Below, one piece after another: positions 1 to 64,000 of a stretch of DNA of 64,000 bases; the stretch's first letter is position 1; every line of letters starts with the position of its first letter. The stretch comes from Siphonodentalium dalli (taxonomy: Eukaryota > Mollusca > Scaphopoda > Gadilida > Siphonodentaliidae): assembly GCA_032622095.1 (NCBI GenBank), contig CP136069.1:153811043-153875042 (forward strand), given 5' to 3'. A model generated the notes under the pieces. The model made no database searches. It was given only the letters and a program-made list of their open reading frames with translations, and was not told where the DNA came from. A program made the translations under genes and the position numbers.

Positions 1-982
1 TCACACTTGATCGATATTCTAAAAATCTAGAAGAATCCATCGATAACTTGGGTTAAGCAAATTTATTTTGCCTAACTAGGCTGTGCCACGATTAATCGAC
101 TAACCTTCGACTGGTACGACACTCGACGGTTATTTCCTTTAGTCGATAATCGTTCAAGACGGTTGGTGGAGTATGCATGTGCTATGAGCCGTGCCCATAC
201 CTGTGAGGAAGTTCACGCAACTGAATAACAGTTTTGCAGCACAATATATCATAACATACCACCCTAGATGCATTAATTTCATTAAAGAAGCCGTTCCTAT
301 TCTTTGAAGATTACCGCCAGACGTCGGCTGCGACACCAAAGACATAGGTCGCCAAATGCCGCTTCCTTCGCAGCATTGTCTTTGAAGTCCCAGCAGACGT
401 TTGTCTGTCATTTTTAAACTTTAACAATTCTGACTTTCTCATTCCTATATTGAATAGCAACTTGCAGGATTTACTGGACATTTTAATCCGTGAGATATTT
501 CTCTTACTAATTATTAGTGCTACTGTGTCTCATATATACATTCGCCAGAGTGGGTAACGTATATAATAAACCATTAATTTGTTTTAATTATTACTTGCAA
601 CATTTTCATATACAAGTCTCAGGTTATGAATGACAGCACCATGTTATGAATAATTACGATTGAATCCGAAACGTCATGCTTTAGTTAAATTAGCAGACGT
701 AAATTCACACTCCCAATTTTGAGGCACCGTTTGCACTGACTGACCTTTGTGAAAATTATATTTGCAATAAACATGTGGTAAACAAAAAGTGAGTTCTAAT
801 CGCCACGTTGTGACAATGTCTCGAGGTCATTCATGTGTATTAAGTTGGTGAACTGCGACCACGAGTGAACGATATAGCTCTAAAAATTTGCGGTACTTAT
901 GTTGTGCCAGCAGTTATAAAATAAACACTGTCACGCGATGACACATTGAGGACATGTAAGGAGAACTGTGCGATCATGCATG

Positions 983-1349
983 AACGAAATGCACATCGTC
1001 ACCTTTGATGTTCGGATAACATTGGCAGAAATTGTGCAATTCAACAGGCGGAGAGGAGGGGAGACCGAAAGAATAACGGTTGAGCAATACAAAAACTAAA
1101 CAGATAAGTCTTCAACCTTGAAGGAGATAGAAGACTCGTTCAGTCCATTGGAAAAGGCATTATGTACGATGTTTTCCAGAGTTGAAATACGAGGGAAAAA
1201 GGGGCGTACTGTTCCTGTGCTAATTACAAAGCGGTGTGAGCAGAGCATCGATTTGTTGCTAATATTCCAAACGGAAGCAGGAGTTCATGATGAAAATCCT
1301 TATGTTTTCGCTAGATCAAATTTCGATTCACGAAATTCCACCAGAAGTG
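983..1349 (+). pseudogene. Tyrosine-recombinase-like exon fragment, array copy 1
   Basis: One reading frame resembles the catalytic core of tyrosine recombinases (DNA breaking-rejoining fold), in the version found as multi-copy genes in molluscs and fish. An RRRGGET stretch near 1046-1066 could be the Arg I region. It is followed by VEIRGKKGRTVPVL and NPYVFARSNF, both typical of this family. An in-frame TAA at 1097-1099 breaks the frame. Homology ends at 1349, where a dispersed repeat (GACCTTGACCTTG..) takes over, so the Arg II, His and Tyr parts are missing. The family assignment comes from remembered motifs and is fairly secure; activity is excluded by the stop and truncation. Confidence 0.65.
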
Positions 1350-3150
1350 ACAGTGACCCCGACATGACCTTGACCTTGAAAATTATCAATTCAAGGTCAA
1401 ATCGGGTAAAATATTGAAAAACCCAATATTAACTCATTGAAAAACACAAACAAAACATAAAACATTGTCATGTTTCTGACCAAGCACGCCAGTGGCGGGC
1501 TAACCTGCTAGTTATATATATATTAATAGTTTAATGGGAGTTTAGTGTGAAAACTAAATATTCAGAATTCCTGACATCATGTGACATGGCTTGTTTTTTT
1601 TTCTTATTAACTGGTTCAGTGCTGAAAGCCCATATTTGGACCCTATGTAAGAGTGCTGTAAGCCCAGATATGGGCTTTGGTAATTACACTGTCTTGTTTA
1701 GTCTACTCTTGTTTAGTTTAATCATTTAAATAGCGTTTGTCGGGTAATATTTCAGTAATATTGTTACATATATAATTAAATTGGGACATTGTGAAGTTTG
1801 AATGGATGCCGACCAATAAAATTGTCAGAAAAGGTACTTCTATCGCGAACAGTTTGAGAAAAATTACAAATGTTTTGCTCAATGACGCGCTGTCCCTCTA
1901 TATACACCCCTGCTATATTCACAGGCCTTTAAAAATTGCACGAACGTCCATTTCGTTCGAGCGAACTCATCCTGACGTAACCGGTTTTCACATTACCGAC
2001 TACAACACGAAAACATCAAATACTTTTGAGCCCTCCAGTGAGCTTCGGATTTTGTTTAATGACAATAGAAGACAACAAACAATGGAAATCCATAATATAA
2101 AGATAAAACACATGTAACTGTTTTGATCACACCAGTTATACATTCTATGACTGAACATGTACAGTATTCACACTTGATCGATATTCTAAAAATCTAGAAG
2201 AATCCATCGATAACTTGGGTTAAGCAAATTTATTTTGCCTAACTAGGCTGTGCCACGATTAATCGACTAACCTTCGACTGGTACGACACTCGACGGTTAT
2301 TTCCTTTAGTCGATAATCGTTCAAGACGGTTGGTGGAGTATGCATGTGCTATGAGCCGTGCCCATACCTGTGAGGAAGTTCACGCAACTGAATAACAGTT
2401 TTGCAGCACAATATATCATAACATACCACCCTAGATGCATTAATTTCATTAAAGAAGCCGTTCCTATTCTTTGAAGATTACCGCCAGACGTCGGCTGCGA
2501 CACCAAAGACATAGGTCGCCAAATGCCGCTTCCTTCGCAGCATTGTCTTTGAAGTCCCAGCAGACGTTTGTCTGTCATTTTTAAACTTTAACAATTCTGA
2601 CTTTCTCATTCCTATATTGAATAGCAACTTGCAGGATTTACTGGACATTTTAATCCGTGAGATATTTCTCTTACTAATTATTAGTGCTACTGTGTCTCAT
2701 ATATACATTCGCCAGAGTGGGTAACGTATATAATAAACCATTAATTTGTTTTAATTATTACTTGCAACATTTTCATATACAAGTCTCAGGTTATGAATGA
2801 CAGCACCATGTTATGAATAATTACGATTGAATCCGAAACGTCATGCTTTAGTTAAATTAGCAGACGTAAATTCACACTCCCAATTTTGAGGCACCGTTTG
2901 CACTGACTGACCTTTGTGAAAATTATATTTGCAATAAACATGTGGTAAACAAAAAGTGAGTTCTAATCGCCACGTTGTGACAATGTCTCGAGGTCATTCA
3001 TGTGTATTAAGTTGGTGAACTGCGACCACGAGTGAACGATATAGCTCTAAAAATTTGCGGGTACTTATGTTGTGCCAGCAGTTATAAAATAAACACTGTC
3101 ACGCGATGACACATTGAGGACATGTAAGGAGAACTGTGCGATCATGCGTG

Positions 3151-3517
3151 AACGAAATGCACATCGTCACCTTTGATGTTCGGATAACATTGGCAGAAAT
3201 TGTGCAATTCAACAGGCGGAGAGGAGGGGAGACCGAAAGAATAACGGTTGAGCAATACAAAAACTAAACAGATAAGTCTTCAACCTTGAAGGAGATAGAA
3301 GACTCGTTCAGTCCATTGGAAAAGGCATTATGTACGATGTTTTCCAGAGTTGAAATACGAGGGAAAAAGGGGCGTACTGTTCCTGTGCTAATTACAAAGC
3401 GGTGTGAGCAGAGCATCGATTTGTTGCTAATATTCCAAACGGAAGCAGGAGTTCATGATGAAAATCCTTATGTTTTCGCTAGATCAAATTTCGATTCACG
3501 AAATTCCACCAGAAGTG
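3151..3517 (+). pseudogene. Tyrosine-recombinase-like exon fragment, array copy 2
   Basis: This has the same content as the copy-1 exon fragment, with the identical in-frame TAA at 3265-3267 and the same downstream junction into repeat sequence. It differs at one visible base in the first codons (GCGTGAACG here, GCATGAACG in copy 1). The shared stop shows the exon was already dead before amplification. Confidence 0.65.
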
Positions 3518-5319
3518 ACAGTGACCCCGACATGACCTTGACCTTGAAAATTATCAATTCAAGGTCAAATCGGGTAAAATATTGAAAAACCCAATATTAA
3601 CTCATTGAAAAACACAAACAAAACATAAAACATTGTCATGTTTCTGACCAAGCACGCCAGTGGCGGGCTAACCTGCTAGTTATATATATATTAATAGTTT
3701 AATGGGAGTTTAGTGTGAAAACTAAATATTCAGAATTCCTGACATCATGTGACATGGCTTGTTTTTTTTTCTTATTAACTGGTTCAGTGCTGAAAGCCCA
3801 TATTTGGACCCTATGTAAGAGTGCTGTAAGCCCAGATATGGGCTTTGGTAATTACACTGTCTTGTTTAGTCTACTCTTGTTTAGTTTAATCATTTAAATA
3901 GCGTTTGTCGGGTAATATTTCAGTAATATTGTTACATATATAATTAAATTGGGACATTGTGAAGTTTGAATGGATGCCGACCAATAAAATTGTCAGAAAA
4001 GGTACTTCTATCGCGAACAGTTTGAGAAAAATTACAAATGTTTTGCTCAATGACGCGCTGTCCCTCTATATACACCCCTGCTATATTCACAGGCCTTTAA
4101 AAATTGCACGAACGTCCATTTCGTTCGAGCGAACTCATCCTGACGTAACCGGTTTTCACATTACCGACTACAACACGAAAACATCAAATACTTTTGAGCC
4201 CTCCAGTGAGCTTCGGATTTTGTTTAATGACAATAGAAGACAACAAACAATGGAAATCCATAATATAAAGATAAAACACATGTAACTGTTTTGATCACAC
4301 CAGTTATACATTCTATGACTGAACATGTACAGTATTCACACTTGATCGATATTCTAAAAATCTAGAAGAATCCATCGATAACTTGGGTTAAGCAAATTTA
4401 TTTTGCCTAACTAGGCTGTGCCACGATTAATCGACTAACCTTCGACTGGTACGACACTCGACGGTTATTTCCTTTAGTCGATAATCGTTCAAGACGGTTG
4501 GTGGAGTATGCATGTGCTATGAGCCGTGCCCATACCTGTGAGGAAGTTCACGCAACTGAATAACAGTTTTGCAGCACAATATATCATAACATACCACCCT
4601 AGATGCATTAATTTCATTAAAGAAGCCGTTCCTATTCTTTGAAGATTACCGCCAGACGTCGGCTGCGACACCAAAGACATAGGTCGCCAAATGCCGCTTC
4701 CTTCGCAGCATTGTCTTTGAAGTCCCAGCAGACGTTTGTCTGTCATTTTTAAACTTTAACAATTCTGACTTTCTCATTCCTATATTGAATAGCAACTTGC
4801 AGGATTTACTGGACATTTTAATCCGTGAGATATTTCTCTTACTAATTATTAGTGCTACTGTGTCTCATATATACATTCGCCAGAGTGGGTAACGTATATA
4901 ATAAACCATTAATTTGTTTTAATTATTACTTGCAACATTTTCATATACAAGTCTCAGGTTATGAATGACAGCACCATGTTATGAATAATTACGATTGAAT
5001 CCGAAACGTCATGCTTTAGTTAAATTAGCAGACGTAAATTCACACTCCCAATTTTGAGGCACCGTTTGCACTGACTGACCTTTGTGAAAATTATATTTGC
5101 AATAAACATGTGGTAAACAAAAAGTGAGTTCTAATCGCCACGTTGTGACAATGTCTCGAGGTCATTCATGTGTATTAAGTTGGTGAACTGCGACCACGAG
5201 TGAACGATATAGCTCTAAAAATTTGCGGGGTACTTATGTTGTGCCAGCAGTTATAAAATAAACACTGTCACGCGATGACACATTGAGGACATGTAAGGAG
5301 AACTGTGCGATCATGCGTG

Positions 5320-5686
5320 AACGAAATGCACATCGTCACCTTTGATGTTCGGATAACATTGGCAGAAATTGTGCAATTCAACAGGCGGAGAGGAGGGGAG
5401 ACCGAAAGAATAACGGTTGAGCAATACAAAAACTAAACAGATAAGTCTTCAACCTTGAAGGAGATAGAAGACTCGTTCAGTCCATTGGAAAAGGCATTAT
5501 GTACGATGTTTTCCAGAGTTGAAATACGAGGGAAAAAGGGGCGTACTGTTCCTGTGCTAATTACAAAGCGGTGTGAGCAGAGCATCGATTTGTTGCTAAT
5601 ATTCCAAACGGAAGCAGGAGTTCATGATGAAAATCCTTATGTTTTCGCTAGATCAAATTTCGATTCACGAAATTCCACCAGAAGTG
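5320..5686 (+). pseudogene. Tyrosine-recombinase-like exon fragment, array copy 3
   Basis: Third copy of the broken YR exon, with the in-frame TAA at 5434-5436. It shares the GCGTGAACG variant with copies 2 and 4, which makes copy 1 the outlier. Nothing downstream restores the catalytic His/Tyr segment. Confidence 0.65.
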
Positions 5687-7486
5687 ACAGTGACCCCGAC
5701 ATGACCTTGACCTTGAAAATTATCAATTCAAGGTCAAATCGGGTAAAATATTGAAAAACCCAATATTAACTCATTGAAAAACACAAACAAAACATAAAAC
5801 ATTGTCATGTTTCTGACCAAGCACGCCAGTGGCGGGCTAACCTGCTAGTTATATATATATTAATAGTTTAATGGGAGTTTAGTGTGAAAACTAAATATTC
5901 AGAATTCCTGACATCATGTGACATGGCTTGTTTTTTTTTCTTATTAACTGGTTCAGTGCTGAAAGCCCATATTTGGACCCTATGTAAGAGTGCTGTAAGC
6001 CCAGATATGGGCTTTGGTAATTACACTGTCTTGTTTAGTCTACTCTTGTTTAGTTTAATCATTTAAATAGCGTTTGTCGGGTAATATTTCAGTAATATTG
6101 TTACATATATAATTAAATTGGGACATTGTGAAGTTTGAATGGATGCCGACCAATAAAATTGTCAGAAAAGGTACTTCTATCGCGAACAGTTTGAGAAAAA
6201 TTACAAATGTTTTGCTTAATGACGCGCTGTCCCTCTATATACACCCCTGCTATATTCACAGGCCTTTAAAAATTGCACGAACGTCCATTTCGTTCGAGCG
6301 AACTCATCCTGACGTAACCGGTTTTCACATTACCGACTACAACACGAAAACATCAAATACTTTTGAGCCCTCCAGTGAGCTTCGGATTTTGTTTAATGAC
6401 AATAGAAGACAACAAACAATGGAAATCCATAATATAAAGATAAAACACATGTAACTGTTTTGATCACACCAGTTATACATTCTATGACTGAACATGTACA
6501 GTATTCACACTTGATCGATATTCTAAAAATCTAGAAGAATCCATCGATAACTTGGGTTAAGCAAATTTATTTTGCCTAACTAGGCTGTGCCACGATTAAT
6601 CGACTAACCTTCGACTGGTACGACACTCGACGGTTATTTCCTTTAGTCAATAATCGTTCAAGACGGTTGGTGGAGTATGCATGTGCTATGAGCCGTGCCC
6701 ATACCTGTGAGGAAGTTCACGCAACTGAATAACAGTTTTGCAGCACAATATATCATAACATACCACCCTAGATGCATTAATTTCATTAAAGAAGCCGTTC
6801 CTATTCTTTGAAGATTACCGCCAGACGTCGGCTGCGACACCAAAGACATAGGTCGCCAAATGCCGCTTCCTTCGCAGCATTGTCTTTGAAGTCCCAGCAG
6901 ACGTTTGTCTGTCATTTTTAAACTTTAACAATTCTGACTTTCTCATTCCTATATTGAATAGCAACTTGCAGGATTTACTGGACATTTTAATCCGTGAGAT
7001 ATTTCTCTTACTAATTATTAGTGCTACTGTGTCTCATATATACATTCGCCAGAGTGGGTAACGTATATAATAAACCATTAATTTGTTTTAATTATTACTT
7101 GCAACATTTTCATATACAAGTCTCAGGTTATGAATGACAGCACCATGTTATGAATAATTACGATTGAATCCGAAACGTCATGCTTTAGTTAAATTAGCAG
7201 ACGTAAATTCACACTCCCAATTTTGAGGCACCGTTTGCACTGACTGACCTTTGTGAAAATTATATTTGCAATAAACATGTGGTAAACAAAAAGTGAGTTC
7301 TAATCGCCACGTTGTGACAATGTCTCGAGGTCATTCATGTGTATTAAGTTGGTGAACTGCGACCACGAGTGAACGATATAGCTCTAAAAATTTGCGGTAC
7401 TTATGTTGTGCCAGCAGTTATAAAATAAACACTGTCACGCGATGACACATTGAGGACATGTAAGGAGAACTGTGCGATCATGCGTG

Positions 7487-7853
7487 AACGAAATGCACAT
7501 CGTCACCTTTGATGTTCGGATAACATTGGCAGAAATTGTGCAATTCAACAGGCGGAGAGGAGGGGAGACCGAAAGAATAACGGTTGAGCAATACAAAAAC
7601 TAAACAGATAAGTCTTCAACCTTGAAGGAGATAGAAGACTCGTTCAGTCCATTGGAAAAGGCATTATGTACGATGTTTTCCAGAGTTGAAATACGAGGGA
7701 AAAAGGGGCGTACTGTTCCTGTGCTAATTACAAAGCGGTGTGAGCAGAGCATCGATTTGTTGCTAATATTCCAAACGGAAGCAGGAGTTCATGATGAAAA
7801 TCCTTATGTTTTCGCTAGATCAAATTTCGATTCACGAAATTCCACCAGAAGTG
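7487..7853 (+). pseudogene. Tyrosine-recombinase-like exon fragment, array copy 4
   Basis: Fourth copy, with the stop TAA at 7601-7603. It is the unit closest to the intact-looking continuation of the gene at 8359. One silent-looking change (GTGATAGTG for GTGACAGTG) lies just past the exon end. Confidence 0.65.
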
Positions 7854-8358
7854 ATAGTGACCCCGACATGACCTTGACCTTGAAAATTATCAATTCAAGG
7901 TCAAATCGGGTAAAATATTGAAAAACCCAATATTAACTCATTGAAAAACACAAACAAAACATAAAACATTGTCATGTTTCTGACCAAGCACGCCAGTGGC
8001 GGGCTAACCTGCTAGTTATATATATATTAATAGTTTAATGGGAGTTTAGTGTGAAAACTAAATATTCAGAATTCCTGACATCATGTGACATGGCTTGTTT
8101 TTTTTTCTTATTAACTGGTTCAGTGCTGAAAGCCCATATTTGGACCCTATGTAAGAGTGCTGTAAGCCCAGATATGGGCTTTGGTAATTACACTGTCTTG
8201 TTTAGTCTACTCTTGTTTAGTTTAATCATTTAAATAGCGTTTGTCGGGTAATATTTCAGTAATATTGTTACATATATAATTAAATTGGGACATTGTGAAG
8301 TTTGAATGGATGCCGACCAATAAAATTGTCAGAAAGGTACTTCTATCGCGAACAGTTT

Positions 8359-8638
8359 GATGAAAATCCTTATGTTTTCGCTAGATCAAATTTCGATTCA
8401 CGAACTTCCACCAGAAGTGCTGACGCTATGAGGAGGTTTTCTAAAGAAGCAGATTTAAAATTTCCTGGTTCGATAACCAGCACAAAGTTAAGGAAACATG
8501 TAGCGACCGTGTCACAGATATTGAACCTCAGCAATTAGCAGGATTTGGAAACTATGGCAGAGTTCATGGGTCACGACATGGAAGTGCATAAAACATTTTA
8601 CCGTTTATCACAGGAGACAATTCAGGTTGTCAGGATGG
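8359..8638 (+). pseudogene. Gene A: tyrosine-recombinase catalytic exon (Arg II, His, Tyr)
   Basis: The frame runs from the NPYVFARSNF motif shared with the upstream array into the C-terminal half of a tyrosine recombinase. It reads ITSTKLRKHVATVSQ (Arg II box), then an in-frame TAG at 8536-8538, then EFMGHDMEVHKTFYRL, which holds the second His box (GHD) and a candidate nucleophile Tyr (TFY). A donor GTAGAT follows base 8638 and leaves phase 1; otherwise the frame stops at TGA 8656-8658. Downstream exons to 17839 continue in phase 1. This is the point from which the tandem array appears to have been copied, but the array lacks everything after CCAGAAGTG. Fungal and animal Cryptons use the same fold, so a Crypton-derived host gene is one possibility. 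The TAG, if not recoded, makes this a pseudogene. Confidence 0.7.
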
Positions 8639-8659
8639 GTAGATTATTACATTTGTGAC

Positions 8660-10219
8660 AGATTTCAAGTCATGACTTCCTTATTTTTCATGGAAGCCGC
8701 CATTTGCAATTGGGAGATAACTCTTGATCGCATCTACTGTCTAACTTAAGTGTTTTCTAAAATATCGCACTGATTGTGTTAAATCTTTATAAATGATTTA
8801 TTTACGGCAAAATGATTTGAGATGGGTTCACATTCTTCCTCCCAGAAAAGTGCATTTATATTACATATCTATTTTTCAATATAGTGTGGTGAATGTTGAG
8901 GTACACGTGGACTGTGCACATGTGTTTTGTTGACTATTGTTGTTATGAATGATCACGTCAAAGGTCAGAGTATCAGGTGACCGAATCCAGGATGCTGAGT
9001 GGCGCACGGACTGAGCGAAAGAAGGTTTCCGTGGCGCGGAAGAATACATCTCTCTATCGATCTCTTGTGGTAATGTTTCTTGTGAGGAACAGTCGCATGT
9101 TGTTCTAATCTAAGTTGTTCGGACTTTAAACAGTTTTATAGGACGTTGGCCGATATCCAACACTCATCAATACTTATTCATATACGCCATCAAGGAAAAC
9201 GACACGGACTCGCCCTCCAGATTCACGACAACTCTAAACGGACCAAACAGAATACAGACGAGCAGATTAGGTGAGACATCTTTTCTTGACCCCTTCTCTG
9301 CCCCGTTTGTGTTTCATGATTGGGTATAAACGCAATATTAATCAGTAGTTATGCTTTGTCACATACAGACTCATAGGCAAAGTTATAACAATGGCGCTGC
9401 TTTATATATACTTTATATATTAAGTATATTTTTTATATTTCTATACTTAATCAAAACCTCTGGTATACAACACCTCACTTGGTGCTCTATGCTAGAAGAT
9501 TACTCTGTATATTTTATTGCATTTGGGTATGCTTGATTCAGTGCTTCCACAGTGCTTGATTAGATCTTAACTTGATCACATATCGTACGTAACGATGAGA
9601 TCATGTTTTATCTTATCTCGGGCTTAATGGATTCGATCTTAACTTGGTCACAAATCGTACGTAGCGATTAGATCATGTTTGATCTTATCTCTTCACAGAA
9701 GATGGCTGCCAGAATGGCCTAACTTCTTGTGGTATCGTTCCTGGTATAAACTTTTGGTTTCCCGGCCTAGACCTAGTTGGGGAACACTTTAAATGGCTCT
9801 TTATTAAATCTGAATCTTTATTAAAATAGCATGGCTTCCTTTAAAGCAACAACACTATTTATCAAGCATCAAATAGTTTCCAATCGTTCACCTTGGTGGC
9901 AGGTCTTGCAATGTTAAGGGCTCGCCTTTTCCACTGCAAGGAGTTGAACCTAGTTAAACTTCTGGAACATACCATAGTGATCTAGAGTATGGATAATGTG
10001 TATAGAGATTATGATGGATAGATTAAGTTTCAGCAATTTACTTGGTTTCTTATATTTAGTTAATATTTATATTTCGTTGAACATTTATATTTTGGATTTA
10101 TGTTGAGTTTGTGGAATGTTTAATTACGTTATGAATAAATAATATATAATTTGACCAATAGTTCAGTCTGAATAAATCCGAAGAGAAAAGGAAATTAATG
10201 TTCGGTTCTAGGCCTCTAG
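8660..10219. other. Non-coding stretch (intron of gene A)
   Basis: I see no convincing coding frame. The main structure is a ~65-bp direct repeat (GATCTTAACTTG.TCACA..ATCGTACGTA) at about 9563-9625 and 9640-9695. It ends in a pyrimidine tract and CTCTTCACAG that could be a splice acceptor, but no open exon follows. Confidence 0.6.
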
Positions 10220-10339
10220 AAACTAGTCACGTTAGCAGTCGAACCGTTACACATGCGTTTGACCAGGGCACTGTAGGAAAATATAGCGGGAAATCGCTCG
10301 ATGAAATACCAGTGGAAGACACAGACTATGTGGAAGAAG
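10220..10339 (+). CDS. Gene A: candidate exon with GKSLDEI motif
   Basis: A 120-nt segment is open in one frame and ends GAAGAAG before a GTAATT donor (phase 1). It encodes a piece containing GKYSGKSLDEI. Gene B, at 59220-59415, has GKGLDEI in the equivalent place just after the Tyr box, so this is probably the exon that follows the catalytic exon in gene A. A CTCTAG acceptor at 10214-10219 gives the matching phase; it is weak, so the left border is uncertain. No catalytic residues are expected here. The segment is acidic towards its end. Confidence 0.45.
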
Positions 10340-10674
10340 GTAATTTCATCTATACTTAAAATTGACTTTGAACCTTACAGCATTATGAGCCTACGATGAA
10401 CTTTTGGCATCATAATTTTCAAAAGTGGCATACATTTTATTACACCAACATGAGGTAATACTTATAATCAGACTGAAGGATCTACCTCAGCATGTTTGTA
10501 TCTTGAAGTGTGTGCTGTGGAGCAAATTTCCAGAACTTGGTTAAGAAACATAATGAAATTATCTCTTTGATGACTGGAGAAGCATTGACGGATCATTATC
10601 CCAGGAAAAGTTAAGATAATATTATCAGGACATTTCTCCCGTAGATGAGGCATTGTTATTATTTGTCTATTTTT

Positions 10675-10707
10675 TATGTTTACCCATACCATAGTATGGT
10701 AAACATA
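10675..10707. repeat. Dispersed 33-bp palindrome
   Basis: A near-perfect inverted repeat around TACCATAGTATGGTA with arms TATGTTTACC/GGTAAACATA. The same palindrome, in opposite orientation and with the same GTCGACAT neighbour, recurs at about 63640-63671. It is therefore part of a dispersed family, not a local regulatory site. Confidence 0.7.
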
Positions 10708-11009
10708 ATGTCGACCTTCGGATTGATATAGGAGACCTCCATAATATAAAGATATATAAGATCAAATATAACATTTGTTGGTCAATATCCACAACTTTGG
10801 ATGGATGAAAACAATTATCTCAGTCTCAGGTAAAAGACTAACAACCGATTCTGAGTTTTACCTGTTGTAATAAAATGATTATTATTGTTACTTTGTGTCC
10901 CTTAATTAATTAGGGCATTACTGTAGTTAAGGCATCTGAAGCCTCTAAACTTTTACTTTATAGTGGGGTCACAAGCAGGTTGATAACATATAATGTCTTC
11001 TCTTTCCAG

Positions 11010-11817
11010 GTTTGAATTTGATGCCAATGACAAATACAGGTAACAGCACAGAGGTAATTGATGCGTTGGAAGATGCATATGCAGACCCTAAAGCTATTAA
11101 CCCAACAGCATGTATATCACCCTACAATGAACAAAATACAAATGTTCTGGGTACGGGTACATACATGTATACCACACTTGAAAATGTTGTATTTTCAAAT
11201 GACAACAGCAATTCACCCAATGATACATCAGAAACAAATAATATCTTGATTGATTTGGTCGAAAGGGTAAAGGAATTGGGGGAGAGCATGGGTCAATTAC
11301 TGGAGAGAATGGGTAGAATCGAACAGCGAGTGGGGAAACTGGAAGAGGTTGTCAAGCGTAAGCGGGCGGTGGCCCACAGGAATGAATCCCTTGCTCCACC
11401 AGAAAATGATATACCTGTACCTACATCTGCAATTCAAAAACCACGACACATCACAACCATACATCACAGTTGTGGTAAATGATATGATGTCTGTGGGTTC
11501 TACAGACCCAGAGCATTCAATTAAAATAAATATGGGCCGATATGCCGAGCTGATCAAAACATCAACTGCACCACAAAAATTATTATATAAACTTCTAGAT
11601 TGCTTTTATTACAAAAGAGGACATGGCTGAATCAAATGTTTCAGGTAAATCGAAAACCCAAATTAAAAAGGTACTAGATAAAACAACAGTTTCCTCAATC
11701 ATCCAACACACGAAATTTAATTTCCCACTTTTAGCCAGTTGACTGATAATGAAATAAATCAACTGATCAACAGCAAATGCCGGAAATTAAAGAAAACCAT
11801 TGAAAATTGAGCACACT
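11010..11817 (+). pseudogene. Coiled-coil plus BEN-domain coding segment, frameshifted
   Basis: After a TTTCCAG acceptor at 11009, a frame runs to a TGA at 11480-11482. Residues ~75-115 form a heptad coiled coil (LIDLVERVKELGESM..RMGRIEQRVGKLEEV) followed by a basic KRKR. A second frame (about 11480-11627) and a third (about 11625-11750, then shifted again to 11817) read like a BEN domain: a helix ending KLLYKLLDCFY, then KKVLDKTTVSSIIQHTKFNF, then NQLINSKCRKLKKTI. BEN domains bind DNA or chromatin, and a preceding coiled coil is common in that family. At least two frameshifts break the domain. A donor GTAAAT at 11474 could instead end the coiled-coil exon in phase 1. The BEN assignment is pattern recognition, not a computed hit. 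Confidence 0.55.
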
Positions 11818-11850
11818 GTTACTTGTCGCATACAATAATAGGATAGTGTT

Positions 11851-12660
11851 TTGAGATGTGTATTTGGATTACTGGCAACTACAGTAATGCCCCAAGTAAT
11901 CGACTCTTTAACTACAGCAGAATTATGGGTAACTTTTCAGGATTTAGCCTTCAAAATGCTCATGGACAAGTCTAAACATAGACAAGATACAGTTTTTCTC
12001 CCCGAGAAGGTGGATGGAGGAAATTCTAAATGCCGACTCTTCAATGACATCATTGACATGCTCGAAAAAAACAATGTCGGTTGGACGGCTGACGCTGTCA
12101 CCACAATTGGCAAACCATTTGTGGATGCCATCGTCGCCGTCCTGTGGTATATTGATCCACACTACACCACAATTCTCGACAGATTTCCAGAGCTAACCTG
12201 GTTATTCAAAATCTTCACCGGTTTGAAATACAACGACCCAAAAGGTCACAAACATGCCGTCCAGAAAATATCCCAAGAAAAGTTGTCATCTTTGGAGTCT
12301 GAAGTAGACAGATTCACAGATGCACCATGGATGAAGACCAAACAATGGCAACCGGTACGTGAGGGCGTGGTGGAAGTGTTAGACCTTGTGCACAAATACA
12401 TTGTTTATCTTAGAAAAAAATTGGATGAAGTTCAGCAGTCCCACACGTGTGAAGATGTTGTGCGATCCGCTGCCGATTCACAGCTGTTAGTTGTCATCAA
12501 ACCGAGTCATTTAGTAAAGCCGACTGTTGCTGCTCGTTATGCTAAATTGAATTCAGAACTGTCAACAGTGTCGTACTACGAAAAACTGAACCTTGATGAA
12601 TTTACACCTGAAGATACTCGAGAGCGCAGACACTATTTGGACAATATCAACCAGGGATAG
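11851..12660 (+). CDS. Intact unidentified 269-codon ORF
   Basis: This is the longest uninterrupted frame in the first 49 kb, running to TAG at 12658-12660. I do not recognise the protein. It is soluble-looking, helical and rich in charged residues. Conserved-looking blocks include RFPELTWLFKIFTGLKYNDP, a basic KGHKHAVQKIS, and near the end VKPTVAARYAKLNSEL and TPEDTRERRHYLDNI. No signal peptide or membrane span is visible. The first ~30 codons overlap a sequence at 11881-11946 that recurs as both arms of the foldback at 28480-28649. A TTTTCAG acceptor at 11934-11940 in phase 0 offers an alternative start at 11941. It may be the last exon of the coiled-coil/BEN unit or a retroposed gene. Confidence 0.5.
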   Translation: MRCVFGLLATTVMPQVIDSLTTAELWVTFQDLAFKMLMDKSKHRQDTVFLPEKVDGGNSKCRLFNDIIDMLEKNNVGWTADAVTTIGKPFVDAIVAVLWYIDPHYTTILDRFPELTWLFKIFTGLKYNDPKGHKHAVQKISQEKLSSLESEVDRFTDAPWMKTKQWQPVREGVVEVLDLVHKYIVYLRKKLDEVQQSHTCEDVVRSAADSQLLVVIKPSHLVKPTVAARYAKLNSELSTVSYYEKLNLDEFTPEDTRERRHYLDNINQG

Positions 12661-12889
12661 AACTTCAAATGTGTTCATTTTTCAAAGTCGTCAGGAAATA
12701 ATATTTCTTTGCTAGAGTGACATTAAATCAATCAATCATATGAACCAGTACTTGTAAGTGAATACTCCTGTTTCTGTAATACACAAGTGGGATGAGACAC
12801 CTGAAAGAGAGACTAGTTAAAATAATATGACAGATTGTACCCCTGGACTGGTATTCAGGTTATCAATAACAGGATAGAGTGTTCAATTC

Positions 12890-12990
12890 AAGCAGTCAAA
12901 TTTAGGGGAAAATACCATTTAATATAATAAAGATGAACAGTGTTCATCCTTATTATATTAAATGGTATGTTTCGCTAAAATTGACTGCTT
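12890..12990. repeat. Small foldback element
   Basis: Arms AAGCAGTCAAATTTAG../..CTAAAATTGACTGCTT enclose ATACCATTTAATATAATAA and its complement around a short GATGAACAGTGTTCATC centre. The 101-bp structure is almost fully palindromic, as in a MITE or hairpin transposon. No coding content. Confidence 0.75.
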
Positions 12991-13220
12991 GCTGCAGTGT
13001 TAGTAGCCCATGATAAAAAAATTAAAAATAAAAATAAAAAATCGCCCTCCCTCATGCATTTAAAAAAAAAAATGCCTGAGAAACAAAACATTGAGTTTGT
13101 GTGGCCTAAGATGACATTTGGCAAACAAATGCATGAAACTGGAAAAAACTATTTCTGGGGCTCGGAACAACCCACCCACCCGGACCTTGTACCCAGGAAC
13201 TTTTTGCCCATCCCCAAAAC

Positions 13221-13242
13221 ACCCCCCCCCCCCCCCCCCCCT
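13221..13242. repeat. Homopolymeric C tract
   Basis: About 22 consecutive C residues, a candidate i-motif/G-quadruplex site on the opposite strand and a likely sequencing-length artefact. Proline-rich frames crossing it are not real genes. Confidence 0.8.
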
Positions 13243-13469
13243 GGTCATTTGAGAAAAACTGGCCAGCATTTTCTAAGCGATGGCAGCGTTCCTTTTCTGA
13301 GAGATGGCATTTTTTTCCTGAGCAGACAGCAGACAGACATTCGATTATGTGGTGTGAACTTAATAGGCTTGAGAAGTTCTTATTAGGTTCTTATTTGAGA
13401 TTAACCAGAAAGAAATCATGCTTACAATTCTGAGGCAGCCAACAACTGAACCCTTAATATTTGGACTTC

Positions 13470-13700
13470 TGTAGCTCTCAATCGTTGAGAACTCGTCATT
13501 TTGGGCTCATTTGCACAAAAGACATGGTCATCGGCAGCCATCTTTGACCTGTAGATGGGAACGAGTAATTTTGGCGTGAACCCGTCAATAAACATGGCCT
13601 CCGTCGGCCATCTTTGATTTCAGTGATAACACTATATAAATGTAGATGCAAATTCAATTCATAGTCAGTGCCACAAGTTAAGCTACTGTGTCATTGACCC
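13470..13700. repeat. Degenerate copy of the 'GCCATCTTGGATTT' repeat
   Basis: Contains GATGGGAACGAGTAATTTTGG, AACATGGCCTCCGTCGGCCATC and TTAAGCTACTGTGTCATTGA, all hallmarks of the repeat array at 19440-20585. No gene is seen here. Confidence 0.75.
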
Positions 13701-13765
13701 TTTCATTTTGAGAAATATTCTGGAGAAACAATTACCACAGTATTTAATATTCTTGTTTGTGTATA

Positions 13766-14141
13766 CAGGGCCAGGAACCTCAAGCCTCTAAACCAAAGCG
13801 TTTGTGTTTAAAATTGGATTAAAACACTGATTAAAACAGAAATAAATTAATGTCTGAGACGACAAACTAGTGCATGAGCTGTAGAAAATCACAGTGCACA
13901 TGTACAAATCAATGCTTGGCGAAAACGAACTTTTATTTGTAAAATTAGACGAATATAAGTAAATTTCTTATGTTTCACCTAAATTTTTACATAAAAGTTA
14001 GTTTTCGCCAAAAAATGATTTTTGCATGTGCACTGTGATTTTCTACAGCTCATGCACTATTTTGTCCTCTAATTTATTTCTGTTTTAATCCAATTTTAAA
14101 CACAAAACGCTTTGGTTTAGAGGCTCAGGTTCCCGGCCCTG
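13766..14141. mobile_element. Foldback MITE with GTATA target duplication
   Basis: The two halves are inverted copies. The left end is CAGGGCCAGGAACCTCAAGC and the right end is the complement of CAGGGCCGGGAACCTGAGCC. The arms extend inwards about 150-180 bp through TTTGTGTTTAAAATTGGATT and CATGAGCTGTAGAAAATCAC. GTATA flanks both sides (13761-13765 and 14142-14146). There is no coding capacity. Arms are slightly diverged, so insertion is not recent. It sits in an intron of gene A. Confidence 0.85.
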
Positions 14142-14326
14142 GTATATTCTTATTTGAAAAGAAATCTTATGTTACGTGTTTTTTGCTCAAATCCATTTTT
14201 AATGATTTCTGTTGTTGATATGCAAAAACTACTATAACCACACCGCCTCAGCATTGCTGCACATTTGGCATGGGCCTCCAAAAAACGAGACCAAGGCTTA
14301 CCTCTTGTTTAAATTTTTATTTTCAG

Positions 14327-14383
14327 ATATCCTGCAGGACTCCAATATAACTACAGAAGCAGAGCTATCTGCCTCCACAGAAG
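14327..14383 (+). CDS. Gene A: duplicated mini-exon, copy 1
   Basis: A 57-nt exon between TTTATTTTCAG and GTATAGC, phase 1 at both ends. It encodes DILQDSN.TTEAELSASTEG, where the first and last residues are split across the junctions. A near-identical exon follows at 14915-14974 with similar upstream intron sequence, so exon and flank were duplicated together. The peptide is a short acidic Ser/Thr linker without a recognised domain. Confidence 0.55.
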
Positions 14384-14914
14384 GTATAGCATACTATGTT
14401 TATCATGTCACCTGCCCACGAAGTGGGACTGGCACTTAGCCTAGGGATCACTATCTGTTGTCATCTTCAACAACCAGTCTTGTCGGATTTTTCCAGTCAG
14501 AGCTATTCCCCTAAATTGATAGCTTGTTAGCATGATAACTTGGAACAATCATTGACCAAACTGGCATTTTTGTTTTTGCTCCAATGTGCACTTTTAAGTA
14601 TTTAGATTGATTTTATGCAAAAATAAATTGACCCCTCCCCCATCTCTCGGAAGGGTGGGGATTAAATGAAAATGTTTTTCTCCAAAATGTGTCTTGAAAG
14701 ATGTTGATTGATTTTATACGAAAAGGAATATGGGTCGATTATGGGGAATTTTTTAGCTCCAAAATCCATTTTGAAGGATTTAGATGAATGTGATGCAAAA
14801 ACAATTATAACCACACCTAATGTTCAGCCTCAGCATTGCTGCATGTTTGGCGTGGGCCAAAAACGAGACCGTGCATCGGCGATGCTTACCTCTGGTTTAC
14901 ATTTTTATTTTCAG

Positions 14915-14974
14915 ATATCCTACAGGACTCCAATAACATAACCACAGAAGCAGTGCTCTCTGCCTCCACAGAAG
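14915..14974 (+). CDS. Gene A: duplicated mini-exon, copy 2
   Basis: A 60-nt exon between TTTATTTTCAG and GTAAATC, again phase 1 to phase 1. It encodes DILQDSNNITTEAVLSASTEG-like residues, one residue longer than copy 1. Because both copies are symmetric, including either or both keeps the frame. Upstream homology includes CCTCAGCATTGCTGCA and a shared run up to the acceptor. Confidence 0.55.
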
Positions 14975-15031
14975 GTAAATCATTCTACATTTATCATGTC
15001 AGCCGCCCACGAAGTGAGAGCGACATTATAA

Positions 15032-15140
15032 GTTGTCTCAGCCCATTGAGGGTGACATGGTCACACGTCAGCTGCAAGGATTTCATATGATATCCGAGCA
15101 TGCGACGCGAGACCACGTCGCCGCACTTGGCTGAGACAAC
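15032..15140. repeat. Short inverted-repeat element
   Basis: GTTGTCTCAGCC at the left and GGCTGAGACAAC at the right are perfect complements bounding ~110 bp. No clear target duplication, so it could be a small MITE or chance. Confidence 0.4.
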
Positions 15141-16394
15141 AATTAAATTTTCTATATTTTTGTGGCGGAATCCATGTACGTATTCCCGACCGAACGTGAC
15201 TTCGATTGTTTTCCCGATACCTTATGGGCATTCACAGTACTCTTCTCACATTGTTAACTTTTCGGCTATAAAGGTGTGATTTTGATACATCTTCGATTAA
15301 CACTAATCTAATGCGGTCAGAATATTAGACTCTTTCCTGTGTATGTTTTGGGTGTGTGTGTGAGTCATTATTTTGAAATGAATTCAGCGTAATTAGAACT
15401 TTAATGTTTTACACCACTTTGGGACATTTAACTGTACCATAGATAAGATTTCTCCTAAAACCTGTTGTTTCGTTCAATGTGCTGTTCTCCAAATGATGTT
15501 ATGATGGGGAACCGTTGCATGCTGAAGGCCATTATTAAACTGGTTTTATGGGCTAATTATGTGATAAATTGTTTATCCTACAGCAATAGCAGTTACGCTT
15601 GTCCTGAGGCCGAACGAGCGACCGATTCTAAGCTTCCGATAAATACAAAGCACCATAATCGAATTCATCACATCCTGTGTACTATTCATGGACTAATGAA
15701 TTTGAATCTTTGGGACATACTATACAGTTATCGCCTGGTGTTGAGGGAGACACAGAGATTTGTCGCCCGCTTGGTGACAAATCTGTTTAATTCCCAGCAA
15801 CATAATCAAGTCATAAATTAACATAAGATGACAAAAAATGAAACTAGATTAGTAGGTTTGGTAACAACGGAAAAGCATTTGTAATACCTGCAATGTACAT
15901 GTAGATATATTATTAACGCAAGATATACGGCCATACTTGTAGGGCAACGTGTCATTGTGAATTTGGAGATGCATGATGCAATAAAACATCTTTGTCCAGA
16001 CAACGCGTTTTAACATTACAATTACATTGGAAACAAAATTTAACCAAAGTAGCATGATAAAAGCACATTTTGAGCTACCAATTTGTATCAACATTTACAT
16101 GTAAATTCGATCGATCACAAACAATAAGTGCATGTGTACTAGCTATATAGTCAAAAATGAAAACGACAACACACCGAACACAGGCAACTGTAAAGGGAGG
16201 TAACCGACTATCTCGCACGGAAAGTTACTTATCATATTTCCACTATAGATAAGCAAACATTGTGTTCACACCACGGTTTTGTAAAGATATAGGTATATAA
16301 GCGGAGCGTTGGTTTTAGTATGTTGTAGAGGAGTTGGTGTTGTGCGGTAGCTATGGAGTATATAAGTGGTTGTCTATTTCTTGTCACCTTTTAG
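15141..16394. other. Non-coding stretch (intron of gene A)
   Basis: No exon with acceptable splice signals was found. A frame at 15465-15821 has no domain-like features and is probably spurious. Confidence 0.5.
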
Positions 16395-16469
16395 GAGGAT
16401 GTGGGTTGGGAAAGGATGATGGGGAAGACATGGTTTCCCTATCTAATAGAAGGAAGCCAAAGATTAAAG
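16395..16469 (+). CDS. Gene A: 75-nt exon
   Basis: Bounded by CACCTTTTAG and GTGAGTTT, phase 1 to phase 1, in line with the mini-exons before it and the terminal exon after it. It encodes GCGLGKDDGEDMVSLSNRR plus a basic KPKIK tail, a possible nuclear-localisation patch. The function of the segment is unknown. Confidence 0.55.
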
Positions 16470-17624
16470 GTGAGTTTAATAAGCTGTAGATCTACATTTT
16501 AGATTTTAAACTGAAAAAGTACTTTTATGCAAATATTTATCACCATCCAAAATGGCCAAAATTGTTGCCAAACATATCAAGTTGCGTTTCATTATGTATT
16601 CAGCCTACAGTAACTGTTAGCATTAACTTATTCTCTCCAGAACCTATTTGCTATAAACCGACCCGCCCAAATATTTTTTCGAAGACCTGCAAGAAAAACA
16701 TTGCAAGAGTGTGATTAGAGCTCTCCACTAAGCATCCTATGATGTTATTTCCTTGTCCAAAATGCCTGTCTAGAATTGCGTTTCACTTGAAATTGTGTCA
16801 AGATATTTCACTACCACTGGGGGAGAACAGCAACGCATTGCATAAAATGTGATTCTCTACCATAACTCGTTGTAGATCCTCTATATATAATTCCATCATC
16901 TATATTATTTGTATGCGCACCCCCATTCTAGGCATTGCGTCTATTTCGCATAAACGCAATCACTTAAACGCTTAATTTATTCAGAACGATCCGCGTTAGA
17001 TTGATCACGCGGCTCACACCAATCACTCACTCCGCATGGGGAACTCAGTTCTGATAGGTTGGTGTGCATGAGTCGTCTCGCGATATTAGAGGATTGATGT
17101 ATCGGTAATATTTTTTTTATGTCGTTGATCATTGTTTTGATTGCGGTATGCAAGTGTCGCGTCGATTTCATTTGTAATTTTCTCATGTTGTGTGTTGTAC
17201 ATATTTCAAATACACTTTGCATTTGATACAGTATACATTTGTTTGTGGGATAAAACTTGCAAAACGTTGAGAATAAGACGGAATTATAAGTAATAACTGT
17301 GTTAATGTGTTAGGCAGTTGTTTCGTATTCATCGACCATCAGAAAAACTTCTTATCAAGTCGAGGGATACTGTGCGCAAATAACTGTGGGTTTTGTCGTT
17401 GTCAGAAACGTAACATGCAGATGAATTTTGTTAAATGTTGTGATCAGCTGCATTGCTTGTCAATTACTACTTATGTACGTGTAAATATAACATGGTTTTA
17501 CGTCTAATTAAACCGCAATCATACATGTTAGGACATTGAGTTGAGCTTGTATGTTCTAAGTTACCTGGTTGAAAATTGATAGTGCAATCTGGATATCAAC
17601 CCATTGTCAATTATTCTGTTGTAG

Positions 17625-17839
17625 TTCCAAGACAAACATGGTCAGACAATGAGGGAATTGAGCTCGAATTAAATTTTTCAAAGTATTATAAAAACAAAAC
17701 CAACAAGACCTGCCCTTCAAGAAGCGAATGTGAACAGGCCATCAAAAGATCAAGAGAAGATGGCGGAGAAATCTGCAAGAGGAAATGGAGTATCATAAAA
17801 AAAAAAGTTAACAACAGTATCATGAAAATCAGAGGTTGA
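17625..17839 (+). CDS. Gene A: terminal exon, C-terminal Trp-rich domain
   Basis: Begins after CTGTTGTAG with two bases completing a phase-1 codon and ends at TGA 17837-17839. The peptide reads PRQTWSDNEGIELELNFSKY, then CPSRSECEQAI, then KRKWSIIKKKVNNSI. This spacing (W..E..F..Y..C..A..+.W..IK..V.N.I) matches a small C-terminal domain that I associate with the same YR/SET-type multi-copy genes in molluscs and fish. It is intact here. Its role is unknown; the basic, Myb-like look suggests DNA or chromatin contact. Together with the earlier phase-1 exons it marks the 3' end of gene A. Confidence 0.6.
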
Positions 17840-17872
17840 TGCTTCTGAGTTCTGACTAGAAATTATACCATG

Positions 17873-18908
17873 TTGGAGGTCAAACTTTTAGCAGCTCAAC
17901 TTTACCACAGGCCTCTGGAACAAATATTTGAGCCCAACACTCTGTCTCCAATATTCCTATAGAACGGCTAACAACTCGAAAAATATCCAGTTTTCATCAA
18001 ACTAGCGCAATATACCATCATAAATGTTCCCCATATGGTTATTAGGGCATTACCGTTCCGTTTCATTTGAGGCTGGACATGTTAAAATCGGTTTAAGAGA
18101 ACTCGAGTTATGGCAGCATGACTACAGATATCGGCTTGACTTTTTCACTCGTTTGACATGGTGTCCCCGAGAAACGCCAATTTTAAAACAAATTCGTTCA
18201 AAAAATGATGGTCTTCACAACTAGTAACATATATACATGATGAATTTCTAGAAGCATTAGTCTGTATGTAATTGTAAGACTTGACAATGCCTAAAATTCC
18301 TTTATTTTGAGAAAAAGTCCTTTTCAGAAGCAGGAAGTAAAATGAAATCGGGTTACAATAAAAGGTGACACTGAGCTAGGCCAATTGCAAGTTAAGTACG
18401 TGCCTCTATGGGTGTCAATTAACTGTAAAATGAAGGATTTTATACCTTAGTATGTTTAATTAAAAATATTTTTGGAAATATGTTGCTGAGAATATAATAT
18501 CGGTGGTCAGCGTTTGTTAAAACTTTGAATGTCCCGAGGACACAATGTCAAACGAGCAAAAAAATCAAGTCGATATCTGTAGTCATGCATCCATTACTCA
18601 AGTTCTGTTGAACCAATTTTAACATGTCATGCATCAAATGAAAGAGAAATGCAGTGCCCTAATGACTATATGGGGAACATTTATGTCAACAAAACATTTA
18701 GGAGGGTATAATATTGCACTGGTTTGAAGGTGATGATTGGAAAACTGGATAGTTTTCGAGTTGTTGGCCTTTCTATAGGAATATGTACACAGAGCGTTTG
18801 GGCTCAAATATTTGGTCCAGGGGCATGAAGATGTATTGTCATTTGTTTGATAATAAGTATGTATTTCGAATCTTGACACAAACTACGACTACAATAATAT
18901 GACCTCCA
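17873..18908. repeat. ~1-kb imperfect inverted repeat
   Basis: The left arm (about 17873-18185) and right arm (about 18535-18908) are diverged reverse complements. GGAGGTCAAAC pairs with GACCTCC, AAATATTTGAGCCCA with GGGCTCAAATATTTGG, and ACTACAGATATCGGCTTGA with TCAAGTCGATATCTGTAGT. The spacer is ~350 bp. This looks like an old foldback transposon immediately downstream of gene A. The short frames in it are not genes. Confidence 0.8.
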
Positions 18909-19440
18909 TCAGAGGCAAATATCGGTCCGGTTCAAACGGTGTGTCTACTGACGATAATAATAATTGTCGGTGGGCAGACCATTGGTACCGGCCGATACTT
19001 CAGCTAAACAGGAGAGACTCCACAAAAGCCATGGCTTGTCAATCCTGTTCGAAACAGATATCAATCAACCTATATGTTATTATGTAAATGAAATGTAAAA
19101 TGACTATAAATATCTTGAGATTCTAAATAAATATTGTTTACACTAAATCAGGGCCTGTGTGAGTTAATTCATATTTAGTCAAATAAAAGTATCTTAATGA
19201 ATATTTTTCTTGCTCTTTCGTACAAATAAGTGATCCATTATCCCATAGTGTGTCCACGACCATTTACAGTACTATTATAGGTAATATTCAAACGGAAAAG
19301 TCATGTGCTCCAGACCTGTCTGATCGACTATCCCGCCAACTCAAAACACGTTGATAACTCAAATATTCCTCTGGTCCATAAGAATTAGACTTACCGAAGT
19401 TTGACTACTTGGGATACAAGGCTGATTTTGCGCGAAGGCG
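18909..19440. other. Non-coding stretch
   Basis: No gene, hairpin or repeat of note was recognised. Confidence 0.5.
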
Positions 19441-20585
19441 ACACCAATATTAAAGTCCGGCGTCCGTGAGTCTGTACATCCCGAATCCTTTAGCACGGCC
19501 TAGAGCCCGTACCGATGCACCGATCATCATGAAATTTTTCGTGGATCACAACATTGGCATCTAGATGGGAACGAGTCATTTTGGGCTCATTTGCATAAAA
19601 AACATGGCCACTGGCAGCCATCTTGGATTTAAAAATTGCATCTTTTAGCACGGGCTAGAGGTCGCAGGATTGGTCCGATCATCATGAAATTTGTCATGGA
19701 GGTTGACATTGACATGTAGATGGGAACGAGTCATTTTGGTATGAATCCGTCAATAAACATGGCCGCCGTCGGCCATCTTGGATTTCAGTGATAACACTAT
19801 ATAAATCCATAATGCACCGTACAGCCTGTACCGATGCACCGATCATCATGAAATTTTTCGTGGTTCATGACATTGGCATCTAGATGGGAACGAGTCATTT
19901 TGGGCTCATTTGCATAAAAAACATGGCCACCGGCAGCCATCTTGGATTTTAAAATTGCATCCTTTAGCACGGGCTAGAGGTCGCAGAATTGGTCCGATCA
20001 TCATGAAATTTGTCACTGAGGTTGACATTGACATGTAGATGGGAACGAGTCATTTTGGTATGAATCCGTCAATAAACATGGCCACCATCGGCCATCTTGG
20101 ATTTCAGTGATAACACTATATAAATCCATAATGCACCCTATAGGCTGTACCAATGCTCCGATCTTCATGAAATTTTTCTTGGCTCATGACATTGGTATCC
20201 AGATATGAACGGGTCATTTTGGGCTCATTTGCATAAAAAACATGGCCGCCAGCAGCCATCTTGGATTTCAAAATTGCATCCTTTAGCATGGTCTAGACTT
20301 CACAGTATTCGTCCAATCATCATGAAATTTGTTATTGAGGTTGATATTGATATGTAGATGGGAACAAGTAATTTTGGAGTGGATCCATCAAGAAACATGG
20401 CCGCCATCGGCCATCTTGGATTTCAGTGATAGCGTTATATAAATCAATATTTCCTCCAATAACTCATACTGATGTATCAATCATCATGAAATATTTCATG
20501 GCTCATGACATGTCGATTTGAATTTAATTCATAGTCAAGTGTCACAAGTTAAGCTACTGTGTCATTGACACTTTCATTTTGAGGA
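19440..20585. repeat. Array of a ~310-bp dispersed repeat
   Basis: Successive units share ATCATGAAATTT, GATGGGAACGAGTCATTTTGG, ACATGGCCGCC and GCCATCTTGGATTTCAGTGA, with two alternating half-units (a 'GGGCTCATTTGCAT' form and a 'TGAATCCGTCAATAAACATGG' form). At least three full double units can be followed before the array decays near CACAAGTTAAGCTACTGTGT. Related fragments occur at 13470, 21160, 25335 and 54800. No coding content. Confidence 0.85.
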
Positions 20586-20847
20586 AAAACAGACTTTTCT
20601 TCATGAAATTGATGCCACCACCTAACTAGGTTGGGGGTGGGTATATGTGGAAGCACTACTGGTATCGCACAGGGTATATGGTCTCATGATATGACCGAAC
20701 TTGACAAAGTCAAGCTAAGTTATTGTCGTGGCGCATCGTCCAGCATCTTGATTCTGTATGTTCCGAATCCTTTAGCACCGCCTAGAGCCCGTACCGATCA
20801 CTGAAAATGTTCATGGATCATGACATTGGCATCTAGATGGGAATGAG

Positions 20848-21158
20848 GGGCCTCGGTGGCTCAATCGGTTAGGGGTACCACTCCAAGCCGTTTCGCCCTC
20901 CAGCGCTGGCGATAAGGGTTCAAATCCACATGTTTCCATGGTGGACTTTGTAACTCGAAATCGTTATCTGGTGGAGTTGCCAGTTACTCGCAGATGGCCG
21001 GTGGTTTGCCGCACATGGTTGACGAGTCTATCAGTCATTGAAATCACTGTTAGATTAGTTGCAAGTGTGCGGATTTCCTCCACCACTAAAACTGGCAATG
21101 TCGTGATATGGCCTTAGTGGCTAAAGCGACAATAAACCCCAATCAATCAATCAATCAA
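20848..21158 (+). mobile_element. tRNA-derived SINE with target-site duplication
   Basis: An A-box-like TGGCTCAATCGG (20857-20868) and a B-box-like GGTTCAAATCC (20917-20927), ~50 bp apart, form an internal Pol III promoter. The body ends ATATGGCCTTAGTGGCTAAA and an (AATC)n tail at 21141-21158. The target duplication TCTAGATGGGAATGAG is present at 20832-20847 and 21159-21174, showing insertion into the dispersed repeat array. It is a short interspersed element, not a tRNA gene: the acceptor and anticodon stems do not fold as a tRNA. Confidence 0.85.
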
Positions 21159-21159
21159 T

Positions 21160-21660
21160 CTAGATGGGAATGAGTCATTTTGATCTCGTTTGCATTATAA
21201 CATGGCACTGGCAGCCATCGTGAATTTCCAAATTGAATCTATATCATGGGCTACAGGCCACAGCATTGGTCCGATCAAGAAATTTGGCACAACAGTTGAC
21301 ATATTGACTTTTAGAAGGGAACGAGTAATTTTGGTGTGAATCATCCAAAAACATGGCTGCCATCAGTGTCAGTGATGACACTACCGTATATAAATCAATA
21401 GCACTGCCTACAGCTCATACTGATGCATCAATCCTCATGAAATTGTTCATGGGTCACGATGACATTAGTCACATTACCATGTAAATGTGAATTTAATTCA
21501 TAATCAGTGTCCCTAATTTTGCATAACTTCACTGATGTTAGACATGAAACCCCATTGATGTTGGACATGAAACCTCATTGATGTTGGACATGAAACCTCA
21601 TTGATATTGGACACACAAAAACTCATTGATATTGGACACACAAAAACTCATAAACATCAA
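21160..21660. repeat. Dispersed repeat remainder and 23-25-bp tandem repeat
   Basis: 21160-21530 continues the repeat into which the SINE inserted. From about 21537 to 21650 a 23-25-bp motif (CATTGATGTTGGACATGAAAC and variants ending ACACACAAAAACT) is repeated five times. Confidence 0.75.
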
Positions 21661-21754
21661 ATGTTGGAACCCCTTCTGCAAACTCATAAAATTGGACACA
21701 ATATAAAGCTCATAATATTTTTAGCTCATAAACAACATTTGTTGGTAGTACCGT

Positions 21755-22940
21755 TTAGCCGTCCGTCTGTGCGTCCGGAAATGGTTTCCGGATGATAACT
21801 TTAGTTTCGGTTAATAGATCAAAAGCAAATTTCATAGGTGACAATATGAGACAATGATGCTTTAATTAATTTAGTCTAACAAGTTTATTGAGATAATGTA
21901 TCTACAATGTGTACTGTATAAATGATTTCGTCTGAATAAAAATATATAAAAAAAACAAAAAACAAAAAAATTCATAGGTGAGTTTATCAGACCAAAATAC
22001 AAGTCAATTTTGAATATGGGTTTGCTCTGCCCAATTTTGCAACAGTTATGGCCCTTTTTCGACTTAGAATCTTGCAATTTTCTGGTTTCCGGATAATAAC
22101 TTCAGTTTGTTTGTTTCAAAAGAAAGAATTATCTTTATAAATAGAAAAGTTACCGATTTTATTAGTGATTAAAACATATATGCAATGAATTAGAATGAAA
22201 GTTTACAGTGAAAGATCAAGGGATTTTTTGGGGACACTTGTTTTTGGGCAATGATATTCCAAAGGCATATCCTGAAGGCATGAGTGGAGGAAGGTTTGGG
22301 AGGGGGTGACGCCCTGCTGATGGTGGGGGGTACGTTCTTCCCCCTGAGAGCTAATCTAGGGCTCTTTGAGTCAGTATTTATACCCCACTTTCGAAGAAAA
22401 TGGGGGATATACTGGATTGACTGCGACACTGCGTCTGTCCGTCCGTCATGCTTTCTCTATCCGTGTGTCTGACCTCATAACTAGAACAACTATGAACTGA
22501 TTTCAATAGTGTTTGGTATGCGAGCTCATTAGGACTGCCTCTCCGCATGATGCTAATTGCGGTTTGGTCCGATTTTTTTTTAAAAGTTTAATATGCCTCA
22601 TTTTCAACTTATTTTGTCCGACTTAATAACTTTAACAAATATGAACCGATTTCAATAATTTTTGGTATAGACATGCTTCTCACAATATCCTCTCTACATG
22701 ATGCGGCTAGGGATTGGCTCAGACTGTTTTTTGTATTTATATTACACTTCATTTTTGACTTAGAAAATTCTGTCCGACTTAATAACTTTAACAAATATAA
22801 ACTAATTTGAATGATATTTTTGGACAAGCTTCTTGTGATACCATATCGATATTATTAGTCCGAATTTTTCTTTAAAGTTACAAATCTTTTTTGTTGGGTT
22901 TATGGATAATGTGGGTTGAATTTGCCATGGTGGGGGTATG
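21755..22940. repeat. Dispersed 'GTCCGTC..GGTTTCCGGATGATAACTT' repeat
   Basis: Several degenerate copies of a low-complexity family recur, with GTCCGTCTGTGCGTCCGG, TTTCCGGATGATAACTT and GACTTAATAACTTTAACAAA repeats. Relatives are at 52000-52290, 55895-56060 and 63440-63620. No gene. Probably an old mobile-element family. Confidence 0.6.
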
Positions 22941-24117
22941 CTAGCATTCAAGTGCACACCTCTTGTTTGAATTATTTACTGAGAGGTCTATTCGATCGAG
23001 TTTCTCAACCATAACTTTGGAAATTTGTTATATAAGTATGCATTGAAAATGCTTGTAAGTTATTGTCAGATATATTTGGGTTCAATGGATTATCCTTATC
23101 CTGCTTGAATTGAGACTCACCATTATCACTCTAATTCATATAATAGGCTATTTTCTAAAATTCAAGTGAGAGTCACATATATACATGTAATATACTAGTA
23201 CAGTAACAATGTCTATTAAGTTAGTAATTACTAAGTACTAATCTCTATGTTAATTTTTCATTTGGTGTTATGAGATCCCACCTGATTACCAGGATTATTT
23301 GATCAAATTGTCACTGTTCATGCAATGTTTTTGATTGAAATACTGAATTTTGAAGGCTGAATGATAACAAACCTGAACTCAAACTATTTGAAGTTTTAAC
23401 AGATGAAAGCTAGATAAAGCCAAACATACTTTTACAGTATGATTCTAACTGTTAAACTTAAATATTTTTGTAAAGTTAAATGTTTTATGTCAATATGTAT
23501 AAATAATTTGCATCTTGTTATGATATGAATTGGGACATAAATTCTGCATGCAGTTTGGGTCCAAACCATTAAACGGTATTGAAATGCAAAATATTCCTTT
23601 ATAACACGTATACAAACTGATTGATATTAAGCATGACTTATTGGCCGGGTGCTATATTGTATTTTTTTCCATTATTTTGAATGTGAATATGCATACACAT
23701 GTCACGAAAATAAATGATATCTCGCTCTCTCTCTATAGCCAAAAAAAATGCAATAATAAATATTCAAACTCTGAATATCTGGAAAAGCATGATTCACCTG
23801 AGTTGTTTAATTCTATATCTATGGCGGTGCCGCGGTAACATCACGTGGCCGTAACGACCCAGACATTTTGCCGGGATTGTCGCAAACAACTATGAAAAAA
23901 AATCTCTCAGTGAAGGAATGAGCTGACCTTTCCTCCCCAACAAGTGGCTGCAACATGACATGGCCTTAGCTGCTGAAAACGACATGAAATCGCAAAAAAT
24001 CTATCAAACCAATTAGCTACATGTAGGACCCAAACCCTTAGACAAAATAGATGTGTTGATCCCAAGCCCCGTGGTTCCCTTACAATTATTCATCATCATT
24101 TTGATTTTCTCTTTCAG
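22941..24117. other. Non-coding stretch with a decayed SINE
   Basis: Mostly featureless AT-rich DNA. At about 23840-24010 a diverged relative of the SINE at 20848 can be recognised by GTGGCCGTAACGACC, ATGACATGGCCTTAGCTGCT and GAAAACGACATGAAATC near its 3' end. Immediately upstream of the SET exon lies the pyrimidine tract TTTTCTCTTTCAG. Confidence 0.5.
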
Positions 24118-24252
24118 GCCTTGGTGTATTCACTAAAACATTCATAGAGGCAGGGAGGTTCATCCTGAAGTATACTGGTGAAATTATGGACAAAGAACCG
24201 GAAGGCAATGATGCTTACATATTTCAGATTGAGTATGGCAGAAAAAGAAATG
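24118..24252 (+). CDS. SET-domain exon 1 (KMT5A/SETD8-like)
   Basis: Follows the acceptor TTTCTCTTTCAG and ends before donor GTGAGC, phase 1 to phase 1. It encodes the start of a SET lysine-methyltransferase domain: GLGVFTKTFIEAGRFILKY, then TGEI and a YIFQIEYGRKRN strand. The G.GVF..F..G.F...Y.GE pattern is the first SET sub-motif (SAM-binding start). Spacing resembles KMT5A-type SET proteins that occur in many copies in molluscs and fish. The intron to the next exon is ~940 bp. I see no upstream exon in this window that clearly belongs to it, although gene A ends 6.3 kb away in the same orientation and phase. Confidence 0.7.
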
Positions 24253-25194
24253 GTGAGCTTTTCAAATTTATATGGTCTTCGTTGGTCTGTACCCTTGATA
24301 GTTATAAGATAGTTATATATGCTATAAGAACCTTTAATTATGGCAGCGACTGTAATAACATTATAAATGAGTGGAAATTTCAGTTATATGTCAAGCATTT
24401 TCATAAAGAAATGTTAGAACTTGTTCTACAGAATAATTTTTCCCAGACATAAAAACTTGTTCTTTTATAAAAAATTGCTCATCTGTATGGCTGGACACTG
24501 TTACAGCATGTTTTGACCATTATCATTCTTTACAGTCTTCACAGCGCACAAATAGTTTTACGATTGACAGAATACATGGAATATATCTTTTCATTTTCAC
24601 GGAAGCTGCTTGAAATTCTAGGAAATACTTAATTTAATTCTCCTTGCTATGTACTATTGGTCAATGCATAGATGCTTTTAGTGTTTAGTTTCATTATACT
24701 GTACCTGTCGGAATCTTATTGTAAGTTATAATTTGTAAACACTGTAACTCAATCAGATGCAGTCTTACGTGCATAATTACATGATTAATTATCTGGATAC
24801 CATCAACAGAATTAATGTACCCACTGATCGACTTTGCTTTGGTTTGCTTTGTGGGACACTCGGGTACAAGGAAATGGCTACTTTTCAGAGTCAAATAACA
24901 AAATCTTCGCCCCATTACGAACTCATTATAATTTCCCCTTGACGGAAATTCTGGTTATGTATATTATTATGGTTGTCAACTTGTGGGATGGTTAGGGTCA
25001 GAATTGTGCTAGGGTTAAGGATACAGAATTTAAACATGGTCTGAGATCAGGGTTAGAAGGGCTGTTGCTGAAAACTGCTTATTAAAATTTGATGTGATAG
25101 TTGAGTATCGTTAATAATATAATCAATTATTCTCAACTTTGATAACTTTGGATATCAGTACTGAACAGTTCCAATTTTACAATTTTCAGGATAG

Positions 25195-25334
25195 ATGCAA
25201 CAAAAGAGGATGGTTCTTTCGGAAGGCTCATGAATGACAATCACATTAATCCCAATATTCGAACGAAGATTTCTGGAGATTGTATGGTCCAGCTGTATGC
25301 CAGAAGGAACATTTATCCAAATGAAGAACTGACT
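25195..25334 (+). pseudogene. SET-domain exon 2, truncated by repeat sequence
   Basis: Encodes DATKEDGSFGRLMNDN, then NPNIRTKISGD and YARRNIYPNEELT. These are the GR..N....PN substrate/cofactor-binding motif and the final A.R.I..(N/G)EEL. The expected acidic/aromatic YDYG end that closes the active site is missing. After EELT the sequence turns abruptly into the dispersed repeat (CGGATCATTATGAAATTTGT) and stops. Using the obvious TTTTCAG acceptor at 25189 would give an immediate stop; a downstream ATAG at 25194 keeps phase. This is a SET gene cut by a repeat, probably inactive. Confidence 0.65.
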
Positions 25335-25665
25335 TTGCTCGGATCATTATGAAATTTGTCATGGCTGTTGACATCTTGATGGGAACGAGTAATTTTGGGG
25401 TCATTCGGCAAAAAGACATGGCCGCCAGTGGCCATCCTGGATTTCAAAATCCAATCCATTAGCACGGGCTACAGGTCGTACTGTTCATCTGATTGTCATG
25501 AAAGTTAATATTGACATGTAGATGGGAACGAGTCATTTTGCGGTTGTTTGGCCAAAAAATATGGCCGCCAGCAGCCATCTTGGATTTTACTCTTTGCATG
25601 ACTAAATCCTTTGGCACGGGCTACAGGTCGTAACTTTGGTCAGATTTTCAAAACGGTGATATTAC
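25335..25665. repeat. Dispersed repeat that truncates the SET exon
   Basis: Two tandem half-units with GATGGGAACGAGTAATTTTGG, ATGGCCGCCAG and GCACGGGCTACAGGTCGTA, related to the array at 19440. Its left edge coincides with loss of SET homology. Confidence 0.8.
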
Positions 25666-28479
25666 AGAAAAATAACTAGGAAACACCAGATTCATTAGTT
25701 TGGTCCTAGAAACATAATACATCAGTTGAAATAATTATATGTAGTCTCCAAAGTGAAGGATGAGATTTTGAGTCATTTGTTTACTTTAGAACACCCCCTG
25801 CTTTTGTTTACATTTTGATGATTTCAATGAGATGTATCTCGGTTATTACTCGTCACAGATGATAAATTTCTAAACACTCTACTTATTTTTGGATAAATTT
25901 TCAATATATAGAGGTTTCATAGATATTAAAGAAATTGTGCATAAACGCACCGCACTGGACTGTAGCCCTTTAAGTGAAGTGATTAGATATCCCGCCGAAA
26001 TCTTGCTTGCAAAGGTCGGACTTGCATTCTTGCATTCTAAGCATTTTATTTTTGTTAATTTTGTTTTTCGTGATCCTATTTCATGTGGCTAGAATTGATA
26101 AATGATTCATCTCAAGCCCCATCTCTCTTGTTAATGATTTGCCATTGTAGCTTATGCTTCATGTTGCACTTTTCCTTACATGTCTCTGTCGTAAAAAGGA
26201 GGGACAATAGTGATATGTACTCATCGTGCAGAATGCCATCACATACTCAGCACATAAGACCCAGTACATTCATTCCATTCCCCACTTATTATTGGGAAAT
26301 CAATAAATACCATCTTATGGAGCAGTTATGGTGAACTATCTTCGTTAGCTCACTCTCTTCCCTACCCAGATGATATTAGTTTGATTGGGTGTGAATATTA
26401 CCGTTAAAAAAAATGGTATTAAAATTCACTAAAAGCTGTCTGTGAATTATGACATGTCTCATACAAAGCAACTGGACTATTGATGATCCATTTTGTGCAA
26501 TGGCTTTTTTTCCAAGCAGGACCCGGAAAGTGAACTTGTGCACAGGCGATTATTTATGGACCTCTGATATTTTATAGTTCATAGGTCAATAGATATCAAT
26601 GAGAATGCGATGATATCAATGTTCATTATCTCCCGCTGAACGTGTTCATGGAAGATATAAAAATGGGGACTGTCAATCTGGATTCTGGACACTTATAACT
26701 GTCATAATTGGACTGATTTAAACATTTTATGGCATGTGTATATACCAATATGGGGGAACGATATCTACAAAATGTCCAATTTGAATCCTCATTTTTTACA
26801 CAGTTATGCATTTGCTCATACCCAGCCAGAATTGCTGTTTATGAGGACACTTTGATAAATAACTTAGTATGGATAGCTCCCTTACAAAACCTGTTCTTTT
26901 GTAACTTCCATGTATTGAGGCACATATCTAGTCAGAATTTCAGTTTGATTGGACAATTTTTGGGAGTTATGGAACTTTATATCTTTATATAAAAAATTTA
27001 TCAAATTTTAAAACTTTTCAGTTGATAACTTGTGTATGGATCTTTTAACAAAAAAAAACCCCATCTTTTTGTAGCTTCTACAGATTGCAACACAGGTCAG
27101 TCCAAATTTCAGTTTGATTTGATAATTTTTGACGCAGTTATGAGACTTGTTCAATTCAATTTTTCTAGATTTTTAAGCGATTTCTGTTTGTAGGGTGTGT
27201 CGAAATGAATCTGTTAAAAAGACTAGACTTTTGCCAACACCTTGCATATAAATCATTCTATTAGAATGAATCTCTTTTGATTGAAAAAAATATTTTTCCT
27301 TCTAATTTTTATCAATAATCTAACCACTTTCCAAAATTTATCCACCCTTTGTGGTACACCACTTTGGCGGGAGATACTGTTGCAATGCACCTTGTTACTT
27401 TATTATCTCTGATGTGGAACAATTTTGGGTGGCACACATTAGCAAATATGGAATAAATATTTTAAACTATGTCAAAAACTATATGTTGCATAGAACAGCT
27501 GGTGGTTCAAGATTCGGCTCGATTAGAAACCTTGGACCACGATTCGACTCGAGATTTGACTCGAAGCGAAAATGGCCTACTCGAAGGTTCCTAGATTGTC
27601 TACACAATGCTTTGAACATCACGTGAGGAAGAAAGATGGACAATTTTAGTTTAGACATCTCATTAACATGTATAAGAAGAGAACAGCTACTTTGTAATAT
27701 ATATTAATATAAATGCATTGTCCTGGTGGTGGCCTGACCATTTCTCCTTTCTTCTATTTGACAAACTTCTGGTTGGATCACATCGGAAATACAAGTAAAA
27801 CTGAACTGCAACTCTAATTTATTTCTTTTTATCGTATAATATGAACACGTCATACTGCCTTAAGAGTTCTGGGTTGAAAGCAGTTGTTAGGATGAGCAAG
27901 TGTAACCCAGTGATGTCCGGTGACTTGAGTTGATTTGAATTAACAGCTTGAATTGGTTTGAATTTAGGGTAATCATTATACTAGAGTTGTCCTGAGCGGA
28001 AACTTACCTGACTTTTGATGTTACATGAAATGCTCATGTTCACTCACAATAAGTGTTGAAATGCATAATGATTGGATAAATCTTTATTATACTTCAATTT
28101 CTCTGATTCAGATATAATTTATCGTAAATTCTGCAGTCAACAAACAATCATACTCTGGTGCCCAGTCATAACTGTCGAGATGAATAATACAAACACATGT
28201 CCCAAATTTCCTGTTTATTCCAATTAATACTGAATTTTGATGGTAATTCCGCACTTTTTTCACTATCAAATAATGATTGATGGGATCTATCATCATCAAT
28301 TATGGTGAAATATTATGTTCCAAGAGTAATTATATATGATGAAGTGAAGAAAAATTAACAGAATTTGGATTAGCTTTAGATCATGGTCCCATGGTTTTCT
28401 TTTGGTAAAGGGTTAAGCTCAAACTTTGATTACCCGATAGTAGAAATCGCAATGAGAAGATATCGCCTAATCAATGTAC
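25666..28479. other. Non-coding stretch
   Basis: No exon or mobile element was recognised over 2.8 kb. Low-complexity GATTCGACTCGAGATTTGAC at about 27515-27590 resembles the interior of the hAT element at 53477 and may be a decayed fragment. Confidence 0.5.
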
Positions 28480-28649
28480 AGTAATGCCCAAAGTAAGTGA
28501 CCACTTAACCACAGCAGAATTATGGGTAATTTTTCAGGATTTGGCGAGAGCTTTCCGATGAATGGCAACAAGCCATATTTCCAACTAAATCCTGAAAAAT
28601 TACCCATAATTCTGCTGTGGTTAAGTGGTCACTTACTTTGGGCATTACT
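28480..28649. mobile_element. 170-bp hairpin element
   Basis: The arms are reverse complements: AGTAATGCCCAAAGTAAGTG through AATTATGGGTAATTTTTCAG and back. Loop about 45 bp. The arm is ~80% similar to 11881-11946, the start of the 269-codon ORF, and more distantly to 60170-60240 (ACCACTTAA...TTAAGTGGT). Probably a MITE family. Confidence 0.8.
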
Positions 28650-28980
28650 TTCAATCATTCACAATTTTACAGCGAACTTCGGTGCTTGGTAACAAATTTG
28701 ACTTTAATACCGAGCATTTGGCCTCTCCTATTGTGGAAAAAAAAGTGACCCATGTTGATACTCCACTGAATAAAGAAACATTATTCAGAGCTTTTTGAAA
28801 ACATATCCAATAGTACTTTATCCACTCAAAGAAATCAGATTCACGATCAATTTTGAACAGAACTGAGAGACCTGACCAGTTCCTTGGTGTAGCAAATTTG
28901 AAATGTGGTGACATCACTGATTGCTTGTATTAGGTTATTATCGTTAACTAAAGCGACATTACTCATTCACCATTGGTCTA

Positions 28981-29777
28981 AGGCCCGTTTTATATGTCGC
29001 ACCAAATATGGGTCGCACTATCTTCCGCTGGCTCGACATTGTGCATCTCTTGCTCGTGTTTCATTTGATTTATACGTCGAGCCAGCTGGCACGTGCTGTA
29101 ATCGTATATTTTGAATAATTTTAGAATTTCTGATACAAAATTCTATAATAATTTCCGTGATAGTGTTCTCTGACAATGTACTATAAACTGGCCTTCTATA
29201 CAGTGCAGGAATCTCATAATTTACGCTTTCGATGGTTTCAAAATCGGGATCTTGTCATTCATTTCCCTTGAACCTTCGAACATATCTCTGCAATATATTT
29301 ATTCCTAACTTTCACGAAACGTCCCTTGTCAGTCGATACATGCATGTCCCTGTCGTACTGTACAATTGCCTTCAAAGTATATTCACAATGGTCAAGAGTT
29401 AGCACGTCTGTGGCCCAATGCCGTTTTATATGATGTGCCGGACATTGGTTGCGCTAGGATGACTCAAGAGATAACATAGTCACACCAAAAATTTAAAATT
29501 GCGCATACTCTCAAAGCTGAAAGGGGTCCTAGATGGGAAATGGTTTTCCCTGAATCATCTTAGCGTGATCCAGGTTTAGCTCGTTGTATAAAACAGCGTT
29601 GAGCCCCAGACGTGTAGCATGTCGGTACCAGACGTGTAGCACATCAGGTAGCACCAGAGAAATTCTGACATGCCAGTTTATACATCGTGCTCCAGTCGCA
29701 CTATCTTGGACTTCGTCTCATTTTCAGACAATTAGGCTGGCATGACCCGTGTCTGGCTCGATGTATAAAACGGGCCT
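28981..29777. mobile_element. TA-flanked TIR element (~0.8 kb)
   Basis: Ends AGGCCCGTTTTATA and its complement TATAAAACGGGCCT, bordered by TA on both sides (28979-28980 and 29778-29779). Internal sub-repeats such as CTGGCTCGA..TATA and GACGTGTAGCA also appear. No coding frame. The TA border suggests a mariner-type MITE. Confidence 0.75.
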
Positions 29778-30139
29778 TAGTACATCAAACAGGTCATTAA
29801 CAGGAATCCGATACCGAAAATAATACAACACAATCCATACAGTATAGTTAAACAATATCCCATGTCATAATGAGCTCCATGTTGCTCACATCATAATTCC
29901 GGGGTAGTCTCCATTTGGTAATGTGTATTGGCTGGTCCCTATAAAAGGCTTATGTCTGGGTTCCCAACTGATAGTGTGCATTCGTGACGCCCCCCCCCCC
30001 CCCTTTCCAAATTTCCTGGATCCGCCCCTGCCCAATTCTTTGCCTGTACATCCGGATTTTTCTGTTTTTTCGCCATATGTAAAACGGGGCATGGATGCAG
30101 TATTTTGTATAATGAGCATCAGAAGTGAAATGAGCAATT

Positions 30140-30167
30140 GCAGTCAGGCTAGTATTACCCTGACTGC
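30140..30167 (+). other. CRESS-virus-type stem-loop origin, left copy
   Basis: Nine-base arms GCAGTCAGG and CCTGACTGC enclose a loop with TAGTATTAC (30150-30158). That is the canonical nonanucleotide nicked by Rep proteins of circoviruses and cycloviruses. The arms pair perfectly. In a functional virus Rep nicks within this nonamer to start rolling-circle replication; whether it is used here is unknown. Confidence 0.85.
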
Positions 30168-30926
30168 TGCTCATTTTGCTCACTTTATAGGAAGGATACG
30201 ATTGGCCGGTTCTTGATCCGCTGAAGCTCATTGGGTCACGAAAAATAAAGAGCGTTCATTAGGTTAAACTTCCAAATATGTATTGTATAAAGAGCGTACC
30301 AAAAAACGATAGTATATACGGGTGTCCGTTTTACATAGGGGGCTTTATGTAAAACGGAAGTGGGTGTTGGGACTTGAAACAGATACCAAACACTCACTTC
30401 CGTTTTACATAAAGCCCCCTATGTAAAACGGGAGAGCTTTTGGTAGTGTTGATGTAAAACGGTCCGTTTTACATAGGATTTCCTTATGGTTTTTTATCCA
30501 CATTCCAATTAAACTGGCATGTTCTCCCGGGTGTCCGTTTTACATAGGGGCTTAATGTAAAACGGAAGTGTTACATTGGCATTAAAGTGCAACGTCCTCA
30601 GATCTCTCTGAAAATGGAACCCTATGTAAAACTGACCGTTTTACATCAACACTACCAAAAGCTCTCCCGTTTTACATAGGGGGCTTTATGTAAAACGGAA
30701 GTGTTTGGTATCTGTTTCAAGTCCCAACACCCACTTCCGTTTTACATAAAGCCCCCTATGTAAAACGGACACCCGTATATACTATCGTTTTTTGGTACGC
30801 TCTTTATACAATACATATTTGGAAGTTTAACCTAATGAACGCTCTTTATTTTTCGTGACCCAATGAGCTTCAGCGGATCAAGAACCGGCCAATCGTATCC
30901 TTCCTATAAAGTGAGCAAAATGAGCA

Positions 30927-30954
30927 GCAGTCAGGGTAATACTAGCCTGACTGC
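30927..30954 (-). other. CRESS-virus-type stem-loop origin, right copy
   Basis: Mirror copy of the left origin: GCAGTCAGG, GTAATACTA (complement of the nonamer, 30936-30944), CCTGACTGC. It lies ~65 bp upstream of the Rep start codon and reads on the opposite strand to Rep. One adjacent base differs from the left copy. Confidence 0.85.
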
Positions 30955-31017
30955 AATTTCTCATTTCACTTCTGATGCTCATTATACAAAATACTGCATC
31001 CATGCCCCGTTTTACAT

Positions 31018-32271
31018 ATGGCGAAAAAAACAGAAAAATCCGGGTGTACAGGCAAAGAATTGGGCAGGGGCGGATCCAGGAAATTTGGAAGGGGGGGGGG
31101 CGTCACGAATATAGGCATCATCCTCGCCGCGAGTGGGGGTCCGGGAATGTTTTTGGATATTCCTTTATTTAAATAGTTCCAGTTTCATGGTCGAGGCGAA
31201 CGTCATGTACGTCATTTTACGTCAACGAGATGCGTATGGAACGTACGTTACATACGGATTTGTAAATATGGAACAGCAATAACACTGTATTTCTAGGAAC
31301 AAGCGTGTAATAAATGTGTGTTCCGATCTGGGTATGCACACATATAAAACACAAATCTCAGTTTATGTAGCTTATATGGAGACAAATGGCGCCCGGGCAC
31401 GTCCCTAAAAAATTCCTTGTTCTGGTGAAAATAGGGGGGCGCGCGCCGAGGGCGCCGGATGGTAGATCCGCCCTTGTTGGGTGTTCACAGTCAATAATTA
31501 CACGGAGAAACAATGGGACGAACTCCAAGACACAGAATTCAGCTACTTAATTATTGCACGAGAAGTGGGGGAATCTGGCACCCCCCACATCCAGGGATTC
31601 ATCCAAATGAAGGGCAAAAAACGTTTTACAGCGATGAAAAAAATCTTGCCGCTGATTGTCATATAGAGAAGATGATGGGAACAGCGAGACAAGCAAGCTA
31701 CTACTGCAAGAAGATGCATAAGGAACACCCAATGATGCCTTGCAACTATATTGAGAAGGGCCATTTAACAGAAGCCAGATCAGTTAATCTCGAGGCGATA
31801 ATCGAAGACATGGTTGCACAGGATAAAGGACCTACAGCTATGCTAAAAGAACACGGAACTCGCTACATTTTACACGAGGAAAAGTGTAGAAAAATCGCTG
31901 ATCGGATAATTGATTCATATGGCGAAATATCATTTACTGCAACTACTACACCGGACAATAACACTACAATCGAGTATAGGAAAAGACCCTGGGATTCGGT
32001 GGAGAAGATCGTCGATGGACATAGTCAGCGAAGGGGCGTCCGCCCTATCATGGCCTACGACACAGACAGCGACTCAGAAGATTTTGAGCCACAGAAAAAA
32101 CCTAAGAAGAAATCAGTAAAAGAGAGCCGAGTTACCAAGGAAAAGAGGGTGTTGTTTCAGCCTGTAGAATTTAACTTCCCTTACCTGGAACCCGAACAGA
32201 TACCAAACTCTCTAGAATTGAAGGAAATGGACACAGATTTCGACGAAGACATTTTTGAATCTTGTACTTAA
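31018..32271 (+). pseudogene. Endogenous CRESS-DNA-virus Rep (HUH endonuclease), broken
   Basis: The coding region starts at ATG 31018 at the end of the palindrome. It is interrupted by a 412-bp transposon (31065-31476) and resumes as FTVNNYT (HUH motif I), then GTPHIQGF (motif II, H-x-Q form usual in circo-like Reps). A frameshift near 31650-31665 moves the rest into another frame, which begins HIEKMMG and contains the motif III tyrosine in YYCKK. A one-base difference in an A run just after the start also separates frames between the two palindrome arms. Downstream I see no Walker A (GxxGxGK[S/T]) or other SF3 helicase motifs. Instead there is a basic stretch (PKKPKKKSVKE) and an acidic tail ending at TAA 32269-32271. 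Rep initiates rolling-circle replication by nicking the origin and joining its Tyr to DNA. This copy cannot make a full Rep as it stands. Confidence 0.8.
31065..31476. mobile_element. 412-bp TIR element inserted in Rep
   Basis: Ends CAGGGGCGGATC and GATCCGCCCTTG, inverted with one mismatch. The 5-bp target TTGGG is duplicated at 31060-31064 and 31477-31481. It carries a G run and GC-rich patches but no gene. Its left end reappears in the mirror arm (29980-30030), truncated at the palindrome edge. Confidence 0.8.
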
Positions 32272-32275
32272 TAAA
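32270..32275 (+). terminator. AATAAA overlapping the Rep stop codon
   Basis: AATAAA begins at the second base of the TAA stop. Such overlap is frequent in compact viral genomes and would serve for cleavage and polyadenylation. Confidence 0.5.
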
Positions 32276-35200
32276 GTCGTATAGACACATTAAAAAAAAA
32301 AACTCCCGTATAGATATACTTCTATAAAAATGCTAAAAAACCAGCTTTCAACAGATCGCTTAACCCTTTAGCGTTCAGAACACCCCAGAGCGCCCTGCCG
32401 TGTAGCGTCCATAAAGCCCTAGAGCGCCCTGCCGCGTAGCGTCCAGAGAGCCCCAGAGAGCCCGGAGTTTTGCGTGTTTTTCAGTCATAGTTTACAACAA
32501 AACTATTGCATTATAACACAACAAATTGCTTTCATTGTTAATGTAAATAATAAAATATATGTTACATTATTAATTGTTAAGTTTTTGTGGGGTTTTGTGG
32601 CAGATTTTGTACAATTTAATCAATAGTTGTCAATAAAATCGCAATAAAACGAAAAGTGGAATGCGGCGGTGCTATTTTTTGAAGTCGACTAGAGAAATCA
32701 GCGTACTCGGGTAACTGTGTACGGTCGTCTAACTGACATTTATTTTCGAACTTTATTTTTATTTCCAATAAAATATTCACTTGACTTGTTTATGTTTTTA
32801 TATCATATGCATCCAAATATAAAACAATCACTACCATTAATTTGACTAACGAAGCTACGGTAAGAGCAAGACGACATGCTGATGTTAGTTTTTGTTACTA
32901 AGGACGCCGTGTTTGTTCTTACTGCTGTGTAGGCCTATTCCCAAATAAAACTGTTTCCAATTATTATTTTATTTTTCCTAATTCTTCACATGATCATATT
33001 GACAATATTATATTTTTTATAGAGTGTATAAAATGTATTGAATAGCAATGCGAGGAACTAATTAGAAGCTTCCAGCAAACAGCGCGTTCGCGTTTACCAA
33101 TTTCTGAACACGTGGCTTCCATCCAAGCTGGGCGCGAATTTCAATCTTATAGTTATCAATAATTTTTCAAGAGATATTTATCATTTAATCGAACAAAATT
33201 GCACTATTAGTATGTCCTTTGTTACAAGTTGAACATAGGCCAAACAATATATCGATTACCGGTAGTTTAACTATGTACACACCTTGTGTTTTGGCACTAA
33301 CTGTGATATACATTGCATCATCATTACATCAAGGTCAAGGTAACGCCTGTGTCTTAATGTGATTTATTTTTAGTATATTTCGTCATCTTTATTCAATACG
33401 ATGTCTTGCTAACTATTATTTAGTTTGGCATCTCATATATTCACGAAGAGAAAAGCACTGTTATCGACCTTAATGGCCATTCAATCTTTTTCAAATGACA
33501 ATATGTGATGGACATGATCTACGCATGTAAATGTGACAAGATATATCGTAATAAACTGGGTCAAGTACGTACGCATTACGTTCGTGAGGTACACAGAAGG
33601 AGTTGTTGTCAGCAATGAATATATAGTTCTTGCGATATATATTTCAATTCCGACATATTAAACATTATATTGTTACTGAATAGCATTTCAACTTCTAACC
33701 AATGATTTAAAAAATTGGAATTTTAGTCTATTAATGCTGTTTTTATGTCTTTTTTTATACATGACACACGGAGTAATTGTCCAAGTATTTACGTCGACGT
33801 TGCATCTTATTTCTGTACCCTCACGATCATGGCTTGTGTTTTGTTTACATTGGTTACTATCTGTGATCACGTGTCAACAACAGTTAATCAGATTTTTACA
33901 ATGCTGGAATCAATTCACAATGCATTTCCACATTTTATTGAATTTCGTTGGTACATTATTAAATGCAAATAAAAAGAAGTTGGTTAACACTTTGCTAGTG
34001 ATTGTGGAAAAGTGAAGGTAATTCTGGAAATCGAGGTTACAACGTCAAACTTCATACAAAATCTTCGCGGTGTTTTTGTTGATAAAATATTGGGGATAAT
34101 TTTATTAAACGATGTCAAAGTATGGTACGCATTCATATGGACATGAACTAGAGTGATTGGTGCACATGTAGATGTGAAAATTTAAAGGAATGCACGCGTA
34201 AAACGATCTCATTATTTTATTAGTAAGTGATTGCTAACAGTAAAGAAAGTACGGCAACTGTGTTGCCTTGCCGTCTTACGTAATACACAACTCAATCGAC
34301 GACGTTTTCTGTTTTGCAAATTTATATATGCAATATATAATGGGGGATAATTTTGTTTAACGATGTCAAATTATGGTACGCATTCATGTGGACATGAACT
34401 AGAGTGATTGGTGCACATGTAGATGTGAAAATTTAAAGGAATGCACTGCAAAACGATCTCATTTTTTTTATTTGAAAGTGATTGCTAACAGTAAAGAAAT
34501 TATGGCGACTGTGTTGTCTCACGCAGTACCGTACACAACCAGATCTCCGGATTTTTTTGTTTTGCAATATTTCTGTTGATAAATTGAACACAATAATACG
34601 ATAAATTTTCGGAAATTACCAGCTGAAATGACAGCAATAAAATTCAGAATCTGATGCATTTAAATGTGAAATTGATTTTAATTCTATGCAACGAATCAGG
34701 GTCAAGAAAAATCCGGAAAGATACCTACCAACTCCATAGTGTCTCCTTGTTCTCCATCGCCAGATGGAATATATGATCAAACAAATCATCTTACCTGCTC
34801 TTCCCATACTAAGGATGTAGTATGAATTAAATAAAAACAAATTGCACATTGCCAATGGGGGGGGGGGGGGGGGGGGACTTGACTTTCATAAATATGAAAA
34901 TCAATTGTTACCAATTAATTAAAATAAAATAAACCATCCTTGCAGATAAACAAGAGCCACCATAAGATTTAATAATACATTTTTTCCTATAACTTTGACG
35001 TTACCAGAAAGTTATGTTGGCTGGGGTGACGACGTTCTCTCCTATCAGTATTGGTGTGGGTAATGACGTTAGACATATTACTGTTGGGTAAAGGGTTAAA
35101 AGCTGCCGTGACCCTAAAAAAGTAGTCCCCTAAATAACATGGCGGATGCGCTCCGCGGCGGGCCTCTCTAAAGATTCTTGGCAAGATCTTTTTATTTAGC

Positions 35201-35775
35201 CATCAGGCCCCCGCCCCAGCGGTCGCTGCACGACCTGAATGGCTCGTAATATCATTGCTAATAAGATGGCATAGTTACACGCGCCTGCGGCGCCTAAGTA
35301 GACCTATGTTTTGTGTGTTCCCCAATAAATCTAAGAAAAACAAGAAAACAAACGCTCTTTAAATATATTTAATAATCGGGAGTTGATAACGTCGAAATAC
35401 CATGATAAAGCAATAGTAGACCACTGCCCGCACGTCCAAAAACCGTTATGACGTAACAGCGTCATCCCCTAGCATTATGACGTAACCCCAATAAAGCAGC
35501 GACCCGATTACGTCATGTTCGGTTAAAAATAAATTCTGATGCTCACTATCTATCAAAAAGTTAGTTACGCTGGGGGAACATAGGATGTAATTTAGGTGTC
35601 TGGACCACAGACACAAGAGTAACGGATCCAAAATAGTGATTCCAGCGGCGTCCGCGCGATAAAAAAGTGACCTACAGGGCACGCCGCTGCAAATCTGCTG
35701 CTCAAAGTAGGTCAGACCTGGGAGCCAATGGGTGGACATTGATCTAATTGATCCCCCCGGAAAGATAAAAACCCT
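32276..35775. other. Non-coding stretch with TTAA ends and a 250-bp duplication
   Basis: 32360-32370 (TTAACCCTTTA) and 35085-35099 (GTTGGGTAAAGGGTTAA) look like inverted piggyBac-type ends, though they share only ~11 bp. CGCCCTGCCG.GTAGCGTCC is repeated near 32390-32450. A ~200-bp segment starting GGGGATAATTTT at 34092 is repeated at 34343 with ~90% identity. A run of about 17 G residues lies at 34858-34876. No gene was recognised. Confidence 0.5.
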
Positions 35776-35808
35776 ATGTAAAACGGACCGTTTTACATCA
35801 GCAGTAGC

Positions 35809-35916
35809 ATGTCGCTGTAATCATTTCTCAACAGTAATTTGTTGGATACAGTCGCTTAGTTTGACTTCTTATGCCAAAATGACCGGAATATCTAATCTCA
35901 GTAAGTACTTTTTGAT
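35809..35916. repeat. Duplicated promoter/first-exon segment, copy 1
   Basis: GTCGCTGTAATCATTTCTCA through AAGTACTTTTTGATTAT occurs here and again at about 36390-36500 with essentially no differences. A third, shorter copy (TATCTAATCTCAGTAAGTAC onward) starts near 36668, as part of a ~198-bp tandem repeat 36470-36865. Confidence 0.85.
35879..35900 (+). CDS. Gene D: candidate start exon, copy 1
   Basis: ATG at 35879 opens seven codons (MTGISNL) plus one base before a strong donor CA|GTAAGT at 35901. The phase (1) fits the acceptor of the exon at 38124. A palindromic ATGTAAAACGG/CCGTTTTACAT pair lies ~80 bp upstream. Such short first exons cannot be proven from sequence alone; support comes from exact duplication and phase. 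Confidence 0.4.
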
Positions 35917-36459
35917 TATAGTAGCTGCTTAGGAATATAATATAGGGAGCTTTGTGAAAAACGGGTGTCGATATGTAAAATGGACATTTTCATGTAAAAC
36001 GGTTTCCATATGTAAAACGAGCCATTTACATAGGCGGGGGGAATATGGACGGCGTTACCATGGTTGACAGACACGATGTACACGCTCTCCGAGATCTGTG
36101 GACGTTGCAGTTTAATGCCGGTGTGATCTGGTGATGTATAAAAACCCTATGTAAAACGCACACCCGTTTTACATAAAGATAAAAAGTCTTTCGCCCATAA
36201 ATCTTTATGTAAAGCGGTTTATGCAAAACGGACAAAATGAAAGTGAAAGTGAAATTGTTTCCCGCCCTATTTCCATTTTACATAAGTTGTTTACTAGCAT
36301 ATTTCGGTCGACCAATGAAACGGGCCGATTTGCATTGACGACCCTCCAATCAGCTACCGTTTAGCAATTTCCCGCCATATGACGCGTTTTTGTCGCTGTA
36401 ATCATTTCTCAACAGTAATTTGTTGGATACAGTCGCTTAGTTTGACTTCTTATGCCAAA

Positions 36460-36481
36460 ATGACCGGAATATCTAATCTCA
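36460..36481 (+). CDS. Gene D: candidate start exon, copy 2
   Basis: Identical ATG, seven codons and donor as in copy 1, 581 bp downstream. Both could act as alternative first exons to 38124. The third repeat near 36668 has lost the ATG. Confidence 0.4.
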
Positions 36482-37053
36482 GTAAGTACTTTTTGATTAT
36501 TAATCGCGGATTTTGTTCCAAATTGAAACCGTTTTACATATGAACTTTTAGGAGTTTCAATCAAACCGTTTTACATATGAACTTTAACATAATTATGTAC
36601 GGAATTTTTAGACTTTTTGGGTATGCATTTAGAGCATGCTATAGCGAATTTAAAAACAAACTGGTTAATATCTAATCTCAGTAAGTACTTTTTGATTATT
36701 AATCGCGGATTTTGTTCCAAATTGAAACCGTTTTACATATGAACTTTTAGGAGTTTCAATCAAACCGTTTTACAACTGAACTTTAACATAATTATGTACG
36801 GAATTTTTTGACTTTTTGGGTATGCTTTAGAGCATGCTATAGCGAATTTAAAAACAAACTGGTTAAAACCTTAGGCCGTTAGGGGCATGTTATAACTCAA
36901 AACTATCACCAAGTATTCATAGTAATAATTGTTATGCCCATGAAAAACGTAAGATTCCCTGGCACTAAACCTACAAAATAAGTCTGTTAAAGAATATAAG
37001 AAAAAATAATTAAAATTGTAAAAAATAACAACAAATGATGAAAAATTGTTAGA

Positions 37054-37120
37054 CCAATGCATTCTCTTATATATGCGAGGCGACCTATGGTCGACTCGCA
37101 TATATAAGAGAATGCATTGG
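37054..37120. repeat. Dispersed 67-bp hairpin, copy 1
   Basis: CCAATGCATTCTCTTATATA and its complement enclose TGCGAGGCGACCTATGGTCG. The structure is a near-perfect palindrome followed by CACAGGGTAAATG. Copies are at 58773, 58921 and 63697, and a half copy is at 37998-38032. Confidence 0.9.
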
Positions 37121-37997
37121 CACAGGGTAAATGCGTTGATACAAAAATCTGACCTGCAAATAACTTTTGATATGCAAAAAAAAATATTAAACCTCACTGT
37201 TACTTTTCTTTCACTGTAAAACGGGGCATGGGTGTAAAAATGTTATTTTCTGGTTTAAAGCGGTTTATGCAAAACGGACCACTAGGAAAGGTCCGTTTTA
37301 CATCAACACTACCAAAAAGCTGTCCCGTTTTACATAGGGGGCTTTATGTAAAACGGAAGTGGGTGTTGGGACTTGAAACAGATACCAAACACTCACTTCC
37401 GTTTTACATAAAGCCCCCTATGTAAAACGGGAGAGCTTTTGGTAGCGTTGATGTAAAACGGTCCGTTTTACATAGGATTTCCTTATGGTTTTTTTATCCA
37501 CATTCCAATAAAACTGGCATGTTCTCCCGGGTGTCCGTTTTACATAGGGGCTTTATGTGAAACGGAAGTGTTACATTGGCATTAAAGTGCAACGTCCTCA
37601 GATCTCTGGAAATGGAACCCTATGTAAAACAGACCGTTTTACATCAACACTACAAAAAACTGTCTTTATGTAAAACGGGTGTCCGTTTTATATAGGGGGC
37701 TTTATGTAAAACGGAAGTGGGTGTTGGGACTTGAAACAGATACGCACACCCGTTTTACATAAAAATGGCTTTTGTTTTCACACAACAGGTAGTGTTGATG
37801 TAAAACGGTCCGTTTTACATATGGTTTTTATCCCCCGCCCCCCGCCTATATAAAAACCCTATGTAAAACGGACCGTTTTACATCAACACTTCCGTTTTAC
37901 ATAAAGCCCCCTATGTAAAACGCACACCCGTTTTACATAAAAATGGCTTTTGTTTTCACACAACAGGTAGTGTTGATGTAAAACGGTCCGTTTTACA

Positions 37998-38084
37998 TAT
38001 GGTCGACTCGCATATATAAGAGAATGCATTGGCACAGGGTAAATGGGTTGATACAAAAATCTGACCTGGCACTGAAAGGGTTAA
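37998..38084. mobile_element. TTAA-type element end with half hairpin
   Basis: Half of the 67-bp hairpin, then GGCACAGGGTAAATGGGTTG and CTGGCACTGAAAGGG next to TTAA (38081-38084). This looks like the right end of a piggyBac-type MITE, of the same family as 58619-59018. Confidence 0.55.
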
Positions 38085-38123
38085 TTATTTTACTTAATAG
38101 GGTATTATTTCTTTTTATTCCAG

Positions 38124-38798
38124 TTCTGGGGCTATGCAAGTATAAAGCGCCTAATCATTGGTGGCCGGTGATGTCAGTTGTCGCTGGTGAATGAAAGTGG
38201 ATTGGCGCGGAGGGGGATGATTTTACCGAAGATGAGTACCCACCAATTAAGCCGGCTTCAACAAAGAATAAGACATTGGCGCTAGCATATGATGAGGCTG
38301 ATTTGATTTTCAATGGCCTTAACAAAGGGCGGCCTTCGCCGACACAGTCGCCGTTGCCGAATCTGACAGAGTCGCCGACACATTCGCCGTTGCCGAATCA
38401 TACAGAGTCGCCGACACATTCGCCGTTGCCGAATCAGACAGTCGCCGACACATTCGCCGTTGCCGAATCAGACAGAGTCACCGTTGCCGACACAGACACA
38501 GTCGCCGGAAAAGTCAAGACGTACCTCGTCTCGACAGTCAAGACGTACCTCGCCTCAAAAAGGGATAAAAAGACCTTCAGCGACACAGTCAAGGTCACCG
38601 TCGCCTTTGCCGACAACGTCAACCCATACCTCGCCTCGAAAAGGGATAAAAAGACCTTCAGCGACACAGTCAAGGTCACCGTCGCCTTTGCCGACAACGT
38701 CAACCCATACCTCGCCTCGAAAGACACAGTCAAGGTCACCGTCGCCTTTGCCGACAACGTCAACCCATACCTCGCCTCGAAAAGGGATAAAAAGACAG
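38124..38798 (+). pseudogene. Gene D: exon 2, Ser/Pro-repeat exon with two lesions
   Basis: Starts after TTTTTATTCCAG in phase 1 and ends AAAAGACAG before GTAATT in phase 0. The frame reads LGLCKYKAPNHWWPVMSVV, then meets TGA at 38192-38194. It continues open (EDEYPPIKPA..) into SPTHSPLPN repeats of a 36-bp DNA unit. In the third repeat two bases (GA of ACAGAGTCG) are missing, near 38443-38450, which moves the frame. The shifted frame stays open to the donor with ATQSRSPSPLPTTSTHTSPR repeats (81-bp DNA unit, 38571-38790). The protein would be a nuclear-looking, SP/TP-rich, basic protein. I do not recognise the family. Confidence 0.5.
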
Positions 38799-38851
38799 GT
38801 AATTTTATTATAATTTCATTATAAAAACATACCATTTAGTAAAGGTATATG

Positions 38852-39305
38852 TTAAACGAGTCCCATGTTGGACGTTTGAAAGGTAATTTCTATGTTTTAC
38901 AGAGACATATGTAATAGGTCACTGTCAAACTGATATGTAAAACGGGGCATGGGTGTAAAAAGACCATTTTGCATAGGTGTGTACATGTATCAGTTCTATT
39001 TATATTAAACGAGTCCCATGTTGGACGTTTGAAAGGTAATTTCTATGTTTTACAGAGACATATGTAATAGGTCACTGTCAAACTGATATGTAAAACGGGG
39101 CATGGGTGTAAAAAGACCATTTTGCATAGGTGTGTACATGTATCAATTCTATTTATATTAAACGAGTCCCATGTTGGACGTTTGAAAGGTAATTTCTATG
39201 TTTTACAGAGAAATATGTAATAGGTCACTGTCAAACTGATATGTAAAACGGGGCATGGGTGTAAAAAGACCATTTTGCATAGGTGTGTACATGTATCAGT
39301 TCTAT
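38852..39305. repeat. Three tandem copies of a 153-bp unit
   Basis: Units start at 38852, 39005 and 39158 (TTAAACGAGTCCCATGTTGG) and differ by only a few bases. Each contains TATGTAAAACGGGGCATGGG, so each carries one iteron-like word. It lies in the intron of gene D between exons 2 and 3. Confidence 0.95.
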
Positions 39306-39345
39306 TTTTTGGTATGTTAAACGGCAATGTTACTTTTCTTTTCAG

Positions 39346-39738
39346 CGTGCCGAGTCTACACCGAGAAAAGATGTTGCCAAGCCTACACCCAACTCAAAGA
39401 AAATGAAAAGAGAATACATGAAGTTGATCAACAAAAAATTCATAAATGACACCCACCCGTCGGTACAAAAGACGTATGCAGGAAGACCGTCAAGGACGCA
39501 GCACGGCCAATTTGAAGCATCTGATGTGCCTTCTTTGAAGGAAACTATCAAAGCTAAATGGTGTGACAACATAAGACTCACGTGCAAATCTAAAGGAGGT
39601 TGTTTGAATTGTTCTCTGCACAATCAAGCGTCTGTATATACACACATATATAGATATCACTGTACCTACAAGACGCCTAAGTCTGATGAAGTAAAACAAC
39701 CCAGAAAGGGCAAACGATTCCAAATAGTTTATTGCTAG
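39346..39738 (+). CDS. Gene D: exon 3, basic terminal exon
   Basis: Follows TTTTCTTTTCAG in phase 0, matching the phase-0 end of exon 2, and runs to TAG 39736-39738. The peptide is strongly basic (PNSKKMKREYMKLINKKF), then GRPSRTQHGQFEASDV, a KAKWCDN segment, and a possible zinc-binding C..CKSKGGCLNCSLH cluster. The cluster suggests DNA or RNA binding, but no family is recognised. A decayed second copy of the last ~150 nt, including AAAGGAGGTTGTTTG, lies at 39895-40040. Confidence 0.5.
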   Translation, partial: RAESTPRKDVAKPTPNSKKMKREYMKLINKKFINDTHPSVQKTYAGRPSRTQHGQFEASDVPSLKETIKAKWCDNIRLTCKSKGGCLNCSLHNQASVYTHIYRYHCTYKTPKSDEVKQPRKGKRFQIVYC

Positions 39739-39748
39739 TAATTCTTTA

Positions 39749-39893
39749 TACATGTATCTTCATTCAACCAAAAACAATAAGTAACTCTTTATGTGCCGAA
39801 TCAAAATTTTAGCAAACAGCGTGTATCTTCATTCAACCAAAAACAATAAGTAACTCTTTATGTGCCGAATCAAAATTGGAGCAAACAGCGTAC
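39749..39893. repeat. ~71-bp direct repeat
   Basis: TGTATCTTCATTCAACCAAA through CAAAATT..AGCAAACAGCG occurs twice head to tail directly after gene D exon 3. Confidence 0.9.
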
Positions 39894-40152
39894 CTTCCTT
39901 AAAGGAGACAATAAATGGTTTGACGGTATCAAGCTAATGTCGAAAGGAGGTTGTTTGCTGTTTGTTTTGTTTCACTGCATAATGGTATGCTTCTGTGTAT
40001 ACTCACATTTACAGGTACCATTGCAAGACACCTTCATCCGAAGAACTTGTATGGCTTTTGTATCAACCCATATTTCCTTGATAATTTTTCAGATTTATGG
40101 ATTATAATAATGTGATACATTGATGGAAAGAGCTCTTCAGCATTATTATTAT

Positions 40153-40318
40153 TGCAAATAACTTTTTATATGCAAAAAAAAATATTAAACCTCACTGTTA
40201 CTTTTCTTTCACTGTAAAACGGGGCATGGGTGTAAAAATGTTATTTTCTGGTTTAAAGCGGTTTATGCAAAACGGACCACTAGGAAAGGTCCGTTTTACA
40301 TCAACACTACCAAAAGGA
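40153..40318. repeat. Direct copy of the 37157-37317 segment
   Basis: The run from GCAAATAACTTT through TCACTGTAAAACGGGGCATG to CATCAACACTACCAAAA matches 37157-37317 nearly base for base. It brings three more ATGTAAAACGG-type words 3 kb downstream. This is the right-hand limit of the iteron-bearing sequence seen here. Confidence 0.9.
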
Positions 40319-40447
40319 TATAGCTGTGAAATATCTACTACAATTTTACATTTCTGAAGGTGAAATTCACCCACATTCTTGAATACAGAAATAATTAGTG
40401 CTCCCTGGGTTTGACTTTTACAACAACATAATTTTTTTTATATCCAG

Positions 40448-40809
40448 TTATTCCAGCACATTGCTTCAAAACTAAGGATGCTTGGAGCGAAACTGTGCCC
40501 CTCTTACAGAGTAGATTACAAAATATAGCTTTATCTATCGAGAATAGATTCAATCTGAATGCAGTGATCAAAATCGAAGAAATTGTTTCGTTGGTCAGTC
40601 AACTGGCTGATGTATTAAATGTTGATGGCTGTTTATCTTTGCTGGAAGAGAGTTTGAGGATTATTACAAATGAGATGGACTATCAAACAGATGTTTTGAA
40701 AATACCAAAACCTTTACAGCTCACTGGAAATCGAGGTTGTACAAGATATATAATCCCACGCTCAATGCACAGGCAACTTGTAGAAAAATATTTTAAAAAT
40801 ATACATTAA
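40448..40809 (+). CDS. Unidentified exon with GNRGCTRYIIP motif
   Basis: Begins after TTTATATCCAG (phase 1) and is open to TAA 40807-40809. It encodes a helical segment (SRLQNIALSIENRF, EEIVSLVSQLADVLNV, LEESLRIITNEMDY) followed by LTGNRGCTRYIIPRSMHRQL. The G.RG...Y.IP...L pattern resembles a linker seen before a helix-turn-helix in transposon-derived proteins of fish and molluscs, but the match is weak. It may be a further exon of gene D. Confidence 0.4.
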
Positions 40810-40990
40810 ATAATCAGATAGAAAGGCAAGACGCTTGGTGGCACCCTTACCGGCGGTAGCGTTGAGTTTCTAACTTACCACACCGATTGTGGTCGGGTAA
40901 ACGGGATTATCACGTATATTTCGACATTCGAATGTGATAGAAACCCTCCTTACCTATGGGAAGCCAAATTGACATTTAATAAATAATTGA

Positions 40991-41112
40991 GCTTTAAGCG
41001 CAATAAGGAATCCCTTATTATGCTTAAGCGCAATAAGGAAAGATCTTATTGCGCTTAAAAGGAATCTCTTATTGCGCTTAAGCGCAATAAGGAATATTCT
41101 TATTGCGCTTAA
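40991..41112. repeat. Palindromic array of CTTATTGCGCTTAAGCGCAATAAG
   Basis: Six to seven half-sites AAGCGCAATAAG/CTTATTGCGCTT alternate in orientation over 120 bp, including one perfect 24-bp palindrome near 41070-41093. The array ends exactly at the TTAA that opens the piggyBac element. Confidence 0.85.
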
Positions 41113-41964
41113 CCCTTAAGGGCCGATATACGAATAATACGTGTTTTCAAATTTCCCGCCGGAATATTCGCGTGTGGACCGCCCACCCGGAACTTCTAGT
41201 TTGAATTGAATGCGCATATATCTATGACGTAGTACGCAATGCAAATGGTCGACATCGATCGAATATTTTGATCAATATTTTTAATTTTATCGAGCCATCT
41301 GTTTACATTTACTTCCGGGATTAGTAAACTGAAAATGAAATGCCAACCTTGAGGTCAAAACCGGCGGAAATACCCGTTTATAGCGACATTGATAGCGACG
41401 AATCGAGACGATGAGACAGGTGATGTCTCACCTGTGGCAACAGGTGGGTGGAGTGAAAATGTTGTTCCTCACCGGATACCAATATTTGATCAAACTGATT
41501 GCGGCCCAGTTCATAATTTGGACACCAGTTCTTCAGAACCTGATGATCACAGATGAAATAATTAAACATATTCAACACAATATAAAGATGAATCTGTGAT
41601 ATTGAAAAATTGGACATTCACTAATGACACTGAGATCCGAGCGCTGATTGGAGTTCTCCTCGCCATGGCAATTGCACAATTACCCTCAGTTCGTGATCAT
41701 TGGAGTGTCAATCCTTGGCTACGTTCACCAAAGATTGCTGAAGTGTTCACTCGGGACCGCTTTGAATCTGTCTTACATTTTATCCACGTCAATGACAATG
41801 AATATGATTTGCCGATTACCTCCACCGCACGGGATAAATTATTCAAAATCAGACCTTTTTTGAATATGGTGTCAGTTCAGTTTTTGAAGTGTTGCAAACC
41901 ATCACAACCAGTAAGCATTGACGAGAGCATGATCACCTTCAAGGGAAGATCGTCAATAAAATAG
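41109..41964 (+). pseudogene. piggyBac transposase remnant, N-terminal part
   Basis: TTAA at 41109-41112 is followed by CCCTTAAGGGCC, a typical piggyBac terminal repeat. Coding traces begin near 41370 (acidic IDSDESRDDE), with frame changes before 41596. From 41596 the frame reads IRALIGVLLAMAIAQLP, RDRFESVLHFIHVND, KLFKIRPFLNMV and SIDESMITFKGRSSIK. The D in DESM is the first catalytic Asp of the DDD triad. The frame ends at TAG 41962-41964, where family members continue with Q-Y-MP. piggyBac cuts and pastes at TTAA. Confidence 0.85.
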
Positions 41965-41967
41965 TAT

Positions 41968-42443
41968 ATGCCCAAAAAGCAGATCAAACATGGTTTTAAA
42001 AATTGGGTCATGGCATGTCCGAACACAGGTTATACATACGGATTTGATGTCTACACAGGAAAGGGCGCGTCTGATTCGGAAGGCGAAAACCTTGGTGCAA
42101 AGGTTGTAAACAGACTTGTGTCGCTTTTACCGTACAACAAAACAAACTACATCGTTCATTGTGATCGTTTCTTTTCTTCCTGTTGCTGGAACAGAGCTTG
42201 TTGGATGACAATATCTACTTTTGTGGGACAATTATGTCAAATCGTAAGGGAATGCCGAATGAACTAAAAGACAAAAAGGTGCTAAATAAAATTGACCGGG
42301 GAGAAAGCATGGTTCGACAAAAAGGAAAGATTAGCGTTGCTGCATGGAAGGATAATAAGCCTATCCATATGATATCTACAGCCTATCCTGTTATCGGCAA
42401 CACAACATGTAAAAGACGAAACAAGACTGGTGAACAAAAAGAG
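41968..42443 (+). pseudogene. piggyBac transposase remnant, catalytic middle
   Basis: Continues from the stop as YMPKKQIKHGFKNWVMA and GFDVYTGK, then VHCDRFFSS, where the D is the second catalytic Asp (family form: DNFFTS). A frameshift near 42180 moves to another frame with LLDDNIYFCGTIMSNRKGMP, the GT.R.NRKG.P block. Coding homology is cut at 42443 by the TIR element and picks up again after 45841. Confidence 0.85.
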
Positions 42444-42868
42444 CAGCCCTGGGAATTAAGGAAAATTTGCCTAGGCAATATATTTGATGAGGAGAAAAAA
42501 ATCGGCGTAGGCAATAACAGATTTTACCTAGGCAATTTTGCAACAATAATGCCATCTCAAATCAATATGATTCAATAATAACCTAAAATGTTTAGTTATT
42601 TTGGGGAACATTATTTCCAGGCCACTACTCAACATTATGTACAATTCCACATATCATCTCCAAAATAAGTGTCCATACACCGGGTAGTTAGTTAATGGCC
42701 CAGAGCCATGGAAACAATTGTAGGACAATATATGTAAAGAGTGATTTAAGGAAGTCATTTTGGCTAAAGACACAAATCAATTTTAGTAACCCAATGAACT
42801 TGTATCACCTAGGAAATATAATTGCCTAGGCAAACAAATTTTGCCTCTGCTTTTAGGGTTGAAGTTTT

Positions 42869-44810
42869 TAGAGTTGAAACGATTAATTGACTAGTCGTAG
42901 ACGACGCTGAAATGTCAGAACGTCGACTCTGAATTTTGCCGTCGACTAGTCGGAATATAGTGTATTAGTTTTATGTATAACGTTTTCAAGATCGATTCCG
43001 GCATAAACGGTGTTAACTGCGCGTAAGTTATGGTCAGTATAACGTTTGGTGGCACCTGGAATTGGCAGTGTTACTAGTATAGACACACACGGACAGGTGA
43101 CCCGACTTAATTGGACGAATGAAATTGACAACACAATGTCTCACTCGTCGTTTGAGGTCAAAGACATGATGGCAATGATTGACGCGGCTTTGTAGTTTGT
43201 CCGAGACCGCTTTGATACAGACACTGTGTATATTTCCATTGATCTCGCACCGTCGGATTATGATGCGACTCTGGGTGAAGGTCGCTTAAGGTGACGTCAT
43301 TTGTGCTACCATATATAAATGATACTGACATTAAGAACTGGCTATATATCTACAACGTAGCCTATACAGTTACTATAGGGCGTATTTAGTCGGAACATTA
43401 ACATTTTATAGTGACACCGCTCGGCACCGGTTTATTGGTGATAACGTGACTAAACAAAATAATCTCGGAACGCTGATATTAAATTTAAAACCTATATAAA
43501 TGATCATGTATCTAATCATTATCCACCACATGTCTAATTACGTGCGCTCGCGCAACAGTATGGCGATCAGACAGATTCGTAGATTGGTGTCACCCTACTC
43601 CGTTTCACTCCATGACGTCACCAAAAACGACGTAAAACCTCATGGCGTTCTAACATTTTTACTGTGCCGCGTTTTTGCTATGTTTATTTTATGTGTTGTT
43701 TTCGATTATTTGTTTGTCGCCGATATCGCCATTTGTCGGGATTCCCTGTTTCTATATTTAAAACTGGCATGCTCGTAGTGAGCCTCGATTTCGATTTTTT
43801 CTCCCAGGTCAAAATACGTCAGAGTTATGACAAAAATAGATCGACCTACATTTTCTCCATCCGAACTCTACATCAAAGAGTCTATAGACTCCTTCGGGAC
43901 CTACATAGACTCCTTCATTTGGGTATTTTTACTTATAATTGGGAAGTTGGGAATCATTTTTGGTTCGTGCGAAGACCTCTTTTTATCGTGTGGGAAAAGA
44001 GAGACATTCAAAACGCGATTTCGTAATTCGATGCAATAGGCTGAATAGCCTAACCTTCAGCCGAGTTCCGGGTCAAATACGACGAATGACGTAACACAAA
44101 ACAAAACGCATTTGTTGACACAAACACCGTTTGAAGAGTTTATTATTACGTAAGATGATCGTTATTGATTAATTATTGATTAATTATTGATATTTATTGT
44201 TGCATATTGGCTGCTATCAATATTTACACAAATAGTATTAATTATTTCTTATAATTGCTCCTTTGGTCAACTTTGACTATCGGAAAATGAAAATCAAAAT
44301 ATGCCGCTGAAAAAAATGTAATCGATATTAAAGTCTCATCCTTTCGGCAACATGGAATTGGTTTTAATTACTTAAATGATTAATATAGTAATTTGCCTTT
44401 TATCTGTGATGAAATGAGAAATGGTAATTGTCTTTTTTTGCTAACATTAAATTAAATTAAATAAATTAAGTAAAATACAGTGAAATTATTTTTTAAATTA
44501 TTGTTTATTACGTTTTTGCGCACGTTGGCATCTCTCTGAGTGCATTCTAGTTATATAATTGCATTCAGTGTGTTGGATAAATATCAAGATGTTTACAGTA
44601 TTATTTCCCAAATAAATTGGTGTGTATGCAGGGAAATGCGCAACGCAATAGACCGTCATTGCATCAGTCATCAGTGTACGCCATGTACGATGAATTTTCC
44701 GTACAATGGTATGTTTGAAAGTTTTGATATTGGGTACCGACTAGTCGACGCAACGCGACCTTTGGGCCTCGACTAGTCGACTCTGAAATTCACTAATCGT
44801 TTCAACACTA
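42869..44810. mobile_element. Non-autonomous hAT element (1,942 bp), nested
   Basis: Ends TAGAGTTGAAACGATTA and TAATCGTTTCAACACTA, inverted with one mismatch. A perfect 8-bp target duplication GAAGTTTT lies at 42861-42868 and 44811-44818. Sub-terminal GACTAGTCG motifs occur at both ends. Several short frames but no transposase, so it is non-autonomous. Removing it rejoins copy A of the CAGCCCTGG element. Confidence 0.92.
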
Positions 44811-44902
44811 GAAGTTTTACCTAGGCATTGCCTATTGCCTAGGCTAATTCCCAGGGCTGTATAAATCATGCACAATATTCAATATGATATGTTATTTTAC
44901 AG

Positions 44903-45001
44903 TTAAGGCGAAAAAGTCGAAGACGGTGGGAAAATCAGATGATCATGTGGACAATAGGAAGGCCATGAAAGAGAGGTTTCTGGCAGAGGCCCTAACAACC
45001 A
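44903..45001 (+). CDS. Exon-like segment in the composite element, first
   Basis: 99 nt between TATTTTACAG and GTAAGT (strong donor). Open frame with phase 1 at both ends: KAKKSKTVGKSDDHVDN, then RKAMKERFLAEAL. It is basic and helical, without a recognised domain. It joins in phase to 45434. Confidence 0.5.
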
Positions 45002-45433
45002 GTAAGTAATTACCATAAACACAACAATAAAGAGCGTTCACATGATCATTGTTACATCATTATTTGTATTAAAATATAAAAATGTAACAATTTGCAGGCA
45101 TATTATTTGCAATTAATAGTATTTTACTGTTATTACTCATTATGGCGGTTTTTGTTGGAAGTGAATATTTTAGCAGCATATACCCACCGCCAACACCGCC
45201 CATATCTTTAAGTGTTGTATGGTATGTCTGATTCTACATGTATGTACATTTGAGTTATATTTCTATACATTGTAATACATCTACCACTATCTTCAAAGTA
45301 ATTGACTTGAAAAATGGAGATGATACCCCGGTAATGACAACGTTATCCACAGTTGTAACAATAGCTCTTAATATACTATAAGCATTGTTTCTCTGGCTGT
45401 AATTTGCTAATTATATTGTACATAAATCCTTAG

Positions 45434-45559
45434 ATAACACAGAATCGGAGGAAAATGGACCACCGTTACCGATCATGCCGTCGACAGGATCAGAATCATG
45501 TCCACTATCAACACAAACTCAACAGAGTGGAACCAAAGGAGCTGATAACAACAAGAAAG
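45434..45559 (+). CDS. Exon-like segment in the composite element, second
   Basis: Follows CTTAG at 45433 and ends AAGAAAG before GTATTA. With one base from the previous exon it is open: NTESEENGPPLPIMPSTGSE, then LSTQTQQSGTKGADNNKK. It is Ser/Thr/Pro/Gln-rich and disordered-looking. It may be captured host-gene sequence or exons of a gene into which both MITE copies inserted. Confidence 0.45.
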
Positions 45560-45867
45560 GTATTAAGTTGTTTATATATTTCCGATTGTCATCGTATTAC
45601 ATTGTGCTGGTCATTATTGTGGCCATTTTCAAGTGTAGAAATATAACTGGACTATCATGAAAACCCTATTAAAACTGACTCCGGAAGTCATTTTGGCTAA
45701 GAGGTTCTATTTCTGATAGACACAAATCAATTTTAGTAACCCAATGAACTTGTATCACCAAGGAAATATAATTTGCCTCTGCTTTTACGGTTGAAGTTTT
45801 ACCTAGGCATTGCCTATTGCCTAGGCTAATTCCCAGGGCTGAAAGAGTATCCAATCCTACCATGCAT

Positions 45868-46728
45868 CCTTCACGTCACACTTATCACACGATGGACTGT
45901 ATCGTTATAAGTATCTTATGAGCCGCAGGCGCCCCTCGATCATTAGAGTATAGAGGTTAGTTACCCACCCACCACCCCATCCCGCCACCCATAGTATCTT
46001 ATAGACACGATTTATATATCGAGACAGACAAGTCATCAGTTTACAGCTCCTTCACGTCACACTTATCACACGATGGACTGTATCGTTATAAGTATCTTAT
46101 GAGCCACAGCCCGCAGGCGCCCCTCGATCATTAGAGTATAGAGGTTAGTTACCCACCCACCACCCCATCCCGCCACCCATAGTATCTTATAGACACGATT
46201 TATATATCGAGACGGACAAGTCATCAGTTTACAGCTCCTTCACATAACACCTATCACACGATGGACTGTATCGTTATAAGTATCTTATGCGCCGCAGCCG
46301 GCAGGCGCCCCTCGATCATTAGAGTATAGAGGTTAGTTACCCACCCACCACCCCATCCCGCCACCCATAGTATCTTAAAGACACGATTTATATATCGAGA
46401 CGGACAAGTCATTAGTTTACAGCTCCTTCACGTCACACTTATCACACAATGGACTGTATCGTTATAAGTATCTTATGCGCCGCAGGCGCCCCTCGATCAT
46501 TAGATTATAGAGGTTAGTTACCCACCCACCACCCATAGTATCTTATAGACACGATTTATATATCGAGACGGACAAGTCATCAGTTTACAGCTCCTTCACG
46601 TCACACTTATCACACGATGGACTGTATCGTTATAAGTATCTTATGCGCCGCAGGCGCCCCTCGATCATTAGAGTATAGAGGTTATTTACCCACCACCACC
46701 CATAGTATCGATCATTAGAGTATAGAGG
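45868..46728. repeat. Five-copy ~185-bp satellite inside piggyBac
   Basis: Units beginning CCTTCACGTCACACTTATCA start at 45868, 46049, 46237, 46425 and 46593, with periods 181, 188, 188 and 168. Each holds CACACGATGGACTGTATCGT and GAGTATAGAGGTTA. The array separates the piggyBac codons before the conserved MGGVDLAD block from that block itself. Confidence 0.93.
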
Positions 46729-46730
46729 TT

Positions 46731-47480
46731 ATGGGAGGTGTCGACCTAGCTGACCAATTGGCATCATACTATTCAGTTGGATATCCTTCAAATAAGTGGT
46801 GGCATCGTTTTTTTTCCCACTATATCAATGTGTCAGTCGTAAATGCATACATACTGTTCAAACAAATTCATCCAGATGGTGCATATACCAAAACGACATC
46901 TGAAGATCATAAGAAGTTCCGGCTTGCACTCTTGTGAACAGCTTACCTGTGGGTATTCCGGTCGGAAACGACATTCAAGTTCCGAAACTATCATTGTTGG
47001 TGGGAACCATAAGTTGCAACATCAGTACGAGAAATTCCCTGGCCTGAGTCTACAGTGTAGATTATGCCAAGAAAAGGCCAAAGACTTGAGAGCTAGCAAC
47101 TTCTCGGCTAAACGACCTAGAGAATCGAGTTACGGTTGTAAAGCCTGTGGCAAGCATCTCTGCATAGAGAATCGAGTTACGGTTGTAAAGCCTGTGGCAA
47201 GCATCTCTGCATAGAGAATCGAGTTACGGTTGTAAAGCCTGTGGCAAGCATCTCTGCATAGAGAATCGAGTTACGGTTGTAAAGCCTGTGGCAAGCATCT
47301 CTGCATAGAGAATCGAGTTACGGTTGTAAAGCCTGTGGCAAGCATCTCTGCATAGAGAATCGAGTTACGGTTGTAAAGCCTGTGGCAAGCATCTCTGCAT
47401 AGAGAATCGAGTTACGGTTGTAAAGCCTGTGGCAAGCATCTCTGCAGATCATGTTATGCTGCTACCCACTAAGTTACCAA
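46731..47480 (+). pseudogene. piggyBac transposase remnant, C-terminal part with zinc finger
   Basis: MGGVDLADQLASYYSVGYPS at 46731 is the signature block of the family and holds the third catalytic Asp. It is followed by KWWHRFFSHYINVSVVNAYI. A frameshift near 46935 moves to a frame with LQCRLCQEK and YGCKACGKHLC, the C-terminal cysteine-rich finger. The finger codons were then expanded as a 47-bp tandem repeat, introducing a stop at 47212-47214. A normal-looking end (HLCRSCY..TH then stop) follows the last repeat. Confidence 0.85.
47119..47446. repeat. Seven tandem copies of a 47-bp zinc-finger-coding unit
   Basis: Units starting AGAGAATCGAGTTACGGTTG begin at 47119 and then every 47 bp to 47401. 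The unit codes for the YGCKACGKHLC part of the piggyBac finger. Since 47 is not a multiple of three, each copy shifts frame; six extra copies total 282 bp, a multiple of three. Copies are almost identical, so the expansion is young. Confidence 0.97.
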
Positions 47481-47514
47481 TGTTGAACTTTACCAGGTGT
47501 GCACTGTGTGGTAG

Positions 47515-47619
47515 TCAATCAATCACAGGTGAGACACTTACCTAATTAGTTGCTGTCCATGCTAGTCATATTAGCATGGACAGCAACTAATTAGGTAAGT
47601 GTCACACCTGTGATTGGTT
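47515..47619. repeat. 105-bp perfect hairpin
   Basis: CAATCAATCACAGGTGAGAC through TGTCCATGCTA, a short TCATAT-type loop, and the complement through CACACCTGTGATTGGTTG. Only about two mismatches. Likely a MITE. Confidence 0.88.
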
Positions 47620-47632
47620 GATATATGCCAAT

Positions 47633-47830
47633 ATATAATAATAGCAGGTTAGCCCGCCACTGGTGGCATTCGTCCCATGGCTTTGTTCGAAAAAGCTTTT
47701 TTAAAATGAATTTATTTTTCAATTCGTCGAAATCCGCCAGTTTTAACCGATTTGACCTTGAATTGATCATTTTGAATGTCAAGGTCAGGTCGGGGTCACA
47801 ATTTAACCCGCCCATGACACTTCCCGTCTG
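47633..47830 (-). repeat. Dispersed repeat shared with the 2,168-bp array
   Basis: AGCAGGTTAGCCCGCCACTGG and GACCTTGAATTGAT.ATTTT are the reverse complement of sequence at about 1354-1525 of each tandem unit (CCAGTGGCGGGCTAACCTGC). The same mobile repeat that truncates the YR exon in the array therefore has a free copy here. Confidence 0.75.
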
Positions 47831-48248
47831 CACGTTCTTTGCAATATGGGCAAAATCCAGTTGACAGGTCAGGCTAAAATTTCACATGGAGCCTTGATGG
47901 TCGGTCTGCAATTTGGTATATCAGAGTGGTGACTTTTATTTAATACTTCAAAAACAAATGGGCACTCAAATTATATTTGGTTTATGTGGTACCTTGACAC
48001 GGCAAATCCTTTGGTCATTACGCCCGGGCTAGTAACTCGTGGTCTGTATTGAAGTTTATGGATAGCATAACAATGCCAGAATAAAATGGGTCAATTTGAT
48101 TTAGTCAAGCTGGTCGTTTTGAATTATGTCTGGCATACAACTTATTCTCAATATTATATTGATTGAGTATGAAAAGCAGTGTGATAATTGTTTGGTTGAA
48201 GAAATTGTTCCACTTTCTTCACATGTTATCTGTTATCTTTTTTGACAG
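47831..48248. other. Non-coding stretch
   Basis: No gene or repeat of note until the TTTTTTGACAG acceptor at 48248. Confidence 0.5.
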
Positions 48249-48391
48249 ATCTCAAGTGCAAATGACTTGCGTGACCTGACTGATGAAATGGACACATTGA
48301 TTGATTGGGGCCTACCACCCCTGATGTCTCTGGAGACTAGCATTCGCGACGAATATCTACGCTTGGCAAGGAAGCATGCTATTTACTACAG
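48249..48391 (+). CDS. Exon, possibly N-terminal to a HECT domain
   Basis: 143 nt with an ideal acceptor (TCTTTTTTGACAG) and donor (CAG|GTGAGT), phase 0 to phase 2. It encodes ISSANDLRDLTDEMDTLIDW, GLPPLMSLETSIRDEYL and ARKHAIYYR. Short helical segments of this type precede the HECT core in G2E3-like ligases of molluscs and fish. The HECT exon at 52815 begins with two bases of a split codon, so the two cannot be joined directly and at least one exon is missing or differently spliced. Confidence 0.5.
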
Positions 48392-48507
48392 GTGAGTTGA
48401 TGTATATGTACCTAAACATTCAGTTAATTGTCCCCCGAAATTTTTTAATTCGGGGGGACTATTAAAATAGCCAGTGTCCGTCCGTGTGTGTGTCCCATGT
48501 AAAAATC

Positions 48508-49195
48508 CACGTTGGTGCCACCTTGGTGGAACCGTGGTGCCACAATGGTTCCACCTTGGTGGATCACAGTAAAGGGTATTTACCACGTTGGAATGTATGA
48601 TACCACCAATGTGGTTTACCAAGGTGGCACCAATTTCCACTAGGGTGGTAGCACAGAGACATATTTTTACCAAGGGGGCACCAAATTCCACCTTGGTGGT
48701 AGCATAGTAAAATATTTTACCAAGGTGGCACACACTGCACAAACAGTTAAATTTATTAAATAATAAATTTTGATAACTTTCACATTGCAAATTTCTTCGA
48801 AAATAAATATTTGTTTGTAAACACATGCATGCAGTATTTTTTCAATTAAGGTACAACACATTACTTATTATCACATTGGTTCCACCATGGTATAAACCCC
48901 AATATTGTGCCTTGGTAAACTCCAGTATTCCAACTTGATAACCCCAAGTTAGGGCCAAATATTCCACCTTGGTACCACCAAGGTAAACCGTAAACCCTGA
49001 GTAGTCCACCTTGGTAAACTCAAGTATTCCACCTTGGTAAACCCAAGTATTCCACCTTGGTAACCCAAAGTTAGGACCAAACATCCCACCTTGGTACCAC
49101 CACGGTAAACACTCATTATTCCACCTTGGTAAACCCAAGTAGTCCACCTTGGTAAACCGATGTATTCCACCTTGGTGGCAGCATGGTATTCCATC
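48508..49195. repeat. Degenerate CCACCTTGGT/ACCAAGGTGG repeat, cluster 1
   Basis: Dozens of 14-20-bp units of the form CCACCTTGGTAAACCCAAGTA and ACCAAGGTGGCACC, in both orientations, at 48508-48740 and 48880-49195. Long minus-strand frames rich in WNTW/GGI come from these repeats and are not genes. A second cluster lies beyond the retroelement at 51663-51960. Confidence 0.9.
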
Positions 49196-49480
49196 ATGCC
49201 ATAGAGTGTTAAAATATGCTATTAATTATGTTGAAATATGATATATTTCGAGAAAAATACACATTTAACATGCACAAATCAAGGCACAAGTTTTGCACAA
49301 TGTTGGAAAATATGTTTTTTATTATGTAAAGTATGTGTTTATGGATATATACATTATGGGTAATGTTCATGTGGTATTTGTATACTTGGTTTTTATTTGA
49401 CACCACGTTTATTCCATTTGCTTGAAATAGACATCAGAGAGAAATATTAGTTGATATAACTTTGGTTACGATCAGCTTAA

Positions 49481-51565
49481 TATCTGATACATCCCCCCCC
49501 CCCCCCCCCCCCGTTCGACAGATGTCTTAAGGTGCGGGTTGTTGGGTCAGCTGTTTCCCTTACCAGCCAGACTTTGTGTTCGGCTTTGTCGGACAGACTG
49601 GACGTCACAAAGCTCGAAGCGGTTTGCCAGACAGAGGACCGACAGCTCTTCGTTGTGTATTTCACGGATCTGGACAGCATGGTGAGTACACTACAGCTTT
49701 CTCCCATGCTGGTCGGACCGTTTTCTTTGATCTTTCATCGGATGGAAGAACAGTTACAGACCGTCAGGATCCATCGTCTCTCGTACTGTATGCCGATTGC
49801 TGCCCTCTCCTTCCTGTGCTCGGGGTTTGGAGAGGTCGTGTTTCAAAAGTTTCTTGGATTTTCCATCAACTCCCATTACGTTCACAATGGAGTGCGCGAG
49901 TTGGTACTTCGCATGCACCTCCATGCATCCGTGCCCTACTTTCTCAAGTTTGATGGTGGCTACGCTCTCGTTACCATCCCGGGGAGAGCTCCAGCCTGTG
50001 CCACGTGTTTCCAACTGGGTCACAAGGCTGGTGATGCCACTTGTGCTAAGGGCACCCACGTTCCAGCACCCTCCATGTTCGCGGAGGCGCCCTTGTTAGT
50101 TTCGGAATCGGAAGAGGACATTGCCGACAAGGACGTCACTGTGGATGTGCAGCCTGCTGTTCAGGCGGTTTTACCAGTGGTTCCGTTTGTTTCCCCGTCT
50201 GAGGTTCCGCCGACGGTGTCCGACCTATCGCAGACGAAGTCCAAGACGGAGCCTCCGCCGGTGCAGCCCGGGGCCCCCTCGGTGCCTCCCGTTGATGATC
50301 CTGCTCAGCAGTCCACGCCTGGTACGAAAAGGAAAAGTAAAACCGTTAAAAAGGGGACCGATCGGACAGCTCCACCGATTGATTGGGTTAAGTCTTGTCA
50401 GAACGCCCAGCGAAAACTGGACTTAAACCACCCCAAGTATGGAGTTTCCGTTTTGGGATCTCCTCCACCCGTTACAGAACAGTTGATTCACGATCACGAT
50501 GTACACTTCAAAGGTCACTCCCGAGAGGCACTGTACGAGTTCTACTTGGTCATCCGGAAGGCTCTGAGTGATCACCCCCTTTCGGACGCCCATCTAGCCT
50601 TCCTGCAGTGGTATCAGAGGAGGCCTGACTTCAAGAGGATCGCAGAATCCGACCTCCAGAAACCACCTTGATTGCTTTGTCTTATGTATCGCTTTAAATA
50701 ATTTCGACTTTGACCCCCCCTGCTACGTCCCTGACTTCTGACTTTGCCTATCGCTTTTACCTTCCACGTGCTCGGCTGAGCGACAGGTACCTCGTTTCCT
50801 GTCGTTCAGCCGTGCTCCCCGTGCTTACCTTGACCTTTTTCATTGTTATGTAACTCTTTCGATCCACATGCTTTCAACTACGTCCGTCATTTCCACTTTT
50901 CAATTTCAGTTGACCTACTTCGCGATTTCTTTCACTTCTTGGTTTACGCTTTGTACTTCGGGGTCTTTGTCCCCATGTTGGCTCTTCCTCCGTTGCTGAT
51001 TGTAGCATCGGCGGCAGGGCTGGGATGGGGAAGGAGGACCCGTTCTCCAACGGCTTCTCATTTTCATTTCCATTTTTCTCCAATTGCTATCGCTTTTACT
51101 TTAAATTTCAGTTGACCTATTTTACCTTATTAATGACCTTTCAGCCTCAAATTCCAACTTTTACTATTTTGCCTTGTAACTATTTCATTATTATCAATGT
51201 TTTCTTTTCCACTGTTTTTCTTCCTACTACAAATTTGGATTTATTATGACATTTCTTGATTATCCTTTTCTTATTTATTTCTTTTTTGTTCCAATGTGTT
51301 TTTTTTTTTTCCCTATTAGATATTTGATAATCCTTTTCTTATTTATTTCGTACATTCCTTTTTCTTTGTATTCGATTGTGACAATTTATTATGTACATTT
51401 TAATTATCTTATCTTTTCATTAAAGGACGATGATGAGTTCTCGTTTGGCCGTACTCACGTACACCGGCATGGTTTGGACCCTCCTGGTCTTGGTTAAACC
51501 CGTCGGGCCTTACGACCAGGACTGAGTCCACCCACAGGAAAAAAAGAAAAGAAAAGAAAAATCCC
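49481..51565 (+). mobile_element. Polymerase-less retroelement with ORF1/gag-like gene
   Basis: Starts at or near a 22-bp C tract (49493-49512), contains one intact ORF with a CCHC knuckle, then ~850 bp of pyrimidine-rich 3' sequence ending AAAAAGAAAAGAAAAGAAAA at 51541-51561. No reverse transcriptase or endonuclease frame is present in the 0.9 kb after the ORF. This resembles ORF1-only relatives of LINEs. Target duplications are not clear. Confidence 0.6.
49532..50671 (+). CDS. Retroelement ORF1/gag-like protein with CCHC zinc knuckle
   Basis: About 380 codons; the frame is open upstream through the C tract to 49481 and the first base of a standard start is not evident. Residues ~1-140 contain a compact fold with FVVYFTDLDSM and FQKFLGFSINSHYVHNGVRE. 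Then VPYFLKFDGGYALVTIPGR leads into CATCFQLGHKAGDATC (residues ~158-173), a CX2CX4HX6C knuckle. A Pro/Val-rich acidic linker, a basic KRKSKTVKKG patch and a C-terminal helical region follow. Such proteins coat retrotransposon RNA. The absence of stops across 1.1 kb suggests recent activity or selection. Its GC content is clearly higher than that of the surrounding DNA. Confidence 0.7.
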   Translation: MRVVGSAVSLTSQTLCSALSDRLDVTKLEAVCQTEDRQLFVVYFTDLDSMVSTLQLSPMLVGPFSLIFHRMEEQLQTVRIHRLSYCMPIAALSFLCSGFGEVVFQKFLGFSINSHYVHNGVRELVLRMHLHASVPYFLKFDGGYALVTIPGRAPACATCFQLGHKAGDATCAKGTHVPAPSMFAEAPLLVSESEEDIADKDVTVDVQPAVQAVLPVVPFVSPSEVPPTVSDLSQTKSKTEPPPVQPGAPSVPPVDDPAQQSTPGTKRKSKTVKKGTDRTAPPIDWVKSCQNAQRKLDLNHPKYGVSVLGSPPPVTEQLIHDHDVHFKGHSREALYEFYLVIRKALSDHPLSDAHLAFLQWYQRRPDFKRIAESDLQKPP

Positions 51566-51662
51566 CAAATGGGGACTTCGATATAAAGCAGGCTATGATA
51601 GTATAACTATTGGCTAACAGTTTTCTCATTAGTAACTAACCCTGCTATAACCATGACACTAC

Positions 51663-51960
51663 AGGCCTATGAATGGTAAACCCAATATTCCACCTTGGTA
51701 AACCCAAGTATTCCTCCTTGGTAATCCAACGTATTCCACTTCGGTAAATCATAGTATACCATAAGGTGCCACCTCGATAAACCACGGTATTCCACAAGGG
51801 TGTCACCTCGGTAAACCAGTTTTCCACCTCTGTAAACCACAGTATTCCACCTCGGTAAACCACAGTATTCCACCTTGGTAAACTGCCAAAATATGGTGCT
51901 CTAAAACCAAGGTGGATTTACCAAGGTGGATTACCAAGGTGGATTTACCAAGGTGGGAGC
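51663..51960. repeat. Degenerate CCACCTTGGT repeat, cluster 2
   Basis: Units such as CCACCTTGGTAAACCCAAGT and CCACCTCGGTAAACCACAGT in tandem, ending with ACCAAGGTGGATTTACC inverted units. The same family is on the other side of the retroelement (48508-49195), so the element may have split one array. Confidence 0.88.
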
Positions 51961-52814
51961 TTGGTGGATTTTTATATGGGGTGTGTGTCACGGAAATGGT
52001 TTCCAGAGGTTAGGCCGGATAATTAGGGGCAGAGTTATGCCCTTTATTCGACTTGGAAAACTCTGAATATTTTATCAAATTTAACTTCAGTTTGTGTGAT
52101 CATATCTAAACCAAATTTGGTATGTGAGTTTATCACCCCAATATATAGGTCAAGTTCGAATATGGGTTTGCTCTGCCCATTTTTGTGAGAGTTGTGGCCC
52201 TTTTATGACTTAGAATCCTGTAAATTTCTGGTTTCCGGATGATCTCTTTAGTTTGTGTGATCATATATGATTCAAATTTGGTATCCTGGACCGAATCTTC
52301 TCATTCCCCATTTATATAAACAAACACGCATACTAAAAAGTGTGGACGGAATTCTCGAATCCCGGGATAATTAACATCCAAAAGAACCGTACGAAATTCG
52401 ATCTGTGATCGTTATAGATGCTGTTAGGGGTGGTTACAGAGTGTCCGACTACCCCTGTTAACAAAAACAACCAGCTATATGTAGAACTATGTTCCCATAT
52501 CTGCTATAAGAAGTGTCACACAAAAAGAAAGGTTGTGTACGTAGCCGTGTGTACTATAGTGTTTAATTTTAATTATATCACATTTTATAATCACCCAATC
52601 TCCAGCATAGTATTGGCTGGTTAATTGGCTCTCTACTTGTATTTCATTCACATAACTGATTATTAGTTATACTGAATACCCCATAATTACATGAAAAACT
52701 AAACACCGTCCAATATATTCAGATAATACAGAATTACATATCTCGCCATATCCATATAATGATGGGGACAAATTAAACAAGTAATCAGAAATGTGTATAT
52801 TCTTCTGCTTTCAG
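51961..52814. other. Dispersed repeat and intron sequence
   Basis: 52000-52290 carries the GGTTTCCGGATGATCTCTTTAG family. The remainder is plain AT-rich intron leading to the TTCTGCTTTCAG acceptor. Confidence 0.55.
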
Positions 52815-53065
52815 AAAATGAAGCATGTGGGGTGAATCTGTGCGACGTGTTACAGTTTTGGACAGGTGCGAGAGAGGTTATCCCCTGTGGGTTCCAGAAT
52901 AAACTGGAAATATGTTTCCATGATAGAGTGGACAGTTTACCAGTTGCGCACACGTGTGGACTGGTGTTAGAATTACATGTACCAAGGGGTATGAAAGATG
53001 TTGATGTTTTCCGAAAGAAGTTTATTTTTGCAATACGTGAGACAGAGGGTTTCCAAATTGCCTAA
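52815..53065 (+). CDS. Terminal exon of a HECT-domain E3 ubiquitin ligase
   Basis: Starts after TTCTGCTTTCAG with two bases of a split codon and ends TAA 53063-53065. The peptide is the C-lobe of a HECT domain: LCDVLQFWTGAREVIPCGF, a strand LEICFHD, LPVAHTCGLVLELHVP, and an ending FIFAIRETEGFQIA. The Cys in HTCG is at the position of the catalytic thioester cysteine, and FWTG..xIPxGF and the final AI....GF are diagnostic. It resembles the G2E3-like group. HECT ligases take ubiquitin from E2 onto this Cys and pass it to substrate lysines. No lesion is visible, so it is likely the 3' end of a real host gene. Confidence 0.85.
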
Positions 53066-53476
53066 TCGAGTTTGAGGATGCATTATTGTTTAGATATATG
53101 GATTCCCGTAGTTCACGCAAAATCTATACCTGTTATATTTGTAAAAAAGGTAAAATTTAACGATGGACCTCACATTTTATGTGTATGTGTCTAGAACATT
53201 GGAAACTCGGTATGATATGCTCATAGCAAAGCCAGATAAGCGGCATGGTAGTAAATTAATATATTCTTATTTTCTTGGTTAAAAGCTATCTTTATCTAGT
53301 TTTCTTGATAGTTTCACACCATGTCGGAATGATACAAGTTTGAAGTTCCCAGATTCTCAAATGATGATCCTAGTTAATCTTATTTTTGACTGATGATCGT
53401 TATATATGCCAATAATTTGTTGTCTTAAAATGTTGAATTCTCTTTATTTCGGACAAGCAGTCCTTTATACACGCAT

Positions 53477-54549
53477 TAGGGTCCTGCGAATTGGGAGATT
53501 TTGATCGAATCGAATTCTGGAAATCGAATCGAATATCGAATCGAATCATATCTGTGTGTTGAATTCTCAATTGGGCATGTTTTGTCAACGATTAGACGAT
53601 TTGTGAAACGTTCCATCAACTACATGCACGAAGTTCCACCATAACTTATGTGGCGATGAACCGTCGTTTGCAATACTATTAACTTCAAATGATAATTGTC
53701 GAGAAAAAAAGGCAGATTTAAAAAAAACGTCTATGGGGCCGTCACGACGATAAATATATAACCACTAAACGGATTATCAGAACTAAAATCAAACGAAATT
53801 TGTACAGTTTGCATGTACATGCAAAATTTCAAATCGACATTCGGAATCACCCGTTGTTATAAACTTGAAGATGCAACAACAGTCGCAGGGTAGCCTGATC
53901 ATGTAGTGATGGATGCTTCTTGGACAGATGATTCCATAGATGGGTCATTGTCCCAGATGCCTGCGATTTATACACCAGGTTGCATTCATCTCACGTTTAA
54001 GTCCCTGCACTACCTGCAGCTTTATCATGTTTAAAATAAACATGAATAACGACGACATTTTGTCAAGTGTCAAAGAACGCTCCGATGCCGGGAACACGTG
54101 TTGTTTAAATTCTCAGCTATACTACATAATGCAGAATATGAGACGGATAGACGGCAGATAACGCTACAGCGGTTGCTCAGTCTCATAGCTATTATTATTC
54201 ACGCGCGTTGTCGGTCCATCGGTGATCTTTGAGCTTTTGGCTACCATGTTCAAAGCTAGAATTCAGGCGTATTTAGTAGTCCTATAGTGGCTAATTGCTG
54301 GTTATACTTATATTTAATATATAAAATCGCGATGTACAATAAGAATTATAAGGTGCATATATACATCATTTTCTGTAATTAAGTGGCACAAAAACAGCTA
54401 AGATCGATGTGTGTACTTGTCCGTAAACAGCCTACTTTTCCATCAGTGTATATTCGAAATTTCGAGTTGGCAATTTTGACTCGAATTCGAATCGAATTTG
54501 ACTTTCGAATCGAATCTCGAATCGAATATCGAATATTCGCAGGACCCTA
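53477..54549. mobile_element. Non-autonomous hAT element (1,073 bp)
   Basis: Ends TAGGGTCCTGCGAAT and ATTCGCAGGACCCTA (perfect) with the 8-bp target ACACGCAT at 53469-53476 and 54550-54557. The sub-terminal regions are (GAATCGAATATC)n repeats. No transposase. Confidence 0.95.
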
Positions 54550-54799
54550 ACACGCATGCAATTTCATATTTTGTTCTTCACTTATCATTTTGTCCCGAAA
54601 GAAAGGCATCGTATTTGTTCAACAATTGATTCTATATTTGGGCCTAGCAAAATGAAAAGTTTTGTTCAGGAAAAAAAGGGGCGGTCGGTCGGGAAAATCT
54701 ATTTGGGGGTAAATTCTATTACATATTTAGGCAATCTTCCCAGGTTCAGTCAAATCAGACAATACATGTTCCCCTTTCCATTTATTATATGTAGTTAAA

Positions 54800-55400
54800 C
54801 TGTCAATGACATGTAGATGGGAACGAGTCATTTTGGGGTCAATCGGCCAAAAAACATGGCCGCCAGCAGCCATCTTGGATTTTTACTCTTTGAATCACTA
54901 AATCCTTTAGCACAGGCTACAGTTCGTACCTCTGATCAGATCTTTATGACAATTGTCATATTTGTTGACATTGGCATGTAGATGTGAACAAGTCATTTTG
55001 GGGTCACTCAGCAAAAAAACATGGCCACCAGCAGCCATCTTGGATTTTACTCTTTGCATCACTAAAACGTTTAGCATAGGCTACAGGTCATACATTTGGT
55101 TGGATCTTTATGAAATTTTTCATGGTTGTTAACATTGACATGCAGACGGGAACGAGTCATTTTGAGGTCATTCGGCAAAAAAACATGGCCGCCTGCAGCC
55201 ATCTTGGATTTTACTCTTTGCATCACTAAAACGTTTAGCACAGGCTGCAGGTCATACATATTTGTTATGACTGTTGACATCTCTCAGGATCAACTACTGT
55301 CTCATTGACACTTTCAGACATCTTATTCATTGTTCAACAAAAAGTAAATTGCAAAAGTTGAGCTACAGTGTCATTGACACTTTCATGTATTTGAAGTTCA
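54800..55400. repeat. Dispersed 'GCCATCTTGGATTT' repeat, right cluster
   Basis: Three successive ~170-bp units with GATGGGAACGAGTCATTTTGG (or variants), ACATGGCCGCCAGCAGCCATC and ACTCTTTGCATCACTAAA. They end in the CAGTGTCATTGACACTTTCA tail seen also at 20560. Confidence 0.85.
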
Positions 55401-55536
55401 CTCAGTCAGAAATGGCTTCAGCATGTCAAAAAGACCTGGACTATGTGATTAACTGCATGTGATTTCTGCTTTCTTCAGGACCATTTCATTTAGTGGGTCT
55501 ATACATGCAAATATATAATGGTATATAATGTATATA

Positions 55537-55770
55537 CAGTATTACCTCCCAAACCGATCCCTCTACAGTCCGAATCCCTCTCCAATCTGGTCGAAGCATG
55601 CAGTCTCAAATTTCCCCAGTGTGTTATCACTAAATAACTAAAAGATTATCTCTATAAACCGAACCCTCTGCATTCCGAACATCGAATGTAAAATATAGTC
55701 CGCAATGGACCGAACAAGTGATTTTTCCGTTCCATAAACCGAACACACCATTCTATTTCTGCATTTAAAT
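55537..55770. mobile_element. Possible pogo/mariner-type element end
   Basis: CAGTATTACCTCCCAAACCG, CTACAGTCCGAATCCCTCT and CTATAAACCGAACCCTCTGC look like pogo-type subterminal repeats (CAG..ACC..CCGAA). No matching right end was found, so it is a fragment at best. Confidence 0.4.
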
Positions 55771-56523
55771 ACTACAATTTTCATGCACAGATATTTATTC
55801 AGATTATAATTAACGTTGCGCTTCAAAACTTTCTTATGGGTGTGACTCTGTCTGCGGATTCCTGGCAATATAAGGTCTTGGTTTTTATACGCCTGTTTGA
55901 AAACACTGGTTTCCGATCGATAACTTCAGTTTGTAAATAGGGATCAATTTTGAATTTTGTGTGCAGCCTTCCCATGTGAAAACACAGGTCAAGTTCGGAT
56001 ATGGGTTCCGTTCGACAATTTTATAATATGTTTTTGACTTAGAATTATTTTTCAAAAGTGCCAGTAATGGCCTGAGGGGAGGCCCTGCCCAATTTTTCAA
56101 TTGTGTTTTCAGAGTAATGGGGCCCCTTTTACCATTAAAGAACATTTTCGACATCAAATAACATTTTTGATCAAGCCCTTTTACTATCCAGTAATATTTT
56201 TCGACGGCGTGCACTTGTTTTATACTACAATTGGCTTTGGTTTCGTGGGTGTCCATTAATCGCTGTTTTCGATGTTTAATCATACAACAAGGTCAAAATC
56301 TCAATGAAATTTACAATTTAATACAACTAACTTCCACGTCGTATTTCTTTTGTGAAAATGTCACTTTTGCCGATGGTTTTCGGCATGTCGCAGTGGCAGG
56401 CTATTGTAAAAAGCCGAAACGCAGAGTGGTGTTTGAGGCAGCCGCGATTATCAATCAATGAGTTTGCTATACACACTAACTGATTAAAATACAATGGTTG
56501 TGCAACAATAGGAATCGTATGAG

Positions 56524-57552
56524 TAGAGATGGGCGGTATTGAAATTTTAAGCTCGGTATCGGTATCGGTAAATTTTCGTCGATTTACCGCGGTATCGGTA
56601 CGGTAATCGGTATTGCTATTAAATTACAAAACCAGAGCAGAAATTCCCGGTAACTTAAGTTTTTAACTGAACAATATACATGAAAATATGCCCACGGATT
56701 TACTACATTCGCGACAACAGCTAAATGAGGAACACAATGACCTACACAATTATTCAATTAAGTGATATTCACACATCTCTTTGATCATTTACATGTACAC
56801 GCAGGCCGTCGCACCGCTTTTGAAAAGAATACGAGATTGCATAATTGCATGGCTACAATATATATATACGTGTCAATTTCGTCACATTTTCGCGAGTGAA
56901 TAGAATTGTGAGTAGTAATCAGTGATCACAATTCACAAATCCCAATCAATAGACGCAACGCCGAAATAAATCTTAGAATTTAATCAATTGATGGATCTGT
57001 TCTATTTTTAGAAAGTGAAAGTAGATTTGATTCACTGTATAAATGAAATCGGACCTTATTTCTGTTTATGCCGCTTGCATTGTCGGTGTCTTTGAAGTCG
57101 CCAAAGCCACGTGCTATACGGACTGCCACCACCTGAGTATTAAACAGTGACAGTCAGTGTGGCACTGTTGAAGTTACAATGTAGCATTAATTAATCACAG
57201 CACTGCTTCTTTGATACACTGTGTAGTATGTATCTATTCTAACAACTGAATTGATTGTTAGGCCTGTAACTAGGTCAGCCATCTGTGAGTGTTTATTCCT
57301 TTTGCTCGCTCAAGGCCTGTCAAACTGATGGTCTGATGGATTTGTATAATTCTGAGAGTAATTTTAACTAAAGTACCGAATCAAAACTGTTTACTGAGAA
57401 ACTTTAATCAATACGAAGACACACAATTTGGGCAACACATGAATAATTTCAGTACCGAAAATTCGGTATTTTTAGTTTTGATTCGGTACGGTAAATCGGT
57501 ATTACGCTGATACCGATACCGCACGGTAAATACCAAGTACCGCCCATCTCTA
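56524..57552. mobile_element. Non-autonomous hAT element (1,029 bp)
   Basis: Ends TAGAGATGGGCGGTA and TACCGCCCATCTCTA (perfect), target CGTATGAG at 56516-56523 and 57553-57560. GGTATCGGTA sub-repeats occupy both ends. The TAGAGATGGGCG end is shared by many animal hAT families. No transposase frame. Confidence 0.95.
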
Positions 57553-57873
57553 CGTATGAGCCACGTAATGATGCTGATTAACAATCAACTTGTTGTCACC
57601 CGAGAAAATACAGTTATGCTGAAACTTGATTTAATTTTTCATCCGATTAAACAATAAGTGTTGTTATGTCCGTTCTTTTTTTCGTTGGGTTCAATAGAAA
57701 AAAATCTGATAAATAATATCCATTGATTCCGTTTTATTGATCACAAACATTCCGTGGTATCGCTGTTGACATAATGCATTATTTCCTTATCCCAGTCGGC
57801 TATGTTATAGTCTGAGGGTCACTTTCTACAAACCCAACACCTCTCTATATAATATGTCTTTTTACTTTTCCAG

Positions 57874-58004
57874 GAAAGGAGAAAAAAACCCTCTGGATGG
57901 CTGTGATGTCATGAGGGAGCTCACAGAATTGTGTCCCAATCTGATAAAACCCAAGCGTATACGGTCGACAAAAACTGCGATCGTAGTTTGCAACAACTTT
58001 GCTA
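57874..58004 (+). pseudogene. Gene B: tyrosine-recombinase exon with frameshift
   Basis: Between CTTTTCCAG and GTAAGC. The frame reads KGEKNPLDGCDVMRELTELC, then NLIKPKRIRSTK, equivalent to gene A residues just before Arg II. At an A run (57968-57973) the frame shifts by one base. The Arg II box continues in the other frame, where a TAG at 57984-57986 also occurs. In that frame the exon ends in phase 0, as the next exon requires. So this second YR copy carries two lesions at its catalytic arginine. Confidence 0.6.
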
Positions 58005-58772
58005 GTAAGCTTGAGATATAATAACTTAATTAACTTGGACAGCTGAATTGGATGTATTTTATCACCAAAAAGGCCAATCCCGGTTTTGTTGCCATGGCTT
58101 TATGATGGCAACCATGAATTTATTGGGCGTGACCATTTGTTGGCAGTCATCATATATGCACCAACAGCGCCATTCATTAATATGATTATTGCCTAAACGT
58201 ATGAGGACAAAAGAGCTTTAAAATCACAGGAATGAAATCTACGAGGAAACATCGCACTGAATGAGTTAAAAAGATACCAGCATCTAACTGGTTAGGGTGA
58301 ACAACAGGTTGAGCGAAATTATTCTGATTAACTAAAACCATCATGGTTGAATTTATTTTTTTGAGGGGGGTGTGGGAGCGCTTCACAGACACTGAAAAAT
58401 AAATGCTGCACCATATGGGCATTTGAACTGTTTTAGTCTATTGTTGGTGTAATTAGGCTGACTAATATTTAACTGTAGGAGTTTTCTAGATTATAGTGTA
58501 CTAGGCCATACACACCAATGAAAGTATCATTCAGTATGGACGGAATCAAGCATTAATTGTTTATGTAGAAAATTGAGGGATATTTTTGCCTTTGGAAGAC
58601 TCAATACACATAATTTATTTAACCCTTTACCCAACAAACCGGCCAAAACCGGCCAAATAAAGCTTCAACAGCCTAAAATATCTTCGGTCTGTCTCAATAG
58701 AACCATACAAATATGGATATCATTGGAACCGGCTCCTTGACCACATTGTGATAGTTACAGTTATGCCCTGTG

Positions 58773-58839
58773 CCAATGCATTCTCTTATATATGCGAGTC
58801 GACCATAGGTCGCCTCGCATATATAAGAGAAAGCATTGG
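58773..58839. repeat. Dispersed 67-bp hairpin, copy 2
   Basis: CCAATGCATTCTCTTATATA arm, centre GACCATAGGTCG, complementary arm with one mismatch (AAGCATTGG). It is preceded by GCCCTGTG, the inverse of the CACAGGG that follows the other copies. Confidence 0.9.
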
Positions 58840-58920
58840 CCTAAAAAAAATCTTTTTTTAACACTTTTTACCATTTTTTCTTACATTCTTTAACAATTTT
58901 AAAATTTTTAATGTGTTAAG

Positions 58921-58987
58921 CCAATGCATTCTCTTATATATGCGAGGCGACCTATGGTCGACTCGCATATATAAGAGAATGCATTGG
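58921..58987. repeat. Dispersed 67-bp hairpin, copy 3
   Basis: Identical to the copy at 37054 over the whole palindrome as far as I can see, followed by CACAGGG. Confidence 0.9.
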
Positions 58988-59219
58988 CACAGGGCCGTTC
59001 TGTTGGGTAAAGGGTTAAGACTGAGGCGATCTCAAACCTAGACAGACAACTGAATTTTGCCAAACTAAATTGTCGTTCCAGGACTCTTTTACACGCCATA
59101 CACATTTAATTGCTCTGTAATTTATATATGCCCCACACAAATGTATAGACCCATGCCCCATAATTAGCAGCGTGTCTCTGCATGTCTTAGCAGTTATTCC
59201 TATATTATTTTTTTTCCAG

Positions 59220-59415
59220 GTACTTTCAATGAAAGATAATGAGCTACGAATGATCTCTGACCATATGGGTCATGACATCAAAATACACACGACATTCTAC
59301 GCATTACAGTCTTCTCTAGTCGAGAAGGCCAAGGTGGCTAGAGTACTCATTGCAGCCAAGAACGGCCTTATGGCCAAATTAAAGGGAAAAGGTCTGGATG
59401 AGATCGACCCTGAAG
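59220..59415 (+). CDS. Gene B: tyrosine-recombinase exon with His and Tyr boxes
   Basis: After TTTTTTTTCCAG, phase 0 to phase 1 before GTAGGA. It encodes VLSMKDNELRMISDHMGHDI, then KIHTTFYALQ, with the His (MGHD) and candidate nucleophile Tyr (TFY) at the same spacing as gene A. It continues KVARVLIAAKNGLMAKLKG and GKGLDEIDPE. This exon itself is intact. Divergence from gene A is large, so the two are old paralogues rather than a recent duplication. Confidence 0.7.
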
Positions 59416-59969
59416 GTAGGAATATAACAGGCAACTATATCTAAGATTAGTTACATGTAACTTAGTATAGTATAATAATTTTGTACTTTTGTAATGGTGA
59501 TGTAGTTGGACGAAGACAATATTGACATGGTTCATCCCTGAAATTTTTTTAGTTCAGGCCAATTGCAAATAACATCTGCCCTCAGGTATTGGATTTATCA
59601 AATCGGCATTCGTTTGGCCTTCAAACACCACATTTTTCTGATTATCTCAGTTAATAATATTGACATTTTCATTACCATATCAGTAACCCATATGGTATTT
59701 GTGGTTGTGGGCTTAGTCTGCAAGACAAATATATATGTCCATAGTCACTACAATCTACTAGTAGCAGAGATCTGAGTCAATCTTTGATTTCAGTTGGAAG
59801 TCCTACATGTATGCTTTTCTGAGCCTGTGGCAGTGGTCTTATGATTTCATGTACATATAGATGAACTATGTGTTTATTAATGTCTGCCAACAACCATTTT
59901 AAGTTTTAATTGAATGTTTTTATGTTTAATATATGGGGCACACTCAGGATAACTTGACTATCATTGCAG

Positions 59970-59992
59970 ATTTACCTCTACCGCTGGACTAA
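59970..59992 (+). CDS. Gene B: possible terminal mini-exon
   Basis: After ATCATTGCAG, two bases complete the phase-1 codon, followed by LPLPLD and TAA. Phase agreement and an immediate stop make it a plausible last exon, but it is too short to be sure. Confidence 0.3.
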
Positions 59993-61584
59993 AATGATGG
60001 GTGGACCAGATTTCCTCTGGCAGATCAAGCAGAATCTAGTGAGTGTACCCATTTTTACACCTGTTTGAATGTATTATGTTATTTGTCTGTCTGTCCGTCA
60101 CTAGTAGGGCGTCTATCATTTGGATATTTGAGTGGCCATAGGAGGAGCCTAAGACTAAAGAAAATTTGACATGTCTGACCACTTAATTGCAAAACAACTA
60201 CCACGATACCCATTATTTCTTCTGAGTTAAGTGGTTAGTCCCAGGTGGTCAAAAAGCACAATATATAGGCCACCCAAATGTATGGGTGTGCGCTTTTTAG
60301 CTGTCAGTTCACAATTCATTTGGCACAGCCTCAAGGCCATATGCCTGGTCTGAATGTCACAAAACTTCACATACATCTTTGTAGTGAGCTCCGTTATCGG
60401 AAACATACAATCTTTTTTTTTTGGCCTTTTACAAAGCCCCACCTCCAAATGAAGCCACTGTTTGGGTGGACACTGTTGCTGGGTGACCTTTTATTAATAT
60501 TAAACATTGATTCATCATATGCAAAAAACAAGTTTTATGTTCAGGAATTGAACAGGTTCTCAAATTTTTTCTCCATATTTCAGTCATCATTGATATCCAG
60601 CATCAAAATTAAGATGAAAAAAGTGAGGTATTGCATCACGGACAATGTGCAAATCAATGAAACGAGAGAAAAATTCACAAGACCTGGTGGTGGCTATAAA
60701 CAGCTGGACACTACAAAAATTGTCAGAAAGACACATATTCCAACAACGGTTAGCGTTGAAAAATACTAGGTCTCTCTTATGAATACTCACAATAGAAATA
60801 CTGGTGTTTTTTGCAGATAAAGTAAGCTTTAGAACCATTGTCTCTAACTTTTGTTAGTCTGATTGTCCCCTTCACGGAAGATCTCCTGACAATTCACTTG
60901 ATGGACAGAAATAACACACCCGTGTTTTGGGTGATTTACTTTATCATCAAAATCGTAACAAAATAAACATTAAAAAAGCAATCATTTTCTGGAGAGTTTT
61001 AATATAACTATCCACTTATTTATTTACATTTTGTCTTGCGTTAACTTTAGCATATCAGCGATGCGTTATTTGTACTGTTGTCTTAGTTTATTGTAATTTG
61101 GGCACATCTGGGCTTGGAAAATACAATTTCAAATATAGACCAAATGTTTGCATTTGGTTTTCGAGAATGATAAATTGCAAAAAAGTTTTTCATTCAACAT
61201 ATCAAATTTAACATTTCAGTATCTCAGTACTAATGGTGGGCAATCACATGGTTTTGAGGTTGGCGAGTACCACACATTCAAAATGTGCAACCGCACAAAA
61301 ATATAATATATTAGGAACTGACACAAAACATAGGATTTTGACTGTTATGAATATTTGCTAGTTTATTTTTAAAACAAATTTATACATTACTTGTTCGGAA
61401 ATACTCAGTGGTTTTTTTATAACAATCTGACCAAAGTTGCCACTGAGAGGTTCTTGGATTGTACCAAGTACATGCATCGAGGAGTATCTTAAGACTGACA
61501 ACTTTGGTCAGAATGTTGTAATAAACAATAATGAGTGTGGACACAAAAGATGTATCGGCTTGATTGTACTCCCTGTACATCATA
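59993..61584. other. Non-coding stretch
   Basis: No convincing exon. A frame at 60278-60769 has no domain and no splice support. 60170-60240 (ACCACTTAA..TTAAGTGGT) is a decayed relative of the 28480 hairpin. Confidence 0.5.
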
Positions 61585-61855
61585 TAGGGATTACCTAGAA
61601 TTATATATTGATTACCTAGAATTATATAGGGATTACCTAGAATTATATAGGGATTACCTAGAATTATATAGGGATTACCTAGAATTATATATTGATTACC
61701 TAGAATTATATATTGATTACCTAGAATTATATATTGATTACCTAGAATTATATAGGGATTACCTAGAATTATATAGGGATTACCTAGAATTATATAGGGA
61801 TTACCTAGAATTATATAGGGATTACCTAGAATTATATAGGGATTACCTAGAATGA
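61585..61855. repeat. 21-bp tandem repeat, ~12.7 copies
   Basis: The unit GATTACCTAGAATTATATAG recurs every 21 bp, with two variants (ATAGG and ATTG at the end) arranged in blocks. The period is a multiple of three, which creates a spurious heptapeptide-repeat frame (DYLELYR). It is not a CRISPR array: there are no unique spacers. Confidence 0.95.
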
Positions 61856-61878
61856 TATATATAGAGGATATGAAATGA

Positions 61879-61998
61879 GTGTTTCTCTCATATGATATTT
61901 ATGAAACGAGTCTAAGAATTTTCAGTTTTCTCGAGCCTCTGGTGAGAGAAAACTGAAAAATCGTGACGAGTTTCATAAATATCATATGAGAGAAACAC
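61879..61998. repeat. 120-bp hairpin
   Basis: GTGTTTCTCTCATATGATAT and its complement bracket CAGTTTTCTC..GAGAAAACTG. The sequence GAATTACATATTCTATTTAT that follows recurs at 62237, so it is part of a larger repeat. Confidence 0.85.
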
Positions 61999-62776
61999 GA
62001 ATTACATATTCTATTTATCATATGACACCTATAAATTAATTATGATGTCCAAAACGCACACAAATCACTAAATAGCTATATGACATCGGCAGCAAAAGGT
62101 TAATGTGACGTCACGTCATTGCACCGGAAGCCCAATTACACCTGGTGAACTAGCAGAAATAATATACACGCGAAGATATAGGGCGCTATTCTGTTCTCAG
62201 TTTGTGACATTATATCGTATGTTTATTAGATAAATACGAATTACATATTCTATTTATCGTATAAAAATGTCCAAAACTATATAGTTCTAGATTATAATTG
62301 CGAGAATTTCGGCATCGCGTTGATTGACGCGCACGAATTTGACCTGCATTTATTTAGAGATACGGCTCGGCCCCGGCTGCCATTCAGCCAATCAAAACAC
62401 ACTTTTTGTCAACAAACCAATCAAATTATCAGAAGGTGATATGAACTAGTAGTTCATATGAAATTGATTTATGACATACTTTCCAACGTAAATAATGATT
62501 GAGTCATATGATAAATATTGATATATTGATTTTAATATGGGCACAATACTTTTTAACAACTTACAGAACTACATATCCCATTCATATGAAAATATGGAAC
62601 ATAATCACAGTTGAAACGATAAAATAGTGATCTTCCATACTTTCATGGAAAGCCTTGATTCACGTATTCCGATAACCAATTAGAAACTGTATATGTACCG
62701 CAATGGATGACAGACAAAACTTCAGATAACCATCATGTGGGATTAATTGGAATTCTTGATCTGTGTATGTTACTAT

Positions 62777-63260
62777 TGTCCCCACATCCGGTTATAACTA
62801 GCAATCTGATTGGTTACAACGCCACGTTTAAATCACCATGTCCCCCATCACCCTTGACAGCGGGGTATTAGAGAACGTGCGCAAAACATCGTGGGTATAT
62901 GAGCACGTGAAACATCGGGGGTATATGAATGACCCTTGAACTGGCAGATTCCACTAATCGTGACTTTGCTGTCACAGTCACACGTTAAATTTTACGTCAC
63001 CTGACGCCGGATCCTTGGGTCAGCTACTGAATTATTCTTATTGGTGTGAATTAATCGGATAACCTATGAAAACACACACTTAAATTAAGGAGACATGGTT
63101 ATTGTTGTGGGGACAAAATCGTTATCTCCGGCAACATCGTGGGGTATATGGAGATTTAATACCTGGAATGTCTTTTTGAACCCCTCGGCTCCGCCTCGGG
63201 GTTCAAAATCGACATCCAGGTATTAAATCTCCATGTACCCCCGATGTTGCCGAAGATAAC
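62777..63260. mobile_element. Nested foldback structure
   Basis: TTGTCCCCACA (62777) and TGTGGGGACAA (63106) are inverted. Directly after them a 140-bp hairpin (63121-63260) pairs GTTATCTCCGGCAACATCG with its complement, around GAACCCC..GGGGTTC. CATCG.GGGTATATG also recurs at 62889 and 62917. Confidence 0.7.
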
Positions 63261-63576
63261 TAATAATATTCACCTGTGAATTCTTCCAATATAACTTGTG
63301 TTACTCACCACACAAATGAGACATTCGCAATATATGTATAGTGTTATTCAAGAAAAATTTATTTTTTATATTTCGAAACCTTGTGAATATACTTACAATT
63401 TGTGACCCGCCATATCAAATCTAGTCATAAGTCGGCCATAAATCCGTAAAAAAAAAAAACGGATCAAACCCATATTTCAACTCGATCTGTATTTTGGTCT
63501 GAGAAACTCATATACAAAATTTGGTTCCGATCGGATAGAACATTTTTGAGTTATCGCACCATGCGTAAAGTGTCCA

Positions 63577-63610
63577 CGGACAGACAGACAGACGGACGGA
63601 CGGACGGACA
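63577..63610. repeat. GGAC/AGAC microsatellite
   Basis: (CAGA)n followed by (CGGA)n within the dispersed GTCCGTC-type repeat family (63440-63620, inverted relative to 21755). Confidence 0.85.
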
Positions 63611-63696
63611 CACGACGAGTGGTCAATCCGGACGTCGACATTATGTTTACCATACTATGGTATGGGTAAACATAAAAATGATAAAAAATTGTTAGG

Positions 63697-63763
63697 CCAA
63701 TGCATTCTCTTATATATGTGAGGCGACTTATGGTCAACTTGCATATATAAGAGAATGCATTGG
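63697..63763. repeat. Dispersed 67-bp hairpin, copy 4
   Basis: Same palindrome with several central differences (GTGAGGCGACTTATGGTCAAC), followed by CACAGGGTAAA. An inverted relative of the 10675 palindrome lies ~30 bp upstream. Confidence 0.88.
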
Positions 63764-63850
63764 CACAGGGTAAAAAAATCCCGACTTACGAATGGATTTG
63801 ATATGGCGGGTCACATTTGACAAACAAACTAAACTCAACCTTTTTGTTTC

Positions 63851-64000
63851 ATGAAGACCAGTACAGCTGTGCCTCTCGAGGATAGCTTCAGCATTAAGCA
63901 GCATCAAGACATGATGAAGGTTGAAGCTAAGAAGGTGCGACCAAACATAACAATCATCAAAGATAGGATGGCTCGTACACGGTCAGTGCGAGAAAACTAC
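63851..64000 (+). CDS. Start of an unidentified coding region, runs off window
   Basis: From ATG 63851, or from an exon border after ATGAAG, the frame is open for 50 codons to the window end. It reads TSTAVPLEDSFSIKQHQDMM, then VEAKKVRPNITIIKDRMARTR. The composition is charged and helical, with no stop or low complexity, which fits real coding. The family is not recognised. It may be the first exon of another member of the YR/SET-type gene cluster. Confidence 0.4.
   Translation, partial: MKTSTAVPLEDSFSIKQHQDMMKVEAKKVRPNITIIKDRMARTRSVRENY

What the first reader, a model, noticed from the sequence alone, without database searches (positions are those of the whole stretch)
29980..32275. CRESS-virus-type Rep gene next to a canonical TAGTATTAC stem-loop inside an animal genome window
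Seen: motifs FTVNNYT, PHIQGF and YYCKK of an HUH Rep, and a perfect 9-bp stem with the nonanucleotide TAGTATTAC ~65 bp from the Rep start. Known: circo- and cyclovirus Reps nick this nonamer. Inference: this is an endogenous viral element or a Rep-derived mobile element, with origin and endonuclease still side by side. Preservation of the complete origin in two copies is unusual for a viral fossil.
Basis: partly seen in the sequence, partly recalled or inferred. Interest (0 to 1): 0.88.

Follow-up and report, generated by a model that had tools for sequence, protein, structure and literature searches.

The report
Decayed CRESS-type Rep family with origin
A eukaryotic genome holds several decayed copies of the replication gene of a small circular-DNA element; this copy, unlike those it was compared with, still has its hairpin origin, doubled by a later mirror-image duplication.

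Summary
In detail: a CRESS-type Rep nuclease (Viral_Rep, E 3.7e-12) lies beside TAGTATTAC on a perfect 9-bp stem. This Rep is a pseudogene: a 412-bp insert with TTGGG on both sides near the start, motif III in another frame than motifs I-II, and no helicase. The two origins are arms of one inverted duplication, 29980-31110 (488 of 493 ungapped positions identical), whose right edge lies inside the insert; the left origin is a later copy. In the 2.23-Gb genome Rep has seven further close copies on C5 and C6 (three of them one segmental duplication) and diverged matches on C6 and C7. The helicase is present elsewhere in the family (PF00910, E 8.2e-7), so its loss here is a deletion, shared with one copy. 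Six of six other copies that carry both flanks lack the insert. Five of five that cover the origin lack the nonamer hairpin. The repeat CCGTTTTACAT is tied to Rep: of 58 hairpin pairs genome-wide, 47 of the 50 listed lie in the two Rep clusters. Most likely a fossil Rep-origin-iteron replicon, multiplied mainly by chromosomal duplication; virus or mobile element stays open.

The parts
29980..31110 (.). Inverted duplication (palindrome) with an iteron array in its centre
   Evidence: 488 of 493 ungapped positions identical, 5 substitutions, 3 gap runs; 329 of 330 for 30065-30394 against 30700-31029
30140..30167 (+). Left origin stem-loop (later copy): 9-bp stem, TAGTATTAC at 30150-30158
30927..30954 (-). 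Right origin stem-loop beside the Rep start; TAGTATTAC at 30936-30944 on the strand opposite to Rep
   Evidence: absent from five of five other copies compared
30326..30768 (.). Iteron array of CCGTTTTACAT / ATGTAAAACGG: about 32-bp hairpins and 23-bp head-to-head pairs
30905..30911 (+). TATA-like motif TATAAAG in front of Rep; TATAAA invariant in the seven aligned stretches
31007..31017 (+). Iteron directly in front of the likely start codon; invariant in the seven aligned stretches
31018..31064 (+). Likely N-terminal fragment of Rep; mirror copy at 30031-30076 (-); the two copies differ by a frame-changing length difference
31065..31476 (+). 412-bp MITE-like insert; ends match as imperfect inverted repeats (12 of 14), TTGGG on both sides (31060-31064, 31477-31481); TTGGG stands once in the six other copies that carry both flanks
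31481..31663 (+). Rep HUH nuclease, motifs I and II
31654..32271 (+). Rep, other frame: motif III, linker, then directly the C-terminal part of about 120 residues; the helicase segment (583 bp in copy L010) is missing at a 6-bp direct repeat, 31908-31913; stop codon overlaps AATAAA
32272..32363 (+). Conserved downstream stretch; five other copies stay alike somewhat further and end together at ...GACCCTAAA
37325..37719 (+). Second copy of array 30326-30719, without origin or Rep
   Evidence: 366 of 376 ungapped positions identical, 4 gap runs
35776..40301 (.). Dispersed iteron cluster: 31 of the window's 46 exact 11-mers, 5 of 7 copies of the extended 20-mer

Best explanation
A decayed, chromosomal copy of a CRESS-type replicon: Rep (nuclease, SF3 helicase, a C-terminal part without known relatives), a promoter with the nonamer hairpin, and large arrays of an 11-mer. 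In the working ancestor (inferred) Rep docked on the 11-mers, one of which abuts its start codon, opened the hairpin and nicked TAGTATTAC to start rolling-circle replication. Shown here: this copy lost the helicase segment between 6-bp repeats, took a 412-bp insert near the start, changed frame, and then had the array edge, origin, Rep start and first 46 bp of the insert duplicated in mirror image. Other copies kept the helicase but lack the hairpin. Later multiplication was at least partly chromosomal: the three C6 copies lie in one segmental duplication, and the copies show no sign of selection on Rep.
For: Rep nuclease; helicase in related copies; stem-loop; TATAAA, 11-mer and start codon invariant in seven aligned stretches; TTGGG twice around the insert here, once in six of six copies with both flanks; palindrome edge 46 bp inside the insert; hairpin pairs 58 in the genome, reversed control 0, 47 of 50 listed in the two Rep clusters; C6 stretches colinear at 98.6-99.5 percent in their longest pieces; variable sites by codon position 28/28/12, variant codons 6 synonymous and 61 not.
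Against: No relative outside this genome was found, so no tree. Binding of Rep to the 11-mer is inferred; the nearest one is 52 bp from the stem, and arrays occur at two places without a Rep match in the 8-10 kb fetched (C3, C5:3.90 Mb). That the hairpin is ancestral and was lost elsewhere, rather than gained here, is inferred. Fragments of the interrupted start occur beside the insert repeat at two other places, so the insertion may predate this locus. The third-position deficit is unexplained.
Confidence: 0.75

Rival explanations
1. Rep-derived mobile element: copies moved as a rolling-circle transposon with a defined end, arrays travelling also without Rep.
For: Several copies on three contigs; five copies end together at ...GACCCTAAA in three different flanks; arrays without Rep on C3 and at C5:3.90 Mb; precedent of geminivirus-like transposons (PMC3198968).
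Against: Left end not shared: upstream alikeness of the copies stops at different places; C6 copies are segmental duplicates; C5 and C6 clusters share array-plus-fragment pieces, so one origin followed by duplication is possible; no purifying selection.
Confidence: 0.35
2. Endogenous virus: one or a few integrations of a CRESS virus, perhaps as a concatemer, then decay and segmental duplication.
For: Full CRESS domain set in the family; order Rep, array, Rep fragment in the clusters; endogenous CRESS elements printed from molluscs and other animals (PMC6069186); diverged matches at 65-77 percent on C6 and C7 suggest older events.
Against: Arrays far larger than recalled for CRESS origins; no capsid gene recognised (few frames scanned).
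Confidence: 0.5
3. The 11-mer arrays are an unrelated satellite and Rep sits there by accident.
For: 3 of the 50 listed hairpin pairs lie away from the Rep clusters; three 11-mers in a 153-bp tandem repeat.
Against: 47 of 50 lie in the Rep clusters, and the 11-mer abuts the start codon in the seven aligned stretches.
Confidence: 0.07
4. Misassembly or contaminating virus.
For: Palindromes are error-prone; no reads were available.
Against: Very long contigs (9 in all) with diverged copies at several places; arm differences.
Confidence: 0.03

Closest known systems
Endogenous CRESS / circoviral elements (PMC6069186), listed for Modiolus, Mytilus, Biomphalaria and Conus
   Same: Broken Rep sequences in chromosomes
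   Different: Here with origin hairpin, large iteron arrays and a C-terminal extension; no sequence comparison with those was possible
Circoviridae with type II organisation (table passage of PMC6186406)
   Same: TAGTATTAC hairpin close to Rep, nonamer on the strand opposite to Rep (meaning of type II recalled)
   Different: No capsid gene recognised; arrays; C-terminal extension
Geminivirus-like transposon of Tuber melanosporum (PMC3198968)
   Same: Multicopy Rep-bearing elements in a eukaryote
   Different: That one has 37-bp terminal inverted repeats and transposase frames; none found here
Replitrons (second-hand, PMC10741241)
   Same: HUH endonuclease in eukaryotic chromosomes
   Different: Direct terminal repeats not found here; this Rep is of Viral_Rep type and its family carries an SF3-type helicase

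Membership tests
CRESS-type Rep and origin | HUH nuclease with motifs I-III | tested here: met
CRESS-type Rep and origin | SF3 helicase (Pfam RNA_helicase) behind the nuclease | tested here: met
   for the family: E 8.2e-7 (L010) and 2.6e-4 (L008). Not met by the window's own copy, which lacks the segment; no G....GK[ST] in the five segments tested
CRESS-type Rep and origin | Nonanucleotide in a stem-loop near Rep | tested here: met
   window copy; absent in five of five other copies aligned
Circoviridae | Capsid gene | tested here: inconclusive
   none recognised among 11 window stretches scanned with Pfam, two of them Rep pieces; most frames not scanned
Circoviridae | Circular genome of about 2 kb | not testable with these tools
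   needs circular-DNA reads
Rep-derived transposon | Dispersed copies with shared ends | tested here: inconclusive
   right end shared by five copies in three flanks; left end not shared
Replitron | Short direct terminal repeats and target duplication | tested here: inconclusive
   no shared left end found; definition
Helitron | Rep fused to an SF1 helicase (recalled) | tested here: not met
   helicase segment matches PF00910 only

The most novel reading that the evidence does not exclude
A CRESS-type replicon became a chromosomal family in which outsized, palindromic arrays of Rep-binding sites multiply both with and without Rep and make their surroundings prone to inverted and segmental duplication, while origin hairpin and helicase were lost in different copies, so that no copy compared here carries the whole machinery.
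Probability: 0.3. Interest if true: 0.65.

Novelty: new variant of a known kind. Interest (0 to 1): 0.45.

Why it matters
Endogenous Rep genes are known, but a family in which promoter, putative binding sites, origin and Rep can be compared copy by copy lets one see which parts of the initiation module are lost first, and whether repeat arrays of a viral initiator become unstable sites in a chromosome. It also shows how a mirror-image duplication can make one fossil origin look like a conserved pair.

Tried and rejected
Rejected after test: two origins kept by selection; stem-loop by chance; a helicase-less Rep lineage, which was my reading until the genome search answered and the missing segment of other copies matched PF00910; I lowered the interest and rewrote the novel case for that reason. 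Also corrected on checking: the 330-bp arms are 329 of 330, not identical.

Led nowhere: protein database (the length limit let the 61-residue query meet short proteins only), IMG/VR by protein (in 22 and 107 pattern matches, 18 and 5, none confirmed) and by DNA pattern, GTDB genomes with the second piece (11 pattern matches, none confirmed), plasmids with the first piece, Rfam, tRNA, PHROGs and NCBIfam (nothing below E 0.04), PDB for the second piece and the helicase piece (only an unrelated ribosomal protein at E 0.054), single-sequence fold of 31654-32268 (mean pLDDT 43.6, not used), the 11-mer in the literature (10 papers listed; one opened at the passage: the 11-mer lies in an unrelated gene sequence). 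A genome-wide search for the origin hairpin, for the origin stretch and for PF02407 did not complete. No phylogeny: no relatives outside the genome.

Full report
Observation. 31481-31663 matches Pfam Viral_Rep at E 3.7e-12 and, below cut-off, Gemini_AL1. In the PDB ten Rep chains match from E 7.4e-6 (2hwt_A; nanovirus by recall), then three unrelated chains at E 0.47 and above. Motifs I, II and III start at 31484, 31583 and 31699; the third is in another frame. TAGTATTAC occurs twice, each time on a perfect 9-bp stem; 1 of 200 simulated windows reached 9 bp for any NANTATTAC site; the left copy folds with z -5.9. The bare nonamer would not be remarkable (13 of 100 shuffles).

Anatomy of this copy. 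The likely start codon (31018) follows directly on an 11-mer CCGTTTTACAT; a TATAAAG lies at 30905. The nonamer of the right origin is on the strand opposite to Rep. At 31065-31476 lies an insert of 412 bp with 12 of 14 matching terminal positions and TTGGG on both sides. In the other copies that carry both flanks, C5_3810, C5_4147, C5_4154, C5_4157, C6_26660 and C6_26714 (six of six), start and nuclease are contiguous and overlap in the query by exactly these five bases: natural empty sites for an insertion with a 5-bp target duplication. Against a simple picture, 5' parts of the insert with TTGGG occur at C5:4153 kb (three times in a row) and C6:26763 kb, next to an 18-bp match to the Rep start, so the interrupted start may have existed before and spread.

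Palindrome. 29980-31110 is an inverted duplication: 488 of 493 ungapped positions, 3 gap runs; 329 of 330 in the core. Its right edge lies 46 bp inside the insert, its left edge in the mirror image of that end. The simplest order is insertion first, inverted duplication later, with the switch at the iteron hairpins (inference). Gene conversion is the alternative.

Genome. The window is C9:153811043-153875042 of a genome of 2,226,750,531 bases in 9 contigs (no name given). The stretch 31654-32271 gave 27 matches, pieces counted singly. They resolve into eight close copies including this one (C9; C5_3810, 98 percent and full length; C5_4147, C5_4154, C5_4157; C6_26660, C6_26714, C6_26757), smaller fragments beside arrays, and diverged matches at C6:69.89, C6:71.76 and C7:163.17 Mb (65-77 percent). 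The tool calls its counts lower bounds. The three C6 stretches are colinear at 98.6-99.5 percent in their longest pieces, so they are one locus multiplied by segmental duplication.

Helicase. In other copies the two halves of the query are separated by a segment of about 560-600 bp; in L010 it lies in one open frame that reaches the C-terminal end. Its translation matches PF00910 at E 8.2e-7, that of L008 at 2.6e-4. Five of the eight copies carry the segment, C5_4154 a remnant, and C9 and C5_3810 none; in the last two the junction falls in a 6-bp repeat (31908-31913) found at both ends of the segment. Hence deletion between short repeats, shared by two copies. My earlier reading of a helicase-less Rep lineage is withdrawn. 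No G....GK[ST] motif was found in the five segments tested, so the helicase may be degenerate or of variant motif. The C-terminal part of about 120 residues is shared by the copies and has no Pfam match.

Origin across copies. In an alignment of the two window arms with five other copies, TATAAA, the 11-mer and the start codon are invariant, but the five others lack the nonamer and most of the hairpin, keeping only the equivalent of one stem arm. In the 12 fetched stretches (110 kb) there is no NANTATTAC with a stem of 7 bp or more. The same gap in all five suggests one ancestral loss in their line; gain in C9 is not excluded. The genome-wide hairpin search did not complete.

Iterons. In the window the 11-mer occurs 46 times (0.01 expected): 15 in the palindrome, 31 at 35776-40301. 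Genome-wide the paired form occurs at 58 places, reversed control 0; of the 50 listed, 1 is on C3, 8 on C5, 41 on C6; the window has 7 by my count. Of these 50, 47 lie in the two Rep clusters (C5:4.14-4.16, C6:26.66-26.78 Mb); C5:3.905 Mb (2) and C3:34.98 Mb (1) have no Rep match in the 8-10 kb fetched. The array 30326-30719 has a copy at 37325-37719 (366 of 376).

State of the copies. All five copies read from the start meet a stop before the end of the C-terminal part (91, 41, 73, 197 and 340 codons); the test failed for C5_3810, which lacks the start, and C6_26757 lacks it too. Variable sites in eight copies fall 28/28/12 on codon positions 1/2/3, with 6 synonymous and 61 other variant codons: no sign of purifying selection; the deficit at position 3 is unexplained. 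Five copies (C5_3810, C5_4149, which is the end of C5_4147, and the three C6) stay alike to the same point downstream...GACCCTAAA, in three different flanks; C9 and C5_4154 leave earlier. Upstream, alikeness ends at different places.

Comparison with print. Passages only: endogenous CRESS elements including molluscs (PMC6069186), ssDNA-virus-like transposons (PMC3198968), nonamer and organisation types (PMC6186406; meaning of type II recalled), domain set of CRESS Reps (PMC6668415), Replitrons second-hand (PMC10741241; original not held). In the listings I saw no title describing such arrays with a Rep family; these searches cover an open-access library only, and searches listed part of their hits.

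Verdict. A real, decayed CRESS-type Rep-origin-iteron family; a new variant of a known kind. The most striking point of the finding, two preserved origins, has an ordinary explanation; what remains of interest is the family with arrays and unequal losses.

Noticed in passing
35776-40301: Second, larger cluster of the 11-mer with tandem, inverted and dispersed duplications, without nonamer hairpin or Rep match.
   Followed up: partly
C3:34978001-34986000 (L029) and C5:3900001-3910000 (L030): Arrays of the 11-mer (12 and 17 exact copies) without a Rep match in the stretch fetched.
   Followed up: partly
C6:69886001-69895000 (L031) and C7:163168001-163178000 (L032): Diverged Rep relatives (65-72 percent in nuclease, linker or helicase pieces) without 11-mers: perhaps an older layer of the family.
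   Followed up: partly
eight Rep copies: Fewer variable sites at third codon positions (12) than at first and second (28 each); unexplained.
   Followed up: no
41596-42578: Broken piggyBac-type transposase (DDE_Tnp_1_7, E 4.3e-22 and 1.6e-10).
   Followed up: no
38195-40809: Three open frames that look like exons by eye; only low-scoring Pfam matches below cut-off (best E 2.3e-4 to a repetitive part); a 153-bp tandem repeat with the 11-mer between the first two.
   Followed up: partly
37054-37121, 58766-58994, 63676-63774: Palindromic MITE-like repeat in several copies, one at the edge of the second iteron cluster.
   Followed up: no
47118-47446: 47-bp unit repeated 7.0 times, 100 percent matches.
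   Followed up: no
19499-20511 and 54807-55259: 319-bp and 164-bp tandem repeats with similar units by eye.
   Followed up: no
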